A DNA stretch of 64,000 nt from Chitinophagaceae bacterium. Its GTDB lineage: Bacteria > Bacteroidota > Bacteroidia > Chitinophagales > Chitinophagaceae. The notes below the pieces were generated by a model, which saw nothing but the letters and a program-made list of their open reading frames with translations, was not told where the DNA came from and did not search any database. Where the stretch lies: contig JANINS010000003.1 in NCBI GenBank assembly GCA_024508725.1, forward strand, positions 682,001 through 746,000. Reading direction: 5' to 3'. Positions 1 through 64,000 of this stretch are shown here, piece by piece (within the stretch, counting starts at the first letter, position 1; each line of letters opens with the position of its first letter). The translations under genes were made by a program, and so were the position numbers.

Positions 1-630
1 GAAAGAGGAAGCGATCATCTTTTGATCCAATATGGATATACCGGCTGGGCCGGAACTCCTGACAGCATCAACACCAGTGGTTTCTCGAGGCATTTCAATA
101 TTTACTTCATGTTCGATAAGCCTTTTAAAACCTCTCCTAAAATGAGTGTAGCTTATGGTGTAGGTATTGGAAGCGATAATATCTTTTTCAAGAACACTTA
201 CATTGATGTAAAGAATACAGGAGCAACACTTCCATTCAAAAATGTTGCAGCAGCTGATCACTTTAAAAAGTATAAGCTCACCACCATCTATCTTGAAGCA
301 CCAGTTGAGTTGAGATTCACTTCTAACCCCAATCAGCCTAACAGCTCTTTCAAATTTGCTATCGGAGCCAAGGTTGGAACCATGCTGAAAGCTTTCACGA
401 AAGGTAAAGACCTTCAGAATGCTTCTGGAACCAGCTTATACGGTAACAGGTACATTGTAAAAGAATCTGAAAAAAGATTCTTTAATGGAACAAGATTAGG
501 CGTAACGGCAAGAATGGGTTATGGTATTTTCTCACTCCACGGTTCTTACCAGATCACTCAATTGCTCAAGGAAAACACAGGGCCTGAGATTCGTCCGTTT
601 ACGATTGGTTTAACCATAAGCGGTTTATAA
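1..630 (+). CDS. Outer-membrane beta-barrel protein, 5' end cut off
   Basis: The reading frame is open from the first base of the window, so the start lies upstream and only the C-terminal ~209 residues are seen. The protein has alternating short hydrophobic and polar strands with glycine and aromatic residues (for example KFAIGAKVGTMLKAF and RMGYGIFSLHGSYQI) and ends in a strand with a hydrophobic C-terminus (FTIGLTISGL). This is the look of a small Bacteroidota outer-membrane beta-barrel of the PorT-like or porin-family type. No catalytic motif is visible, so the precise role is unknown. A hairpin terminator follows at 651-678. Confidence 0.7.
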   Translation, partial: ERGSDHLLIQYGYTGWAGTPDSINTSGFSRHFNIYFMFDKPFKTSPKMSVAYGVGIGSDNIFFKNTYIDVKNTGATLPFKNVAAADHFKKYKLTTIYLEAPVELRFTSNPNQPNSSFKFAIGAKVGTMLKAFTKGKDLQNASGTSLYGNRYIVKESEKRFFNGTRLGVTARMGYGIFSLHGSYQITQLLKENTGPEIRPFTIGLTISGL

Positions 631-650
631 TAACAACTAAAATGATTGTG

Positions 651-686
651 AACCCTGTTGGTGAATGCCGGCAGGGTTTTATTTTT
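651..686 (+). terminator. Hairpin terminator after the beta-barrel gene
   Basis: AACCCTG (651-657) pairs perfectly with CAGGGTT (672-678). The loop is about 14 bases and a T-rich tract (TTTATTTTT) follows. It lies between the beta-barrel gene and hflX. Confidence 0.65.
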
Positions 687-919
687 ATGGCATTTCTTTT
701 TATACAGAAAGATCAAACAAATCGAAATTGATAGAGAAACAACAAAAGATACAGCAGGAAGAAAGAGCAGTGCTGGTGGGCGTTATCCAGAAAGAACAAA
801 CGCAGGAACAGGTGTATGAATACCTGGATGAATTAGCATTTTTAGCTGAAACAGCCGGAGCCATTGCTGTAAGAAATTTTACCAAAAGCTTCCGCATCCT
901 GATAGCAGAACCTTTGTAG
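665..919 (+). pseudogene. hflX: HflX GTPase, N-terminal fragment before a frameshift
   Basis: Residues from LIEKQQKIQQEERAVLVGV onward match the start of the HflX N-terminal domain (AVLVGVIQKEQ, then EYLDELAFLAETAGA). The normal family continuation LPHPDSRTFVGKGKLEEI is present in the DNA but in the next frame, beginning at base 889. The frames are joined by the four-A run at 884-887, where ancestral-type sequence would need five (TTT ACC AAA AAG CTT). The fragment therefore ends early at 919. The first in-frame ATG (665) lies inside the upstream terminator, so the true start is more likely the TTG at 728. The rest of the gene is the next entry. Confidence 0.75.
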
Positions 920-930
920 GAAAAGGTAAG

Positions 931-1917
931 TTGGAAGAGATCAGGGATTATTGCAACGGAAAAAATATCGATCTATTGATATTCGATGATGAACTCACCG
1001 GTTCTCAAATTCAGAATATTGAAAAGGAAACAGGTGTAAAAACCATTGACAGAAGCGATCTTATCCTCGACATTTTTGCAAGAAGGGCAAGAACAGCACA
1101 GGCAAAAGTGCAGGTTGAGCTGGCACAATATCAATACCTGTTACCCCGATTAAAAGGAATGTGGAAACACCTGGAACGGCAAGGTGGTGGTATTGGCACA
1201 AGAGGTCCCGGTGAAACAGAGATCGAAACCGACCGCCGTATTGTGAAAGACAAGATCTCTCTATTGCGGAAACGACTCCAGGAGATCGATAAACAATCAT
1301 TTACACAAAGAAAAGATCGTGGAGAGTTCATCAGGGTGGCATTGGTTGGTTATACCAACGTTGGAAAAAGCACTTTAATGAATTTGCTAACGAAGAGTGA
1401 TGTTTTTGCCGAGAATAAATTGTTTGCAACGCTGGATACCACTACAAGAAAAGTGGTTTTTGAAAATACGCCTTTTTTGCTGAGCGATACAGTAGGTTTC
1501 ATTCGAAAATTACCGCATCACCTGGTAGAAAGTTTTAAAAGCACCCTTGATGAAGTAAGAGAAGCAGATATCCTGTTGCATGTAGTGGATATTTCTCATC
1601 CGCAACACGAAGAACAGATCGGGGTGGTGAATAAGACTTTGCAGGAGATCGGTGCTTTTGAAAAGCCCATTCTCACCATCTTCAATAAGATGGATATGTA
1701 TGCAGAAAAGAATTTTGATGAGTGGCTGGAAGATGAAGTGAAAGAAGATATTCTTCGTGAACTGCACGAAAAGTGGACTAATATCACCGAGGGGAATGCC
1801 GTTTTTGTTTCAGCTACAGAGCGGCAAAACATTGATGAGCTTAGAACTAGGATACTGAATAAAGTGAAAGATCTTTATACCATCAGGTATCCTTATAAAA
1901 CAGAATATCTGTATTAA
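931..1917 (+). CDS. hflX: HflX ribosome-associated GTPase, main part (frameshifted gene)
   Basis: HflX binds the 50S subunit and splits stalled or stressed ribosomes in a GTP-dependent way. This part holds the end of the N-terminal domain, the glycine-rich linker (GGGIGTRGPGETEIETDRR) and the G domain: G1 GYTNVGKST, G3 DTVGF, G4 NKMD and G5 SAT. It ends RYPYKTEYLY, a usual C-terminus. It is listed from a TTG at 931 only because the preceding frame is broken at 884-887; the homologous protein starts in the previous entry. All GTPase motifs are intact. So the break is either a sequencing or assembly error, or a real lesion leaving only a fragment to be translated. Confidence 0.85.
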   Translation: MEEIRDYCNGKNIDLLIFDDELTGSQIQNIEKETGVKTIDRSDLILDIFARRARTAQAKVQVELAQYQYLLPRLKGMWKHLERQGGGIGTRGPGETEIETDRRIVKDKISLLRKRLQEIDKQSFTQRKDRGEFIRVALVGYTNVGKSTLMNLLTKSDVFAENKLFATLDTTTRKVVFENTPFLLSDTVGFIRKLPHHLVESFKSTLDEVREADILLHVVDISHPQHEEQIGVVNKTLQEIGAFEKPILTIFNKMDMYAEKNFDEWLEDEVKEDILRELHEKWTNITEGNAVFVSATERQNIDELRTRILNKVKDLYTIRYPYKTEYLY

Positions 1918-1941
1918 GCCGGCTGCAATATCGTTGTTCAT

Positions 1942-1970
1942 CTTCCGTTGCGTCGCACACTTCTTCGTTC
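1942..1970 (+). repeat. Dispersed repeat family A, copy 1
   Basis: Contains CGTTGCGTCGCACACTT, followed by CTTCGTTCAGAA. It lies between hflX and tRNA-Asn. Strand + is used here for the GTTGCGTCGCAC orientation in all family A entries. Confidence 0.75.
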
Positions 1971-2017
1971 AGAAATTGACTGAGCAGAAAAAAGACGAAA
2001 AAAAATCTCGATGAAAC

Positions 2018-2047
2018 TTGGGTGCTAAGCAAAATCTCCTATTTTTG
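2018..2047 (+). promoter_or_regulatory. Bacteroidota-type promoter of tRNA-Asn
   Basis: TTG (2018-2020), 19 bases, then TATTTTTG (2040-2047). This matches the -33 TTG / -7 TAnnTTTG arrangement known for the major sigma factor of Bacteroidota. The tRNA begins 25 bases further on. It is the best complete promoter in the window. Confidence 0.7.
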
Positions 2048-2072
2048 CCACCCCGAAATCAAAATCGGAAAC

Positions 2073-2149
2073 TCCCAAATAGCTCAGTTGGTTAGAGCAT
2101 CTGACTGTTAATCAGAGGGTCGCTGGTTCAAGTCCAGCTTTGGGAGCCA
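2073..2149 (+). tRNA. tRNA-Asn (anticodon GTT)
   Basis: The acceptor arms TCCCAAA (2073-2079) and TTTGGGA (2139-2145) pair fully. There is a D-arm (AGCTCAGTTGGTTAGAGC), an anticodon arm CTGACTGTTAATCAG with GTT, and a T-arm with GGTTCAAGTCC. The discriminator base is G and the CCA end is encoded (2147-2149). A strong terminator follows. Confidence 0.95.
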
Positions 2150-2159
2150 ATTTTTAAAG

Positions 2160-2207
2160 TCCACCGTATGATAAACATGATTTATTCAACGGTGGATTTT
2201 TTATTTT
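2160..2207 (+). terminator. Terminator of tRNA-Asn
   Basis: TCCACCGT (2160-2167) pairs with ACGGTGGA (2189-2196), with an inner ATAAA/TTTAT stem. TTTTTTATTTT follows directly. Confidence 0.85.
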
Positions 2208-2225
2208 AATCAATTGCATATGAAC

Positions 2226-2244
2226 ATCTAAGCTGGGCTTAGAT
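2226..2244. promoter_or_regulatory. Perfect 8-bp inverted repeat upstream of the MATE gene
   Basis: ATCTAAGC-TGG-GCTTAGAT: both arms are perfect with a three-base spacer. It lies about 145 bases upstream of the MATE start. It could be an operator or a small hairpin; nothing in the sequence decides between these. Confidence 0.35.
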
Positions 2245-2300
2245 ACTTTCTCTGAAGCCCGATTTTGCAGCTCCTGCTTGCTGCTATTTAAACTACAGAT

Positions 2301-2323
2301 GAAGTGCTTGCGACGCAACGAAG
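2301..2323 (-). repeat. Dispersed repeat family A, copy 2
   Basis: GAAGTGCTTGCGACGCAACG is the reverse orientation of copy 1. It lies about 65 bases upstream of the MATE start, and together with copy 1 it brackets the tRNA gene. Confidence 0.65.
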
Positions 2324-2388
2324 TCGCCAGGAGCACTGCAGCTGGTATTATTTAACTCCCTTGAATCGGGAACACAACAATCAAAACA

Positions 2389-3795
2389 ATGACTACCTAT
2401 AAACAAAAAGGTAAAAACATATACTCATTTACTAAACTGGCCCTCGGCAGTGAACACCAGGATTTTACAACAGGCAGTATTCGCCGTGCCGTTTTTCTTC
2501 TTGCTATTCCAATGATGCTGGAAATGTGCCTGGAATCGGTTTTTGCTGTAGTTGATATTTTCTTCGTTAGTAAACTGGGTGCTTATGCCACGGCTACCGT
2601 TGGATTAACAGAATCATTTCTCACCATCGTTTATTCGATTGCAATCGGACTAAGTATGGCGGCAACCGCAATGGTTGCAAGGCGTGTTGGCGAAAAGAAC
2701 CATGAAGAAGCTGCACGTGCCGGTGCACAGGCAATTATGCTGGCGATAACAGTTACGATCGTACTCAGCACTGCAGGTTTCTTTTTTTCAACAGATATCC
2801 TTAGGGCTCTGGGAGCTGATAATGAAGTGCTGGAGAAAGGAACCAACTATGCAAGGATATTACTTACGGGAAGTGTGGTGATAATGCTGTTGTTCATGAT
2901 CAACGGTGTTTTCAGAGGTGCCGGAAATGCAGCAATCGCCATGAAGAGTTTATGGCTCGCCAACATTTGTAATATCATTCTTTGTCCGGCTTTAATCAAT
3001 GGCTGGGGACCTTTTCCTGAAATGGGATTAACAGGTGCTGCTGTTGCAACTACAATAGGACGGGGTATTGGTGTTTTATACCAGTTGTATCACCTGATGT
3101 TTGGTAAAGGCATTATCAGGATACAACTCAAACACTTCTTACCAAAGTGGGAGATCGTTAAGTCGTTACTTAACGTAGCTTCTACAGCAACGCTACAGTT
3201 TTTGATTGCTTCGGCAAGCTGGATCGTTCTCATAAAGATCATGAGCAGGTTTGGTGAAGATGCTATAGCGGGTTATACCATCGCCATACGATTGATCATG
3301 TTCTTTCTGTTACCGGCATGGGGATTAAGCAACGCTGCAGCTACTTTAGTTGGTCAGAACCTGGGAGCCAAACAACCGCAAAGAGCGGAAGAAAGTGTAT
3401 GGAAAACGGCTAAGTATAATGCCGTGTTCATGCTGGTTGTTTCATCATTGTTCTTATTGGGAGCAGAGTTCTTTGTAAAGCTGATAACCGATGAGGCAAG
3501 TGTAATGGAAGTGAGCATCAGGGCATTAAGGATTGTAAGCCTGGGATATGTTTTTTACGGTATCGGTATGGTGATGATGAATGCTTTTAATGGTGCAGGA
3601 GACAGCCGAACACCCACATGGATCAATCTTTTTGGTTTCTGGGCTTTCCAGATACCATTGGCTTACCTGTTGGCTGTGCAATTTGATCTGGGACCAACAG
3701 GTGTTTTTATTGCGATCATCAGTGCTGAGACAGCGATAACGGTAGCCGGAGTAATCTTGTTCAGGAGGGGAAAGTGGAAAAAGGTGCGTATTTAG
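2389..3795 (+). CDS. MATE family multidrug exporter
   Basis: An inner-membrane antiporter that exports cationic drugs, dyes or metabolites in exchange for Na+ or H+. At 468 residues it has the usual family length, with about twelve hydrophobic segments arranged as two MatE halves. The first half starts at IRRAVFLLAIPMMLEM (~residue 31) with VVDIFFVSKLG and VGLTESF. The second half repeats this around residue 260 (LLNVASTATLQFLIAS, then NAAATLVGQNLGAK). The N-terminus has an extra ~30 polar residues. The ATG at 2389 is the first reasonable start. It is a single-gene unit with a hairpin 65 bases after the stop. The substrate cannot be read from the sequence. Confidence 0.9.
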   Translation: MTTYKQKGKNIYSFTKLALGSEHQDFTTGSIRRAVFLLAIPMMLEMCLESVFAVVDIFFVSKLGAYATATVGLTESFLTIVYSIAIGLSMAATAMVARRVGEKNHEEAARAGAQAIMLAITVTIVLSTAGFFFSTDILRALGADNEVLEKGTNYARILLTGSVVIMLLFMINGVFRGAGNAAIAMKSLWLANICNIILCPALINGWGPFPEMGLTGAAVATTIGRGIGVLYQLYHLMFGKGIIRIQLKHFLPKWEIVKSLLNVASTATLQFLIASASWIVLIKIMSRFGEDAIAGYTIAIRLIMFFLLPAWGLSNAAATLVGQNLGAKQPQRAEESVWKTAKYNAVFMLVVSSLFLLGAEFFVKLITDEASVMEVSIRALRIVSLGYVFYGIGMVMMNAFNGAGDSRTPTWINLFGFWAFQIPLAYLLAVQFDLGPTGVFIAIISAETAITVAGVILFRRGKWKKVRI

Positions 3796-3859
3796 TAAAA
3801 TGATGAACCCTCATGAACCAGGTATGGAGCAGATGTGGCTCAGCAATAAGGCAATTATC

Positions 3860-3888
3860 TATCAGCATGCTTCAGATGCATGCTGATA
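3860..3888 (+). terminator. Hairpin after the MATE gene
   Basis: TATCAGCATGC (3860-3870) and GCATGCTGATA (3878-3888) form a perfect 11-bp stem with a 7-base loop, followed by AAATATATT. There is no long T-run, so termination is probable rather than certain. Confidence 0.55.
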
Positions 3889-4199
3889 AATATATTACAA
3901 CCAATGATCATAAGTGAGCGCTGCAGCGGAACAGAGCGGAAATATGATTGTTTTTTAAGGTGTGATGCAAGCTTTTTTTAGGATTTTAGCAGACCATATC
4001 CTCCAAAAAGTCGGCTACCAGATCTTGTGTTGTTACGGGATGAACTGAAAATCCTGGGCAAACCTTTTGGTTTGCATTTATACCTGTTCAGTTTGTTTGT
4101 GTTGGGGTGATGAAGAATAAATGCTAACTCTAATCCAGTATTCTCTTGAAAATCCATGGATGTGTCCGTGGCTTTTAAACCTTTAGAACAACCGTTTTG
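3889..4199. other. Non-coding leader region of the giant secreted protein
   Basis: I see no gene here. A perfect hairpin GCAAACC-TTTT-GGTTTGC lies at 4058-4075. The stretch before the start ATG is A/T-rich, and I find no clean TAnnTTTG box close to it. The hairpin may end transcription coming from the MATE gene or lie in the leader of the downstream mRNA. Confidence 0.35.
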
Positions 4200-7100
4200 A
4201 TGAGAACACTATTTGTAAGACTGGCTTTTTTTGCGGCTTTAGTTATTAGCGGCTTTTGTGTAAATGCACAAACATTTACAATTGATCCCAGCTTTAATAC
4301 TACATCTTCTTATGCCGTTGGAGGAAATATTACTGTTCCGATAAGTATTCTGATTCCGGGTACAGGATGTTTTAATCAGAATAATTCATTTCAATTGTAT
4401 TTATCAGATGCTGCCGGTAATTTTTCTCCCGGTACATTGATCGGTTCTTATAACAGTTTTTTTACCCCTTTTGTAAATGGTGTTATACCTAATGGAACTG
4501 CACCAGGAGCCGGATACAGGGTTAGAGTAGTATCAACAAATCCAGCAACACAGGTAACGAGTAATCCGTTTACAATAGTAGCAACACCGGGAAATCCTGT
4601 TGCTAATCCAACGGCGAATTTAACGATCAATGACTCCACATTTGGTAGATGTATTTCTTCAACTAGTAATATATCTTTTACGGTGAGTGTTCCTGCAGGA
4701 ACAACCATGAGTGCCGTAGTTCTGAATAAGGTTTTTACTAATGTTCCTGCAACAGTAGGCGCTTCAACCATTAGTTTTAGTTTACAAAATGGCCAATATT
4801 TTACAGTTCAGATTACACTTAGAAACAATAGTGATAATAGTATATCAACCAGAAGCTTTTTGGTTCTTTCATCAACCAATAATTTGAACTTTCAAACTTC
4901 AGGAAGCAATGAAATTTGCTTACCCGATAACGCCGAGTACATTATCAATACTGCAGGAATAGCAAACAATTATCCGGGCACTATTTATAGTGTTGACTGG
5001 GGTGATGGTGTAACAGCCACTTTTACTCATTGCCAGTTGATCGCTAATAATGGACTTGTTACCCATACTTATACTTCAACTTCATGCGGAAGACCAGCTA
5101 TTACTGACATTACACCAAATCAATATAATGCTTATAAAGTAAACTTAACTGCTGCGAACCAATTCTGTAGCAACTACACACCCATTACTTCTTATGCAAA
5201 AGTGTGGTCAAGACCTGAAGCCAATTTTGTTAATCCGGAATTTGGATGTTTGAACACCCCAATCACATTTATCAATACCTCACAAAGTGGTTTGGCTGGT
5301 TATAACAATGCTCAGAACTGTACAAATTCTTCCACTTATGAATGGTATGTTGATGGTAACCTTGTTGCAACAACTACTAATCTGAATTATTCATTCAATA
5401 CAGTTGGTAACCACACAGTACAACTTGTTGCAGTGAATGAGCCTTGTAGTGATGATACGACAATGATCATTTGTATCGAAGCACCACCACAACCCGATTT
5501 TAAATTAAACGGTAACGATGTATTATCAGGCTGTGTGGGATTAGTTGCAGATGTAACCAATACCAGTACACTAACCAATGGTTGTCGTCCTTATACTTTT
5601 GCATGGAGTGTGGTAAGAAATGGAGGTGCTGCTGTATTGAACACTGATTACACCTATCAGCCCAATCCTACCGACTCAACTCCTAGATTCACTTTCCTGC
5701 AACCGGGAACATATTTTATCAGATTAACCGTTGGGAATAGTTGCGGTAATTATTTTGATGAAGACACAGTGATCATTAAGCTGAATGCTGATGTGAACTT
5801 TCCTTTACCCAATGCAAGCTATTGCGGATTACAAACGATCAATTTTGCAACCAACGGAGCTCACACACCTACCTATAATACCAATGCAGGAACAGAGATC
5901 TACGAATGGATCATCACTCCTGCTACTTTCAGTTTTGTAGGTGGAACCAATGCAAACAATTCATTTCCTCAAGTTCAGTTTAACGCTTATGGCACTTACA
6001 ATGTAAAGGTCAGGTTCACCAATGATTGCGGTATTGATTCAGCTATCCAGCAAATACTTTTCTATCAACCTGTAACTGTAAATGCAGGAGCTGATCAGAA
6101 TGTATGTTATACGGTTAACTCAGTAAATGTTAGCGGCACTTCTTCAGGACCTGTAGGCTATACTGCAGTTTGGAGTGTTGTACCATCTTATGGAAGCAAT
6201 GCCAACATATCTCCCAATCAAAATGCCGCAAACATCACTTATACTTTCAGTGCAGCAGATAAAACAAGAGGAAGTGTTCGTTTGGTATATACCGGAACAC
6301 CTCCAGGTGGCTCTGTTTGTCCGACTGTAACCGATACAGTCTACATCAACATTTTTCCTGACAACAGCATCACCAGTGCCAATTCAAAAACAATTTGTAG
6401 CGGCAGCAATGTTGCATACAACATACAAGCGTTACTGGCAGGTAGCACTTTCACCTGGACCTCGAGTGTAATTTCAGGTGCAGCCACAGGCAATACAGCT
6501 TCCGGAACATCAGCAACGATCAGTGATGTGCTCACTAACTCTTCTTCCAGCGTAGATGCAGTGGTGAGATATGTGATCACTCCTGTTGCCAATGGATGTA
6601 ACGGCAATCCTTTCAATTTTGATGTAACGGTTAAGCCAATACCTACACTTACTGCCACGCCTTCAGCAACAACTTTATGTAGCGGAGATCAGCTCACCAT
6701 CACTTTAAACAGTGCTCTTGCCGGTGCTCAATACACCTGGAGCAGTTCTATTGCAGGTGGAACGCTTACAGGTAATTCTAACCAGGCAACTCCTGCAACT
6801 GCAGCATCTATCATCAATACATTAACGAATACCGGAACAACCGATGTTACTGTTACTTACAATGTTATTGTATACAATCCCGGTACACCAGTTTGTACAG
6901 GACAATCTCAACAGGTGATCGTTACTGTAAAGCCCCCGGTCAATGCTTCTGCAGGAAGCAACTCACCTGTATGTAGCGGACAAGCTATAAATCTTACAGG
7001 TAACTCAACCAATGCTGGTGCAACATTTAGCTGGACAGGTCCGAATGGATTTAACAGCAATCAGCAAAACCCAACGATCGCTACAGCCATTCCAGCAAAT

Positions 7101-10100
7101 GCAGGTACTTATACTTTGATTGTAACTGCAGGTGGATGTCCTTCTGCACCAGCAACAACAAATGTGGTGGTGAATACTACTGCAACAATTGGTGGATTTA
7201 CCACATCTAACCCTACAAGTTGCGGAAGTGCTACAGGATCTATTACGTTAACAGGATTAGCGAACAACACAACTTATACTGTAAACTATACTTACAACAG
7301 CAATCCAGCCACACCGGTTTCTCTAACAACAAATGGAAGTGGTTCTCTTACCATTCCAAATCTTATTGCAGGAACGTATGATAACATCATTGTGGGATTG
7401 AATGGCTGTGGATCGAATGCTGTTGGTCCGATCACTTTATCTGATCCTTCTGCACCCAATACGCCAACAGCAGGAAGCAACTCTCCTATTTGTAGTGGCA
7501 ATACTTTAACCTTGAATGCAAATACTACATCTCCAGGAGTTGCAAACTGGACATGGAGCGGACCAAATGGATTTAGCAGCAATGTGCAGAATCCTTCGCT
7601 TCCAAATGCAACAACTGCTGCAACCGGCATTTATAGCGTAACAGTTACGATCAATAATTGTACTTCTGCCGCAGGAACTGTGAATGTGGTAGTGAATCAA
7701 ACTCCTGCAACACCAACAGCAGGAAACAATGGACCACTTTGTACAACTGGCACTTTGAATCTTACTGCAAGTTCGGCTACCGGTGGTGTGAGTTATACGT
7801 GGAGCGGACCGAACACATTCAGCAGTACTACACAAAATCCTGCAGTAAATAATGTAACACTTGCAGATGCCGGTATTTATTCTGTAACAGCAACATTGGG
7901 AAGTTGTACATCTGCTGTCGGCACAACAACAGTGGTGATCAACCCAACTCCAAATATTGGAAGCACTGCTAAAACTGACCCAACCAATTGTGCCAGTGCA
8001 ACGGGATCTATTACATTGAATGGATTAGCAAGCAGTACCAGCTACACGGTTAACTATACGAAGAACGGAACACCACAAGGTCCGGTAACACTCAGCTCGA
8101 ATGGAAGCGGATCGTTGATCATAACAAATCTAACAGCAGGTATATACGATAACATTACGGCTACAGTAAACGGATGTACATCACCACAGGTTGGTCCAAT
8201 TACTTTGGTTGATCCTGCTGCACCGAACACACCAACTGTTGGAAGCAATACACCAATTTGTAGTGGAACCACATTAACGTTAAATGCCAGCACTACTTCT
8301 CCAGGCGTTGCGAGTTATGCATGGACAGGTCCGAATGGATTTACCAGTAACCAACAAAATCCAACCATTCTTAATGCAACAACTGCTGCAACGGGAATGT
8401 ATAATGTTACAGTAACGATCAATAGTTGTACTTCTGCTGCAGGAAGTGTATCAGTAACAGTGAATCCAACTCCTGCCGTTCCAACAGTAGGCAGCAATAC
8501 CCCTGTTTGTTCTGGAAACACTTTAAACCTGAATGCATCTACCACGACTCCGGGAGTGATCACTTATGACTGGACAGGACCAAATACATTTACCAGTTCA
8601 ACACAAAATCCATCGATCAATAATGTTACCCCTGCAGCAAGTGGTATTTACGCTGTAACGGCGACGCTAGGTAACTGTACTTCTGCTGCCGGAACAACTA
8701 CTGTGGTGATAAATCCTACACCAAACATCAGCGGAAGCAGTACAACTGATCCTACGAATTGTGCTACAGCAACAGGTTCTATTACTTTAACGGGATTGAC
8801 AGCATCAACGGCTTACACGGTAAACTATACACAAGGGGCAACACCACAAACTGCAGTGATCTCAACGAATGCCTCTGGTAATTTAGTGATACCGAATTTG
8901 CCTGCAGGCTCATATAGCAACATTAGTGTTACATTAAATGGATGTCCGTCGAATGTTGTTGGTCCTTTTACATTATCTGACCCAACTCCTCCTGCCACTC
9001 CAGCCGCAGGAAGTAACAGTGCTATTTGTAGCGGAAATAATTTACAACTGACCGCAAATTCAGCAACACCGGGTGTAACATATACATGGAATGGTCCCGG
9101 TGGATATACGAGCAATCAGCAAAACCCGATCATCAACAATGCACCTGTTGCTGCTGCAGGTTTGTACAGCGTTACTGCGACATTGAATAGTTGTACCTCG
9201 GCCACAGGAACAACTACTGTAGTGATCAATCCAACACCTGTTACCCCTACTGCTGGAAGTAATTCTCCTGTTTGTAGTGGAGGAACTTTGAACTTAACAG
9301 CCACTACGCCTTCAGGTGGTGTTACTTATGCATGGACCGGTCCGAATGGATTTAATAACTCAACTCAAAATCCATCTATACCAAATGTTTCAGTTGCAGC
9401 ATCAGGATTGTATGTGGTTGTGGCAACCGCAACAGTTGGAAATTGTCCGTCTGCTCCTGGTGGAACAACAGTGGTGGTCAATCCAACTCCAAACATCGGA
9501 GCCATCAATCCAACCAATCCAACCAACTGTGCTACGGCAACAGGTTCGATCACTTTAAGTGGATTGACAGCTAACACACTTTATACTGTTAATTACACAC
9601 AAGGAGCCACACCTCAAACAGCCAATCTTTCAACAGATGGAACAGGTGCACTGATTATTCCTTCTTTAACTGCAGGAACCTACAGTAATATTTCTGTTAC
9701 GTTGAACGGATGTCCGTCGAATGTTGTAGGACCTTTTACTTTATCCGATCCTACTCCACCAGCAGTGCCAACGGCAGGAAGCAATACACCAATATGTAGT
9801 GGTAATACACTTACATTGAATGCATCTTCTTCAACTCCTGGTGTAACGTATACATGGGTTGGACCGAATGGATTTAGCAGCAACCTGCAAAATCCAACGA
9901 TCAACAATGCTACAGTAGCAGCTACAGGAACTTATAATGTTACTGCAACTTTGAACAGTTGTACATCTGCTGCAGGAACGGTAAATGTTACAGTGAATCC
10001 TACACCAACTGCACCAACAGCAGGAAGCAATACACCGGTTTGTAGTGGTAATATTTTAAACCTGACGGCAAATACTCCATCAGCAGGTGTTACTTATGCA

Positions 10101-13100
10101 TGGACTGGTCCGAATGGTTTTACAGATGCTACGCAAAATCCTTCGATCAATAATGTTACTACGGCTGCAAGTGGAGTGTATAGTGTGATCGCTACAACAG
10201 TTGTTGGGAACTGTCCATCAACAGCAGGAACAACAACGGTGGTCATCAATCCAACACCAAACATCAGTGGAAGCAGTAAGGCCGATCCTACCAATTGTGC
10301 ATCTGCAACAGGATCGATCACATTAATCGGATTAACTGCCAATACATCTTACACGGTTAACTATACACAAGGAGCAACTCCTCAAACTGCAACGATTCTT
10401 TCAAGTGCAACAGGTGATGTGGTAATTGCAAATTTACCTGCAGGAACATATAGCAATATCTCTGTAACACTCAATAACTGTCCATCTAATGTTGTAGGTC
10501 CTTTTACTTTGGTAGATCCCACTCCACCGGCTACTCCTGTTGCAGGAAGCAATACACCAATCTGTAGTGGCAATACTTTGAGTTTAACTGCTACAACAGC
10601 ATCTGCAGGAACGGCAACATGGAATTGGACCGGCCCTAATGGATTCAACAGCACAGATCAAAATCCATTTATCAACAATACGACTGTTGCAGCAACAGGC
10701 ACTTATTCGGTAACGGTAACTATAAATAGTTGTACTTCACCTGCAGGTACGGTTAATGTAGTGGTGAACCAAACTCCTGCAACACCTGTTGCAACAAGTA
10801 ATACACCTGTTTGCACTGGTAACACATTGAATCTTGGAGCAACAACATCAACTCCCGGATCGATGACATGGAGCTGGACAGGTCCGAATGGTTTTACCAA
10901 TACCACACAAAATCCATCAATCACTAATGTAACATTGGCTGCTAACGGAACGTACAATGTTGTAGCAACTGCTGTTACAGGAAATTGTCCTTCGGCACCG
11001 GGAAATGTTGCTGTAGTGATCAATCCTACTCCAAACATCACCACTACATCATTTACTCATCCAACGAACTGTAACACCGCTACAGGAACAATTACCCTGA
11101 ATGGTTTAACTGCAAATACAAGTTATACGGTTCAATATGATAATGGCGCTACACCACAAACCGCCAGCTTAACTTCTGATGCAAGTGGGTCGCTGGTTAT
11201 TCCAAACCTCACAGCAGGTATTTATTCTAACATCAGGGTTGTTTTAACAGGATGTCCTTCGAATGTTGTGGGACCGATCACACTTACAGATCCTAATCCA
11301 CCTGCAACACCAACAGCAGGAAGTAACTCTCCGATATGTAGTGGCAATACATTAACATTAAATGCAAACACAACTTCGGTTGGATTGATCACTTACACCT
11401 GGAGCGGACCGAATGGTTTTAGCAGTACTACACAAAACCCAACCATACCTGCAGCAACTGTTGCAGCATCGGGAACTTATAGTGTTACTGCAACATTAAA
11501 TAGTTGTGTATCACCTGCAGGAACAGTTAACGTAACAGTGAATCAAACTCCGGCAACACCTGTTGCAGGCAACAATTCTCCGATATGTGCTGATAGTACT
11601 TTGAATTTAACTGCATCAACAACTTTTCCTGGTTCAGTTTCATGGACCTGGACCGGACCAAACGGTTTTGCAAGCAGTTCACAAAATCCATCGATCACTG
11701 GTGCTACTGTTGCAGCGAATGGAACGTATTCTGCGATCGCCACTTCAACTGTAGGAAGTTGTCCATCAGCACCAGGTACAACACAAGTTGTGATCAATCC
11801 AACACCGGTGATCAGCAGTGCAAGCTTTAGTAACCCTATATTCTGTTTATCATCTACCGGATTCATCACATTGAACGGATTGACTCCTTCTACTACATAC
11901 GTTGTTACCTACACCAAGAATGGTAATCCGCAAACACAGAACATCACATCAGAAACTTCTGGCGCATTAATTATTCCTTTACTTTCTGCAGGTACTTATG
12001 CCAACATTCGTGTAACAACTTTGGATGGATGTCCTTCCAACACCGTTGGTCCATTTACATTGAGTGATCCAAATCCTCCGGTAACTCCTGTTGCAGGAAG
12101 CAACAGCCCGATATGTACAGGTGCTACATTGAATTTAACTGCTTCTACAACAACGCCGGGAGCTGTTACATACGATTGGACAGGACCAAACACATTCACC
12201 AGTGCAGTTCAAAACCCGGTGATCCTGAATGCACAGCCCAATCAAAGTGGATGGTATTACGTAAGTGCAACATTGAACAATTGCGTATCAGATAAAGATT
12301 CTGTTCTGGTTGATATTGCAAGTTTACCTGCAGGTCCAACAGTTACTTCACCCGTAAATTATTGTATTAATACAACTGCTGTTCCATTAACAGCCACACC
12401 TGTTGCAGGTAATACATTAAGATGGTACACAACACCTGTTGGTGGATCATTTAGTACTACTGCACCAACACCTTCAACTGCAACAACAGGTTCAACTGAT
12501 TATTATGTAAGCCAGGTAACGCCTTTGGGTTGTGAGGGAGCAAGATCTCATATACAAGTGATCGTTAATCCCGATGCATTGGCTCAGTACACTGCAACAC
12601 ATACGGAAGATTGTGCACCATTTAACATCAATAGTACGGTTGTTCAGCCAACATTATATCCTACAAGAAACGATGTGTATGAGTGGTATGCGAACGACGT
12701 TTTGATCGGAACAGGAACAACATTTCCTGGTTACACGATCAATCTTGCAGGAGATTCTATCCTGATCAAATTAAAAACCATCAGCTTGTTTGGTTGCAAA
12801 AATGATAGCACCGAACGTTGGTTCTATACTACACCTAAACCGGTGACAGATTTCACAGCAAGTGATACTGTTGGTTGTGGACCGTTGACTGTAACATTCA
12901 CCAACACTACTCCGTTGATCACTAAGTTCAATTATATCTGGGATTTTGGTAATGGTGTAACATCAACAGCGGTTCAGCCTGGATCGATCACTTATCAGCC
13001 GAATCCAAATGCAGGTGATACAACTTATCATGTAAGATTAACTGCGTTCACTTTGTGTGATACGATTGTTAAGCAGGTAGATGTTCGGGTGAAGTCTAAG

Positions 13101-15857
13101 CCAAAAGCCATCTTCAATCCTGATAAAACATATGGATGTTCACCATTGACTGTTTCATTCGCTAACTTATCGCTTGGTAAGAATATGACTTACCAATGGA
13201 ATTTTGGTGATGGAAGTCCGGCTGTGTTCACCAATAACAATTCTCCTGTTTCGCATACGTTCAACACCGGACAGCAGGATACTTTCTATGTACGACTGAT
13301 CGCAAGCAACGAATGTGGAGCTGATACTGCCATCTATAATGTTGTTGTTGCGGCAAGAACGATCAACCTCAACTTCACCGTAAATGGGAACGAGATCACG
13401 GGTTGTGCACCACATACCGTGAATTTCTATAACAACTCAACAGGGGCAACCAATTTCGTATGGAGCTTTGGTGATGGAAACATCAGAAGTACAACAAAGA
13501 ATATTGATACGGTTACAACAGTCTATAATTCTGTTGGCACATTTACAGCAATTGTAAAAGCCAGCAATGGATGTACCGATACAACAGGAACGATCAACAT
13601 CAGTGTATTCAGGAAACCAATTCCTGATTTCACCATCAATCCTTTGCCTGCATGTTTAGGTGATACCTTGAACTTCACCAATCAAACAGATACAGCCACC
13701 AACCTGTTGTGGCATTTTGGAAACGGGGTAACATCACAGCTCACCAATCCACAGTATGCATATACTTCACCGGGAACTTATGATGTGAAGCTGATCTCTG
13801 TTCGTCAATACGGACCAGGTAATGCATGTTCTGATAGCATTACCAAACCAGTAACTGTTGTTGCGAATTTACCAGGTTCGTTTAAAGTAAGTGATTCAGT
13901 AAGTTCATGTGTGCCGTTCTCTGTTCTGTTCACTAATTTAAGTCTGCCATCAGCTTTAACTACATGGGATTTTGGTGATGGAAATGTTGATACGGGTGAT
14001 GTGGTGTCTCATACTTATACATCAGTTGGCACTTACACAGCAACAATGACGGCAAGAGATCTTGGTGGTTGCCGATACATTGCAACGAAACAGATCATCG
14101 TTAACGGACCTGCAGGTGCTTTCATCTACGATAACGGATATATCTGTGGCAATACGCCTGTTAGATTTGAAGCTACCGTTACCGGAACAGATTCTATTCG
14201 ATGGAATTTTGGAGACGGAGCGATGCTTACATCAACAAGTAATGTTGTTTATCATGCATACGCTCAGCCTGGTAAATATGTTCCAACTGCAACGTTGTTA
14301 GCCGGACCAAATGCAGGTTGCACCAAACTGTTACAAGGTGTTGATACGATTCGTATTGATTATGTAGATGCAGGATTCAGATGGAACCAGGCTAAAGTTT
14401 GTGGTGCAACTACTGTAACATTCACTGATACTTCCAGGGCTTACTTCGGTATACAAAGCTGGAACTGGAATTTTGGAGATGGAACATTCAGCTCTGTTAG
14501 AAATCCTGTTAAGAATTTCACTTCAACCAATACATGGCCGGTACAACTGATTGTAACCGGCATCAGCGGTTGTGCCGATACATTCGATCTGCCTATGTTT
14601 GTAAAAGTGGATAGCAAACCATTGGCTGCTATCATTGCTGCACCAACAGGCTGTGCGAATCAACCGGTGTTGTACAGTTCGAATGTTGTTTCTTCTGATC
14701 CGATCACTTATTACAACTGGACATTCAGCAATGGCGCAACAGGAAATACACCAACTGTAAATAACAATTATGCCGTTGCCGGAACATACAATGCAAGACT
14801 CATTGTAGGTACAAGTTTCGGATGTTATGACACCACCAATGCAACGATCACCATCAATCCATCACCATTTGTTACAACGAATGTTGATCTGTTGATCTGT
14901 CGTGGACAATCCGCTCAACTAAATGCAACAGGTGCATTAACGTATGACTGGGCTCCTTTCACTGGCCTGAGTTGTGTAAACTGTCCAAACCCTGTTGCTA
15001 CTCCATTAACTACCACTCAATATGTAGTTACAGGCTACAATAGTTTTGGCTGTGCAGGAAGAGATACTGTATTGATCACTGTGCCTCAGCCGATAGATGT
15101 AATTGCAAGCACTAATACAAACATCTGTATCGGTGGTTCAACCATCTTGTCTGCTTCTGGCGCTACAACTTATGAGTGGTCTCCTTCAACAGGATTGAGT
15201 TGTACAACTTGTCCAAATCCTGTTGCGAATCCTACAGCTACAACAATCTATCGTGTGATCGGAAGAGATGCATATAATTGTTTCCAGGATACTGCTTATG
15301 TAACAGTAGGTGTTGGTCAATATCCTGTAGTGAATCTTGGTGCAGATAAAATACTTGCAACAGGTGCACAGATACAGTTAACACCAACTGCAACGAATGG
15401 TCCTATCGCATTCTGGACATGGAATCCAACCAATGACCTGAGTTGTGTGGGTTGCCCGGCACCATTTGTAACAGCGAAGAAAGACATCTGTTATTCTGTA
15501 GTTGCCACCAACAATTTTGGATGTAGTGGAAGAGATACGATGTGTATTAAAGTTTTCTGCGAAAGCGGACAAGTATTTATTCCGAATGCATTTACACCGG
15601 ATGGTGATGGTGTGAATGATGTATTAACGGTGAAAGCACAGGGAGTAAAACTGGTGAAGAGCTTTAGAATATTCAATCGCTGGGGACAGGTTGTGTTTGA
15701 GAAAGCCAACTTCCCTCCTAATGCTGATATGTTTGGATGGAATGGTAAGGTGAACGGAATTGCTGCACCACCTGATGTATATGTGTACACATGTGAAGTG
15801 ATCTGTGAGAATGATATTCCATATACATACAAAGGAAATACGGCGATAATAAAATAA
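4200..15857 (+). CDS. Giant repeat-rich secreted protein with T9SS type B sorting domain
   Basis: A 3885-residue protein, probably exported by the type IX secretion system and attached to or released from the cell surface as an adhesin-like filament. The start is the ATG at 4200; a TTG just before it is not needed. Residues 1-24 are a signal peptide ending in NAQ. The N-terminal ~900 residues hold cysteine-containing Ig-like or PKD-like modules. From ~residue 915 to ~2705 there are 14 Ig-like modules (AGSNSPICSG start, W-W-GPNGF middle, GTYSVTATLNSC end). Among them are 7 fibronectin-like modules (NCATATGSITLTGL start, GPFTLSDP end), set in an A-A-B order with a period of 256-258 residues. 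From ~2800 to ~3600 there are PKD-type modules (WDFGNG, WNFGDG, WSFGDG, WHFGNG). The C-terminus (FIPNAFTPDGDGVND, FNRWG, NGAIPYTYKGNT-like end) is the gliding-motility-associated C-terminal domain recognised as a T9SS type B signal. The ligand is unknown. Confidence 0.9.
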   Translation: MRTLFVRLAFFAALVISGFCVNAQTFTIDPSFNTTSSYAVGGNITVPISILIPGTGCFNQNNSFQLYLSDAAGNFSPGTLIGSYNSFFTPFVNGVIPNGTAPGAGYRVRVVSTNPATQVTSNPFTIVATPGNPVANPTANLTINDSTFGRCISSTSNISFTVSVPAGTTMSAVVLNKVFTNVPATVGASTISFSLQNGQYFTVQITLRNNSDNSISTRSFLVLSSTNNLNFQTSGSNEICLPDNAEYIINTAGIANNYPGTIYSVDWGDGVTATFTHCQLIANNGLVTHTYTSTSCGRPAITDITPNQYNAYKVNLTAANQFCSNYTPITSYAKVWSRPEANFVNPEFGCLNTPITFINTSQSGLAGYNNAQNCTNSSTYEWYVDGNLVATTTNLNYSFNTVGNHTVQLVAVNEPCSDDTTMIICIEAPPQPDFKLNGNDVLSGCVGLVADVTNTSTLTNGCRPYTFAWSVVRNGGAAVLNTDYTYQPNPTDSTPRFTFLQPGTYFIRLTVGNSCGNYFDEDTVIIKLNADVNFPLPNASYCGLQTINFATNGAHTPTYNTNAGTEIYEWIITPATFSFVGGTNANNSFPQVQFNAYGTYNVKVRFTNDCGIDSAIQQILFYQPVTVNAGADQNVCYTVNSVNVSGTSSGPVGYTAVWSVVPSYGSNANISPNQNAANITYTFSAADKTRGSVRLVYTGTPPGGSVCPTVTDTVYINIFPDNSITSANSKTICSGSNVAYNIQALLAGSTFTWTSSVISGAATGNTASGTSATISDVLTNSSSSVDAVVRYVITPVANGCNGNPFNFDVTVKPIPTLTATPSATTLCSGDQLTITLNSALAGAQYTWSSSIAGGTLTGNSNQATPATAASIINTLTNTGTTDVTVTYNVIVYNPGTPVCTGQSQQVIVTVKPPVNASAGSNSPVCSGQAINLTGNSTNAGATFSWTGPNGFNSNQQNPTIATAIPANAGTYTLIVTAGGCPSAPATTNVVVNTTATIGGFTTSNPTSCGSATGSITLTGLANNTTYTVNYTYNSNPATPVSLTTNGSGSLTIPNLIAGTYDNIIVGLNGCGSNAVGPITLSDPSAPNTPTAGSNSPICSGNTLTLNANTTSPGVANWTWSGPNGFSSNVQNPSLPNATTAATGIYSVTVTINNCTSAAGTVNVVVNQTPATPTAGNNGPLCTTGTLNLTASSATGGVSYTWSGPNTFSSTTQNPAVNNVTLADAGIYSVTATLGSCTSAVGTTTVVINPTPNIGSTAKTDPTNCASATGSITLNGLASSTSYTVNYTKNGTPQGPVTLSSNGSGSLIITNLTAGIYDNITATVNGCTSPQVGPITLVDPAAPNTPTVGSNTPICSGTTLTLNASTTSPGVASYAWTGPNGFTSNQQNPTILNATTAATGMYNVTVTINSCTSAAGSVSVTVNPTPAVPTVGSNTPVCSGNTLNLNASTTTPGVITYDWTGPNTFTSSTQNPSINNVTPAASGIYAVTATLGNCTSAAGTTTVVINPTPNISGSSTTDPTNCATATGSITLTGLTASTAYTVNYTQGATPQTAVISTNASGNLVIPNLPAGSYSNISVTLNGCPSNVVGPFTLSDPTPPATPAAGSNSAICSGNNLQLTANSATPGVTYTWNGPGGYTSNQQNPIINNAPVAAAGLYSVTATLNSCTSATGTTTVVINPTPVTPTAGSNSPVCSGGTLNLTATTPSGGVTYAWTGPNGFNNSTQNPSIPNVSVAASGLYVVVATATVGNCPSAPGGTTVVVNPTPNIGAINPTNPTNCATATGSITLSGLTANTLYTVNYTQGATPQTANLSTDGTGALIIPSLTAGTYSNISVTLNGCPSNVVGPFTLSDPTPPAVPTAGSNTPICSGNTLTLNASSSTPGVTYTWVGPNGFSSNLQNPTINNATVAATGTYNVTATLNSCTSAAGTVNVTVNPTPTAPTAGSNTPVCSGNILNLTANTPSAGVTYAWTGPNGFTDATQNPSINNVTTAASGVYSVIATTVVGNCPSTAGTTTVVINPTPNISGSSKADPTNCASATGSITLIGLTANTSYTVNYTQGATPQTATILSSATGDVVIANLPAGTYSNISVTLNNCPSNVVGPFTLVDPTPPATPVAGSNTPICSGNTLSLTATTASAGTATWNWTGPNGFNSTDQNPFINNTTVAATGTYSVTVTINSCTSPAGTVNVVVNQTPATPVATSNTPVCTGNTLNLGATTSTPGSMTWSWTGPNGFTNTTQNPSITNVTLAANGTYNVVATAVTGNCPSAPGNVAVVINPTPNITTTSFTHPTNCNTATGTITLNGLTANTSYTVQYDNGATPQTASLTSDASGSLVIPNLTAGIYSNIRVVLTGCPSNVVGPITLTDPNPPATPTAGSNSPICSGNTLTLNANTTSVGLITYTWSGPNGFSSTTQNPTIPAATVAASGTYSVTATLNSCVSPAGTVNVTVNQTPATPVAGNNSPICADSTLNLTASTTFPGSVSWTWTGPNGFASSSQNPSITGATVAANGTYSAIATSTVGSCPSAPGTTQVVINPTPVISSASFSNPIFCLSSTGFITLNGLTPSTTYVVTYTKNGNPQTQNITSETSGALIIPLLSAGTYANIRVTTLDGCPSNTVGPFTLSDPNPPVTPVAGSNSPICTGATLNLTASTTTPGAVTYDWTGPNTFTSAVQNPVILNAQPNQSGWYYVSATLNNCVSDKDSVLVDIASLPAGPTVTSPVNYCINTTAVPLTATPVAGNTLRWYTTPVGGSFSTTAPTPSTATTGSTDYYVSQVTPLGCEGARSHIQVIVNPDALAQYTATHTEDCAPFNINSTVVQPTLYPTRNDVYEWYANDVLIGTGTTFPGYTINLAGDSILIKLKTISLFGCKNDSTERWFYTTPKPVTDFTASDTVGCGPLTVTFTNTTPLITKFNYIWDFGNGVTSTAVQPGSITYQPNPNAGDTTYHVRLTAFTLCDTIVKQVDVRVKSKPKAIFNPDKTYGCSPLTVSFANLSLGKNMTYQWNFGDGSPAVFTNNNSPVSHTFNTGQQDTFYVRLIASNECGADTAIYNVVVAARTINLNFTVNGNEITGCAPHTVNFYNNSTGATNFVWSFGDGNIRSTTKNIDTVTTVYNSVGTFTAIVKASNGCTDTTGTINISVFRKPIPDFTINPLPACLGDTLNFTNQTDTATNLLWHFGNGVTSQLTNPQYAYTSPGTYDVKLISVRQYGPGNACSDSITKPVTVVANLPGSFKVSDSVSSCVPFSVLFTNLSLPSALTTWDFGDGNVDTGDVVSHTYTSVGTYTATMTARDLGGCRYIATKQIIVNGPAGAFIYDNGYICGNTPVRFEATVTGTDSIRWNFGDGAMLTSTSNVVYHAYAQPGKYVPTATLLAGPNAGCTKLLQGVDTIRIDYVDAGFRWNQAKVCGATTVTFTDTSRAYFGIQSWNWNFGDGTFSSVRNPVKNFTSTNTWPVQLIVTGISGCADTFDLPMFVKVDSKPLAAIIAAPTGCANQPVLYSSNVVSSDPITYYNWTFSNGATGNTPTVNNNYAVAGTYNARLIVGTSFGCYDTTNATITINPSPFVTTNVDLLICRGQSAQLNATGALTYDWAPFTGLSCVNCPNPVATPLTTTQYVVTGYNSFGCAGRDTVLITVPQPIDVIASTNTNICIGGSTILSASGATTYEWSPSTGLSCTTCPNPVANPTATTIYRVIGRDAYNCFQDTAYVTVGVGQYPVVNLGADKILATGAQIQLTPTATNGPIAFWTWNPTNDLSCVGCPAPFVTAKKDICYSVVATNNFGCSGRDTMCIKVFCESGQVFIPNAFTPDGDGVNDVLTVKAQGVKLVKSFRIFNRWGQVVFEKANFPPNADMFGWNGKVNGIAAPPDVYVYTCEVICENDIPYTYKGNTAIIK
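6950..12310 (+). repeat. Tandem ~770-bp super-repeat inside the giant gene
   Basis: The seven fibronectin-like modules begin their ACAGG(T/A)TC-type motif at 7233, 8001, 8772, 9540, 10308, 11082 and 11856. The spacings are 768, 771, 768, 768, 774 and 774 bases, all multiples of three. Two Ig-like modules fall between successive copies, with one extra at each end. DNA similarity is high enough for recombination or assembly collapse. Confidence 0.85.
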
Positions 15858-15890
15858 GTTGTTGACCAAGCTGAAGATTCAAAATGAAGC

Positions 15891-15969
15891 TTCTGTTGCG
15901 TCGCACACTTCAAGAGTTGAGCCTTGATGAACAGAGAACAGGAAGTACAAGTGAGTGACACAACGAAAG
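15891..15969. repeat. Dispersed repeat family A, inverted pair (copies 3 and 4)
   Basis: TTCTGTTGCGTCGCACACTT starts at 15891. Its imperfect inverse, GAAGTACAAGTGAGTGACAC followed by AACGAAAGA, runs 15942-15969. The ~30 bases between them include GAACAGAGAACAGG. The pair can fold into a long hairpin between the giant gene and the PorP/SprF gene. Confidence 0.7.
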
Positions 15970-16006
15970 ATGACCAAAGAATAAATGCCGACTAAATAAA
16001 AATATT

Positions 16007-17023
16007 ATGAAGCGAATTGTTTTAGCATGTATCATACTGCTAAGCTGTGTGAGAGGCTTTAGCCAGGATCTTACATTCTCCCAATTCTATGAACAGCCTT
16101 TGTTAAGAAATCCTGCATTGGCTGGTGTGTTTACAGGTGATGTAAGGATCAGTGGCGTTCACAGAAGTCAATGGCAAAGCGTAACTGTTCCGTTTCAAAC
16201 AAGCGGTATCAGTGCAGAAGTTAAGTTCCCGATGAGATGGGACGATTGGGTCACGATCGGCTTACAAGCTACTCACGACATTGCAGGAGATGTGAAGATG
16301 AAGCGTACTCAATTATTACCTGTTGTGAATTATCATAAATCGCTCAGCGGAAACAGGGATGATTTTCTTTCTGTAGCTTTCATGGCAGGACCTGTGAACA
16401 GCCAGTTCGATCCAACAAAAGTGAGAATGGGAGATCAGTTTGTGAATGCTTCGTTCGATCCCAACAATCCAACTGCACAGGTTTTCAGCAGAACAGGTTT
16501 TACTTATTGGGATGCAGGAACAGGTATAACTTACAACAGTGGTTTTGGTGAAGATTCTCGTTACTATGTTGGTGCTGCAGTATTTCATTTCAACAGACCA
16601 AAAGTTGCATTCTATAGCAACAATACATCAACCACATTGCAAAACAAATATGTGATCAATGCAGGAGTGAATCTGGCCACAACTGAAGTAAACAGGTTCA
16701 TCATGTTTGGTGATCTTTTTTTACAAGGCGGTCACAGGCAATTCTTAGGTGGCATGCTTTATCAGACTGAGCTTACGAGAAATTATGATGAAGAGCAGGG
16801 TGTGAATTTATCACTTGGCGGTTTTTACAGGTGGAATGATGCATTTATCCCTGTTGTAAAACTCGATGTGCACAACATTGCTTTCGGACTTAGTTACGAT
16901 GTGAATGTTTCAAAACTGAAAACGGCTTCTAACTGGAGAGGGGGTTTCGAGTTCACGGTTTCATATACTGCCGCATTCACCGGCCGATCTCTTGAAGCAG
17001 ATAAAGTACGCTGTCATTTCTGA
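16007..17023 (+). CDS. PorP/SprF family type IX secretion membrane protein
   Basis: An outer-membrane protein of the family that partners type B T9SS substrates; SprF is needed for surface delivery of SprB in Flavobacterium. The 338 residues begin with a signal peptide (to GFSQ, ~residue 20). The family hallmark follows: DLTFSQFYEQPLLRNPALAGVFTGDVRISGVHRSQW. The rest is beta-strand-rich with a C-terminal strand typical of a barrel. It lies 149 bases downstream of the giant secreted protein on the same strand. This gene order is a well-known pair and supports a dedicated export partner. A family A repeat pair lies between the two, so coupled transcription is possible but not proved. Confidence 0.9.
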   Translation: MKRIVLACIILLSCVRGFSQDLTFSQFYEQPLLRNPALAGVFTGDVRISGVHRSQWQSVTVPFQTSGISAEVKFPMRWDDWVTIGLQATHDIAGDVKMKRTQLLPVVNYHKSLSGNRDDFLSVAFMAGPVNSQFDPTKVRMGDQFVNASFDPNNPTAQVFSRTGFTYWDAGTGITYNSGFGEDSRYYVGAAVFHFNRPKVAFYSNNTSTTLQNKYVINAGVNLATTEVNRFIMFGDLFLQGGHRQFLGGMLYQTELTRNYDEEQGVNLSLGGFYRWNDAFIPVVKLDVHNIAFGLSYDVNVSKLKTASNWRGGFEFTVSYTAAFTGRSLEADKVRCHF

Positions 17024-17064
17024 TAAGCGTAAATTGACTAATTTGTTCGTGTAATTACTACCGA

Positions 17065-18111
17065 ATGAACAGTCAATACATAGATAATGACCGGTTAAAA
17101 CAGATCGCTTACTTAGCAATATTAGTTGGGTTAGGCTGGTTATTGTTTCAATTACTCACTCCTTATATTCCTGCATTTCTTGGTGCTGTTACGTTTTATG
17201 TGATCATGCGAAAAAGTATGCACAAACTTGTTTACCAGCGTAAGTGGAAAAGAGGTGCAGCTGCCATGATCCTCATCTTGTTATCTGTGTTGATTGTACT
17301 CGTGCCGATATGGGTATTGGTTTCTATGTTGAGTAATAAGATATCGTATGCAGTCAATCATTCGCAGCAGGTGCTAAGTACACTTGAAAACTTTGTATCG
17401 GGAATTGAGCAGAAGTATAATGTTGAGATACTTTCCAAACAAAATTTTGATAAAGCAACAGCTTACATCACCAATGTGTTTCCGAGAATACTTGGTGGCA
17501 CACTCAGCACCTTACTCTCATTAACCTTAATGTATTTCACGCTCTATTTTATGCTGACTCGAAGTAAAGAGATGGAGCATTTCGTGTATGAGTATATTCC
17601 GCTTAAAGATGCAAATATTTCGTGGATAGGTAAAGAGATGAACATGCTGGTGTACAATAATGCACTGGCTGTTCCTTTGATCGCTTTATTACAGGGAATT
17701 GTTGGAGTGATCGGTTATTTGATATTTGGTGCACCAGATCCCTGGTTCTGGTTTGTGATCACAGCCATCACTTCTATGTTGCCATTTGTTGGTGCAGCAG
17801 CGGCCTATATTCCGCTGGGTATTTATATGTTGAGTACCGGACCTCAATGGAAAGGAATCGCTGTATTACTATGGGGTTTTCTTGTGATCGGTTTAGTGGA
17901 CAATGTATTCAGGATAGTGATTCAAAAGAAATGGGGAGATGTGCATCCTTTGATCACTGCTTTTGGAGTGATCATTGGTATTGACCTGTTTGGATTTGTT
18001 GGATTGATATTTGGACCGATCATTATTGCTATGTTCTTACTTCTGACGAAGATCTATATCAACGAATTTGCCACCAGAAGAAGTACAAGGCAAAAAATTA
18101 AAGAGGAATGA
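17065..18111 (+). CDS. AI-2E family transporter (PerM-type permease)
   Basis: A polytopic membrane protein of 348 residues with about eight hydrophobic segments. Family features are the paired helices at the start (YLAILVGLGWLLFQLLTPYIPAFL), a soluble stretch at ~residues 95-140, and the C-terminal block PFVGAAAAYIPLGIYML followed by GLVDNVFRIVIQKKWGDVHPLI. Members export autoinducer-2, or act as Na+/H+ antiporters or permeases of unknown substrate. The sequence does not tell which applies here. The next gene overlaps its stop by four bases (ATGA), so the two are co-translated. Confidence 0.85.
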   Translation: MNSQYIDNDRLKQIAYLAILVGLGWLLFQLLTPYIPAFLGAVTFYVIMRKSMHKLVYQRKWKRGAAAMILILLSVLIVLVPIWVLVSMLSNKISYAVNHSQQVLSTLENFVSGIEQKYNVEILSKQNFDKATAYITNVFPRILGGTLSTLLSLTLMYFTLYFMLTRSKEMEHFVYEYIPLKDANISWIGKEMNMLVYNNALAVPLIALLQGIVGVIGYLIFGAPDPWFWFVITAITSMLPFVGAAAAYIPLGIYMLSTGPQWKGIAVLLWGFLVIGLVDNVFRIVIQKKWGDVHPLITAFGVIIGIDLFGFVGLIFGPIIIAMFLLLTKIYINEFATRRSTRQKIKEE

Positions 18112-18428
18112 AAACGAAAAGCATCATATACTTAATAATTGGATTCCTGATTCAGCTGTTTATTATTGGTAACCTTGCTTATTGGTATACTTTGCTGAAT
18201 GATCATTCTGCTGAAGAAGCAACAAGGCTTTATGCCACTAACTTTCCTGCCACTTTACAAGATAAGACTGTACTGATGTTAATGGCCGGAGTGCTAGCTA
18301 TTATTTCGATGCTTTTTTGTGGAGCAGCACGAAAGTCATCATCTGACAGATCCGTACGAAACATTGCTACAGGACTCATCTTTTTTGATGCGATCATCCT
18401 GCTTTTGTTAGCCATTGCTTTGGTTTAA
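18108..18428 (+). CDS. Small membrane protein, function unknown
   Basis: The protein has 106 residues with three hydrophobic segments (~5-27, ~54-72, ~86-105). A polar loop carries HSAEEATRLYATNFPATLQDK. I do not recognise a family. The start overlaps the stop of the AI-2E permease as ATGA, which supports translation and suggests a related role in the membrane. The gene ends 13 bases before the convergent gcvT. Confidence 0.6.
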   Translation: MKTKSIIYLIIGFLIQLFIIGNLAYWYTLLNDHSAEEATRLYATNFPATLQDKTVLMLMAGVLAIISMLFCGAARKSSSDRSVRNIATGLIFFDAIILLLLAIALV

Positions 18429-18440
18429 TGCGATATCCTT

Positions 18441-19532
18441 TTAAACAAAAGGAAATTTCACCACTCTTGCTTTAACAGGAGTATTCCTTATATCGATGAA
18501 TATTTCTGTATCTAATCCGGCATTTTCCAAGGTAACATAACCCAGACCGATCGCTTTATTTAGAGAAGGTGATTGTGTTCCGCTGGTTACTTTTCCAATC
18601 TCATTTCCTGCGGCGTCTTTGATGATGTAATCATGTCGTGGAATACCACGATCAATCATTTCAAATCCTACCAGCTTTCTTTTGATGCCTTCTGCTTTTT
18701 GTTTTTCCAGTATCTCTTTAGCGGTGAAGTGTGTTGCTTTGTTCAGTTTAGTGATCCAGCCTAAACCTCCTTCTAAAGGTGAAGTGGTATCATCAATATC
18801 ATTTCCATACAAACAATAACCCATCTCCAGTCTTAAAGTATCTCTTGCCGCAAGACCAATAGGCTTCAATCCCTGTGGTGTACCCACTTCAAATATCTTA
18901 TCCCAGATCTTATCGGCATTGCCATCAACATCTTCAAAATATATCTCAACTCCGCCACTTCCGGTATAACCTGTTGCACTGATCAAAACATTATCAACCC
19001 TTGCAAATGTTCCTTTCACAAAAGTGTAATACTTCAGGTTCAGGATATCTATTTCAGTTAACGGCTGAAGGATCTTTGTTGCATTAGGACCTTGTATCGC
19101 TAAAAGACAAGTCTTGTCGCTGATGTTGTGCATCTCAACATTCTTCGTATTGTGTTTGCTCACCCAGTTCCAGTCATTTTCAATGTTAGATGCATTCACC
19201 ACCAACATGTATACTTTGTTCTCTTCGATGCAGTAAACGATCAGGTCATCTACAATTCCACCGTTTTCGTTAGTAAAGCAACTGTATTGAGCCTGTCCCT
19301 GTTTTATTTTAGAAGCATCATTAGTAGTAACTCGTTGTATAAGATCTAAAGCATTCTCACCTTTCAACATGAACTCACCCATATGACTCACATCAAACAC
19401 ACCGGCATTCTTACGAACCGTTGCATGTTCATCATTGATGCCTGTATAGCTGATGGGCATGTTGTATCCTGCAAATGCGGCCATCTTTGCTCCAAGTGCG
19501 ATATGTTTTTGTGTAAAAGGTGTGTTCTTCAT
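18441..19532 (-). CDS. gcvT: Aminomethyltransferase, glycine cleavage T protein
   Basis: GcvT transfers the methylene group from the aminomethyl-lipoyl H protein to tetrahydrofolate, releasing ammonia, in the glycine cleavage system. The 363 residues from [29 protein letters not shown] cover the full GCV_T domain. Visible family blocks are [53 protein letters not shown] and [18 protein letters not shown]. The ATG at 19530-19532 is chosen over an in-frame TTG 21 bases upstream because it matches the family start. It also follows a TATTTTTG box at 19551-19558, leaving a leader of about 13 bases. No gcvH or gcvP is nearby. Confidence 0.95.
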
Positions 19533-19550
19533 CAACCAGAATTTAGGCAG

Positions 19551-19558
19551 CAAAAATA
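19551..19558 (-). promoter_or_regulatory. -7 box of gcvT
   Basis: TATTTTTG on the minus strand is an exact TAnnTTTG match, 18 bases upstream of the ATG. No clear -33 TTG is visible. Confidence 0.5.
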
Positions 19559-19597
19559 GGAGATTGTAGCTGCCTTTTATGAAGAACCTGAGATCAG

Positions 19598-19996
19598 CTA
19601 GTACATAAGGTCAGTAACGAGAATATTATCGTTGACTTTCACCTTAGTATTCCATCGCTTATTGCGTACAGAAATATCTACGTTACTGGAGTTACGGCTT
19701 CTGCCGGCTTTTATTTTTCCTGAGAATAGTACATTACCATTTTCATCAAGCACTTTCAACCGGTGCTTTCTTGAGCTCAGTTTTGTATATAGCAACTTGC
19801 CGTATTTACGCTCATCATTTGCTGAAGGGGTATAAGAAACATAAGGCAACACACCAATTCGTTGCTCATCAATATACAAAATGCTTTTCTTATCCGCTTC
19901 GGTAGAAGTACAGAAATAAGCATCGAATCCCTGAGAATAACGTACACAACTTTGGCCCAGCAACATAATACACATTAATACAATTGCGATCCTCAT
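19598..19996 (-). CDS. Small lipoprotein, function unknown
   Basis: The protein has 132 residues. The N-terminal hydrophobic segment ends in a lipobox (LLGQSC, Cys ~17), so it is likely a lipid-anchored envelope protein. The remainder has short beta-type segments ([40 protein letters not shown]) resembling a small PEGA-like or immunoglobulin-like fold; that is only a guess. It overlaps the stop of the upstream lipoprotein gene by four bases, so the two form an operon. Confidence 0.7.
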
Positions 19997-20385
19997 ATCC
20001 TGGTAAGTTTAGAAGTATAGAAAATCGTTTCTGCGGTTTCGCCATTGTCGCCAATGAGGTTCACTTCAATAAGTTTATATGCCTGTACACCACTGGCGGT
20101 TTTGAGAAATGTAGCGGCACAAACTTTAGACACTTCGTTAATGTCACTGTTCTGCGAACGGTTACCTGAATATAAATAGAGCTTGATCTTAAAAGGATCT
20201 CCGGTAAGATCTTCTTTGATGAGTTCGTATTCTACTTTCTTAAAACCGGATACTCTTGCTACTTCACTAAGATCTGCAGAGATACTTTGTTTCTGACTTA
20301 CTTTGTCGGCCTGGTAATGAGTCTGATTAATGTCGCATGCTGTGAATAAGACCAACAGAAGAGAAGTGGTGATTAATCGTTTCAT
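19993..20385 (-). CDS. Small lipoprotein, function unknown
   Basis: The protein has 130 residues with a lipobox VLFTAC (Cys ~17). The mature part is acidic/basic mixed and has no motif that I know. It shares an ATGA overlap with the following lipoprotein gene; the pair probably acts together in the envelope. Its promoter must lie in the ~100 bases after the PspC gene, which also hold that gene's terminator. Confidence 0.7.
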   Translation of the reverse strand: MKRLITTSLLLVLFTACDINQTHYQADKVSQKQSISADLSEVARVSGFKKVEYELIKEDLTGDPFKIKLYLYSGNRSQNSDINEVSKVCAATFLKTASGVQAYKLIEVNLIGDNGETAETIFYTSKLTRI

Positions 20386-20423
20386 GGGAAGCAGTGTTTA
20401 GGGTTAAGGAATAATTTTAAGGG

Positions 20424-20459
20424 AAGAAACCCTCTCCTGTGAACAAGACAGGGTTTCTT
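20424..20459 (-). terminator. Terminator after the PspC gene
   Basis: AAGAAACCCT (20424-20433) pairs perfectly with AGGGTTTCTT (20450-20459) over 10 bp, with a 16-base loop. On the minus strand it is followed by CCCTTAAAATT. It separates the padR-pspC unit from the two lipoproteins. Confidence 0.65.
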
Positions 20460-20482
20460 TTAATTCCCAACTTCAACCAAGG

Positions 20483-22678
20483 TTAGCTGCCGAATCGCAT
20501 CATCATAATATCTCCGATGACGAGATGAGTGGCTGGCTTTTTATTTTTTTCTGCTGACTGAGTTGTTTTTGGTGCTACCGAAGCAGAAGGTTTGTATTTA
20601 TATGTACTATCTGCCTGCTGCAATTCTTTTTTCTTCCTGTCAAGATCTTTCTGTTGCTCTTCGATCTCCTGCTTTAATTCTTCTTTTGATTTTTGATCCG
20701 GAACATCATAACCTTCCTGCTCTCTTTTCTCAGCATTCTTATCTGCTCTTTCCAAACCTGCAGTGGTCATGATATAATCTTTATTCCAGTTCCAGATAGA
20801 ATATGTTCTCTTGTCGTAAGATGCCGATTGTGAGTACCTGCCATTATCCATATCAAGATTAAACCAATCGAACCAATCAATACTCTCATCAAATTGTATC
20901 TTCTTTCCTACTGGCACTTCTATCACGATCGCTACTCTCTGATCTCTGAACTTTGATTCTTTGCTGATGGCAAACCCTTTCTGAATACTCAACACAGTAT
21001 CGTTTTGTGTAACCTCCAGGCTTATCTTTTGCATCTTGGTCTCAGCATCAGAAAGTGAATTACCTCTTGATATCTTGATCATATATGCATGATAAGCCGA
21101 ATCATCACTTCTTGCAACCAGTACAGACACATGCTTCAGTAACATTGAATCTTCATCTCTCGTCATCATGAACTCATCATTATCAGTATTATGATCGTCG
21201 AACACTCGATAAGGATAGTACTTGCCTTTTGTTTCTCCCAGCTTCACCAGCATCGTTGGTTTGGAAGGTTGAGTTAAATTAATGGTGTATTTTTCACTCA
21301 CCTGTCTTTCGAAATTCTTTACAATACTTGTAACCAACAGGATCATGAATACCCAACCAATAGCCCATAATCCACCGAAGATCCAACCCAGGTAATGACG
21401 ACCAGAACGAACTTTCATCAATCTCCTGATCACCCATACAAACAATCCTAAAACTGGTATGAAGATGAAGAGGATGATGGTAGGCCATATAAGTGAATGT
21501 TGCAGATCTCCTTCTAATAAATAATCTTTTAATGGAACGAAATCAAATCCTTTGATCGAACCGAAAATGATAGCCATCAATAAAGCGAAAGCAATAATTC
21601 CGGCAACGAAAAGTAATAAGCCTTTGATTAGTACACCCAACACCTGGAATATCCTGCTGCTGCCTCCCTTTTTACTTACCGAACTAAACTCTGCTCCTAC
21701 TCTTGCACCTTGCTGACCAACCGTTTCACCAAATTCCTTTCCCCATTGACCAGCTTTTTCACCTACATCTTTACCCCATTTTTCTGCCCTGGCACCAAAG
21801 CCTTTCAGATCTTCCTGGATGGTATTCTTGATCGTATTAAGATCCACCTTCTCACCTTTCATCTCCAGCTTTTCAGAAGCACTTTTGGCTTCCGGAATTA
21901 CTGCCCACAACACGATGTAAACGATAAACAGTGTACCGCCGAATGAACCAAATACTACTGAAGGGAATGGATCAAAATGCCAGAAAGCATTTCTTAATAT
22001 CGAAGTAAAAATTCCTATTACCAGCGGGAAAGCAAAGATCAATCTTGGCAACCACACAGGCATATTGAAGTAAGCTGATAAACCACTTGCCACACCACCA
22101 ATCACTTTGTCTTCAGGATTACGAAACAATCTTTTCCGTATCACATTCCTTTCTAAAGAACGGCTTGGGAGTATGATCCACATTAATATATATAAGAGTA
22201 TGCCTGCTCCAAATCCACCAAAAGTGATGATCGCAAAAAGTATTCTTACTAAAGAAGAATCGATCCTCAGGTAGTTAGCCAATCCACCACATACACCACC
22301 CAACATCTTATCGGCTTCATCACGGTATAATCTTCCTCTTGGTGCATCGGTAGTTTCATAAGCCGTATTTGCTTCAGTACCTTCACCACTCAGTTGAGAT
22401 TTTACATTCGATTCTTCCGCTTCGAATTCTTCCGGACGACCCATACTTGCGATGATCGTATTCACATCATCATCAGTAATACAGGTGCTGCCTTTCTTCA
22501 GGGTTTCAGTAAATAGTTCGGCAATACGATCTTCTATATCGTTAATGATCTCATCTCTTCCTTCTTCTTTTGCGAAGAACCTGCGAAGGCTCTCAACATA
22601 CTGTTTCAGTATGTCGTAGGCTGTTTCCTCGATGGGAACCACCCTGCCATGGAAGTTTATGTTTATTACCTTTTTCAT
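20483..22678 (-). CDS. PspC domain envelope-stress membrane protein
   Basis: A 731-residue inner-membrane protein. An N-terminal cytoplasmic region (~1-100) has the pattern seen in Bacteroidota PspC proteins (ISFHGRVVPIEE-like start, DIEDRIAELF, GRPEEFE). Two PspC domains follow (~113-172, LYRDEADKMLGGVCGGLANYL; ~183-265, RLFRNPEDKVIGGVASGLSAYF). Further membrane helices lie near 345-375, 395-420 and 430-460, then an extracytoplasmic region and a charged coiled-coil stretch (KEELKQEIEEQQKDLDRKKK). PspC takes part in the phage-shock envelope-stress response in other bacteria. The gene lies 11 bases after padR, an arrangement common for PadR-PspC pairs. Confidence 0.88.
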   Translation of the reverse strand: MKKVININFHGRVVPIEETAYDILKQYVESLRRFFAKEEGRDEIINDIEDRIAELFTETLKKGSTCITDDDVNTIIASMGRPEEFEAEESNVKSQLSGEGTEANTAYETTDAPRGRLYRDEADKMLGGVCGGLANYLRIDSSLVRILFAIITFGGFGAGILLYILMWIILPSRSLERNVIRKRLFRNPEDKVIGGVASGLSAYFNMPVWLPRLIFAFPLVIGIFTSILRNAFWHFDPFPSVVFGSFGGTLFIVYIVLWAVIPEAKSASEKLEMKGEKVDLNTIKNTIQEDLKGFGARAEKWGKDVGEKAGQWGKEFGETVGQQGARVGAEFSSVSKKGGSSRIFQVLGVLIKGLLLFVAGIIAFALLMAIIFGSIKGFDFVPLKDYLLEGDLQHSLIWPTIILFIFIPVLGLFVWVIRRLMKVRSGRHYLGWIFGGLWAIGWVFMILLVTSIVKNFERQVSEKYTINLTQPSKPTMLVKLGETKGKYYPYRVFDDHNTDNDEFMMTRDEDSMLLKHVSVLVARSDDSAYHAYMIKISRGNSLSDAETKMQKISLEVTQNDTVLSIQKGFAISKESKFRDQRVAIVIEVPVGKKIQFDESIDWFDWFNLDMDNGRYSQSASYDKRTYSIWNWNKDYIMTTAGLERADKNAEKREQEGYDVPDQKSKEELKQEIEEQQKDLDRKKKELQQADSTYKYKPSASVAPKTTQSAEKNKKPATHLVIGDIMMMRFGS

Positions 22679-22689
22679 CGTAGATCAGT

Positions 22690-23046
22690 TTATTGGTTTA
22701 AGTTGGGGTTGGTGTTTTCTGCAGGTTGTGTAAGTGCATGCACCGCATCGGCAAGTTCTTTCCAGGTTTTTTCAAGTTCCCCGTAGAACTGGTGACCTAT
22801 ATCGGTCATCATAAAATATTTCCGTGGCGGTCCGCTATTGCTTTCTACCCATCTGTAGGTAAGTAAGCCTGCATTCTTTAATCTTGTTAGCAACGGGTAC
22901 AGGGTGCCTTCCAGTATATGGAGGTTGGCAGCTTTCATTCTTTCAACAATATCAGAAGGATACACTTCTCCCTGCTGAATGATTGAGAGGATGCAAAACT
23001 CCAATACCCCTTTCCGCATCTGGCTTTGTGTGTTTTGAATATCCAT
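22690..23046 (-). CDS. PadR family transcriptional regulator
   Basis: A winged-helix repressor of 118 residues. The PadR domain runs from MRKGVLEFCILSIIQQGEVYPSDIVERM through HILEGTLYPLLTRLKNAGLLTYRW, with the wing ESNSGPPRKYFMMTDIGHQF. A short C-terminal helix for dimer contact follows. It is translated just upstream of the PspC gene. A perfect inverted repeat of PadR-operator type at 23535-23553 overlaps the promoter region of this transcription unit, which suggests autoregulation; the ligand or signal is unknown. Confidence 0.9.
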   Translation of the reverse strand: MDIQNTQSQMRKGVLEFCILSIIQQGEVYPSDIVERMKAANLHILEGTLYPLLTRLKNAGLLTYRWVESNSGPPRKYFMMTDIGHQFYGELEKTWKELADAVHALTQPAENTNPNLNQ

Positions 23047-23105
23047 AACCTGGAGTTTTTGTTTGTTGTTATTTGTTTTTTAGGGTCAGGGTTCTGCTCT
23101 TTGGT

Positions 23106-23145
23106 CATCGTCTCTTGCGTCGCACTCTTCAGGTTTCTGAACTTT
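23106..23145 (+). repeat. Dispersed repeat family A, copy 5
   Basis: CTCTTGCGTCGCACTCTTC is flanked by GGTCATCG on the left and GTTTCTGAAC on the right, as in other copies. It lies between the 63-residue gene and padR. Confidence 0.7.
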
Positions 23146-23171
23146 GTGGAGCTGAGGCGAATTCAAAAATC

Positions 23172-23262
23172 AAAAGTCAAAATTCAAAAGCTGTGGTTCA
23201 GGGTTTGGTCTTTTAGGCTCAGGGTATCGTTTTTCACTTCTGCCTTTTGACTTGTGACTTAA
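23172..23262. repeat. Dispersed repeat family C, inverted pair
   Basis: AAAAGTCAAAATTCAAAAG at 23172-23190 is identical to the left arm at 43297-43315. Its imperfect inverse CTTTTGACTTGTGACTT lies at 23244-23260, so the loop is about 53 bases. Confidence 0.6.
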
Positions 23263-23450
23263 TAGAACATCACTCTTCTCTGAACTCTCGTTCTTCTGCT
23301 GTTCTGAATTCTCCAGAGGTCAGCAGCACTGAATACGGTTTTATTATTATTAACCTGTACTTCTGTAGCAACGGTTTCTTTTACTTCTTTCACCAATTGA
23401 GTCATTTGGTTGTTACTGATGGTGGCGAAGAGGTTGTTGTTGGTTCTCAT
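23259..23450 (-). CDS. Small conserved-type protein with C-terminal FSAADLWRIQ motif
   Basis: A 63-residue protein without signal peptide. It ends in an aromatic and arginine-rich tail: FSAADLWRIQNSRRTRVQRR. Short Chitinophagaceae proteins with a similar F(S/T)AADLWxIQ...RR tail are, to my recollection, common, but I cannot confirm that here. It is the first gene after a probable promoter (23514-23544) with a PadR-type operator. It is thus probably co-regulated with padR and pspC, although ~210 bases with two repeats separate it from padR. The function is unknown. Confidence 0.6.
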   Translation of the reverse strand: MRTNNNLFATISNNQMTQLVKEVKETVATEVQVNNNKTVFSAADLWRIQNSRRTRVQRRVMFY

Positions 23451-23513
23451 AAAAAAGTATTTTGAAATTTTTTAATCTGGTTTTGTTTTCCGGGTTTATT
23501 CCCTTTGACAACA

Positions 23514-23544
23514 CAAAGATGGGGAGAATTTTGGTACTATGCAA
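23514..23544 (-). promoter_or_regulatory. Probable promoter of the padR-pspC unit
   Basis: On the minus strand TTG (23542-23544), 20 bases, then CATCTTTG (23514-23521), one mismatch from TAnnTTTG. The -33 element lies inside the inverted repeat at 23535-23553. Confidence 0.5.
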
Positions 23545-23553
23545 CACATAGTA
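23535..23553. promoter_or_regulatory. Probable PadR operator, perfect inverted repeat
   Basis: TACTATG-CAACA-CATAGTA: 7-bp arms, 5-bp spacer, no mismatch. PadR proteins bind inverted repeats of this size, often with ATAC/GTAT-like ends. Its position over the -33 region fits repression. Confidence 0.55.
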
Positions 23554-23621
23554 GCATGTTTTTTTAGGTAATCTGTAGAGACTAGATGTGTATGCTAGCT
23601 TAAATAATTGATTTGCAATGC

Positions 23622-23640
23622 TATATTGTAATACATAGTA
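23622..23640. promoter_or_regulatory. Second, weaker PadR-type operator
   Basis: TATATTG-TAATA-CATAGTA has the same right arm and the same 5-bp spacer as the operator at 23535-23553; five of seven left-arm positions match. The centre lies 87 bp upstream of the first site. Confidence 0.4.
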
Positions 23641-24009
23641 CCTGCAAATGTGATGAACGGTAATATACAAGGATGAATGTAGATTGTTCAAAAGGGTAAT
23701 CTCGCTTTGACAGTTAATGCCTTTCGGATTATCCAATGTTGCCTTTTAGAATGAAAATGTATTCCTACAGTATAGCTCCAATGTGACAAATAAAAGCGGA
23801 AGGAGAACCTTCCGCCGGATAGTTTCAGGACCAAGGATGAGAAATTGTACTTATTTAGTAGAAGTACGCTACTTAATTCGCTACTGTAAACGTGCAAATG
23901 ATCTCAATAGTTCAAAGCGGCTTTAGATAAAACCGATTTGAGCAGCTGAATAACTCTTTGGGTTAATAATGCTTCGCTAACAACCAAGAGATAAAATTTC
24001 TTTTAGCTC
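23641..24009. other. Non-coding stretch downstream of the aminotransferase
   Basis: I see no convincing gene. It holds the strong minus-strand hairpin at 23796-23815 and a second small hairpin (GTACTT...AAGTAC near 23847-23867). It may be a long 3' untranslated region of the aminotransferase mRNA or contain a small RNA. Confidence 0.4.
23789..23815 (-). terminator. Strong minus-strand intrinsic terminator
   Basis: On the minus strand GCGGAAGG-TTCT-CCTTCCGC is followed by TTTTATTTG. The stem is a perfect 8 bp, GC-rich, with a 4-base loop. It lies ~195 bases after the aminotransferase stop. Confidence 0.8.
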
Positions 24010-24015
24010 TTAGCT
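24000..24015 (-). repeat. Dispersed repeat family B, partial copy
   Basis: On the minus strand AGCTAAGAGCTAAAAG matches the first 16 bases of the copy at 58142 with one difference. Its TAA is the stop codon of the aminotransferase. Confidence 0.5.
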
Positions 24016-25158
24016 AAACCCTTTTAGTTTCTCTACAGCCTTTTCCAATGTCTCTTCTTTCTTGGCAAAGCAGAAACGAAGCACCCGATCATCTTTTCCA
24101 TTTTTATAGAATGCAGAAACAGGGATCGTTACAATACCATACTCTTTTATCAATCGTAAAGCAAAGTCTTTATCCGCTTCTTCAGAAAGATGTGCATAGC
24201 TATAGCATTGGAAATAACTTCCATGGCTGGTCATTGCTTTAAAAGGTGTTGCTTTCATCAGCTCTGCGAAATAATCTCTCTTAGCCTGATAGAATTTAGG
24301 TAGCGATAGATAAGCTTCCTCTTTTGTGATGTAGTCTGCAATTCCAACCTGCAACGGTGTGTTACACGTAAAGCAATTGAACTGGTGCACTTTCCTGAAC
24401 TCTTTCATCAATTCTGCTGATGAGATGCAGTAGCCTAGTTTCCATCCGGTGCAGTGATATGTTTTACCGAACGAGAAACAAACGAAACTTCTTTCCAACA
24501 GATCAGGATAACGAAGAATGCTTTGATGCGGTATATCATCGAAGATCAGGTGTTCATACACCTCATCGCTAAGGATCATAATATTTGTTCCGGCAGTGAT
24601 AGCTTGCAGTTGTTGCATATCAACGTCACTTAAAACAGCACCTGTTGGGTTTTGTGGGGAGTTGATCATGATCATCCTTGTCTTCGAAGTGATCTTCTGT
24701 TTCACTTCTTCCCATGGAATGGAATAATCAGGATACTGCAGATTGATGAGTACGGGAATTGCTCCGTTGATCTCGATGTTTGGTATATAGCTGTCGTAAC
24801 AAGGCTCAAACACGATCACCTCATCTCCTGGTTGCAGAGCTGCAGTTAAAGCAGTGTATATCGCATATGTTCCACCGGGTGTAATGGTGATCTGCATGTC
24901 AGGATCAATGGATGTGTTATACAGTTTCTCAATTTTCTCAGCCAGTCGTTTACGCAACAACGGCAATCCGTTCATGTGAGTGTATTGGTTATTGCCATTC
25001 TTCATGGCTTGATTCACCAGATCAGTTAACGTTTCACTCATGGGAAAATCCGGAAAGCCCTGTCCAAGATTTACAGCATTATACTCAACAGCGAGTTGAC
25101 TCATTATAGTAAAGATGGTAGTACCAACATTGGGGAGTTTTGATTGCAACTGTATCAC
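24010..25158 (-). CDS. Methionine-type PLP aminotransferase
   Basis: A fold-type I aminotransferase of 382 residues, closest in pattern to YbdL/methionine aminotransferases, which transaminate methionine and aromatic amino acids. Visible features: NLGQGFPDFP near the start, ITPGGTYAIYTAL, NSPQNPTGAV (NPTG 170-173), SDEVYEHLIFD and the PLP lysine K232 in SFGKTYHCTGWKLGY. The most consistent start is a GTG at 25156-25158, which gives the family N-terminus IQLQSKLPNVGTTIF. A TATCTTTG box lies 17 bases upstream, leaving a short leader. It is a single-gene unit. Confidence 0.88.
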   Translation of the reverse strand: MIQLQSKLPNVGTTIFTIMSQLAVEYNAVNLGQGFPDFPMSETLTDLVNQAMKNGNNQYTHMNGLPLLRKRLAEKIEKLYNTSIDPDMQITITPGGTYAIYTALTAALQPGDEVIVFEPCYDSYIPNIEINGAIPVLINLQYPDYSIPWEEVKQKITSKTRMIMINSPQNPTGAVLSDVDMQQLQAITAGTNIMILSDEVYEHLIFDDIPHQSILRYPDLLERSFVCFSFGKTYHCTGWKLGYCISSAELMKEFRKVHQFNCFTCNTPLQVGIADYITKEEAYLSLPKFYQAKRDYFAELMKATPFKAMTSHGSYFQCYSYAHLSEEADKDFALRLIKEYGIVTIPVSAFYKNGKDDRVLRFCFAKKEETLEKAVEKLKGFS

Positions 25159-25174
25159 ACAAAAAATTTAGCAG

Positions 25175-25182
25175 CAAAGATA
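25175..25182 (-). promoter_or_regulatory. -7 box of the aminotransferase gene
   Basis: TATCTTTG on the minus strand is an exact TAnnTTTG match. It lies 17 bases before the GTG start; no good -33 is seen. Confidence 0.5.
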
Positions 25183-25262
25183 GCAGTGCAGTGGATGTTT
25201 TTAAGAGGGCTTAGGTTAGCAGGATTGGGGGAAATGGGGGTGTTTATTAAGACCTGTAATCG

Positions 25263-25346
25263 TTAGCGTACAGCGGCATAGAACAGCACAGCGGTAATCA
25301 GGATAAAAAGGAGCTTTTCTACGTTTGAAACAACCATTGGTTTCAT
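25263..25346 (-). CDS. Possible 27-residue hydrophobic peptide
   Basis: An ATG at 25344-25346 opens a 27-codon frame ending in TAA at 25263-25265. After a polar start (MKPMVVSNVEK) a single hydrophobic helix follows (LLFILITAVLFYAAV) and the frame ends in Arg. An exact TACATTTG box lies at 25364-25371 on the same strand, 17 bases upstream of the ATG. The layout is that of a small membrane peptide gene, but the length alone makes it uncertain. The function is unknown. Confidence 0.4.
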   Translation of the reverse strand: MKPMVVSNVEKLLFILITAVLFYAAVR

Positions 25347-25363
25347 TGCTTTCGATTACAATA

Positions 25364-25371
25364 CAAATGTA
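25364..25371 (-). promoter_or_regulatory. -7 box before the 27-residue reading frame
   Basis: TACATTTG on the minus strand is an exact TAnnTTTG match; the -33 element is weak. Confidence 0.4.
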
Positions 25372-25438
25372 GAACTGTACTGCAACTTTGTGCTTAAAGC
25401 CAGATTGAAGTTGAATTAAAAGGTGCTGAAACTAAAAC

Positions 25439-26734
25439 CTATAGCGGCAGTTGATTACTCAGCCTTTTGAGTTCGATCTCTGCAATCTTCGCTGTGTATG
25501 CCAGGTTCACCAAACGAAATCCTGCTTCTTCCAGGCTTCGTTGTGCTTCTCTCACTTCTATGATCGTTGCCACATTTAAATTGAAACGTTGTAAAGTGAG
25601 ATCAACCAATCGCTTTGAAAGATCATAGTTAGATCTTGCCTGTTCCAATTGTTGTAAGGTGATGCGATACGCTTCGAAAGAATTACGGGCTGATGTTGTA
25701 AGATTAACGATCGTATTATCCCTTGATAGTTCTGCGATCCTGGTATTGATCTCCGCAACCCTTACTTGCCTTTTTGTTGCACCACCATTAAAGATCGGCA
25801 CCTGAATATTCAACCCGATGAAAGGTCCGTAACTCTGGTTGAGCAATGTTAATCCTGCAGCATTCTGGTTACGACTAAAATTATAACCACCATTCACTCT
25901 TACTGCCGGGTATCGCAATGCAGCAGTTTCTCTTTCAACTTGTTCGTTTACCTTTATCTGTTGCTGTGCAGCGATCACTTCAGGATTTTCCTGAATAGCC
26001 TGGAAGATAGGATCGATTGTAAGAGAATTATCTACCTGTATACTGTCAACAATTCTAAATGCAGAATCAGGAGAGTTCATGAGGTTCATTAAACTGATCT
26101 TCGATTGATTCAACACCAGTTGCTGCTGCGTAATATTTTGCTGAATAGTATTTACATCAATCTGTGCCTGGAAAATATCGGCATTGTTTGCAAGACCTAC
26201 ATCTTTCCGCACCTGGAATATCTCTAATCTTTTTTGTGCCAACGAAAGTGAATAGCTTAGTGTATTGAGATAATCTTCCTGGCGAACAACGTCGTAATAA
26301 TTCACCATTACATTGGCCACTACATTCTGGATCTGAGCTGCCAGTTGAGCATCGCTAAGCTTCTGCAATTCTTCCAAACGCTTCTTTGTTGCGACAACTC
26401 TCCAGCCATTAAACACCAGCATACTTGCTGTTATACCTATTTGCAAATTGTTTGATGCTGCACTATTCCTGTTGATCTCTTGTCCGCTGTTTAATTTCTG
26501 ATTTACCGCAGTGATCTGCTCCTGGTCATTCAATGTTCCGGTAACAGTTGGCAAACCACCGGCAATACTGATATGATTATTCACCTGTGCTGCTTCAACA
26601 TCAGCCCTTGCAATAGATATATCCAGGTTATTGCGAAGTGCAGAGTCAATGGCTTGTCGCAAAGTGAGTATACGTTGTGAATAGCTTTCTGCAGCTACGA
26701 AAAAAAACAATATTGCTATGAAAAACTTCTTCAT
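25439..26734 (-). CDS. TolC family outer-membrane efflux protein
   Basis: The outer-membrane channel of a tripartite exporter. The protein has 431 residues, with a signal peptide to ~19 (AESYSQR) and two outer membrane efflux (OEP) repeats rich in long alpha-helical, Gln/Asn-rich stretches. The first repeat starts with LTLRQAIDSALRNNLDISIARADVEAAQ. The second contains GPFIGLNIQVPIFNGGATKRQVRVAEIN. It is the last gene of the adaptor-RND-TolC operon, 27 bases after the RND gene. Confidence 0.92.
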   Translation of the reverse strand: MKKFFIAILFFFVAAESYSQRILTLRQAIDSALRNNLDISIARADVEAAQVNNHISIAGGLPTVTGTLNDQEQITAVNQKLNSGQEINRNSAASNNLQIGITASMLVFNGWRVVATKKRLEELQKLSDAQLAAQIQNVVANVMVNYYDVVRQEDYLNTLSYSLSLAQKRLEIFQVRKDVGLANNADIFQAQIDVNTIQQNITQQQLVLNQSKISLMNLMNSPDSAFRIVDSIQVDNSLTIDPIFQAIQENPEVIAAQQQIKVNEQVERETAALRYPAVRVNGGYNFSRNQNAAGLTLLNQSYGPFIGLNIQVPIFNGGATKRQVRVAEINTRIAELSRDNTIVNLTTSARNSFEAYRITLQQLEQARSNYDLSKRLVDLTLQRFNLNVATIIEVREAQRSLEEAGFRLVNLAYTAKIAEIELKRLSNQLPL

Positions 26735-26761
26735 TATTACATTATCAAATTATCACTACAC

Positions 26762-29700
26762 CTATTCTGTTATCTCCGTTGTTTTCACTTTGTGTTTACC
26801 AGAGATATAAGTATATACAGCCGGGATCACGAACAATGTTAGAATAAGTGAAAACAAAATTCCGCCAACGATCACAATACCTAATGGAATACGGCTTGTT
26901 GCTGCTGCACCAATGCTCAAAGCAATTGGCAAAGCACCTAAAGCGGTAGCAAGGCTCGTCATCAATATGGGACGTAAACGTTGAGCGGCAGCTTCAATAA
27001 CTGCTTCTCTTTTTGGTAAACCAAACTCACGTTTCTGGTTGGCAAATTCAACAATAAGAATTCCATTCTTGGTTACAAGACCAATCAGCATGATCATACC
27101 AATCTGTGAGAAGATATTAAGCGTTTGACCGAATATCCATAAGCTTAACAAAGCTCCTGCAAGTGCCAATGGCACTGTAAGCATGATCGTAAATGGGTCT
27201 AGGAAACTTTCAAATTGTGCGGCAAGTACCAGGTAAATCAATACCAAAGCAAGCAGGAAAGCAAATGCTGTGTTGGAAGAACTTTCTGCATAGTCTCTTG
27301 ACGGACCACCCAAAGAAGTCTGAAAACTTTCATCAAGCAACCTGTTACCAATAGCCTGCATTGCCTTTACACCATCACCAATGGTTTTGCCTTCAGCCAA
27401 AGAAGCAGAAATAGTAGCCGATCTGAAACGATTGTAGTGATACAAGGTTGGCGGATTCGATGTTTCTTCAATCTTCACCACAGCACTTAAAGGAATATTC
27501 TGATTCTGGACATTTCGAACATACAACCTAGAAATATCAGCCGGCGTTTCCCGGTCTTCCAGTTCAACCTGTGAGATCACCTGGTACTGTCTTCCATTCG
27601 ATGTATAATATCCAACTCTTCTTCCGCTAAATGCACTTTGAACCACTTCTGCAACATCGGTTATAGATAAGCCGAGATCTTTCGCTTTCATCCTATCGAT
27701 AGTAAGCTCCAGCTCAGGCTTATTGAACTTCAGGTTCACATCAACATTACCAAATGTTTTATCCTTTCTTGCTTCTTCTAAAAACTTAGGTACAACATCT
27801 CTTATCTTCTGAAAATCGAGATTCTGAATAATATACTGTACCGGTAACGATCCTCTTGAACCCAAACCCACAGAGATCGTTTGTTCTTCTACTGCAAATA
27901 TCCTCAGCTGGTTAAAACGGCTCAGCTTCTTGTTCAGATCTTTCACAATATCACTCTGGCTTCTATCACGATCTTTTGGATCCACTAATCCCAAACGTGC
28001 TGTTCCGCTGTTCAATCCTGAAGAACCAAACCCGGGTATTGCACCAAAAGTGAATGTTCTTTCGGGAACAGAATCATATAAAAAGTTTACCAATCTTTCA
28101 CCAACAGCAGTCATATAACCATAACTCGCACCTTCAGGACCACTCAATTGAAAACGCACACTGCTCTTGTCTTCCATTGGTGCGATTTCACTTGGTATAT
28201 CTTTTCCGATCAGGTAAATCATGAATCCACAAACGGCAACGATCACCCATGCCATCCATCTTACCCGAAGAAATCCTTTCAGCATTCTCAGATATCCATT
28301 CTCCATTCCACGGAAAATGAATTCTGTTTTCTCATAGAACTTTCCATGACCTGTTTTATTCTTCTTTGTAAGTAGAACGTTTAGTACAGGAGTGATGGTG
28401 AGTGATACAAAAGCAGAAACCAATACCGCTGCCGCTACAACAATTCCAAACTCCCTGAATAAACTTCCTACAAAACCTTCGAGAAAGATTACAGGCAGAA
28501 ACACCACAGCCAATGTGATGGAAGTTGAAATAACGGCGAAGAATATTTCTTTACTTCCTTCCAATGCAGCTTTACGAATCGGGAATCCCTGTTCCAGTTT
28601 ACGGAAAATATTTTCAGTAACTACGATACCATCATCCACCACAAGACCAGTGGCCAATACAATTCCCAACAACGTCAATACGTTTATCGAAAATCCCGAT
28701 ATGTACATGATGAAGAAAGTAGCGACAAGTGATATGGGAATATCGATCAATGGACGAATGGCAATCAGAAAATTCCTGAAGAAAAATAATATCACCAATA
28801 CTACAAGACTGAAAGAGATCAACAATGTTTCTTCCACTTCCTCTATCGAACGACGAACATTTTTTGTTGTGTCGATCAAAACGGTCATATCCACATCACC
28901 TTTTTCAGATTTCTTCAACGCTTCTAATCGCTTGTTGAATTCATCTGATATCTCGATATAGTTTGCACCAGGCTGTGGAATGATCGCAAGCCCAACAGCA
29001 TTCAATCCATTTAGTTTCCAGGAGAATTCTTCGTTCTCCGGACCGGTTTCAATTTTTGCAACATCACTCAAACGAACAATACCGGTTGAATCTTGCCGAA
29101 GGATCAGGTTCCTGAAATCATCTTCAGTAGTTAACCTGCCAAGTGTTCGAATCGTAAGCTCTGTACTTTCTCCATATATTTTTCCCGAGGGAATTTCGAC
29201 ATTCTCCCGGTTAAGTGTTGTACTGATATCCCTGAAAGCAACATTATAAGTATTGAGTTTGTCGGGATCGATCCATATTCTCATGGATGGCCGCTTCTGT
29301 CCAAACACATTCACAGCACTCACCTGTGGAATGGTTTGAAAACGTTCCATTAAAACATTCTCGGCATAATCACTCAACTCCATCAAGCCTTTGCTATGAC
29401 TTTGCACCGCAAGCAAGATGATGAAATCACTGTTTGCATCTGCTTTACTAACTACAGGTGGTGCATCAATATCCTGCGGAAGCTGACGAACCGCCTGGCT
29501 CACTTTATCACGAACATCATTGGCTGCAGCTTCAAGATCAGAGCTGAGTTCAAACTCCACTGTAATGTTGCTGCTGCTTTGTGAGCTGGAAGAAGAGATG
29601 GTACGAATTCCGGGAATTCCATTGATGGCTTTCTCCAATGGTTCTGTGATCTGCGTTTCAATGATGTCTGCATTAGCACCAGTATACGTGGTTCTAACAT

Positions 29701-29836
29701 TCACAATCGGCGGATCGATGGCTGGATATTCTCTCACTGCCAAAAAAGTATAACCAACAGCACCAAACAACAGGATAAGAATGTTCATCACTGTTGCCAG
29801 TACCGGTCTCTTTAACGCTAATTCTGAAATATTCAT
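26762..29836 (-). CDS. RND efflux pump inner-membrane permease (HAE1 type)
   Basis: A proton-driven multidrug exporter subunit of 1024 residues, usual length for AcrB/MexB relatives. It starts MNISELALKRPVLATVMN. It has twelve transmembrane helices and two large periplasmic loops. The TM4 proton-relay block GLVVDDGIVVTENIFRKLEQG carries the expected paired aspartates; the C-terminal half repeats it as GLVTKNGILIVEFANQ. The periplasmic porter motif NVFGQKRPSMRIWIDPDKL is present. It lies between the adaptor gene (222 bases upstream, with a family A repeat in the gap) and the TolC gene. The substrate cannot be predicted. Confidence 0.95.
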   Translation of the reverse strand: MNISELALKRPVLATVMNILILLFGAVGYTFLAVREYPAIDPPIVNVRTTYTGANADIIETQITEPLEKAINGIPGIRTISSSSSQSSSNITVEFELSSDLEAAANDVRDKVSQAVRQLPQDIDAPPVVSKADANSDFIILLAVQSHSKGLMELSDYAENVLMERFQTIPQVSAVNVFGQKRPSMRIWIDPDKLNTYNVAFRDISTTLNRENVEIPSGKIYGESTELTIRTLGRLTTEDDFRNLILRQDSTGIVRLSDVAKIETGPENEEFSWKLNGLNAVGLAIIPQPGANYIEISDEFNKRLEALKKSEKGDVDMTVLIDTTKNVRRSIEEVEETLLISFSLVVLVILFFFRNFLIAIRPLIDIPISLVATFFIMYISGFSINVLTLLGIVLATGLVVDDGIVVTENIFRKLEQGFPIRKAALEGSKEIFFAVISTSITLAVVFLPVIFLEGFVGSLFREFGIVVAAAVLVSAFVSLTITPVLNVLLTKKNKTGHGKFYEKTEFIFRGMENGYLRMLKGFLRVRWMAWVIVAVCGFMIYLIGKDIPSEIAPMEDKSSVRFQLSGPEGASYGYMTAVGERLVNFLYDSVPERTFTFGAIPGFGSSGLNSGTARLGLVDPKDRDRSQSDIVKDLNKKLSRFNQLRIFAVEEQTISVGLGSRGSLPVQYIIQNLDFQKIRDVVPKFLEEARKDKTFGNVDVNLKFNKPELELTIDRMKAKDLGLSITDVAEVVQSAFSGRRVGYYTSNGRQYQVISQVELEDRETPADISRLYVRNVQNQNIPLSAVVKIEETSNPPTLYHYNRFRSATISASLAEGKTIGDGVKAMQAIGNRLLDESFQTSLGGPSRDYAESSSNTAFAFLLALVLIYLVLAAQFESFLDPFTIMLTVPLALAGALLSLWIFGQTLNIFSQIGMIMLIGLVTKNGILIVEFANQKREFGLPKREAVIEAAAQRLRPILMTSLATALGALPIALSIGAAATSRIPLGIVIVGGILFSLILTLFVIPAVYTYISGKHKVKTTEITE

Positions 29837-30058
29837 CGGTTAGTCTCCATTCACCTTAATGGTGAGCTTCTCTTTTATTATGATTCCAGCTATCGTATTT
29901 CAATTGATCTTCTGTTGCGTCGCAATCACTTCATCGTTCGGAAATCAAATAGACAGTTTCTCGTTTCTTGTTGCTCGTTCATTTCTCGTTAGTTCAAATT
30001 CCGGCCATATTATCCAGAACCAAAACTCAAAACTCAAAACTGAAAACCAGAAATGTTT
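29837..30058. other. Gap inside the efflux operon holding a family A repeat
   Basis: The adaptor and RND genes are normally close together. Here 222 non-coding bases separate them. The gap holds family A copy 6 (29908-29942) and a run of near-identical heptamers AAAACTC, AAAACTC, AAAACTG around 30020-30045. Confidence 0.6.
29908..29942 (+). repeat. Dispersed repeat family A, copy 6
   Basis: CTTCTGTTGCGTCGCAATCA is followed by CTTCATCGTTCGGAA. It lies within the RND operon. Confidence 0.7.
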
Positions 30059-31108
30059 TTACAATGCTTCCTGCAACTTCTTCACACTTCTCACCTTCAA
30101 TTTAGAATTTGGACGTACATATAATACACCTGTAACAACAACAGAATCGCCTTCATTCAATCCACTTAAGATCTCAACACCCGAAGCTGTTCTTAAACCT
30201 GTTTCAACTGTAGTGTTTATCCCTTTACCATTCTTCACCACGATCACTTTTCTTGCATTGGCTTCCGGAATGATTGAAGCAGTGGGTACCAATATCGTTT
30301 TTGCTTTTGATCCTGCATCGATCAACACTTTCACAAAGCTTCCGGGATTAATAATACCATTATCAACAATAGCACGAACCGTTACGTTTCTTGTTGCAGT
30401 ATTGGCAGTTGGTTCTACAGCAAGCACTGTGGCCCTGCGTTTTTCGCCATTGATATCTACCACAACATCTTTCCCGGTCTTCACTGCATTGGCATATGCT
30501 TCGGGTAAAGTAAAATCGATCTTGGAACGGCTCACCTGTTGTAATGTGGCTAATACCGTTTGAGGTGATACATAAGCACCGGGGCTTACATTTCTCAATC
30601 CTATCGTTCCACTGAAAGGAGCTCGTACAACAGTTCTGCTAATATTTGCCTGAGTAACACCAATATCTGCCCTGATGGTATTTACCTGGTTAACGGCAAC
30701 ATCATAATCAGCACGGTTAATGCCTTCAACTTCTAATAATTTTCTTAAACGTTCTTCAGTTTTTTCAGCCAGAGAAAGTTGAGCTTTTAGTTTAGTTAAT
30801 TGAGCCTGCAGATCTGCATCATTGATACGAGCCAGCACCATTCCTTTTGACACTGATCTGCCTTCAGGGATGTTGAGATAAGTAAGTCTTCCACTCACTT
30901 CCGGACGAAGTTCAGTTGTTTCATTTGCTACAACAGAACCATTGGCTTCGATGGTATTGGTAAGTGGCTGGTAACTTGCCAGTATAACATCAACCAAAAC
31001 CGGTGGTTGTTGTCCTGCCTGGTTTGCAGCACCTTTCTTCTCTTTATCACTACCACCGCATGATGTTAAAACACTGATAAGTACAAAAAAGCTTAAAAAC
31101 TTTTGCAT
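30059..31108 (-). CDS. RND efflux periplasmic adaptor (membrane fusion protein)
   Basis: Links the RND permease to the TolC channel. The 349 residues start with a lipobox (LISVLTSCGG, Cys ~17), so it is a lipid-anchored adaptor. Domain order: biotinyl-lipoyl-like (ANETTELRPEVSGRLTYLNIPEGRSVSKGMVLARI), helical hairpin (~95-150), second lipoyl half (VVRAPFSGTIGLRNVSPGAYVSPQTVLATL), beta-barrel and membrane-proximal domain. It is the first gene of the adaptor-RND-TolC operon. A Shine-Dalgarno-like AAGGAGAG lies 6-13 bases before the ATG (31114-31121), unusual for this phylum. Confidence 0.92.
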   Translation of the reverse strand: MQKFLSFFVLISVLTSCGGSDKEKKGAANQAGQQPPVLVDVILASYQPLTNTIEANGSVVANETTELRPEVSGRLTYLNIPEGRSVSKGMVLARINDADLQAQLTKLKAQLSLAEKTEERLRKLLEVEGINRADYDVAVNQVNTIRADIGVTQANISRTVVRAPFSGTIGLRNVSPGAYVSPQTVLATLQQVSRSKIDFTLPEAYANAVKTGKDVVVDINGEKRRATVLAVEPTANTATRNVTVRAIVDNGIINPGSFVKVLIDAGSKAKTILVPTASIIPEANARKVIVVKNGKGINTTVETGLRTASGVEILSGLNEGDSVVVTGVLYVRPNSKLKVRSVKKLQEAL

Positions 31109-31274
31109 TCAATCTCTCCTTAAAATGATAGCCCTAAAGATAGCCACATTTGCCTACCACATACTTACAAATGGACAAATGGGTGAATATGAAAAGGACT
31201 GTTTGATTAAAGAGTGCAAATGTTTAAAACACCTTAATCAATTCCAAACAAACTTCTGTTAACATAGGCCATCA

Positions 31275-31772
31275 CTACTTTTTTGCCGTTGGAGAAGACC
31301 GTTTTCTGCCGGTTGAAGGTAATGACCGTGATTTTTCTGCATGATTGTCTTTGGCTTCATCAACGCTATGCGTGGCATGAACGTTATGTTCTTTCTGAGC
31401 CAGAGAGCTCAGCTTCACGTAAAATTTCTTTAATACCTGCAATTCTTCTTCGGTAAGATCTTCGGCATCAACCAAACGATTGCTGGCATCTTTATTAGCG
31501 GCGATCAATTCGTTCAGTTTCAGGTGTATGGCTGTTGTGTCTTTGTTCTGCGTTTGCTGAATGATGAATACCATCAAAAAAGTAATGATGGTTGTACTGG
31601 TGTTGATGATGAGCTGCCAGGTATCTGAAAAGCCCAATAGCGGACCAGTTGCTGCCCATATAATGATTGCAGAAAAAGCAATGATGAAGGCCCAGGGACT
31701 TCCGGTAACTTTTGTGGCCTTTGTTGAGAACTTATCGAAGAATTTGTTCAAGCCACCTTTCTGTTTTGTCAT
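31275..31772 (-). CDS. Low-affinity iron permease family protein
   Basis: A 165-residue inner-membrane protein of the low-affinity iron permease (PF04120-type) family. Two helices (~28-48 and ~55-75) carry the family block GSPWAFIIAFSAIIIWAATGP and STTIITFLMVFIIQQTQNKDTTAIHLKLNELI, which is very well conserved. The C-terminal ~60 residues are charged and His/Lys-rich, probably cytoplasmic. Iron transport in bacterial members is inferred from fungal relatives and is not certain. It is divergent from paaZ. Confidence 0.85.
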   Translation of the reverse strand: MTKQKGGLNKFFDKFSTKATKVTGSPWAFIIAFSAIIIWAATGPLLGFSDTWQLIINTSTTIITFLMVFIIQQTQNKDTTAIHLKLNELIAANKDASNRLVDAEDLTEEELQVLKKFYVKLSSLAQKEHNVHATHSVDEAKDNHAEKSRSLPSTGRKRSSPTAKK

Positions 31773-31869
31773 AACATCTTATTCAAATGGGAAAAACTTT
31801 CCCTCTTACAGCGATACAAATTGCATGCTACACCTGCCGCTGCAGATTAGGTTTGTAAGGCTCAATCTG

Positions 31870-31877
31870 TAGATTTG
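31870..31877 (+). promoter_or_regulatory. -7 box of paaZ
   Basis: TAGATTTG is an exact TAnnTTTG match, 19 bases before the ATG. A TTTG lies 14 bases further upstream, closer than usual. Confidence 0.5.
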
Positions 31878-31896
31878 CGCCACACAATCGATTGCT

Positions 31897-33948
31897 ATGC
31901 AGAAACTAGGAAATTATATTTTAGGTAAATGGGTTATTGGAGATGGTGAAGGTCAGCCGTTGTATAATGCAGTAAGTGGTGAACTGATCGCTCATGCATC
32001 AACAAAAGGATTGGATTACTCTGACATTCTTAACTATGGAAGAACGGTAGGTGGCTCTGCATTACGCAAGATGACCTTCCATGAAAGAGGACTGATGCTG
32101 AAAGCCTTAGCACTGCATTTGAGAAATCATTTAGACAAGTTTTACAGCGTCAGCTATCTCACAGGAGCTACAAGAGCCGATAGCTGGATAGATATTGAAG
32201 GAGGAATTGGAAACCTCTTCGCTTATGCTTCATTGCGTAGAAAGTTTCCTGATGAATCTTTTTGCCTGGATGGCGAACCGCATCAGTTAAGCAAAACAGG
32301 AACATTTATGGGGCATCACTTACTGATTCCAAAAGAAGGAGTGGCGCTTCATATTAATGCATTCAATTTCCCTGTGTGGGGAATGCTAGAGAAGATCGCT
32401 GTGAATTTACTTGCCGGAGTTCCTGCAGTAGTAAAACCTGCTACGATCACATCTTTTTTAACGGAAGCAGTAGTGAAAGAAATTGATGCATCAGGGATCT
32501 TGCCGAAAGGTGCTTTGCAATTGGTGTGTGGTTCTGCTGGTGACATGTTAGATCATGTATTGTCGCAGGATGTGATCACTTTCACCGGTTCTGCAACAAC
32601 AGGAATTATGCTGAAGAGCCAGCAGAATATCATTGAACAGAACATCACTTTCAATATGGAAGCCGATTCACTTAATTGTATTGTGTTGGGTGAAGATGTA
32701 GATCCGGGAAGTGCTGAGTGGGATATTTTCATCAAAGAAGTAAGAAAAGAAATGACGGTGAAAGCCGGGCAAAAATGTACAGCCATCAGGAGAATTTTTG
32801 TTCCGCAGCATAAACTCGAAGATGTACATATTGCTTTAGGAAAAGCTTTGGCTCAAACAACGATCGGTAATCCTACCAATGAAAAAGTGAGGATGGGAAG
32901 TCTGGCAGGATTAAGCCAGCGTGAAGAAGTGCAAAAACAAGTTCAGAAATTATTGGCTTCTTCACAGATCATTTATGGCAGCATGGACAGTGTTGAAGTG
33001 ATCGATGCTGATGCACAACGTGGTGCATTTATGAGTCCGTTGTTGCTGTTGAATGAAACGCCAATAGCTTCAACAGAGCCGCATGAAGTAGAAGCATTCG
33101 GCCCGGTTTCTACATTAATGCCGTATTCATCCATTGATGAAGCTATTGCTTTGGCAAGACTGGGAAAAGGTTCGCTTGTTTCTTCGATCGTAACTGCAGA
33201 TAATAAAATTGCAAAGCAGTATGTATTAGGAGCAGGTGCTTACCATGGAAGAATTTTGATATTGAATTCTGATTGTGCAAAAGAAAGTACGGGACATGGT
33301 TCTCCTTTACCATTATTAGTTCATGGAGGACCAGGAAGAGCAGGTGGTGGAGAAGAGATGGGTGGTGTGAGAGGTGTAAAACATTATATGCAAAGAGTAG
33401 CCATCCAGGGTTCGCCAACTTCTATCAGCGAGATCAGTAATGTTTACCAGCAGAATGGAAAAGGAAAAGATCCTGGCAAACATCCATTCACAAAGTATTT
33501 CGAAGAGTTGCAGATAGGTGATCAGATAATAACAGAAAAGCGACTCATCACTTCTGAGGATATCGACAAATTTGCAGACCTGAGTGGAGATCATTTCTAT
33601 GCACATATTAAGGACACTGATTTCAACGGAACCATGTTCGAAAAACAAGTCGCTCATGGATATTTTATTATGAGTGCTGCTGCAGGATTGTTTGTAGACA
33701 GCTACGAAAAGAATCCGGTACTACTCAACTATGGAATTGATGAGCTGCGTTTTATTAAACCAGTTTATCCAGGATCTGAACTGTACATCCGATTTACCTG
33801 CAAAGAGAAATTACCTCAGGAAAAGAAAGAAGAAACAGATATTGATAAAGGTATTGTGAAGTGGTTAGTTGAAATGTTTGATGAAACAAATGAGTTAACA
33901 GGATTGGCAACGATACTTACAATGGTAGCTAAGAGATCAAAGGAGTAA
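31897..33948 (+). CDS. paaZ: PaaZ, bifunctional ring-opening enzyme of phenylacetate degradation
   Basis: PaaZ hydrolyses the oxepin-CoA ring and oxidises the resulting aldehyde (oxepin-CoA hydrolase plus 3-oxo-5,6-dehydrosuberyl-CoA semialdehyde dehydrogenase). At 683 residues it has full length. The aldehyde dehydrogenase domain (~1-515) contains LHINAFNFPVWGMLEK, VKPATITS, FTGSATTG and the catalytic cysteine C294 in KAGQKCTAIRR. The MaoC-type hydratase domain (~535-680) contains FADLSGDHFYAH and VAHGYFIMSAAAG. A -7 box TAGATTTG lies at 31870-31877. The last codons (AKRSKE and stop) lie within a family B repeat at 33927-33961. Confidence 0.95.
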   Translation: MQKLGNYILGKWVIGDGEGQPLYNAVSGELIAHASTKGLDYSDILNYGRTVGGSALRKMTFHERGLMLKALALHLRNHLDKFYSVSYLTGATRADSWIDIEGGIGNLFAYASLRRKFPDESFCLDGEPHQLSKTGTFMGHHLLIPKEGVALHINAFNFPVWGMLEKIAVNLLAGVPAVVKPATITSFLTEAVVKEIDASGILPKGALQLVCGSAGDMLDHVLSQDVITFTGSATTGIMLKSQQNIIEQNITFNMEADSLNCIVLGEDVDPGSAEWDIFIKEVRKEMTVKAGQKCTAIRRIFVPQHKLEDVHIALGKALAQTTIGNPTNEKVRMGSLAGLSQREEVQKQVQKLLASSQIIYGSMDSVEVIDADAQRGAFMSPLLLLNETPIASTEPHEVEAFGPVSTLMPYSSIDEAIALARLGKGSLVSSIVTADNKIAKQYVLGAGAYHGRILILNSDCAKESTGHGSPLPLLVHGGPGRAGGGEEMGGVRGVKHYMQRVAIQGSPTSISEISNVYQQNGKGKDPGKHPFTKYFEELQIGDQIITEKRLITSEDIDKFADLSGDHFYAHIKDTDFNGTMFEKQVAHGYFIMSAAAGLFVDSYEKNPVLLNYGIDELRFIKPVYPGSELYIRFTCKEKLPQEKKEETDIDKGIVKWLVEMFDETNELTGLATILTMVAKRSKE

Positions 33949-33961
33949 AAGAGAAAAAGAG
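33927..33961 (+). repeat. Dispersed repeat family B, left copy beside GxxExxY gene
   Basis: A 35-bp sequence beginning AGCTAAGAGATCAAAGGAG. It is 30/35 identical, in inverse orientation, to 34379-34413. It overlaps the last codons and stop of paaZ. Confidence 0.7.
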
Positions 33962-33991
33962 GTAGCTTTAAGTAGTTCAATATCACTGCTT

Positions 33992-34378
33992 ATGACTGCT
34001 AATCATATCACAGGAGTTATTGTAGATGTTTGCATAAAAATCCACAATGCTATTGGTCCGGGATGTTTTGAAAGAGTGTATGAAGAATGTTTGTATTCTG
34101 AATTACTGAAAAGAGGTCTTGAGGTAAAGAGGCAGATGCTTATGCCAATAACTTATGAAGAACTGAATATTGAAGATGCCTACAAACTTGATCTATGTAT
34201 TGAAAATAAGGTAATTGTTGAACTTAAAACTGTTTATGAATTACATCCTCTCCACTTTAAGCAAATAATGACTCATTTAAAGCTCCTTAATATCAAAAAT
34301 GGAATGTTGATTAATTTTAAAACCGATCTGATGAAAAATGGAATTCATCGGGTATTTAATAACCGGGGAAGAGAATAA
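33992..34378 (+). CDS. GxxExxY family protein
   Basis: A 128-residue protein of the GxxExxY family, named for its motif, seen here as GCFERVY in IGPGCFERVYEECLYSELLKRG. The core has a PD-(D/E)XK-like look (YKLDLCIENKVIVELKTV: an acidic residue, then E-x-K). That suggests a nuclease-type fold, but family function is not established. The base composition looks more A/T-rich than the genes on either side. The gene interrupts paaZ and the enoyl-CoA hydratase and is bracketed by 35-bp inverted repeats; its stop codon is immediately followed by the right repeat. Confidence 0.88.
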   Translation: MTANHITGVIVDVCIKIHNAIGPGCFERVYEECLYSELLKRGLEVKRQMLMPITYEELNIEDAYKLDLCIENKVIVELKTVYELHPLHFKQIMTHLKLLNIKNGMLINFKTDLMKNGIHRVFNNRGRE

Positions 34379-34413
34379 CTCTTTTTCTCCTTCTCTCTTT
34401 TAATCTCTTAGCT
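34379..34413 (-). repeat. Dispersed repeat family B, right copy beside GxxExxY gene
   Basis: The inverse of the copy at 33927-33961. It fills exactly the 35 bases between the GxxExxY stop codon and the ATG of the enoyl-CoA hydratase gene, ending ATCTCTTAGCT. Confidence 0.7.
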
Positions 34414-35193
34414 ATGATAAAAAATACTCAGGAAGGATATGTAAATATTGATCATAAGCATGGAATTACGCATGTTGAGTTTCATCACCCACAAAGCAAC
34501 TCTTTACCAGGTGCATTACTGGAGAATCTTGCTCATACAATTCATCGTATTAGTCATGATGGAGAAACAAAGGTGATCATTCTTAAATCTGCAGGAGAAA
34601 AAGTATTCTGCTCAGGAGCTTCGTTCGATGAACTTGCTGCTATTAAAACCGAAGCTGAAGGATTAAAGTTCTTCAGTGGTTTCGCTCATGTGATCAATGA
34701 AATGAGAAAGGCACCTCAGTTAATTATTGCAAGAATACAAGGAAAATGTGTTGGTGGTGGTGTTGGACTAGCTGCAGCAGCAGATTATGCTATTGCTGTT
34801 GAAGGTGCTGATGTAAAACTGAGTGAACTTGCTGTTGGTATTGGACCTTTTGTAGTTGGTCCGGCAGTGGAGAGAAAGATTGGTATTGCAGCGTTTAGTC
34901 ATTTATCAATTGATGCTGCAAACTGGAGATCATCTGATTGGGCAAAAAGAAAAGGTTTATATGCAGAATTACATGCTGATGTTGCAGCAATGGATGATTC
35001 GATCAATAAACTGGCAAATACACTTTGCAATTCTTCTCCGGCTGCAATGGCTGAATTAAAGAAAATATTCTGGAAAGGAACAGAACATTGGGATGAACTT
35101 TTAAAAGAAAGAGCCGCCATCAGCGGAAAATTGATCTTAAGCGATTATAGTAAGAATTTTATTGAGAAGTTTAAAGCGAAGATACAGCGTTGA
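34414..35193 (+). CDS. Enoyl-CoA hydratase/isomerase family protein
   Basis: A crotonase-fold enzyme of 259 residues. Features: the CoA-binding and oxyanion-hole segments KVFCSGASFDELAAI and QGKCVGGGVGLAAAADYAIA, then KLSELAVGIGPFVVGPAVERKIG. Next to paaZ it most likely works in phenylacetate breakdown (PaaF/PaaG-like step or beta-oxidation of the ring-cleaved product), but the exact reaction cannot be fixed from sequence. The stop overlaps the start of the following glycosylase gene by four bases. Confidence 0.85.
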   Translation: MIKNTQEGYVNIDHKHGITHVEFHHPQSNSLPGALLENLAHTIHRISHDGETKVIILKSAGEKVFCSGASFDELAAIKTEAEGLKFFSGFAHVINEMRKAPQLIIARIQGKCVGGGVGLAAAADYAIAVEGADVKLSELAVGIGPFVVGPAVERKIGIAAFSHLSIDAANWRSSDWAKRKGLYAELHADVAAMDDSINKLANTLCNSSPAAMAELKKIFWKGTEHWDELLKERAAISGKLILSDYSKNFIEKFKAKIQR

Positions 35194-35867
35194 TCCAGAC
35201 TTTTGATGCGGAGAGTTTAAAAGCTATTTGCAAACAACTGGCAAAAAAAGATAGTGATATTAAACATATCATTTCAAGCTATGGCTTTCCTCCGTTCTGG
35301 AGCAGGAAGCCTTCTTTTGAAACATTGGTTCACATTATTCTAGAGCAGCAGGTTTCATTGGCTTCTGCCAAAGCAGCGTTGGACCAGTTAAAACTCAAGA
35401 TCAAAAAAGTAAACCCATATAATCTTTTATCACTTACTGATGAAGAAATGAAATTCTGCTATTTCAGCAGGCAAAAAACTGTGTATGCCAGGAACCTTGC
35501 CGAAGCGGTGATCTCAAAAAGGATTCAGATCAGCAAATTAAAAAGCTTGAATGATGAAGAGGTTAGAAATAAACTTACAGAATTAAAAGGTATTGGTAAT
35601 TGGACTGCCGATGTTTTTATGATGATGGCACTGAACAGAACCGATTGCTTTCCAACAGGCGATATTGCTTTAATAAACAGTATTAAAAAAGTAAAGAATT
35701 TACCTACTGAAACCACTAAAGAGCAGATACTTGAAATAGCAGAAGCATGGAAACCATACAGGACGATCGCAGCTTATCTTCTTTGGCATAATTATCTTCA
35801 GGAGCGATCGAAGAAGCAGAAGAAATGGCAGGAAGTACAAGTGTGCGACGCAACAGCAGCTTCATAG
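35190..35867 (+). CDS. AlkA-like DNA-3-methyladenine glycosylase (HhH-GPD)
   Basis: A base-excision repair enzyme that removes alkylated purines. The 225 residues show the HhH-GPD core: LVHIILEQQVSLASA, the hairpin LKGIGNWTADVFMMMAL (~132-148) and the catalytic aspartate D158 in FPTGDIAL. No iron-sulphur cysteines are seen, as in AlkA. The start is a TTG at 35190 overlapping the upstream stop (TTGA); no better in-frame ATG exists near the family N-terminus. The last ~12 residues (EVQVCDATAAS) and the stop codon are encoded by a family A repeat, so the C-terminus has probably been altered by repeat insertion. Confidence 0.85.
   Translation: MIQTFDAESLKAICKQLAKKDSDIKHIISSYGFPPFWSRKPSFETLVHIILEQQVSLASAKAALDQLKLKIKKVNPYNLLSLTDEEMKFCYFSRQKTVYARNLAEAVISKRIQISKLKSLNDEEVRNKLTELKGIGNWTADVFMMMALNRTDCFPTGDIALINSIKKVKNLPTETTKEQILEIAEAWKPYRTIAAYLLWHNYLQERSKKQKKWQEVQVCDATAAS
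35831..35860 (-). repeat. Dispersed repeat family A, copy 7, inside a coding region
   Basis: GGAAGTACAAGTGTGCGACG is followed by CAACAGCAGC. It encodes the C-terminal tail of the glycosylase. Confidence 0.75.
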
Positions 35868-35888
35868 TAGCATCTCAGCCGGCTACTA
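35865..35888. terminator. Possible shared terminator between convergent genes
   Basis: TAGTAGC (35865-35871) pairs with GCTACTA (35882-35888), with a 10-base loop, then AATAAATTT. It overlaps the glycosylase stop and lies eight bases before the carbonic anhydrase stop. Confidence 0.45.
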
Positions 35889-35895
35889 AATAAAT

Positions 35896-36531
35896 TTAAA
35901 GATCATCATACTGGTACAAAGGATCGATCGGAGTTCCTGCCTCCATTTCAAACACCGGTTTGATCAATCCATCTTTCAATCCATATACCCAGCCATGCAA
36001 ATGTGGTCGTTGTTCATATTTCCATGCCCTTTGTATCACCGATGTTTTTGCAAGATGCTGCACCTGCTCGATCACATTCAACTCCACCAATCTGTCAAAT
36101 CTCTTTTCTTCTTCTGTGATTGATTCTAATTCTTCGTTGTGCAACCGGTACACATCTTTGATATTCCTCAGCCACATGTTCAACACATACTTGAAATCAT
36201 GATTACTCATGGCAGCTTTTACTCCGCCACATCCGTAATGACCACAAACGATCACATGTTTTACTTTAAGATGCGATACGGCATAATCCAACACACTCAA
36301 TAAATTCACATCGGTATGGATCACCATATTGGCGATGTTGCGATGAACAAATATTTCGCCAGGCTGTGTTCCGGTGATGCGATCTGCAGGCACTCGGCTA
36401 TCACTACAACCGATCCATAAGAATTCAGGTGTTTGAATATGAGAAAGACGGTCAAAGAAAGACGGATCTTCTTTGTTCACTGCCTGAGCCCATTCTTTAT
36501 TATGCCTGAGGAGTTTCTCGTAAGATTTCAT
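35896..36531 (-). CDS. Beta-class carbonic anhydrase
   Basis: Interconverts CO2 and bicarbonate in the cytoplasm. The 211 residues contain the beta-class zinc site: C42 and D44 in [11 protein letters not shown]98 and C101 in [11 protein letters not shown]. The usual R46 (dyad with D44) is present. The length is typical of the Can/CynT group. An exact TATATTTG box ends only five bases before the ATG, so the mRNA may have almost no leader. Monocistronic and convergent with the glycosylase gene. Confidence 0.93.
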
Positions 36532-36535
36532 GCAA

Positions 36536-36543
36536 CAAATATA
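36536..36543 (-). promoter_or_regulatory. -7 box of the carbonic anhydrase gene
   Basis: TATATTTG on the minus strand is an exact TAnnTTTG match. It ends four bases before the start codon, predicting a leaderless or nearly leaderless transcript. Confidence 0.5.
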
Positions 36544-36563
36544 ACAGCAGTTTTAATGAACTG

Positions 36564-37712
36564 CTATTCTGAAGTTACAGTCCTTTTCAATACTATTTTC
36601 AGGAACAAATAACCGATCACTCCGGCTACCAATGAAGAAAGTAATATCACGAATTTGATATTGCTGATGATGAACTGATCCTGGAAAGCCAGCAAAGTAA
36701 TAAAGATCGACATGGTGAAACCGATACCACCCAGGCATGCAGCACCGAAAATACTTTTCCAGTTAATTTCAGATGGAATCTTACAAATACCAACTGATAC
36801 AGCAATAAAACTCAACAGGAAAATGCCCAAAGGTTTTCCGATGATCAAACCCAAAGCAACACCAAGACTATATTGTTGTGTAAGTGTATCGATAGAAACT
36901 GCATCAAGCAAAATAGCTGTATTTGCTAAAGCAAAAAGTGGAAGAATGATGAATGCAACAGGCTTATGCAATGCATGCTGTAAGATATAAGATGTAGATT
37001 TTGTATCTCCGTTTCCAAAAGGAATGGCAAATGCCACCAGCACTCCTGTGATCGTTGCATGCACTCCTGAATGCAGCATGAAATACCACATCGCAACTCC
37101 ACCGATAAGATAAGGAATAAGATTGCGAACTTTTAAACGGTTCATCGCAAGTAATACAATCCAAATTCCTAATGCGATCAACAGATTGGCGACAGAAAGA
37201 TCACCGGTATAAAAAAATGCAATGATGAGAATAGCTCCCAGATCATCAATTACTGCAAGTGCAGTTAGAAATATTTTTAAAGAAGTAGGTACTCTGTTAC
37301 CAAGTAAAGAAAGAACTCCTAATGCAAATGCAATATCAGTCGCCATCGGAATTCCGGCACCACCAGCAGTTGCTGTTCCGTAATTGAACAAAAGATAAAT
37401 TCCTGCAGGAACGATCATTCCGCCAATAGCACCGAAGATCGGCAGCATGGCATCTTTTAACTTCGATAACTCACCAATGTACACCTCACGTTCTAACTCA
37501 AGGCCGATGAGCAAAAAGAAAATTGCCATCAGTCCATCATTGATCCAATACTCAACTGATTCATTAAACAATGGAGTATGCCATAGATGAAGGTAACTTT
37601 CTCCAAAAGGTGAATTCGCTAGTACCAATGACAATACAGTACAAACAATAAGTACTAAGCCACCTGCTTTCTCACTTTCAAAAAAATCACGGAATAATCT
37701 TGTCAGCCTCAT
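36564..37712 (-). CDS. nhaA: NhaA Na+/H+ antiporter
   Basis: Exports sodium in exchange for protons across the inner membrane, for pH and salt balance. The 382 residues start at MRLTRLFRDFFESEKAGG (ATG 37710-37712; a TTG nine bases upstream is less likely). About eleven or twelve helices are present. Family blocks are seen: FFLLIGLELEREVYIGEL, PMATDIAFALGVLSLLG and the ion-binding paired aspartates in LTALAVIDDLGAILIIAFFYT. The late block FGAACLGGIGFTMSIFITLLAF is also intact. It lies 46 bases after fabG on the same strand. Confidence 0.95.
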   Translation of the reverse strand: MRLTRLFRDFFESEKAGGLVLIVCTVLSLVLANSPFGESYLHLWHTPLFNESVEYWINDGLMAIFFLLIGLELEREVYIGELSKLKDAMLPIFGAIGGMIVPAGIYLLFNYGTATAGGAGIPMATDIAFALGVLSLLGNRVPTSLKIFLTALAVIDDLGAILIIAFFYTGDLSVANLLIALGIWIVLLAMNRLKVRNLIPYLIGGVAMWYFMLHSGVHATITGVLVAFAIPFGNGDTKSTSYILQHALHKPVAFIILPLFALANTAILLDAVSIDTLTQQYSLGVALGLIIGKPLGIFLLSFIAVSVGICKIPSEINWKSIFGAACLGGIGFTMSIFITLLAFQDQFIISNIKFVILLSSLVAGVIGYLFLKIVLKRTVTSE

Positions 37713-37758
37713 CGGCAGCAAGATACAATGGTAATCTTAACAGCTATTGCTTGCGGGA

Positions 37759-38514
37759 TTAAATATTCAAACCGCCACACACACTAATCACCTGTCCTGT
37801 AACATAAGCACTCATCTCAGAAGCCAGGTATAATGTAGTATTAGCGATCTCTTCTCCTTTACCAAATCTTCCTAACGGAATTTTAGCAAGAAAAGCATCT
37901 GCACCAGAACCATCTTTAAGGTAATGGGTCATATCTGTTTCCACAAAACCGGGAGCAATAGCATTGCAACGAATATTCCTGCTGCCAAGTTCATGTGCAA
38001 CAGATTTCGTAAAGCCAATGATACCAGCCTTTGAAGCAGCATAACTACTTTGACCGGCATTACCTCGTACACCAACGATGGAACTCATATTAATAATGCT
38101 TCCGCTTTTTGCTTTCATCATTGGACGGATCACCTGCTTGGTCATATTGAAAACACTCTTCAGGTTTGTTTCCATTACATCATCCCACTGCTCGGCTGTC
38201 ATTCGAAGTAAAAGATTGTCTTTACTAATGCCCGCATTATTTACACAAACGTCTACTGTTCCAAATTCTTTCAGCACATCGTTTACAAAACTTTCGCACT
38301 CTTCGAACTTGCCTGCATTGCTTCTATATGCTTTTCCTTTCACACCCAATGCAGCGATCTTTTCTTCCACGGCTTTTGCTTTGTCTGCACTGCTTTCACT
38401 TACATAAGTAAAAGCAACATTCGCTCCATGTTCAGCAAGTTTGATGGCTATCGCTTCTCCAATACCTCTTGCAGCTCCTGTTACAATGCAAACTTTTCCT
38501 TCGAGTAATTTCAT
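37759..38514 (-). CDS. fabG: 3-oxoacyl-ACP reductase FabG
   Basis: An NADPH-dependent short-chain dehydrogenase for the first reduction of each fatty acid elongation round. The 251 residues contain the Rossmann motif TGAARGIG (12-19), NNAG (92-95) and the catalytic tetrad N117, S145, Y158 and K162 (SSYAASKAG). The length fits FabG. Many short-chain dehydrogenases look alike, so another 3-oxoacyl or sugar substrate cannot be excluded; no other fatty acid gene is nearby. A TACTTTTG box lies 36 bases upstream of the ATG. Confidence 0.88.
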   Translation of the reverse strand: MKLLEGKVCIVTGAARGIGEAIAIKLAEHGANVAFTYVSESSADKAKAVEEKIAALGVKGKAYRSNAGKFEECESFVNDVLKEFGTVDVCVNNAGISKDNLLLRMTAEQWDDVMETNLKSVFNMTKQVIRPMMKAKSGSIINMSSIVGVRGNAGQSSYAASKAGIIGFTKSVAHELGSRNIRCNAIAPGFVETDMTHYLKDGSGADAFLAKIPLGRFGKGEEIANTTLYLASEMSAYVTGQVISVCGGLNI

Positions 38515-38549
38515 ATCTCAGATTTTAAGCGTGATAGTTTTGATGTGAG

Positions 38550-38557
38550 CAAAAGTA
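38550..38557 (-). promoter_or_regulatory. -7 box of fabG
   Basis: TACTTTTG on the minus strand is an exact TAnnTTTG match. A family A repeat (38569-38596) begins 11 bases further upstream, over the -33 region. Confidence 0.45.
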
Positions 38558-38568
38558 ATACTATTGAA

Positions 38569-38596
38569 CTTCCGTTGCGTCGCACACTTGTACTTG
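38569..38596 (+). repeat. Dispersed repeat family A, copy 8
   Basis: CTTCCGTTGCGTCGCACACT is followed by TGTACTTG. It lies between the DUF3667 gene and the fabG promoter. Confidence 0.7.
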
Positions 38597-38620
38597 ATAA
38601 CATTGCCAAACAGAACAAGG

Positions 38621-39472
38621 TTAATGCACCTGCCTGATAGCAAAATAAAAAAGAATGAATTTGTATATCAACCCTACTATAATGTTGTGCATTACCCAGA
38701 ATAAAACTGCAATTAAAACAGACTGCCAGATCTTTAAACTGTAAAACCTTCTTGCAGCTACAGAAACATAAAAGCACAAAACCGAATAGAGGATGATGCC
38801 TGTTATTCCATCATAAATAGGAAGGTAAGAACCACTGATCCATTTACATAAAAGCTGGAATATCGTTAATAAAAGTGGCAGAATCAAAAAACCCCAGAAC
38901 AGGTAAACAGAATTAATCTCTGCTGAAAAAACCATCTGGTCGAAAAAATATTTACGTTTTCTAAAGGTGAGCAGCCAAAAAAACAAAGCTGTAAATGGCA
39001 CAATGATAAACAAAAGAAATTTAGATAGCTTTTCACCTTTTTGATGAAATATCTTCTCCACTTCTGCATACGACAGATTGGTTGATCGCAACACTTCATT
39101 CACTTTACCTGTTGCGTATTCTCCATAAAAACGATTTGTCATGTGATACTGCAGTTTCATGTTTAGCCCTTCAAAAACAGGAAAGAGCAGGTATAAAACC
39201 ACCAGGAAAAAAAAGAAAGATATGGGTTTGAAATATGGCTTTCTAACACCGTGGGAATACATCCATGAAATTTTACCAGGCCTGGTAAAGATCGTTTTAA
39301 TGGTAGTAAACAATGTACCTTCGAAATGAGTGATAAAGTGGAATCCTTCTTCCAGAAAATGAAACACAGATTTATCGTGTTCATTATAAACTTTCTCACC
39401 ACAATTATTACAATATTTTCCCTGGAAATGGTTGTTGCAGTTCAGGCATGTATGCGTAGCATTCGCTTTCAT
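38621..39472 (-). CDS. DUF3667 domain membrane protein
   Basis: A 283-residue protein. The N-terminus holds a zinc-ribbon-like CxxC pair (CLNCNNHFQGKYCNNCGEKV). A cytoplasmic segment with FEGTLFTTIKTIFTRPGKISWMY follows; the conserved TRPG block defines DUF3667. About five hydrophobic helices come next. The function of this Bacteroidota family is not known. The start codon shares one base with the stop of the upstream GH3-like gene (TGATG), so the two are translationally coupled. Confidence 0.85.
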   Translation of the reverse strand: MKANATHTCLNCNNHFQGKYCNNCGEKVYNEHDKSVFHFLEEGFHFITHFEGTLFTTIKTIFTRPGKISWMYSHGVRKPYFKPISFFFFLVVLYLLFPVFEGLNMKLQYHMTNRFYGEYATGKVNEVLRSTNLSYAEVEKIFHQKGEKLSKFLLFIIVPFTALFFWLLTFRKRKYFFDQMVFSAEINSVYLFWGFLILPLLLTIFQLLCKWISGSYLPIYDGITGIILYSVLCFYVSVAARRFYSLKIWQSVLIAVLFWVMHNIIVGLIYKFILFYFAIRQVH

Positions 39473-40983
39473 CAGGCAGAAATAAATAAGAGTATCTCAT
39501 CAAGATACGTTCTTTCATTACAAAGTCTCGGCACTTTGTGTTGTCCACCAAGCTTTCCTTTACTTTTCAGCCAGGCATTAAATACACCTTTCGGTAAAGG
39601 ATGAACAACCGGCATTCGCAAAGCAATGTCTTTGGCTCTTTTTGCTTCGTAATCTCCGTTAACAGATTTCAATGCATCATCCAGTTCAAAAATGAAACGA
39701 TCGATGTCTTCAGGAGCTTTCTCAAACTCGATCAGCCATTCATGTGCTCCATTACTGTTATCACTAAAATAAACAGGGGCAGCAGAATAATCATTCACCA
39801 CAGCACCGGTTTTTTGCGATGCGATCGCAATTGCTTTATCGCTGTTATCAACGATCACTTCTTCACCAAATGCATTAATAAAGTGCTTCAAACGCCCACT
39901 CACTTTTACTTTGTATGGATCAGTTGAAACAAACTGAATCGTATCACCAACAAGATATCTCCACAATCCTCCATTGGTGCTGATTACAACGGCATAGTTC
40001 TTTCCAACTTCCACATCTCTTAAACCGATCGTTTGCGGATCATCTTTTCCATACTCTTCTGTTGGCATGAATTCGTAGAAAATTCCATGTTGCAGAAAGA
40101 GCAACATTCCATCCTCACCAGGATGTTGTTGTGCAGCAAAAAAACCTTCGCTGGCATTGTACATTTCCAGGTAGTTTACTCCACCACCGATCAGTTTTCT
40201 AAACTGTTCACGATAAGGCGTAAACGAAACACCACCATGCAGGTATAATTCCAGATCCGGCCATACTTCTTTCAAAGTTGATTTACCGGTGATCTCAAGT
40301 ATTCGTTTGATAAGAACCAATGTCCATGTAGGAACACCACTGATAGAAGTAACCACTTCATTAATGGTGGATTGAGCCAGCTTTTCGATCTTTACTTCCC
40401 AATCATCCAGCAAAGCAATCGAAAGCTCAGGAGTTCGTATCCATTCTGCCCAGAAAGGAGAATTCTGTAATAACACAGCACTTAGATCACCAAACTGAAT
40501 TTCTTCATTCACTTTATGTATCTGGTGACTTCCACCAATTACCAACCCTTTGCCGGTGAGCAGATCACTGTCGGGATTGTAATTATAGTACATGGTGAGT
40601 ACATCCTTGGAACCCTGGTAATGACAATCGTGCAGGCTTTCATCTGTGATAGGGATGAATTTTGCTTTGCTGCTGGTAGTACCACTGCTTTTTGCAAACC
40701 AATTCACAGGAGTGTTCCAGAGAAGATTCTCTTCACCATTCATCAATCGTTCAATGTACGGTTGCAACTGGTCGTATTCATGAATGGGAACGGCTTTCTT
40801 AAAGTCACGAACACGAAAAACATCTTTCATTCCATACTTACGACCGATCTCGGAATACTGACCATGGGTAATGAGGTCTTGCAACACTTCTCTTTGTGTT
40901 TGGATAGGATCATTTTTCCAATGCTCAATAGCACTGTACCTGAACCTGGCGAGTCGTGATATGGCTGGACTGAGAAATTTCAT
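39472..40983 (-). CDS. GH3-like acyl-adenylating enzyme
   Basis: A 503-residue protein of the GH3 auxin-responsive promoter family, adenylate-forming enzymes that activate a carboxylic acid and join it to an amine, usually an amino acid. Family signatures: NWFAKSSGTTSSKAKFIPIT (phosphate-binding loop), YLEMYNASEGFFAAQ, GLWRYLVGDTIQFVS and SGRLKHFINAFGEEV. The bacterial substrate is unknown. It is the first gene of a two-gene operon with the DUF3667 protein. A perfect 7-bp hairpin (TTTGCCG-ATGG-CGGCAAA, 40983-41000) touches its start codon. Confidence 0.9.
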   Translation of the reverse strand: MKFLSPAISRLARFRYSAIEHWKNDPIQTQREVLQDLITHGQYSEIGRKYGMKDVFRVRDFKKAVPIHEYDQLQPYIERLMNGEENLLWNTPVNWFAKSSGTTSSKAKFIPITDESLHDCHYQGSKDVLTMYYNYNPDSDLLTGKGLVIGGSHQIHKVNEEIQFGDLSAVLLQNSPFWAEWIRTPELSIALLDDWEVKIEKLAQSTINEVVTSISGVPTWTLVLIKRILEITGKSTLKEVWPDLELYLHGGVSFTPYREQFRKLIGGGVNYLEMYNASEGFFAAQQHPGEDGMLLFLQHGIFYEFMPTEEYGKDDPQTIGLRDVEVGKNYAVVISTNGGLWRYLVGDTIQFVSTDPYKVKVSGRLKHFINAFGEEVIVDNSDKAIAIASQKTGAVVNDYSAAPVYFSDNSNGAHEWLIEFEKAPEDIDRFIFELDDALKSVNGDYEAKRAKDIALRMPVVHPLPKGVFNAWLKSKGKLGGQHKVPRLCNERTYLDEILLFISA

Positions 40984-41000
40984 TTGCCGATGGCGGCAAA
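40983..41000 (-). promoter_or_regulatory. Hairpin at the start codon of the GH3-like gene
   Basis: TTTGCCG and CGGCAAA pair perfectly around a 4-base loop. The last base of the stem is the A of the ATG. It could hinder or shape translation initiation. Confidence 0.35.
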
Positions 41001-41031
41001 ATAAAGAATTGAACGCAATTCTTAATGAAAA

Positions 41032-42258
41032 TTAAACGATAGAGCTAAACTCCGGATTTGAAATGATCGACTGGATGCTTTCTAAAATAGGTCTGCCTTT
41101 CAGTAGTGTATTCTTAAAAAGCTCTTCTCTTGCAATGTCTTCTGTGTTCAAGTTAATATATTCAGCATCTAATAGGGTTTCAGTTGGACCAGCTAAAATT
41201 TCACTAAAGAATATTCTGTTTAATTTCTCGCCTAAGTCTAAATCTCTGTAATCTGTAGCTAGAGTATTTAATCTTGGTAGATTTTTGATCTTACCATATT
41301 CTTCAACCCATTTTGCCAGGGCATTTGTTTTTTTTATAAAATCTGATTCAACAACATGCTCTTTTAGTCTCCGATGGTAATTGTTTGCGAGAACCGCATC
41401 CACATCAGCTATGTAATCGTGTATGAAGTTTAAAGTTCTTCTTTGAAGTTTATCATCATTAGATTCTTTTCCCATTTCCAGAATCCAATCCTTCCTTTTC
41501 AATTCAAAATTGGTTCCGAGGTATAATCTTCTTACCTGTTCATTGGCAGCCAATTCTTCTGCAGTTCCGTGGATGAATATCTTTCCGCCGATCAGCAAAT
41601 AAGCTCTGTCGCAAATAGAAAGTGTTTCGTTCACGTTGTGATCGGTGATCAAGATTCCAATGTTGCGGTATTTCAACTTCGCTACCACACTTTGAATATC
41701 TTCTACCGCTATCGGGTCCACACCAGCAAAAGGTTCATCGAGCAAAATAAATTTAGGATCAACAGCCAATGCCCTGGCAATCTCTGTTCTTCTTCTTTCA
41801 CCACCACTCAAACTATCGCCATTATTTTTTCTAACATGATGCAGGTTGAACTCATCCAGCAAAGCTTCTAATTTCAGCTGGCGTTCTTTCTTGCCCAGCT
41901 TTGTCATCTCTAAAACTGCCAGGATATTATCTTCCACCGTCAACTTTCTAAACACACTTGCCTCTTGTGGCAAATAACCAATACCCATTTGAGCTCTCTT
42001 GTACATGGGTAGTTTGGTGATATCTGTCTTATCAAGAAATACATATCCCTGGTCTGGTTTGATCAATCCTACCACCATATAAAAGGTGGTGGTTTTACCG
42101 GCTCCATTCGGACCAAGTAAACCAACAATCTCACCTTGTTTCACTTCAATAGAAACATCATTCACCACAGTTCGGCTACTGTATGTCTTGATCAGATTCT
42201 TTGTATGTATAGTTAAGTTCAAATCAGGCGTTTTAGCAAAAATAGGCTTCGGTTGCAT
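41032..42258 (-). CDS. lptB: LptB, LPS export ABC ATPase, with a C-terminal extension
   Basis: LptB powers extraction of lipopolysaccharide from the inner membrane. Residues ~15-260 are a complete LptB: Walker [10 protein letters not shown] (49-57), Q-loop [15 protein letters not shown], signature LSGGERRR (150-157), Walker [14 protein letters not shown] and H-loop H207 (ITDHNV). The usual protein stops near [11 protein letters not shown]. Here ~147 more residues follow (to 408), helical and charged, with no family that I recognise; the DNA of this part looks more A/T-rich. The ATG at 42256-42258 is chosen; a longer in-frame TTG start would overlap metF. It is divergent from metF. Confidence 0.88.
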
Positions 42259-42326
42259 ACCAGTTGGTGTGATATGGCTTCTTAACAAACAGTTTGGCTG
42301 TATATTGCACCAATTTTTAGCAAGCA

Positions 42327-43280
42327 ATGAAGGTTACTGATCACATTTCCCAGTCGAAAGAGACATTGATATCGTTTGAAGTATTACCCCCTTTGAAAGG
42401 TAAGACCATCAATTCTTTATACGATCACTTAGATCCTTTGATGGAGTTTAAACCATCCTGGATCAATGTTACCTACCATCGAAGCGAAACCATGTTTAAG
42501 AAAAGAGCAGATGGCAGCTTCGAAAAAGTAGAAGTGAGAAAACGTCCTGGTACAGTTGGTATTTGTGCTGCCATTATGAACCACTACGAGATCGATGCAG
42601 TGCCGCATTTTATTTGTGGCGGTTTCAATAAAAGAGAAACGGAAGATGCCCTGATCGATCTGAATTTCCTTGGGATTGATAATGTTTTGGTGTTGCGTGG
42701 TGATGCTGCTAAGAATGAAACTTTCTTTGAACCTGAACCAGGTGGTCACCGATATGCTTTGGATCTGCTTAAACAAGTTCAGGATCTGAATAACGGTTTG
42801 TATATTGATGATGATATCAGAGACGGTGGTAAAACCCAATTCTGCATTGGCGTTGCCGGGTATCCTGAAAAACATTTTGAAGCACCAAACAAAGAAACCG
42901 ACCTGATGCATCTGAAAGAAAAAGTGGATGCCGGTGGATGCTACATCATGACACAAATGTTTTTCGACAATAGCAAGTACTTCCAGTTTGTGGAAGATTG
43001 TCGTGCTGTTGGCATCAATGTGCCGATCATTCCGGGTTTAAAACCGATCACTACCAAAAAGCAATTATCAGTTCTGCCAAGAATATTTCATGTAGACATT
43101 CCAACTGATCTTTCTAACGAGATCCTGAAATGTAAAACAGATGCTGAGGTAGAACAGGTAGGCACACAATGGTTATTACAACAATCCAAAGAACTGAAGA
43201 AGGGTGGTGCTCCTGTACTTCACTATTACACTTTGGGAAAACCAAAGGTGATATGGAATGTGGTGAAGGAATTAGTATAG
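42327..43280 (+). CDS. metF: Methylenetetrahydrofolate reductase MetF
   Basis: Reduces 5,10-methylene-THF to 5-methyl-THF with FAD, supplying the methyl group for methionine synthesis. The 317 residues show the family start [13 protein letters not shown] with the catalytic glutamate (E18), then [45 protein letters not shown] and [15 protein letters not shown]. The ATG at 42327 fits the usual N-terminus. A 19-bp hairpin terminator follows at 43297-43346, shared with the convergent isomerase gene. Confidence 0.95.
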
Positions 43281-43296
43281 AGATAAGTCAAAAGTG

Positions 43297-43347
43297 AAAA
43301 GTCAAAATTCAAAAGCCTCCGTTTTTACTTTTGAATTTTGACTTTTT
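43297..43347. terminator. Bidirectional terminator, family C repeat
   Basis: AAAAGTCAAAATTCAAAAG (43297-43315) pairs perfectly with CTTTTGAATTTTGACTTTT (43328-43346). The stem is 19 bp with a 12-base loop, and A- and T-rich tails lie on both sides. It serves metF and the convergent isomerase gene. Confidence 0.8.
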
Positions 43348-43349
43348 AA

Positions 43350-45263
43350 TTATTTTAAACCGTTGAACACAGCTTCATTCACCTTAACCGGGTATTTCTT
43401 TCTCAGCGATTCCAACCATTGCTTCTCTAAGATATTTTGATAATCGTTGATGATCAATCCTTTTGCCTCATCAAAACTTCTTTGTCCTGGTTCGTTGTAA
43501 ACTTTAAAGATGTAAGCAAACGTATAACTGCCATCATTATTTTTAACAGGAGCTGTGGTCAGTCCATCAGTAAAATTTGTTCTGTCAACAACAGGAATTT
43601 GCCCCAACTCATATCGGTTACTGTCAGCCATTACCGAACTGCCAAAACCTTCGGTGATGCTTCTCCAGTTAGTAATGTTATCTTTTAGCTTTTCCTGGAG
43701 ATCAGCCAACACTTTATCTGATGTAACCGTGAAAATAATGGCATTGGCACTTGCCTCCCATTTGTATTTGCTCTTGTTCTGCTCGTAAGTTGCTCTTAGC
43801 CCTTGTTCATCTGTAGCTGCTTTTGTCCAGACTTCTTTATCCATGATCGCAAAAAGAAGATTGGCATCGTTAAACTCCTTCAATTGTGTTTTAAAGTCTG
43901 CATTATAATCTTCCAGGTGATTTTGATAATAATCACTTGTTGCAGACTTAACATACTCCTTCATTAATTCCGGGTAAGACATTGCCTGGTACATAGGAAA
44001 AGCCCTGCTGGCTCTAACATAAGTAGCAAAATCTGCAGCTTTGATCTTTTGTTTTGTGAAGCTGAAAATCATCGTTGAGTCGTTGATCTTTTTAAATGCT
44101 TTGGTATTTCCGCTTTTATAAAAGCTATCAGTATATGCCCAAAGTTCTTTCTCATCATACTTAGCCTGGCTAAAGTTGGTGAGTTTGAGCCATTTGTTTA
44201 CCAGTAATTTTCTTGCTTCTGACAAACGATCATCTTTCTCCACTCTTTCTTTAAAAGATGCAGCGATGATAGGATCATCCATATCCTTAGGAACAGGAAT
44301 GATCTCTTTCAATTGTATGATGTGATAACCAAAGTTGGTTTCAACCGGTTTACTGATATCTCCAGGTTTGGCTAATGCAAAAGCTGCCGTTTCATAATTC
44401 GGGCTGAACTGACCTATTCCAAACTCCTGCATCAATCCATGATTGTGTGCCGTTGTTACATCATTTGAAAATTCGTGCACCATATCGTCCCACAACTCTG
44501 GAGATTTTACAAGTAGCGCATAAATCGAATCAGCTTTATGTTTTACTGAAGCTTTATCTGCATCTGTTGCACCGGGAGGAATGGTAAAAAGTATCTGTGC
44601 TGCTTTTCTTCTTCCTACCGCTGGTCTTTCTCCTGCATTGTAAAAGATATGATAACCATATGCCGAACGAACAGGAGCCGAATGTTTATTTGGATGTAAA
44701 CTATATACAACCGATTCAAAACTATACGGCAAAGTGAAAGCTGTTACAAAGCCAAGATCGGTCATACCTGGATCACTATTGTATTTTGACGCAGTTACAT
44801 TAAATGATTTGCCGCTGTTAAGATCGAAATATGCCTGCTGTGCCTGTTGATAAGCTGCAGTCGTGTCTTTATTTTCAGGGAAAGGAATGAATACCTGTTG
44901 CAGGTGAATATCTTTCTTACTCCGTTGAAAAGCTTCATCGATCAATGATTTAATATTTGCTTCATCATTGATAAATCCTGTAGCCAGTTGCTTTTTAAAA
45001 TTATCTGTTTCCAAGAGGTAATTAGGATCATCCTGCAACTTAACATCATAAGCAGCCTGCACTTTCAATTTGAAGTTCTGGTATAGTTCCAGGTATTCTT
45101 TCAACGCTTTTTTTCTGTCGGCTTCAAGACTTGGATTTTTATTAAAAGCTTTTAAGAACTCTTCTTTAGTAACAGGATGTTTGCCGTAAGTAAACAAAGT
45201 CTGACCATTGGCAATAGCAGAAATCATCAGCAGAACAACGAATGTTGTCAACAGCTTTCGCAT
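43350..45263 (-). CDS. SurA-like periplasmic peptidyl-prolyl isomerase
   Basis: A folding factor for envelope proteins. The 637 residues start at MRKLLTTFVVLLMISAIANGQ (signal peptide to ~20). A longer frame upstream would run into the previous gene and is not used. A SurA-type N-terminal helical region is followed by two parvulin domains. The first covers ~115-210 (IHLQQVFIPF, SDPGMTDLGFVTAFTLP, GYHIFY). The second covers ~215-325 (AAQILFTIPPGA, NHGLMQEFGIGQFSPNYETAAFAL, GYHIIQLKEI). The C-terminal ~310 residues are helical and less conserved. It lies 10 bases after the redoxin gene, so they are co-transcribed. Confidence 0.88.
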   Translation of the reverse strand: MRKLLTTFVVLLMISAIANGQTLFTYGKHPVTKEEFLKAFNKNPSLEADRKKALKEYLELYQNFKLKVQAAYDVKLQDDPNYLLETDNFKKQLATGFINDEANIKSLIDEAFQRSKKDIHLQQVFIPFPENKDTTAAYQQAQQAYFDLNSGKSFNVTASKYNSDPGMTDLGFVTAFTLPYSFESVVYSLHPNKHSAPVRSAYGYHIFYNAGERPAVGRRKAAQILFTIPPGATDADKASVKHKADSIYALLVKSPELWDDMVHEFSNDVTTAHNHGLMQEFGIGQFSPNYETAAFALAKPGDISKPVETNFGYHIIQLKEIIPVPKDMDDPIIAASFKERVEKDDRLSEARKLLVNKWLKLTNFSQAKYDEKELWAYTDSFYKSGNTKAFKKINDSTMIFSFTKQKIKAADFATYVRASRAFPMYQAMSYPELMKEYVKSATSDYYQNHLEDYNADFKTQLKEFNDANLLFAIMDKEVWTKAATDEQGLRATYEQNKSKYKWEASANAIIFTVTSDKVLADLQEKLKDNITNWRSITEGFGSSVMADSNRYELGQIPVVDRTNFTDGLTTAPVKNNDGSYTFAYIFKVYNEPGQRSFDEAKGLIINDYQNILEKQWLESLRKKYPVKVNEAVFNGLK

Positions 45264-45273
45264 AAGGGAGTAT

Positions 45274-46776
45274 TTATTTTTTTGCTTGCTTTTTTTGTCT
45301 TTCATCCAGCACCTTGTCAAAACCTTCTACGTCCAGGTTTTTGGCAATGATGCGTTTCTGATCATCCAACAAATATAGAGTAGGTGTTTTGTATACATCA
45401 TACAACTGGCGGTAGTTGGGTTTGCCGGCTTTTGATTCTGCATCCCGATCTTCTTTTGTTTGGTAAACATTGGTCCAGCTGTTCAACTTATGATTATCGA
45501 TAAACTCACCCCAGGCCTTGTTGGCTTTTTCATCAATATTTACAGCATACACCTTTAAACCAATTGCTTTCCATTTTGCTTCCCATATAGAATCAACTTT
45601 CGGTACGGTTTCTTTACAATGTCCACAATTGGGATCCCAAAATATCACCATGGTATATTTTGATTGGAGATCATACAAGTTTGATGATTTTCCATCAAGC
45701 GTTACCAGGTTCAACATTGGTGCTGTTTCACCAATCTGGTTAGCGATCAGGCTCCAGCCTCTGTCCATCACGGTTTTTTTATCTTTCTCTGAAAGAATAG
45801 TAGTGTCGCCTTTCAGGTAATGATTCTCGAACAGGTAAACGAAAACTTTATCCTGTCCCATGATCTCGGGAGCCATGTATTTGTTGGTGAACTTTGCCAG
45901 TAGAAAACGATACATCTCTTTTGCATCACGTGAATACAACAGCATGTATTTTACTTTATCAATGATGCTGTCAGCATCAGGATGAACAAAGCTTCTGAAA
46001 TAATCGTCGAGCTTTGGTTCAAAGAAGGGTGTACGAACCAAACGATCATCGTTAAATTCAGTATCGTCCCAATAATGTTCCTGCACATAACGGAAAGGAT
46101 AAGCAGAATCCAGTGTGCCGTCTGCTTTCTTAGGCATTTCGGGATATTCCGGAACCTTCATCGCATTAAAGAAAGCCGTGAGCATTGCATTAGGATGTTT
46201 CTTTCCCACATTCTCACGATACGTTCTTAATTCTTTATCAGCTGCAGTTATCTCAGCCCTGATCTTTGCAGAATCTTCTTTTGTTCTTGCATTTGCCATA
46301 AGAGCAGGATTCAATCTCGGACCGATCTGCTCTAAAAATTTCGCATAATCCTGGTAGATCGTATTATCCGGTGAACCGGTGATAGTTGGCTTATCTGGCC
46401 GGGATGTATCTGCAACAATGCTGAAGTGCTGAGTCTCATCCATGAACACATCAAACAAACGAACACGCCTGTCTGTAACAATAAGATAAATACCGCCAGG
46501 CAATTTTTTATTCCCTTTAAAAACACCTTCACTGTTATTATTCAGCACAACTGAATCTGCAAGCTGGTATTTGTCTTTGCCATAATAATTATACAGGTAC
46601 AGCCAGGAATTTTTAAGTGGTGTGATCTTTACGTTTATCGCATAACCGGCACCAGGTTTTTGAGCCGTAGTTGCAGCTGGCTTAGCTGTAGTTTTGGCAG
46701 GAGTGGATTTAGGCTTTTGAGCCATTGACGTACTGATCGTAAAAATGATACACGCAAATAGTAAAACTGCCCTCAT
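45274..46776 (-). CDS. TlpA-like thioredoxin-fold protein with DUF4369/DUF5106-type region
   Basis: A 500-residue secreted redoxin: signal peptide to ~19 (TSMAQ), then a Lys/Pro/Ala/Thr linker (~20-45). A beta-rich N-terminal domain of the DUF4369 kind follows (NSWLYLYNYYGKDKYQLADSVVL), then a helical DUF5106-like middle. The thioredoxin domain (~350-490) has the active site C384-G-H-C387 in FWDPNCGHCKETVP and the cis-proline at ~465 (KTPTLYLL). It probably reduces or rearranges disulphides in the periplasm, fitting with the SurA-like gene 10 bases downstream. Confidence 0.88.
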   Translation of the reverse strand: MRAVLLFACIIFTISTSMAQKPKSTPAKTTAKPAATTAQKPGAGYAINVKITPLKNSWLYLYNYYGKDKYQLADSVVLNNNSEGVFKGNKKLPGGIYLIVTDRRVRLFDVFMDETQHFSIVADTSRPDKPTITGSPDNTIYQDYAKFLEQIGPRLNPALMANARTKEDSAKIRAEITAADKELRTYRENVGKKHPNAMLTAFFNAMKVPEYPEMPKKADGTLDSAYPFRYVQEHYWDDTEFNDDRLVRTPFFEPKLDDYFRSFVHPDADSIIDKVKYMLLYSRDAKEMYRFLLAKFTNKYMAPEIMGQDKVFVYLFENHYLKGDTTILSEKDKKTVMDRGWSLIANQIGETAPMLNLVTLDGKSSNLYDLQSKYTMVIFWDPNCGHCKETVPKVDSIWEAKWKAIGLKVYAVNIDEKANKAWGEFIDNHKLNSWTNVYQTKEDRDAESKAGKPNYRQLYDVYKTPTLYLLDDQKRIIAKNLDVEGFDKVLDERQKKQAKK

Positions 46777-46890
46777 GTCAACTGTTTATTGGGTGGTAAA
46801 TTTATTTAAAATGAAGATGCCAGCTGTTAAACGACTGTCAATTAATGGGGTTTAATAGTGATTATTAGGTCAACTGCTGCACTTTGTGGC

Positions 46891-47010
46891 ATCGTCTGTT
46901 GTGTCACTCACTTCATCGTTCTGAACATTATGAGACTTTTTTTGGCCACGAATACAGATAAGCCGAGTACTGAAATAAAAGCACAAGAGTGCGACGCAAC
47001 AGAAGTACAA
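46891..47010. repeat. Dispersed repeat family A, inverted pair (copies 9 and 10)
   Basis: The left arm, ATCGTCTGTTGTGTCACTCA followed by CTTCATCGTTCTGAAC (46891-46926), faces the right arm AGCACAAGAGTGCGACGCAA, then CAGAAG (46980-47005). It lies between the divergent redoxin and rlmD genes. The left arm carries the GTGTCAC variant and the right arm the GCGACGC form. Confidence 0.7.
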
Positions 47011-47062
47011 TAACACTACTGACTTATGGCTCATAAAAATTTACGCTTTGGTAAAATTTCAA

Positions 47063-48511
47063 ATGTCACACCGCAAAATACCAAATCCCGATACCTTTGC
47101 CAGCGTGAAAAAGAATCGAAAGCCCATCCTCAATGATCTAGTAGTAGAAGCTTATGCGGCTGAAGGCAAATCGCTTGCAAGAGTGGATGGAAAAGTAATA
47201 TTCATCGAGAATGTAATTCCGGGTGACGTAGTTGATGTTCAACTGTTTAAAAACAAGAAAGATTTTGGTGAAGGATATCCCATTAGGTTTAAAGAATATT
47301 CGAAAGACAGGGTAAATCCTTTCTGCGATCATTTTGGAACTTGTGGTGGATGCCAGTGGCAAATGCTTCCTTACGAAAAGCAGCTCACTTACAAACAAAA
47401 GCAGGTAGAAGAAGCTTTGAGAAGGATTGGTAAGGTTGAGATACCTGAAATTCAATCCATCATTGGTGCTGAACAAACAAGGCAATACCGCAACAAGATC
47501 GAATACACATTCTCCAACAAAAAATATCTTACCAACCAGGAACTGAAATCCGGCGTAACGCATAGTAAAGATGTTGCCGGCTTTCATGCAAAAGGTGTGT
47601 TTGATAAAGTGGTGGAGATACATGTTTGCTATTTACAGGATGAGCCAACGAATCAGCTGAGAAATGCGATCCGTGATTTTGCCGTTGAACACGAGATGCC
47701 TTTTTACGACATCAAAACACATGAAGGCTGGCTGCGAAATATGCAGATACGCCTTGCAACAACAGGTGAGTTGATGGTGAACATTGTTTTTGGTTATGAA
47801 GACAAAACAAATCGTGAGTTGTTGCTGAATTATGTTCTGCAACAATTTCCGCAGATCACTACCTTACTCTATACCATTAATACAAAGTGGAACGACAGCA
47901 TGTACGAACTCGTTCCTGAAGCGTATTTTGGAAAAGGTTATATCATTGAAAAGCTGGAAGATTTTGAATTTAAGATCAGCCCGAAATCGTTTTTCCAAAC
48001 CAATAGCAGGCAGGGAGAACGTTTATACCAGGTAACACGTGAGTTTGCTGAACTTACCGGTAATGAAACAGTATATGATCTTTATTGTGGAACAGGAAGC
48101 ATTGGAATCTTCGTTAGTAAACAGGCAAAGAAGATCGTTGGTGTAGAAACAGTAGCGGAAGCAATTGCCGATGCAAAAGAAAATGCAGCATTGAACAAGA
48201 TTGAAGATGCGAGTTTTTATGTGGGAGATGTGATCAAGGTGTGCGATGATGATTTTTTTGTAAAGAATGGCAGACCAGATGTGATCATCACCGATCCACC
48301 AAGAGCCGGAATGCATGAAAAGCTGGTGAGGAAGTTGCTGGATATGGAAGCTCCGCTGATCGTGTATGTGAGTTGTAATCCCGCCACACAGGCAAGAGAC
48401 CTTGCCATACTGGATGAAAAATATACAGTAGAGAAAGTGCAGCCGGTAGACATGTTTCCGCATACGCATCATATAGAGAACGTAGTACAACTAAAATTGA
48501 GGAAGGCTTAA
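47063..48511 (+). CDS. rlmD: 23S rRNA (uracil-5-)-methyltransferase, RlmD/RumA type
   Basis: Methylates U1939 (E. coli numbering) of 23S rRNA using S-adenosylmethionine. The 482 residues from MSHRKIPNPDTF include a TRAM domain (~25-80), iron-sulphur cysteines (CDHFGTCGGCQW, with a later C in EIHVCYLQ), the SAM motif VYDLYCGTGSIGIF, DPPRAGMHEKL and the catalytic cysteine loop VSCNPATQARDL. The ATG at 47063 is preferred to a TTG 15 bases upstream. The closely related RlmCD or TrmA-like specificity cannot be ruled out. It is the first gene of a tight five-gene run with two rhomboids and two EEP-fold proteins. Confidence 0.9.
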   Translation: MSHRKIPNPDTFASVKKNRKPILNDLVVEAYAAEGKSLARVDGKVIFIENVIPGDVVDVQLFKNKKDFGEGYPIRFKEYSKDRVNPFCDHFGTCGGCQWQMLPYEKQLTYKQKQVEEALRRIGKVEIPEIQSIIGAEQTRQYRNKIEYTFSNKKYLTNQELKSGVTHSKDVAGFHAKGVFDKVVEIHVCYLQDEPTNQLRNAIRDFAVEHEMPFYDIKTHEGWLRNMQIRLATTGELMVNIVFGYEDKTNRELLLNYVLQQFPQITTLLYTINTKWNDSMYELVPEAYFGKGYIIEKLEDFEFKISPKSFFQTNSRQGERLYQVTREFAELTGNETVYDLYCGTGSIGIFVSKQAKKIVGVETVAEAIADAKENAALNKIEDASFYVGDVIKVCDDDFFVKNGRPDVIITDPPRAGMHEKLVRKLLDMEAPLIVYVSCNPATQARDLAILDEKYTVEKVQPVDMFPHTHHIENVVQLKLRKA

Positions 48512-48523
48512 CTTCATAGAATA

Positions 48524-49282
48524 ATGACACAATTCAGACCGAGCAGATTTGAAATACTTCCACCGGTAATCAAAAACCTTTTGATCATTAATGGTCTGGT
48601 TTTTTTTGCTCAGATCACCATCAAGAACACAGCTTTTGGAAGCCTGGAAGACATATTTGCACTTCATACTTTCCAGAGTGAATTGTTCAAACCGTGGCAG
48701 TTCATCACACACATGTTCATGCATGGCGATTTTGGTCATCTGTTCTTTAACATGTTTGCATTATGGATGTTTGGTTCTATACTGGAAAATGTGTGGGGAC
48801 AAAAACGATTCCTCATCTTTTATTTCGTTTGCGGACTCGGAGCTGCATTGGCTCACATGATCGCTTTGTATTTTGATAAGCAGACCATCATCCAACAATT
48901 CAACGCCATTCAAACACAAATGGATATAGAATATTTCCTCCGGAAATATTGGTATGGCGAACCATTACCTCCTGTATTAGATGCTGCAAAAGCAGTGGTA
49001 AGAGCACAATTAAACGAAGCCACACTTGGCGCTTCAGGTGCCGTGTTTGGATGTCTTGCAGCTTTTGGATATCTGTTTCCAAATACATATTTATATCTGT
49101 ACTTTTTTGTTCCGGTGAAAGCCAAGTGGTTTGTCATCGGTTATATTGCGATAGAGTTGTATTCAACTTTAAAGAATTCAGCGGGAGATAATGTAGCTCA
49201 CTTAGCACATCTTGGTGGAGCTTTATTCGGATTTTTATTGGTGTGGAGCTGGAATAAAACAAATCGACGAAAGTTTTATTAA
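48524..49282 (+). CDS. Rhomboid intramembrane serine protease
   Basis: The protein has 252 residues and six or so helices. Rhomboid landmarks are complete: PWQFITHMFMHGDFGHLFFNMFALWMFG (loop 1/TM2), the catalytic serine S171 in GASGAVFG and the histidine H229 in HLAHLGGALFG. A soluble insert of ~40 residues (~118-160) sits between TM3 and the serine helix. It cleaves membrane proteins within the bilayer; the substrate is unknown. It starts 12 bases after rlmD and ends 6 bases before the second rhomboid. Confidence 0.92.
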   Translation: MTQFRPSRFEILPPVIKNLLIINGLVFFAQITIKNTAFGSLEDIFALHTFQSELFKPWQFITHMFMHGDFGHLFFNMFALWMFGSILENVWGQKRFLIFYFVCGLGAALAHMIALYFDKQTIIQQFNAIQTQMDIEYFLRKYWYGEPLPPVLDAAKAVVRAQLNEATLGASGAVFGCLAAFGYLFPNTYLYLYFFVPVKAKWFVIGYIAIELYSTLKNSAGDNVAHLAHLGGALFGFLLVWSWNKTNRRKFY

Positions 49283-49288
49283 AAGATT

Positions 49289-50206
49289 ATGGGCGACAGA
49301 GATTATTACAGTAAAGACTTTATGAAAAGAAAGAATGTATTTCAGCCGGGTGCTGATAATGCCATTGTTTCTGTCATCATCTTAAACCTTGTGATCTTCA
49401 CAATTATCTTTAGTCTTTGGCTGATATATCTTGTTACCTACGATACACAGTCGGCAGCCACTCAGCCTTTCGAAGATGAAATTCTTGGCAACCTGAATGT
49501 TCCTGCGGATAACTTTCTTTATAAACCGTGGACGGTTCTTAGTTATATGTTCACGCATTATGGTTTCTGGAGATTGTTCAGCAATATGCTTTGGTTATGG
49601 GCTTTCGGACAAATATTTCAATTGATCGCTGGCAGTGATAAAATATTCCCTGTTTATATATACAGCGGTTTAGTGGGTGGATTGTGTTTTGTTGGTGCTT
49701 CGATTGCTTTTCCTTCGAATCTTGCACCAGAGATGATGGGAGCCGGAGCTTCGATCATGGGTTTGGCAATTGCAGCCACAGCCATGTCGCCTGATTATCG
49801 TTTGTTCCCGATGCTGGGTAATGGTATTCCGCTTTGGATATTAACGGCTTTGTTTGTGATCATTGATATCATGTCGGTGAGCATGTCGGCTAATTTATTG
49901 ATCGCACATCTTTCAGCAGGAATGATGGGCTTTGTCTATGTTAGTTTTTTAAAGCAGGGAAAAGACATCGGATCGTGGATGAATAACTTCGGTAACTGGT
50001 TCATGGAATTATTCAGTCCGGAAAAGAAATACAAAAAAGAAAAACAGACCTTGTTTTACAAAGCCGAGAGAGAACCGTATGTGAAAAAACCTAATCTCAC
50101 TCAAAGAAAACTGGACGAGATACTCGATAAGATCAATCAGAAAGGTTACGAATCTCTTACTGAAGAAGAAAAAGAATTTCTCAAGAAAGCAAGTGAACAC
50201 CTGTAA
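49289..50206 (+). CDS. Second rhomboid family protein with charged C-terminal tail
   Basis: The protein has 305 residues. The catalytic pair appears intact: S155 in GAGASIMGLA and H207 in LLIAHLSAGMMG. The loop-1 motif (PWTVLSYMFTHYGFWRLFSNMLWLW) keeps the pattern, but His-Leu-Phe-Asn is changed to Arg-Leu-Phe-Ser-Asn. The C-terminal ~85 residues are a soluble, lysine- and glutamate-rich tail ending LTQRKLDEILDKINQKGYESLTEEEKEFLKKASEHL, seen in many Bacteroidota rhomboids. It directly follows the other rhomboid and shares its last base with the next start (TAATG). Protease activity is likely but unproved. Confidence 0.88.
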   Translation: MGDRDYYSKDFMKRKNVFQPGADNAIVSVIILNLVIFTIIFSLWLIYLVTYDTQSAATQPFEDEILGNLNVPADNFLYKPWTVLSYMFTHYGFWRLFSNMLWLWAFGQIFQLIAGSDKIFPVYIYSGLVGGLCFVGASIAFPSNLAPEMMGAGASIMGLAIAATAMSPDYRLFPMLGNGIPLWILTALFVIIDIMSVSMSANLLIAHLSAGMMGFVYVSFLKQGKDIGSWMNNFGNWFMELFSPEKKYKKEKQTLFYKAEREPYVKKPNLTQRKLDEILDKINQKGYESLTEEEKEFLKKASEHL

Positions 50207-51336
50207 TGAAGAAACTGGGTAAAGTACTCTGGATTGCCATTACTGTACTTGCAGTTTTGATTTTTCTTCTTACATCAGCTACGGCTTATACCTCTCCTCT
50301 TCATCTTCCTTTTGCCACCTTACTATCCATCGGTTACTTACCAATACTGGCACTTTACATCATTGTAGTAACCGTTTGGTTTTTAAAAAACAAACGAATA
50401 GCGATCGTATTAATTCTGTTGCTGTTTGCAGGTTACAAAAATCTATCATCGACTGTTGGAGTAAATGTTTTTAAATCTTCATGGAAAGAAGCGAAAGAAA
50501 AGGGAACGATACGGATAATGAGTTGGAATGTTAACCGTTTTGGAAACCCTTATACATCTAAAGATTCTACAAACAGTATCCGGCAGCAGATGTTACGGTT
50601 CATTAAAGAGCAACAACCCGATATCCTATGTCTGCAGGATTTCAAGATGAGTGAAATTGTCGGCACTAATCAAACATATTTTGTAGATAATATTGGTGAT
50701 ATACTGGAGGCAGGGAAATTTCAGCAGTTTTTCTATCCTTTTTATTATGAGTATAACGGATTTAATTACTGTGACAAATTTGGTGTCGCCATTTTTACCA
50801 AACTACCAATAATCGATACCGGATCATTCTCAAATGAAGGTCAACTTCAGGAAGAAAAAACCGGTTTCATTGACTTGCAATTTGAATCCAAACGACTAAG
50901 GGTATTTACGAGTCATTTATCTTCCTTCAGCATCTGGCCAAAAGACAATGCAGGAATCAAATACCTCGAAGGCGACAGTTCAAAGATCAAAACAAGGAAT
51001 ATTGTTTCGAAACTCAACTACCTGGGTAAACTCCATGCCCGTGAAGCTGAAGTGATCAAAACCCATCTCAACAAAAGTCCTTTTCCCGTACTGTTTATGG
51101 GTGATCTGAATTCCGTTCCTTCCAGTTATGTATATCATAAGCTCAGCAATAATTTATCGGATGCATTTCTTACCAATGATTATGGTATCGGCGGAACTTA
51201 CAACACAATATTTCCCAAGCTCAGGATTGATGTAATGCTGCACTCAAAATCTTTTAAAGTGGTTCAATTCATTCGACCGGCCAACAATCTTTCAGATCAT
51301 TATCCCATAATTGCTGACATCAGGTGGAAGCAATAG
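50206..51336 (+). CDS. Endonuclease/exonuclease/phosphatase-fold membrane protein (1)
   Basis: The protein has 376 residues. Two or three hydrophobic segments at the N-terminus (~8-30, 40-58, 63-80) anchor an EEP-fold domain outside or at the membrane. EEP motifs: RIMSWNVNRFG, QPDILCLQDF (metal-binding glutamate replaced by Gln-Asp in this family), PVLFMGDLNSVPSS (catalytic D and N), RIDVMLHS and LSDHYPI (catalytic H). Members hydrolyse phosphodiesters or phosphomonoesters; the substrate is unknown. Start overlaps the rhomboid stop by one base. It is a paralogue of the next gene. Confidence 0.88.
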   Translation: MKKLGKVLWIAITVLAVLIFLLTSATAYTSPLHLPFATLLSIGYLPILALYIIVVTVWFLKNKRIAIVLILLLFAGYKNLSSTVGVNVFKSSWKEAKEKGTIRIMSWNVNRFGNPYTSKDSTNSIRQQMLRFIKEQQPDILCLQDFKMSEIVGTNQTYFVDNIGDILEAGKFQQFFYPFYYEYNGFNYCDKFGVAIFTKLPIIDTGSFSNEGQLQEEKTGFIDLQFESKRLRVFTSHLSSFSIWPKDNAGIKYLEGDSSKIKTRNIVSKLNYLGKLHAREAEVIKTHLNKSPFPVLFMGDLNSVPSSYVYHKLSNNLSDAFLTNDYGIGGTYNTIFPKLRIDVMLHSKSFKVVQFIRPANNLSDHYPIIADIRWKQ

Positions 51337-51358
51337 GCTAAACCGATAAATTTACAGT

Positions 51359-52474
51359 ATGGCCAAGGGGTTCTTCAGAAGATTTACCAAGCGATTTTTG
51401 CTAATGATCAACATTTTCTTTTGTGTGATCTTTCTTCTTGGCTGCCTGGTTCCTTTTTTAAATCCACTCACCTGGTGGTTCATGGGTTTTTTGGGATTGA
51501 TCTTTCCCTATGTTGGTCTTATATTGGTTCTATGGGTTTTATTCTGGTGGTTCATCAAACCTAAATTATCATTGATCTCTATTCTTGTACTGCTTATCGG
51601 ATACAAACAGTTAGGTGTTTTGTTTGCCATCAACAAACCTGTTTCATTTCAACAGGAAAAAGCTTCTGGTGCATTAAGAATTGCAGACTGGAACATCCGA
51701 AGTTTTGTAGGAACTGGGAATACCTGGGAAAAACAAAAACTTGCACGGCAGGGAATTGTTGATCTGCTAACAAGGCTTGATGCAGATGTACTTTGCCTGC
51801 AGGAATTCAATCATTCGTATATAAAAGAAACCGGTAATAATCTTTCTTTATTTACAACCAGGTACCCTTACTATTATTTCTCGAGGGATTTTAAAAGAGA
51901 TGGAGGTAACTATGCTTCAGGAACGATCATCTTTTCCCGTTACCCGATTCTTGACAGCGGTAAAGTGAAATACCCAGGTAAGTTCAGCGAAAGTCTCATC
52001 TATGCTGATATCGTTAAAGGGCCCGATACTTTCAGGATCTATACCACCCATCTTCTCTCTTTCCGTTTCAACAAAACAGATTATGATGGAATGGACAAGA
52101 TCAAAGAAGATCCTGAAACATTTGCTGCATCTAAGAGCATCGTCCGTAAAATGAAACATGCTTTTACACAGCGTGGAGCACAGGCTGATATTGCCAAAGC
52201 TCATATTCAGCAAAGCCCATATCCTTCAGTTTTATCAGGAGATTTTAATGATATTCCCAATTCGTATACATACTTCACAATGAAAGGGGATAGAAAAGAT
52301 GCGTTTCTGCAAAAAAGCCTGGGCATCGGCAGAACCTATCTTTCATTGGCTCCTACACTACGAATTGATTACATCCTGCCCGACAAACGATTCGATGTAC
52401 TACAATTTGACATGGTCGATGAAAACCTCAGCGATCATCTTCTCCTTGTCAGCGATCTGAAACTAAAAAAGTAA
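51359..52474 (+). CDS. Endonuclease/exonuclease/phosphatase-fold membrane protein (2)
   Basis: The protein has 371 residues with the same layout as its upstream neighbour: hydrophobic N-terminus (~10-85) then an EEP domain with RIADWNIRSFVG, DADVLCLQEFNH (the metal-binding glutamate is present here), PSVLSGDFNDIPNS, RIDYILPD and LSDHLLL. The two genes are 22 bases apart and are tandem duplicates that have diverged. Fifth gene of the rlmD-rhomboid run. The substrate is unknown. Confidence 0.88.
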   Translation: MAKGFFRRFTKRFLLMINIFFCVIFLLGCLVPFLNPLTWWFMGFLGLIFPYVGLILVLWVLFWWFIKPKLSLISILVLLIGYKQLGVLFAINKPVSFQQEKASGALRIADWNIRSFVGTGNTWEKQKLARQGIVDLLTRLDADVLCLQEFNHSYIKETGNNLSLFTTRYPYYYFSRDFKRDGGNYASGTIIFSRYPILDSGKVKYPGKFSESLIYADIVKGPDTFRIYTTHLLSFRFNKTDYDGMDKIKEDPETFAASKSIVRKMKHAFTQRGAQADIAKAHIQQSPYPSVLSGDFNDIPNSYTYFTMKGDRKDAFLQKSLGIGRTYLSLAPTLRIDYILPDKRFDVLQFDMVDENLSDHLLLVSDLKLKK

Positions 52475-52541
52475 TACCTTCGGCTTCATGGCACGTTACT
52501 CCATATACACTTGCTGCTGTTGTTGCTGTTAATTCAGCCTA

Positions 52542-52549
52542 TACCTTTG
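52542..52549 (+). promoter_or_regulatory. -7 box of cysS
   Basis: TACCTTTG is an exact TAnnTTTG match, 37 bases before the ATG. A TTG lies 16 bases upstream of it. Confidence 0.5.
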
Positions 52550-52586
52550 TGCCACCGATTTCCTTAAGTGTTTCAATCAAATATCA

Positions 52587-54086
52587 ATGCCTTTAAAAGT
52601 ATATAATTCGCTAACCCGCAAAAAAGAAGAGTTTACATCCATTACACCTGGTCATGTTGGAATGTATGTGTGCGGACCAACCGTTAGTGGTGAAAGCCAC
52701 CTGGGTCATGCACGACCTTATGTAACATTCGATATTCTGTACAGATACCTGCAACACCTCGGCTATAAGGTAAGATATGTTCGCAACATTACCGATGCCG
52801 GTCATTTTGAAGAAGAAGGAAGAGAAGCAGAAGATAAGATCAGCAAGAAAGCAGTTGTTGAAAAACTCGAACCAATGGAGCTGGTGCAGAAGTACACCAA
52901 CCTGTATCATTGGGCCATGCATAAGTTGGGCAATCTTGATCCAAGCATTGAACCTACTGCAACAGGGCATATTGTTGAGCAGATCGTAATGATAGAAAAG
53001 ATCATTGCAGATGGATACGCTTATGTTGCCAACGGTTCTGTGTATTTTGATGTAGAGAAGTACAACAAATTTTTTTCTGCCAAAGGACTTCCGTACGGAA
53101 TGTTGAGCGGAAGAAATCTTGAAGAGATGCTCGAAACTACACGAGAACTCGAGAACCAGGATGAGAAAAGAAACAAAGCTGATTTTGCTCTCTGGAAAAA
53201 TGCACCGCCAGAACATATTATGCGTTGGCAAAGCCCGTGGGGCGAAGGTTTTCCGGGCTGGCATATTGAGTGCTCTGCAATGGCAACAAAATATTTAGGA
53301 GAACAATTCGATATTCATGGTGGTGGAATGGATCTCCAGTTTCCGCATCATGAATGCGAGATAGCTCAAAGCACCGTGTGCAATCATGTAACGCCTGTTC
53401 GTTACTGGATGCACAACAATATGATCACCATCAACGGAAGAAAGATGGGCAAGAGCTATAACAATGTGATCAAACTAACTGAACTCTTCAGTGGTGAACA
53501 TCCATTATTGGCTCAGCCGTTTCATCCCATGACGATCAGGTTTTTCATACTGCAAACGCATTACCGCTCTACACTCGACTTTGGTAATGAAGCTTTGCAG
53601 GGAAGCGAAAAAGGATTGAAACGTTTATGGGAAGCGTATGAACAGCTTGGCAAACTTTCGTCTAGTAATGAAGTTGCTGCAGATAAAGAGCTGGATGAAA
53701 AAGTATTGAAACTCCTCAATGAATTTGATGAGTTCATGAACGATGATCTTAACACAGCAAAAGTGTTGGCCAATATGTTTGAGCTGGTGCCTGTAGTCAA
53801 TGGCATCAAAGACAAACACATTGCTGCAGATGCGATCTCATCTTCAACCTTGAAACAACTTCAGCAGAAAATGAAATTGTATGTTGAAGATATTTTCAGC
53901 TTAAAGATGGAGAAGGCTGGTGGCGATAAACTCGAAGGCATCATTCAACTACTCATCAATATTCGCAAAGAAGCAAGAACCAAGAAAGATTTTGCAACCA
54001 GCGATAAGATCAGGAATGAATTAGCGGCTTTGGGTGTTCAGTTGAAAGATGAAAAAGATGGCAACATCAGTTATACAATTGATTAG
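52587..54086 (+). CDS. cysS: Cysteinyl-tRNA synthetase
   Basis: Charges tRNA-Cys. A class I synthetase of 499 residues. Visible parts: zinc cysteine in YVCGPTV, HIGH-type motif HLGHARPY (~38-45), [11 protein letters not shown], the zinc and substrate block [18 protein letters not shown] and the KMSKS-type loop KMGKSYNN (~286). A DALR-type helical domain and the C-terminal tail ([33 protein letters not shown]) follow. All key elements are intact. An exact -7 box lies 37 bases upstream. Confidence 0.97.
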
Positions 54087-54109
54087 TTAGCCAGCTTCCG
54101 TTTTTCATA

Positions 54110-54158
54110 GCATCACCTGTTGTGTCACTCTCTTTTACGTTCTGAACCTTTTATGAAC
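54110..54158 (+). repeat. Dispersed repeat family A, copy 11 (variant)
   Basis: CATCACCTGTTGTGTCACTC is followed by TCTTTTACGTTCTGAAC. It carries the GTGTCAC variant like 46891. It lies downstream of cysS. Confidence 0.65.
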
Positions 54159-54183
54159 ATTAGCGAACTGCAATAAATAATCT

Positions 54184-54205
54184 GACCGTCCCGGTCTGAC
54201 TATTT
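54184..54205 (+). terminator. Weak hairpin after cysS
   Basis: GACCG-TCC-CGGTC (54184-54196) forms a 5-bp GC-rich stem, followed within a few bases by TATTTTGCTTT. Weak evidence. Confidence 0.35.
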
Positions 54206-54263
54206 TGCTTTAAGCCTATTGCCTGTGCATTGAACTTTCAGGAACATTTAGCAACCTGCAGAT

Positions 54264-54271
54264 TAAATTTG
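54264..54271 (+). promoter_or_regulatory. -7 box of the L,D-transpeptidase-like gene
   Basis: TAAATTTG is an exact TAnnTTTG match, ending eight bases before the ATG, which predicts a leader of only a few bases. Confidence 0.5.
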
Positions 54272-54279
54272 CAACTGTA

Positions 54280-55104
54280 ATGAAATTATCTCTGTTCATA
54301 TTCAGTGCTTTTTTGCTTTGTGCTGCGGCCGCTACTGCTCAAAAGAAAGACAGTACTTCATCAAAGAATGGTTTCAGAAATTTCTTTCCTGCACCAACGA
54401 ACGAAAGTTCACCTGAGTATAAACTGGTTGATTCGATTTACAAGAAAGCAGCTTTATATACTTACGGATTGGATCGTAAAGTTTTCTTCGATGCTTACAA
54501 AGGATATCAATACCTGTTAGCAAAAGGAAAACTTATCAAACCAGACCTGCTCACGATCGCTGATTACAGCCAGAGTGCAAAGAATAAACGTTTATACGTA
54601 ATTGATGTGAAGCAGGGCAAACTTATTCACAACACGTTTGTCTCTCACGGTCGTGGATCAGGAGCAGAATTCGCATCGGATTTTTCCAATGCACAAAGCT
54701 CTAATAAAAGCAGTCTTGGTTTTATGATCACTGGTGAAACGTATGTTGGAACGGCAGGATACAGTTTACGCTTAGATGGTGTTGAAGATGGGATTAACGA
54801 CCAGGTAAGGATAAGAAATGTTGTGATGCATGGTTCTAAATTCGTGAACTACGAACGCATTTATGAGAGAGGCACAATTGGCAATAGCCTTGGTTGTCCG
54901 GCAATTCCTTTATCCGATCATAAATTGGTTATCGATAAGATCAAAGGTGGTTCTTGTCTCTTTATCTACAGTGATATTCCGCATTACAAAAGAACTTCAG
55001 CAATTTTGAATGCAAGTTTCAGTTGGCCATCATTAAAAACGATAACTACCACTGATACAACTGCAACAGCACAACAAACTTCTTCAAACGTTACAGGAAA
55101 TTAG
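54280..55104 (+). CDS. Murein L,D-transpeptidase catalytic domain family protein
   Basis: The protein has 274 residues with a signal peptide to ~20 (AAATAQ). The catalytic domain has the YkuD-like order: NTFVSHGRGSG, then VVMHGSKFVN (H184) and SLGCPAIP (C206). It likely cross-links or edits peptidoglycan stem peptides in the periplasm. This family is the Bacteroidota type with the long spacing before the cysteine. The tail is Thr/Ser-rich. The stop overlaps the convergent PAP2-like gene by four bases. Confidence 0.87.
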   Translation: MKLSLFIFSAFLLCAAAATAQKKDSTSSKNGFRNFFPAPTNESSPEYKLVDSIYKKAALYTYGLDRKVFFDAYKGYQYLLAKGKLIKPDLLTIADYSQSAKNKRLYVIDVKQGKLIHNTFVSHGRGSGAEFASDFSNAQSSNKSSLGFMITGETYVGTAGYSLRLDGVEDGINDQVRIRNVVMHGSKFVNYERIYERGTIGNSLGCPAIPLSDHKLVIDKIKGGSCLFIYSDIPHYKRTSAILNASFSWPSLKTITTTDTTATAQQTSSNVTGN

Positions 55105-55757
55105 AAAGTAAAATAAGCAGCAACCAACTGGCAAACGATTCCCAGGATCAATCCTGCATAAACATCTCTGTTGGTGTGATCTGAAACGAGAAATCTTGCA
55201 GTACAAACTAACCCGGCTATCAATAAAGAAACTGCAACTGCGGCAGTCATATCAACAGATTTTACAAAAGCAAGAATGGCAATAAAAGCTGCGGCACATC
55301 CCACACCAATTGCATGCATGCTGATCTTGAAAAAATTATTGAGCACCAACGCTACAGGTGTAGTTAAAAATGTTCCAAGGAAAAAAACTCGTAACTCAAA
55401 AGGCTGGTCAGTGAAATTCTTACTCAGGTACCAAAGCCACCAATAAAACACCATCACGATCATATAAGGTGCAATGCGTTCTTTCTGGCTTTTTAGAAAG
55501 ATGCTCTCGATAAACTTCAATCGCCAAAGCAAGAACACCGCAACACCAGGAAAGAAAGCGGTATTGATGAACACAACAATTGTTCTGAAACCAGCATCAC
55601 TTCCCAGCATTCCTGAAAATTCGTAAGGGAAAGCTTGTGTAAGAAAAAAATAAACGTAAGTAGGAATGAACAAAGGATGAAAGATATACGAGATCACCTT
55701 TGCAATAACTTTCAATGCTGCCGGAGCATTGTACTGTTCGATCACTTGTTCATTCAT
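55101..55757 (-). CDS. PAP2-like integral membrane protein
   Basis: The protein has 218 residues and six hydrophobic segments. It lacks an obvious family label, but the end carries the third PAP2 phosphatase motif: R188-x5-H194-x3-D198 in RFLVSDHTNRDVYAG. The second motif is degenerate, as SMHAIG (H148) in place of PSGH. That suggests a lipid phosphatase-like protein with uncertain activity; members of this fold recycle undecaprenyl pyrophosphate or modify lipids. It lies five bases after rpoN, so the two are co-transcribed. Confidence 0.7.
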   Translation of the reverse strand: MNEQVIEQYNAPAALKVIAKVISYIFHPLFIPTYVYFFLTQAFPYEFSGMLGSDAGFRTIVVFINTAFFPGVAVFLLWRLKFIESIFLKSQKERIAPYMIVMVFYWWLWYLSKNFTDQPFELRVFFLGTFLTTPVALVLNNFFKISMHAIGVGCAAAFIAILAFVKSVDMTAAVAVSLLIAGLVCTARFLVSDHTNRDVYAGLILGIVCQLVAAYFTF

Positions 55758-55762
55758 CGGGG

Positions 55763-57250
55763 TTATAACTCTTTACGCAGCCTCGCCACCGGGATATTCA
55801 ATTGTTCCCTGTATTTGGCTACTGTTCTGCGTGCAATATTATAACCTTTTTCCTGTAAGAGTTCAGTAAGACGTTCATCACTCAGCGGCTTCTTCTTATC
55901 TTCAGCTTCTATCAGATCGCTTAATATCTTTTTCACCTCTCTTGTACTCACCTCTTCACCGGTATCTGTACTCAAAGATTCACTGAAGAAGAATTTCAAA
56001 CGATATGTTCCGAACTCTGTCTGAACGAATTTGCTGTTAGCCACACGGCTTACAGTAGAGATATCCAAACCTGTGATCTCTGCGATATCTTTTAAGATCA
56101 TCGGTTTCAATGTTGTCTCATCACCTGTTAAGAAAAACTCTCTCTGGTAATTCATGATCGCATCCATCGTACTCAGCAAAGTATGTTGACGTTGCTTGAT
56201 CATATCGATGAACCACTTAGCCGAATCGATCTTTTGCTTAATGAACAAAACAGCCTCTTTCTGACGTTTGTCTTTCTTGCTGCCCTTGTCATAATCTTTC
56301 AACATCTCACGATAACCCTCACTGATCCTGAGGTCAGGTGCATTCCTGGCATTCAGCGTGAGTTCCAGTTTACCATTGTTGTTGATGATGAAAAAGTCCG
56401 GAACAATATAACTTTCTGCTTTATTGATCTCACCAACATTGCCTCCCGGCTTTGGATTTAGACGGATGATCTGTGTGATCACATCTTTCAACTGATCATC
56501 GCTCAGGTTCAAGCCACGCTGGATCTTTTCGTAATGTTTCTTGGTAAACTCATCAAAATATCTTTCTAAAACCGAGATCGCAGTTTCAACACCTTTTCCT
56601 TCGTTGAGTTTACGCCTTAATTGAATCAGTAAACATTCTCTCAGGTCTCTTGCACAAATTCCCGGAGGATCGAATTGCTGAATTTGTTTGATGATAACCT
56701 CTATCTCAGCTTCAGTGGCATCCACATTTTGCCTGAAAGCAAGATCATCACAAATAGAAGATATCTCTCTTCTTAAATATCCATCATCATCAATACTTCC
56801 AACGATCTGCTCAGCTATTTTATAGGTTCTTTCGTCCAGGTTCAACATTCCCAGCTGATCCATCAACAGATCATGAAAGCTTCCTTCGATTTTAAAAGGA
56901 AGTGTTTTTTTATCATCAGCTTCGGGGTAATTATCATCTCTCAATTTATAATCACCCACTTCGTCATCACCTTCACTAACATAATCACTGATGTCTATAT
57001 TATCGTAATCATCTTCACTGCCATCGGCTTCATAGTCATCAGACTCTGCTTCAGTAGTCTGAAACTCATCTTTCATATCATCAGACTCCTGGCCTTCTTC
57101 CGCTACTTCCAATGCAGGATTTTCTTCCAATTCTTCTTTGATCCTTTCTTCGAGGTTTGCAGTAGGTATCTGCAACAACTTCATCAACTGAATCTGTTGA
57201 GGAGAAAGCTTTTGTAATAATTTCTGTTGTAAGGTTTGACTTAATGCCAT
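55763..57250 (-). CDS. rpoN: RNA polymerase sigma-54 factor
   Basis: An alternative sigma factor that needs AAA+ activators and reads -24/-12 promoters. The 495 residues contain the Gln-rich region I (MALSQTLQQKLLQKLSPQQIQLMKLLQ), a strongly acidic region II (~50-105), core-binding domain (~125-300), the HTH (DIAEITGLDISTVSRVANSK) and the RpoN box ARRTVAKYRE near the C-terminus. The length and all regions are complete. It opens a two-gene operon with the PAP2-like protein. Confidence 0.96.
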   Translation of the reverse strand: MALSQTLQQKLLQKLSPQQIQLMKLLQIPTANLEERIKEELEENPALEVAEEGQESDDMKDEFQTTEAESDDYEADGSEDDYDNIDISDYVSEGDDEVGDYKLRDDNYPEADDKKTLPFKIEGSFHDLLMDQLGMLNLDERTYKIAEQIVGSIDDDGYLRREISSICDDLAFRQNVDATEAEIEVIIKQIQQFDPPGICARDLRECLLIQLRRKLNEGKGVETAISVLERYFDEFTKKHYEKIQRGLNLSDDQLKDVITQIIRLNPKPGGNVGEINKAESYIVPDFFIINNNGKLELTLNARNAPDLRISEGYREMLKDYDKGSKKDKRQKEAVLFIKQKIDSAKWFIDMIKQRQHTLLSTMDAIMNYQREFFLTGDETTLKPMILKDIAEITGLDISTVSRVANSKFVQTEFGTYRLKFFFSESLSTDTGEEVSTREVKKILSDLIEAEDKKKPLSDERLTELLQEKGYNIARRTVAKYREQLNIPVARLRKEL

Positions 57251-57304
57251 TCTGGATCCACTTATTCGTTACAAAAACATTATGAAATTCAAAGGCTGTT
57301 CAGG

Positions 57305-57318
57305 CTGTAAATTTACAG
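57305..57318. promoter_or_regulatory. Perfect 14-bp palindrome between divergent genes
   Basis: CTGTAAATTTACAG, with the TAAATTTA core one base from the TAnnTTTG box on both strands. It lies between rpoN and a secreted-protein gene; it may be an operator or part of two promoters. Confidence 0.35.
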
Positions 57319-57333
57319 TCAAAGCTACCTTTT

Positions 57334-57633
57334 ATGCAATGCATAAAGATTTGTTTTTCTGTTATATTCTTGCTATTTGCAGCCGAAAGCATAGGGCAAT
57401 CTGCATCTGATTCTGTGGTAGTGAAGCCGTTAGTTGGTCTAAAGGCAGATACTTTATCACAGCCAGTAAAAACTGCCGCTTTACTTCCTGCCAATTTTTA
57501 TGCCTCTAATTTGGGATTTATGTGCAAGCAGGAATTTTTGTTTGAGAAGAAGACGAGAATCCCGCTTCGTATCAGGTTGGGAAACCTGGAATATTGCAAT
57601 TACCTGGAAGGAAAAAATTACCGCAGACCATAA
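57334..57633 (+). CDS. Small secreted protein, function unknown
   Basis: The protein has 99 residues with a signal peptide to ~22 (AAESIGQ). The C-terminal half [35 protein letters not shown] looks like a conserved block rather than random sequence, with two cysteines. I do not know a function. It lies nine bases before the SixA-like gene and probably shares its mRNA. Confidence 0.65.
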
Positions 57634-57642
57634 AAGAATTAC

Positions 57643-58134
57643 ATGAAAAAATTATTGTTAGTACGGCATGCAAAAAGCAGTTGGGATGATATTTCGCAGA
57701 AGGATTTTGACAGGCCATTGAACGACAGAGGGCATCGTGACGCTCCAAAAATGGCAAAACGACTTTTGAAAGATGATGTGACTTTGGATGCTTTGATCAG
57801 TAGCACTGCAGTACGAGCATTGACCACTGCAGAGTATTTCGCTGAAGCATTCGACATCAAAAAGAAAAATATTATCCATGAACCTTCACTTTATCTGGCC
57901 GAGCCAAAAGTTTTTTTTGAAATAATTTCAAAAATTGATGACGACCACAAAACTGTGGCGATTTTTTCCCACAACCCAGGCATTACAGAATTCGTCAATC
58001 AACTTTGTAATACAAGGGTTGATGACATGCCTACATGTGCAATCTTCGCCGTTAAAGCAGATATCAAAAGCTGGAAAGAGTTTGCTGAAGCAGAGAAGAA
58101 GTTCTGGTTTTTTGACTATCCTAAAAATGAGTGA
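57643..58134 (+). CDS. SixA-like histidine phosphatase
   Basis: A small phosphoglycerate-mutase-fold phosphatase of 163 residues. The RHG motif is R8-H9-A in LLLVRHAKSSW, followed by RPLNDRGHRDAPKMA. The second catalytic histidine lies in IFSHNPGITEFVNQL. SixA removes phosphate from phosphohistidine of signalling proteins; whether this one does is inference. Confidence 0.88.
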   Translation: MKKLLLVRHAKSSWDDISQKDFDRPLNDRGHRDAPKMAKRLLKDDVTLDALISSTAVRALTTAEYFAEAFDIKKKNIIHEPSLYLAEPKVFFEIISKIDDDHKTVAIFSHNPGITEFVNQLCNTRVDDMPTCAIFAVKADIKSWKEFAEAEKKFWFFDYPKNE

Positions 58135-58141
58135 GCAGTTT

Positions 58142-58176
58142 AGCTAAGAGCTTAAAGGAGAGAAGGAGTAAAAGAG
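58142..58176 (+). repeat. Dispersed repeat family B, third copy
   Basis: A 35-bp sequence beginning AGCTAAGAGCTTAAAGGAG. It is 32/35 identical to the inverse of 34379-34413. It starts eight bases after the SixA-like stop codon. Confidence 0.7.
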
Positions 58177-58305
58177 ACTTGCAAACAGCTCTTTCTTTTC
58201 TTCGACGATTAATCTCACACAATGAGGGCATACATGTTTCGAAATAAACTATAACTAGAAGAAACAGCAGAAAACTACCGAAATCTCTTTATCTTTTTTA
58301 CTTCT

Positions 58306-59202
58306 TCAACCCTTAGCGTCAGGTTTTTTTCTATTAGCCAGGTAAACACCACCAAATATCAATAATGCAGATAATGCTTTCGATAAAGTGAAATGTTCAC
58401 CCATAAATATCATGGCGATTACTGCAGCGAAAACAGGTTGTGTATAGATGTATGCTCCGGTAGCTGAAGCTCCGATCACTGATAATCCATAAATATTGAA
58501 CAGGTAAGCAAAGAAGGTTGAACCGAAAACGATGAAAGCCAATGCTGCCCATTGTTCAGGTTGAATGCCACTCCATTCTGTGGCAGTGAATTGCTCCCAT
58601 CCAAAAGGCAAGATGATGAACATACCGATCGTGAACACCCAGCGGATCACTTGTAAAGGTTTATACTTCTCCATTAACGGACGACCCAGCACGAAGTAAA
58701 ACCCATACAACAAAGCATTGATCACAACTAATACATCTCCTAGCAAGATATTAGGTGCTACAGTAGTACTTTCTTTTTGCAAAATGAGATTCACTGCTCC
58801 GGCAACACCAAGTGAAAGTCCGATGAACTTCCAAACATTCAGCTGTTCTCGTAATAACCATGCTGCAATGAAAGTAATGATGATCGGCGTTGCCAACATC
58901 AGCAAAGCGCCATGAATGGAAGTGGTAAGGGAAAGTCCTTTGATGAATAACATCTGGTTCAACGCAACACCTGTTGCACCACAGGCAAGAAACCGCCAGA
59001 AATCTTTCTTATCGAATAGAGCTTTTGATGGCTTTACCACGAACAATAACCAAAACAAAGCAGTGGTAACAACAACCCGCAAAACATTTAAACCAAAAGG
59101 CTGAATAACAGATGGCGTTACCGATTTAACCACACTAAAGTTCGCCCCGAAAATAAAATTGGCTGCCAATACTGCAAGATGTGCCTTTACTCTTTTGCTC
59201 AT
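58306..59202 (-). CDS. DMT superfamily (EamA) transporter
   Basis: The protein has 298 residues and ten hydrophobic segments in two EamA repeats (LAVLAANFIFGANFSVVKSV... and LGDVLVVINALLYGFYFVLGR...), with the late block STFFAYLFNIYGLSVIGASATGAYIYTQPVFAAVIAMIFMGE. Members export amino acids, nucleotide derivatives or other metabolites; the substrate is not predictable. The start overlaps the stop of the upstream glycosyltransferase gene by four bases. Confidence 0.9.
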   Translation of the reverse strand: MSKRVKAHLAVLAANFIFGANFSVVKSVTPSVIQPFGLNVLRVVVTTALFWLLFVVKPSKALFDKKDFWRFLACGATGVALNQMLFIKGLSLTTSIHGALLMLATPIIITFIAAWLLREQLNVWKFIGLSLGVAGAVNLILQKESTTVAPNILLGDVLVVINALLYGFYFVLGRPLMEKYKPLQVIRWVFTIGMFIILPFGWEQFTATEWSGIQPEQWAALAFIVFGSTFFAYLFNIYGLSVIGASATGAYIYTQPVFAAVIAMIFMGEHFTLSKALSALLIFGGVYLANRKKPDAKG

Positions 59203-60311
59203 GAAGTTGCAAAACTAACTTCAGGCTTTGGTTGAAAATACTTCTGCAGAAAATCTTCCAGCTCATCATCAAGATTATTCATCTGCATCGGGAACTCACG
59301 GAAATAAAATTGTTCGGCTTTTTGCAATACATCTTTAATGGAGAGTCCCTCCTGCACTGCCGTATAAGCATATCCTTTCCTGTAGAGATAATTTGCAAGA
59401 TATTCCTGCTCTGTTTGTCCTGGAGTTGGGATCAGGATCGATCTTTTTTGCAAAGCAGCAACTTCCATTACAGTTGTATAACCAGATCTACTAATGATGT
59501 ACTCAGCCGAATTCATCACTCTTTCCAATTCATGACCATCAAGATGATTAACAACATTGATGTTCGAAGCAAAAGAGAATTGCTCTGAACTTCCGGGTTT
59601 TCCTCTAATGATCACAACTTCATCTTTCAGATCAGCAATGGAATCAAATATCTTTTTCTCCAGCAAAGTTCTTTGTGGCTCCGGCCCCGATATCAGGAAT
59701 AAATATTTGTATTTGATCGGTGCCATCATTCTTTTAAACCTTGATAATGGTCCCAAAAATCTCAATGGGAAAGGATGCAATTCTTTGGGATGAGAAAGAT
59801 CTCCGGCCAAACCATTTGCTTCGGCATCCGGAACCCAGCACTCAGAAAATTTACTGATGTAATTCCAGTTCATCCGCTGCAAACGTTTTTCCATCCATTT
59901 GAAAGATGCTTTAATATTCAGTTGATGTGTGATGAAAACGCAGGGCACTTTTTCGGTGTACAATCCATATCGATTATCTGATATCACCAGGTCTATATTA
60001 TGTTGTTCGATGATCCGATTGAGCCAGTCATTTTCTTTCCTTATCGCCGACAAAATTTTAGGGATCTGAGCAAGCATCTTCAAAGGCATCCACTTACTGT
60101 TCTGGCTGTATTCAACTTCGTAGCCCGAGAGCTTCAAGAACTGCAGTTGCGGGAATTCTTTCCTCAACAAATACTCAATATCGCCATCTGCAGCAATTAC
60201 AACCTGCCAGTTAAGCTTAAGAAATGCTTTCACCAGGGGGATGCATCTTGTAGCATGACCCAAACCCCAATCAAGCGGAACAATTAAAACCTTTCTGTTG
60301 TTAAATTTCAT
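59199..60311 (-). CDS. MurG-like glycosyltransferase family protein
   Basis: The protein has 370 residues of GT-B type. The N-terminal block LIVPLDWGLGHATRCIPLVKAF is the glycine-rich acceptor side as in MurG-like enzymes. The C-terminal block SAEYIISRSGYTTVMEVAALQKRSILIPTPGQTEQEYLANYL is the nucleotide-sugar binding side. It probably transfers a sugar to a lipid or small acceptor at the inner membrane; donor and acceptor are unknown. Translationally coupled to the DMT transporter, which could move its product, though that is a guess. Confidence 0.88.
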   Translation of the reverse strand: MKFNNRKVLIVPLDWGLGHATRCIPLVKAFLKLNWQVVIAADGDIEYLLRKEFPQLQFLKLSGYEVEYSQNSKWMPLKMLAQIPKILSAIRKENDWLNRIIEQHNIDLVISDNRYGLYTEKVPCVFITHQLNIKASFKWMEKRLQRMNWNYISKFSECWVPDAEANGLAGDLSHPKELHPFPLRFLGPLSRFKRMMAPIKYKYLFLISGPEPQRTLLEKKIFDSIADLKDEVVIIRGKPGSSEQFSFASNINVVNHLDGHELERVMNSAEYIISRSGYTTVMEVAALQKRSILIPTPGQTEQEYLANYLYRKGYAYTAVQEGLSIKDVLQKAEQFYFREFPMQMNNLDDELEDFLQKYFQPKPEVSFATS

Positions 60312-60379
60312 TGGTTACAAGGCAGGACTGCAATATTAGGATGGAAATTCAGTTATTTTACGGTTCAGACATCCAGTTT

Positions 60380-60508
60380 ATGAAAATACGCTTCACCCAA
60401 TTGGCACTAGCCTTGCTTTTGATATCGATGTTAGGCGTTACATCCTGCTCTAAGTCACTCTTCAAAAAGAGTAGCACGAAATACTGCGGATGTCCGTCAA
60501 GCAGATAG
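60380..60508 (+). CDS. Very small lipoprotein
   Basis: Starting at the ATG 60380, the protein has 42 residues: signal sequence with lipobox GVTSC (Cys ~22), then SKSLFKKSSTKYCGCPSSR. A longer frame to 60311 would place polar residues before the signal and overlap the divergent glycosyltransferase start, so it is rejected. Short lipoproteins with a CGCPS-like tail look familiar from this phylum, but I cannot name a function. Confidence 0.6.
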   Translation: MKIRFTQLALALLLISMLGVTSCSKSLFKKSSTKYCGCPSSR

Positions 60509-60535
60509 TTCAAAGCATTTTAAGTTGGGGGGAAT

Positions 60536-60784
60536 ATGAATTATGGAGGCAGAGACCTGTTAGTGCTGTCTAACAAGATCAGCTTAACACCACAACAGTT
60601 GGAAAAAGAAGTGCAATCACTTCATGAGTTGCTCTACAGTACTGAGAATTCTGGTTGTTTTTGCATGGCAACCGAAGTTGTCAACCTCAACAATTATACG
60701 ATCATCCGAAAACGTCACTTGATTGAAAAAGCAGTCAGGGATATGGAAACGAAACCTTTCATTTTTCTTTGTAATAAAAATTAG
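60536..60784 (+). CDS. Small cytoplasmic protein, function unknown
   Basis: An 82-residue protein with no signal peptide or membrane segment and predicted mixed alpha/beta structure (LTPQQLEKEVQSLHELLYSTENSGCFCMATEVVNL). It starts at ATG 60536, 27 bases after the small lipoprotein. The codon pattern looks like neighbouring genes. I do not recognise a family. Confidence 0.5.
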   Translation: MNYGGRDLLVLSNKISLTPQQLEKEVQSLHELLYSTENSGCFCMATEVVNLNNYTIIRKRHLIEKAVRDMETKPFIFLCNKN

Positions 60785-60811
60785 TTACCAAAGTTTCATT
60801 ACTCCGGTTTA

Positions 60812-60842
60812 GCTTTACTTGCGTCGCACTCTTTTACTGTAG
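60812..60842 (+). repeat. Dispersed repeat family A, copy 12
   Basis: CTTTACTTGCGTCGCACTCT is followed by TTTACTGTAGC. It lies in the gap upstream of the marR gene. Confidence 0.65.
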
Positions 60843-60925
60843 CAATCACTTCAGCATCGCTCCGGCCCAAATTCCGACCATTTAAAAAAGTTTTTGCAGG
60901 ATTAGGAAAATTGCATGTACATACA

Positions 60926-60933
60926 TACATTTG
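60926..60933 (+). promoter_or_regulatory. -7 box of the marR gene
   Basis: TACATTTG is an exact TAnnTTTG match, ending five bases before the GTG start (60938). The box overlaps an inverted repeat ATGTA-N6-TACAT (60915-60930) that could be a MarR half-site pair. Confidence 0.45.
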
Positions 60934-60937
60934 TGTT

Positions 60938-61396
60938 GTGAAACTGGAAGACGCCATAAAATCAACGAATTTTAAAAGCCCTCAGCAGAAAGCAGTATTG
61001 AATTGTCTTTATACTGCATGGTGGCTTAAAAGCATGTTCAGCCGGGATCTGAAACAATTCGATCTTACGCATGAACAATACAATGTATTAAGGATTTTAA
61101 AAGGAAAATATCCGGAACAAATGTGTGTTCGTGATATTGCCAGCCGTATGATGGAGAAGAGTTCAAACGTTCCCAGGATCGTTGACAGGCTGGTAGCAAA
61201 GAACTGGGTGGAAAGAACCACATCCACGATTGATAAAAGAGAGACAGTGATCAATCTTACAGCAGCGGGTTTACAGGTGTTGCAAGATTCAACTGATGCT
61301 ATGGAAACATTGTTTGGAAACATTCTTCATTTAAATAACGATGAAGCGGTTGAGCTGAATGATCTGCTTGAAAAACTGAGAGTTACAGAAGATTAA
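60938..61396 (+). CDS. MarR family transcriptional regulator
   Basis: A winged-helix dimeric repressor of 152 residues, reading (GTG) KLEDAIKSTNFKSPQQKAVLN. The N-terminus, the helix LYTAWWLKSMF and the HTH-wing region (FDLTHEQYNVLRILKG, VRDIASRMMEKSSNVPRIVDRLVAKNWVERTTSTIDKRETVINLT) fit the family. The GTG at 60938 is chosen because it gives the usual KLEDAI-type start; a longer TTG start would read through the promoter box. It probably controls the downstream pirin genes, which have a palindromic site in front. Confidence 0.85.
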   Translation: MKLEDAIKSTNFKSPQQKAVLNCLYTAWWLKSMFSRDLKQFDLTHEQYNVLRILKGKYPEQMCVRDIASRMMEKSSNVPRIVDRLVAKNWVERTTSTIDKRETVINLTAAGLQVLQDSTDAMETLFGNILHLNNDEAVELNDLLEKLRVTED

Positions 61397-61412
61397 GTAT
61401 TTTTTTGTAATG

Positions 61413-61432
61413 ATACATGTATATACACGTAT
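61413..61432. promoter_or_regulatory. Probable MarR operator upstream of the pirin genes
   Basis: ATACATGTATATACACGTAT is a 20-bp palindrome with one mismatched pair. It lies 22 bases before the first pirin start and just after the marR stop. MarR proteins bind palindromes of this size. Confidence 0.55.
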
Positions 61433-61453
61433 TTATATAAAAGGAATTACATC

Positions 61454-62173
61454 ATGAAAACAATTCTTCACAAAGCAAACGAAAGAGGTCATGCAAATCA
61501 TGGCTGGCTAGATAGTTATCATTCTTTCAGCTTCGCAGGCTTCTACGATCCTGAGAAGATCCATTTCGGAGCCTTACGTGTGTTGAACGATGATTCTGTG
61601 AAGGGCGGTTATGGTTTTGGTAAACATCCTCACGATAACATGGAGATCGTTTCTATTCCATTAAGTGGTGATCTGAAACACGAAGACAGTACCGGGAGAA
61701 AAGAAGTGATCAGGCAGAATGATGTACAGATCATGAGTGCAGGAAGTGGTATTGCTCATAGTGAGTTCAATGCGAATACAGACAAAGACGTAAAGTTTTT
61801 ACAGATATGGGTTTTCCCGAAAGAGAAAAACATTGCTCCACGTTACGAGCAAAAAACTTTTAAACCAGAAGACAGGCAGAACAAACTACAAACAGTTGTT
61901 GCACCTAACGATGGAGAGGCTGTGTACATCCACCAGGATGCATGGTTCTCTCTGGGAAATTTTGAAAAAGGATTTGCTACAGGTTACACTTTTAATAAAG
62001 ACGGAAACGGAGTGTATGCCTTTGTTTTGGAAGGTGAAATAAGCATCAACGGCAACAAGTTGAACAAAAGAGATGCATTGGGTGTTTGGGAAACCAACTC
62101 AATTGATATTAAAGCTGAGACTAAGGCAGAATTATTGTTGATTGAAGTGCCAATGCTGGAAGATGAATATTAA
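61454..62173 (+). CDS. Pirin family protein (1)
   Basis: The protein has 239 residues with a bicupin fold. The N-terminal cupin carries the metal-binding motif of pirins: FGKHPHDNMEIVSIPLSGDLKHEDSTG (two His and Glu), later GSGIAHSEFN (His). It closely resembles YhaK/YhhW-type pirins; some oxidise quercetin or respond to electrophiles or reactive chlorine. It is the first gene downstream of the 20-bp palindrome and is separated from the second pirin by 10 bases. Confidence 0.9.
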   Translation: MKTILHKANERGHANHGWLDSYHSFSFAGFYDPEKIHFGALRVLNDDSVKGGYGFGKHPHDNMEIVSIPLSGDLKHEDSTGRKEVIRQNDVQIMSAGSGIAHSEFNANTDKDVKFLQIWVFPKEKNIAPRYEQKTFKPEDRQNKLQTVVAPNDGEAVYIHQDAWFSLGNFEKGFATGYTFNKDGNGVYAFVLEGEISINGNKLNKRDALGVWETNSIDIKAETKAELLLIEVPMLEDEY

Positions 62174-62183
62174 ACCATCAGCC

Positions 62184-63047
62184 ATGAAAAAAAGAACAGT
62201 AAAACAAATTTTATACGCCCAGCAGGTTGATATGGGTGGAATGCCTGTAAGGCAGCCATTCCCTTCTGCAAAAGCTGAAAGCATTGATCCATTTTTGTTA
62301 TTGCATCATGCAGACATAAAAGTTCCATCGCATATTGAAACAAGACATGCTGGTGTTGGTCCACATCCACACAGAGGATTTTCTCCGGTAACATTCATCT
62401 TTAAAGGTGGTGTACATCATAAAGATTCGAGAGGTAATAACAATGTGATCTATGCCGGTGGGACACAGTGGATGAACGCAGGAATGGGTATCGTTCACAG
62501 CGAAAGACCTCCTTACAATATTCACGAGATGGGAAGTGAGCAGGAGATCATTCAATTATGGGTGAACATGCCGGCAAAGAATAAAATGGATCAACCTGCT
62601 TATTATCCATTAACCGCAGAAGAAACACCAAAGATCGAAGTAGAGAATGTCTTGATCAGCGTAGTGGCAGGTGAGTTGAATAATACAGAAGGTAAGATAC
62701 CAACATTATCACCGGTGAATGCATTTACAGCAAATTTTAGAAAAAGTGGTAAGTACAATTTCACGTTACCGCAATCGCACAATGCTTTTTTATACTTACT
62801 AAAAGGCAAACTGAATGTGAACGGAACAGCAGATGTGGACCAGCATTTTCTTTTTTCTTTCAATAATGATGGAGAAGGCTTTGAAGTTGAGGCTTTGGAA
62901 GATTCTTATTTCCTGGTTGCAACCGGTGAACCCTTGAATGAACCAATAAGTTCTCACGGACCGTTTGTAATGAATACACAAACCGAGATCATGGAAGCTT
63001 TCAGGGATTACCAGCTTGGTAAAATGGGTGTATTGATAGAAGACTAA
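62184..63047 (+). CDS. Pirin family protein (2)
   Basis: The protein has 287 residues from MKKRTVKQILYAQQVDMGGMPVRQPFP. This is a full-length pirin with the metal site in GVGPHPHRGFSPVTFIFKGGVHHKDSRG and GMGIVHSERP, then the C-terminal cupin and FVMNTQTEIMEAFRDYQLGKMG at the end. The ATG at 62184 is chosen; an earlier in-frame ATG would overlap the first pirin gene by 32 bases. It forms an operon with pirin 1 and probably YceI. Confidence 0.9.
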   Translation: MKKRTVKQILYAQQVDMGGMPVRQPFPSAKAESIDPFLLLHHADIKVPSHIETRHAGVGPHPHRGFSPVTFIFKGGVHHKDSRGNNNVIYAGGTQWMNAGMGIVHSERPPYNIHEMGSEQEIIQLWVNMPAKNKMDQPAYYPLTAEETPKIEVENVLISVVAGELNNTEGKIPTLSPVNAFTANFRKSGKYNFTLPQSHNAFLYLLKGKLNVNGTADVDQHFLFSFNNDGEGFEVEALEDSYFLVATGEPLNEPISSHGPFVMNTQTEIMEAFRDYQLGKMGVLIED

Positions 63048-63106
63048 ACAATTATTATTTATAATCACTCTGATTCCCATTTGGGATGATGGCAAAAATC
63101 ACAACT

Positions 63107-63679
63107 ATGGCAACTTACAAAATCGATGTAGATCACTCAGACATCATGTTTAAAGTAAAACACCTGATGATCTCAACCGCTACAGGTTATTTCAAAAAAT
63201 TTGATGCTACTGTAGAAGCAAACAATGACGACTTCACTGATGCAAAAGTGTATTTCGAAGCAGATGTAGACAGTGTAGATACGAAGAATGCACAAAGAGA
63301 CACGCACCTGAAAAGTGATGATTTCTTTAATGCAGAACAATTTCCTAAACTCACGTTTAAGTCAACTTCTATTGAGAAAGATGGTAGTGGTGAGTATAAA
63401 CTGAAAGGTGATCTTACCATTCGTGATATCACGAAACCTGTTACGCTTGATGTTGACTTTAACGGAACTACAAAAGACCCATGGGGTTTTGAAAGAGCAG
63501 GATTTGAAGTAACAGGAAAGATCAACCGTAAAGATTTTGGTTTGAAATGGAGTGCAGTGACTGAAGCCGGTGGATTGGTAGTAGATGATGTTGTGAAACT
63601 TTCAATGAATGTTGAGTTTGTAAAGCAGGCTGATGCAACAGCAGATGCCGCTCAAAATACTGAAGCAGCTAAAGCATAG
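63107..63679 (+). CDS. YceI family protein
   Basis: A lipocalin-like beta-barrel of 190 residues from MATYKIDVDHSDIMFKVKHLMISTATGYFKKFDATV. Family blocks: SVDTKNAQRDTHLKSDDFFNAEQFPKLTFKSTSI, GDLTIRDITKPVTLDV, then GFEVTGKINRKDFGLKW. YceI proteins bind isoprenoid-like molecules such as polyprenyl-quinones. There is no signal peptide, so it is probably cytoplasmic, as in related Chitinophagaceae. The ATG at 63107 is preferred; one at 63086 adds seven residues. It lies in the pirin cluster, which fits quinone or redox stress. Confidence 0.88.
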   Translation: MATYKIDVDHSDIMFKVKHLMISTATGYFKKFDATVEANNDDFTDAKVYFEADVDSVDTKNAQRDTHLKSDDFFNAEQFPKLTFKSTSIEKDGSGEYKLKGDLTIRDITKPVTLDVDFNGTTKDPWGFERAGFEVTGKINRKDFGLKWSAVTEAGGLVVDDVVKLSMNVEFVKQADATADAAQNTEAAKA

Positions 63680-63689
63680 TGGCTAAGAA

Positions 63690-63760
63690 GTGAATAGTCA
63701 ATGGTGAATATTTGTGTTGAGTGATTTGTAAGTTTTGCCAATTCACTATTGACTTTTCAC
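63690..63760 (+). terminator. Imperfect inverted repeat after YceI, family C-like
   Basis: GTGAATAGTCAATGGTGAAT (63690-63709) pairs with ATTCACTATTGACTTTTCAC (63741-63760), with two mismatches and a 31-base loop. CTTTTG follows. The right arm shares TTGACTTTT with family C. Confidence 0.5.
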
Positions 63761-63780
63761 CTTTTGTTGATAGCGATCTA

Positions 63781-63830
63781 AAAAGTACAAGAGTCACGCT
63801 AAAGACGTGATGAATGCGACGCAACAGAAG
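63781..63830 (-). repeat. Dispersed repeat family A, copy 13 with an internal insert
   Basis: AAAAGTACAAGAGT (63781-63794) and GCGACGCAACAGAAG (63816-63830) are the two halves of the copy ending at 47005. They are separated here by ~21 bases (CACGCTAAAGACGTGATGAAT). It lies upstream of the last gene. Confidence 0.65.
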
Positions 63831-63869
63831 TCAAATAGTAGCAATGCAGCTTAGTTCAAAACAATAGAA

Positions 63870-64000
63870 ATGAATATAGAGATCATATCAGGAAGTCCGA
63901 GAAAGAACAGTGTTTCGTACAGAATCGCTTTACACCTTAAAGCTGCGCTGAGCCAAAAAACCAATCACAATATTGGTTTGATAGATGTGAGAGAATGGGA
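63870..64000 (+). CDS. NADPH-dependent FMN reductase family protein, 3' end cut off
   Basis: The first 43 codons only. MNIEIISGSPRKNSVSYRI is the classic start of NADPH-dependent FMN reductases/flavodoxin-like oxidoreductases, where SGSPRKNS binds the FMN phosphate. The chain then continues ALHLKAALSQKT...IGLIDVREW. It follows the MarR-pirin-YceI cluster, as flavin-dependent quinone or azo reductases often do. The rest lies outside the window. Confidence 0.85.
   Translation, partial: MNIEIISGSPRKNSVSYRIALHLKAALSQKTNHNIGLIDVREW

Follow-up and report, generated by a model that had tools for sequence, protein, structure and literature searches.

MalK and Wzt are ABC ATPases with C-terminal regulatory domains. 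The same arrangement is described for FbpC and for MetN (MetNI; PMC7367683). For LptB, the ATPase of the LPS exporter, the C-terminus has been studied in E. coli, where the protein ends at residue 241 and where residues 230−241 are essential, among them Y234, L235, G236 and F239 (PMC6703430). A laboratory frameshift, lptB1, adds an extension of 34 residues and yields a partly functional LptB; its suppressors are either a stop codon that removes the extension or changes close to the ATP sites, and the authors tie changes in the CTD loop to dimerisation and turnover (PMC6703430). A natural extension is found in MlaF of the MlaFEDB phospholipid transporter, where about 25 C-terminal residues, largely an extended coil plus a single short helix, contact a partner and are proposed to aid dimerisation (PMC7367683).

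The window analysed here, a stretch of 64 000 nucleotides, comes from a Chitinophagaceae genome that comprises 8 contigs with a total of 3.88 Mb and is 99.99% complete. Its lptB gene (table 1) is a complete LptB that continues in frame into a C-terminal extension. The TIGR04406 LptB model scores 380.2 bits (cut-off 240) over residues 40−276 of the 431-residue open reading frame (ORF), while a second equivalog model, PRK10895, stays under its cut-off with 324.4 of 381 bits; beyond the TIGR04406 region, no library family scores over its own cut-off. The Walker A (GPNGAGKT), signature (LSGGE), ILLDEP and H-loop (DHNV) motifs all read as intact in the sequence, and the Y-L-G-x-x-F-x-L motif is present as YLGTNFEL at residues 246−253. 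The ATG at 42258 is the likelier start, giving a protein of 408 residues. One LptB is found in the genome at E ≤ 1e-60, together with two PF03739 proteins over the cut-off as LptF/LptG partners.

Table 1. Coordinates of lptB, its parts and its neighbours, as positions in the window.
Feature	Position	Strand	Basis or remark
GH3-family protein, downstream neighbour of lptB	39472..40983	minus	nearest NCBIfam model OlsH, below cut-off
lptB ORF	42327..41032	minus	431 aa from TTG at 42327, no interruption
lptB stop codon	41032..41034	minus	ORF reading
C-terminal extension proper, about 143 residues, without known domain	41035..41463	minus	domain searches and G282 relative
Short linker DWILEMGKE, common to tailless orthologues, with in-frame ATG at 41475	41464..41490	minus	orthologue comparison
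LptB C-terminal motif, equivalent of E. coli residues 230−241	41500..41535	minus	sequence
LptB ATPase core, residues 1−256 from ATG at 42258	41491..42258	minus	TIGR04406 score and motifs
Methylenetetrahydrofolate reductase, divergent upstream neighbour of lptB	42327..43280	plus	family match

Behind the core lie 152 further in-frame residues (41035−41490, minus strand), about 143 of which exceed the short tail of orthologues. A preliminary description, made from the sequence alone, had recognised a complete LptB ATPase with the frame running on, which the scores above bear out, and had put the extension at about 147 residues. That figure matches the 147 codons plus stop of 41032−41475, but the ATG at 41475 is no junction: the linker that holds it is the short tail common to tailless orthologues, so it is unlikely to be the start of a fused gene. 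Among the LptBs read, those without a long tail end 4−35 residues past the motif FELKRK, and in tailless orthologues where DWI comes next the short tail is DWIIEMGK or similar. In the one genome of the same genus that was compared (G001, 76% complete), LptB ends after MGRETGASTPR, followed by a stop codon. The supposed A/T-richness of the extension was correct (GC fraction 0.342, compared with 0.413 for the core) and is typical of tailed loci, since GC is lower in the tail than in the core in 31 of 36. The window tail is charged, as had also been proposed (20 K + R and 27 D + E in 152 residues), and has a maximal 19-residue hydropathy of 0.64; the helices proposed alongside appear with low confidence only, in a model of the full-length window protein that is unusable (pLDDT 40.9).

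The extension is not confined to this assembly. As recommended in the preliminary description, it was searched on its own: a 147-residue piece gave one match outside its own genome among 394 genomes of the family, at 29% identity and an E-value, calculated for one genome, of 1e-8. This match (L036) is the C-terminal tail of the LptB of genome G282, flanked by the same two neighbours as in the window, and the two tails stay grouped even when the linker is left out (E < 0.01 for 100 000 sequences). LptB is present in 372 of the 394 genomes. All LptB frames of at least 316 residues were read, and shorter ones in part, with a tail counted when more than 60 residues followed YLGxxFxL. Tails of 95−167 residues past this motif occur in at least 30 of the 372 genomes, from 19 genera; this is a lower bound, because the survey may have passed over tails of about 60−70 residues and a few LptBs run off the end of their contig. 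In a 31st tailed LptB (L127, from G347), a run of N in the assembly breaks the tail. The genomes surveyed are species representatives, many of them drafts, and 16 of the 19 tail-bearing genera also have sampled species without a long tail; genus g108, for example, has four tailed and three tailless genomes. Orthologues within a genus can differ, as the window LptB and that of G001 do, and tails recur across the family.

In a sample of the class, 2 of 140 non-family genomes with LptB have a long tail, neither being alike to the family tails. The LptB of G609, from another family of the class (L147, G609:C15:106271-110996), ends in a tail that is unrelated, contains two CxxC pairs and appears zinc-ribbon-like (Pfam Zn_Ribbon_TF 0.0034, below cut-off), and the LptB of G645 (L154), of the same genus, lacks such a tail. 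The LptB of G577, from yet another family (L150, G577:C1:325048-329755), has a tail of about 110 residues unlike those of the family.

A tail profile was iterated on sequences trimmed of the shared linker, at E < 0.01 for 100 000 sequences. It gathers 20 of 30 tails, the best of 9000 shuffled decoys reaching 0.21 in any round. A cluster of five tails from genus g5 and the single tail L074 join this main family by profile comparison, with scores of 31.8 and 31.6; shuffling the g5 alignment 40 times gave nothing above 16.3, and 109 pieces of the window did not exceed 15.6. The same comparison did not tie L073 to the family, nor L090 on its own. Over the 394 family genomes, the 20-row profile matches 21 places at E ≤ 1.3e-9, all of them at the end of lptB: 20 are the rows of the profile itself, and the one addition lies directly behind the lptB of G347, beyond the stretch of N. 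A further seven matches, weaker (6.8e-4 to 7.5e-3) and elsewhere in these genomes, were taken as noise. Across 198 genomes of the order, the profile reached five new genomes of a second family, all five matches being LptB C-terminal tails, and there was one weak match (G496, 1.6e-4) off LptB. The genome_contigs collection yielded six profile loci, all LptB tails, five already among the above and one (L138) new. The tail domain is recurrent and, across the genomes searched, occurs on LptB alone.

The window lptB is absent from the 20-row profile matches at E ≤ 0.01, the sole match in its genome (0.0054) lying on another contig. In profile−profile comparison with the family, the window and G282 tails together score 21.3, and 24.3 with L090 added; the corresponding maxima in 40 column shuffles are 17.8 and 16.2, and 109 unrelated single-sequence pieces reach at most 15.6. 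The single window sequence scores 18.9 against the 20-row profile and 16.5 against the 31-row profile, where one of the 109 background pieces is higher (19.1). As these scores are weak, though mostly above the controls, membership of the window tail in the LptB tail family, as a divergent member, is probable but unproven.

The preliminary description could not assign the extension, and we had no more success: by sequence, nothing above chance or cut-off was found for the tail in Pfam, NCBIfam, PHROGs, PADLOC or the PDB, the window tail alone giving Pfam values below cut-off for DUF3047 (0.0057) and FliD_C (0.08). With respect to a phage or plasmid origin, the window tail gave a single match in either collection (E 0.9 and 7), neither above chance. 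The tail of a relative (L138), modelled with six sequences, is predicted to be helical, forming a five-helix bundle (pLDDT 80.7, pTM 0.71). Foldseek with this model returned nothing under E 0.99, and a second structural comparison yielded a list of helical bundles of many kinds, with DUF1798/YppE-like bundles (2huj, which we take to belong with this group, 2hfi, 2im8 and 2ets) at or near the top (Z 7.5−9.2). The score of 9.2 compares with 8.6 for a designed bundle, and unrelated proteins also tied; the likeness of the modelled tail to DUF1798/YppE is perhaps only that of a common arrangement. Two tails, L083 (G189) and L084 (G237), have a strongly hydrophobic membrane-like segment with maximal 19-residue hydropathies of 2.38 and 2.66, the next highest among 36 tails being 1.58. 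Such a segment might place these tails at the membrane or within it.

Set beside the known systems, the window LptB conserves YLGxxFxL of the E. coli protein, and its extra residues begin right behind this motif; whereas the lptB1 extension is an impairing laboratory product, the tails of the window and the family are natural. They share with MlaF the status of natural C-terminal additions on ATPases of envelope lipid transporters, at 95−167 rather than about 25 residues, and we claim no homology. The principle is also that of MetN and FbpC, with a regulatory domain behind the nucleotide-binding domain, but the LptB tail has no Pfam regulatory-domain match and the exporter is LPS-specific. The titles and abstracts of the literature searched, which comprised open-licence papers only, contained no description of an LptB tail domain.

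The downstream GH3-family neighbour scores 408.9 bits against the OlsH lyso-ornithine lipid synthetase model, whose cut-off is 620, and is thus no member by that model. In 12 of 17 loci, counting 7 of 9 with a tail and 5 of 8 without, the nearest long ORF behind lptB is a GH3 gene; the window genome and G001 both show this order. No other same-strand ORF of at least 120 residues lies between lptB and the GH3 gene in those five tailless loci. The presence of GH3 next to lptB, with or without a tail, hints at a lipid link.

To gauge selection, 11 of 12 intended pairs of tailed genes were computed; eight are saturated in the tail, some of them in the core too, and three have finite dS in both parts. 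In these three, the dN/dS of the tail is 0.19 (L137/L138), 0.06 (L095/L096) and 0.20 (L141/L142), with core values of 0.01, 0.02 and 0.01, respectively; the ratios are rough, because tail dS exceeds 1 in two of the three pairs. Tail dN is approximately 6−23 times that of the ATPase core. The low ratios mean that the tails of these relatives are constrained as protein. The extension is a real in-frame domain on LptB, selected at the protein level in relatives. Between the window tail and its only relative, that of G282, synonymous sites are saturated.

The core tree has 102 rows and is weakly resolved; on it, tail presence requires 17 parsimony changes with the gapped G347 row (L127) scored tailless and 18 with it corrected, compared with about 30 for shuffled labels; supported branches alone force at least three. 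Core and tail identity are weakly correlated over 31 tails, the window's left out (rho 0.14, a value that 39 of 999 permutations reached). Simple vertical descent of a regulator would lead one to expect otherwise, and judging from the sequences the pattern could reflect an ancient tail that was lost many times, unequal evolutionary rates, or tails passed from one lineage to another. A correlated change in the ATPase was considered as well: T for N at the residue after the H-loop went with tails (Fisher 1.6e-7, the best of 420 tests), a correlation that is not supported, because only four independent pairs fall on supported branches and these mostly show no difference. At the positions of the E. 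coli suppressors in the core, tailed and tailless rows do not differ, T45 varying in both.

What, then, is the extension? That an assembly or sequencing error removed a stop codon has a probability close to nil, given the completeness of the genome and the homologous in-frame tail of the independent genome G282; the comparison indicates that the tail is very probably no artefact. The preliminary description had offered, as an alternative, a lost stop codon and the fusion of an unrelated small gene, which would be private to the lineage. The short tail of G001, the only same-genus genome compared, fits such an event, yet the G282 tail is homologous and lies in the same gene neighbourhood, and the five tailless loci with GH3 behind lptB have no intervening same-strand ORF of at least 120 residues. 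Nor was a free-standing relative found in the 394 family genomes or in pattern scans of genome_contigs and viral_contigs, which used short peptide patterns and so reach close relatives only; the only relative is itself an LptB tail. On these comparisons the tail is not a private fusion, and we regard that origin as highly improbable. A more serious contender is an acquired domain of little function that is now being lost, with weak selection acting only against harmful folding. The very fast divergence of the tail would suit this, as would its absence from most genomes and from part of 16 of the 19 tail-bearing genera, and the 17−18 changes on the weakly resolved tree. We nevertheless find it doubtful: three pairs show purifying selection (dN/dS 0.06−0.20), tails are in frame in independent genomes, and the main-family profile shows no decayed tail in the 394 genomes apart from the assembly gap in G347, although other tail types would escape that profile.

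The effects of the C-terminus in E. coli and the MlaF extension make regulation and docking the leading ideas. As a docking domain, the tail would leave catalysis unaltered and recruit a cytoplasmic partner, such as an enzyme of LPS or lipid synthesis or a localisation factor, or anchor LptB to the membrane surface. We hold this possible but tentative. It would account for the membrane-like segment of two tails (L083 and L084), and the best model for the usual downstream GH3 neighbour is a lipid synthetase, below cut-off; on the other hand, 34 of 36 tails, the window's among them, are without such a strong hydrophobic segment, and the GH3 neighbour is also present in five of eight tailless loci. 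We prefer, at a probability of about 0.5, to see the tail as a genuine accessory LptB domain, small and helical, that would be attached immediately after the essential C-terminal loop, at the cytoplasmic side of the LPS exporter, and would set a lineage-specific control. With the tail starting just behind the loop that is essential in E. coli, an effect on the LptB dimer cycle would be the most direct expectation. Because tail-bearing genera often include species without it, the tail is dispensable, and its fast divergence argues for lineage-specific control rather than a part in the core mechanism. The preliminary description had thought a regulatory domain on LptB unusual; a recurrent domain does exist, while its regulatory role is one that we infer, along with its place relative to the dimer, its effect on ATPase activity, any partner and the window tail acting like the tails of its relatives. 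It is unlikely, though conceivable, that the tails form an exchangeable, fast-diversifying control cassette, with one tail type replacing another, disappearing and returning, possibly in response to inhibitors or phages that act on the exporter.

The window LptB, a well-known ATPase, thus bears an accessory domain that is patchily distributed and evolves fast, and that we have not found described. According to PMC6703430, the end of E. coli LptB controls dimer opening and turnover and added residues are harmful; here a whole domain occupies that spot, on the sole LptB found in the window genome. Being patchy and fast-changing in related bacteria, the tail probably tunes or steers the pump. Tailed and tailless species of one genus form natural pairs for asking about post-translational regulation of LPS export, and the exporter is an antibiotic target. 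If the tails were indeed exchangeable control elements, one bacterial group would have made a regulated LPS pump.
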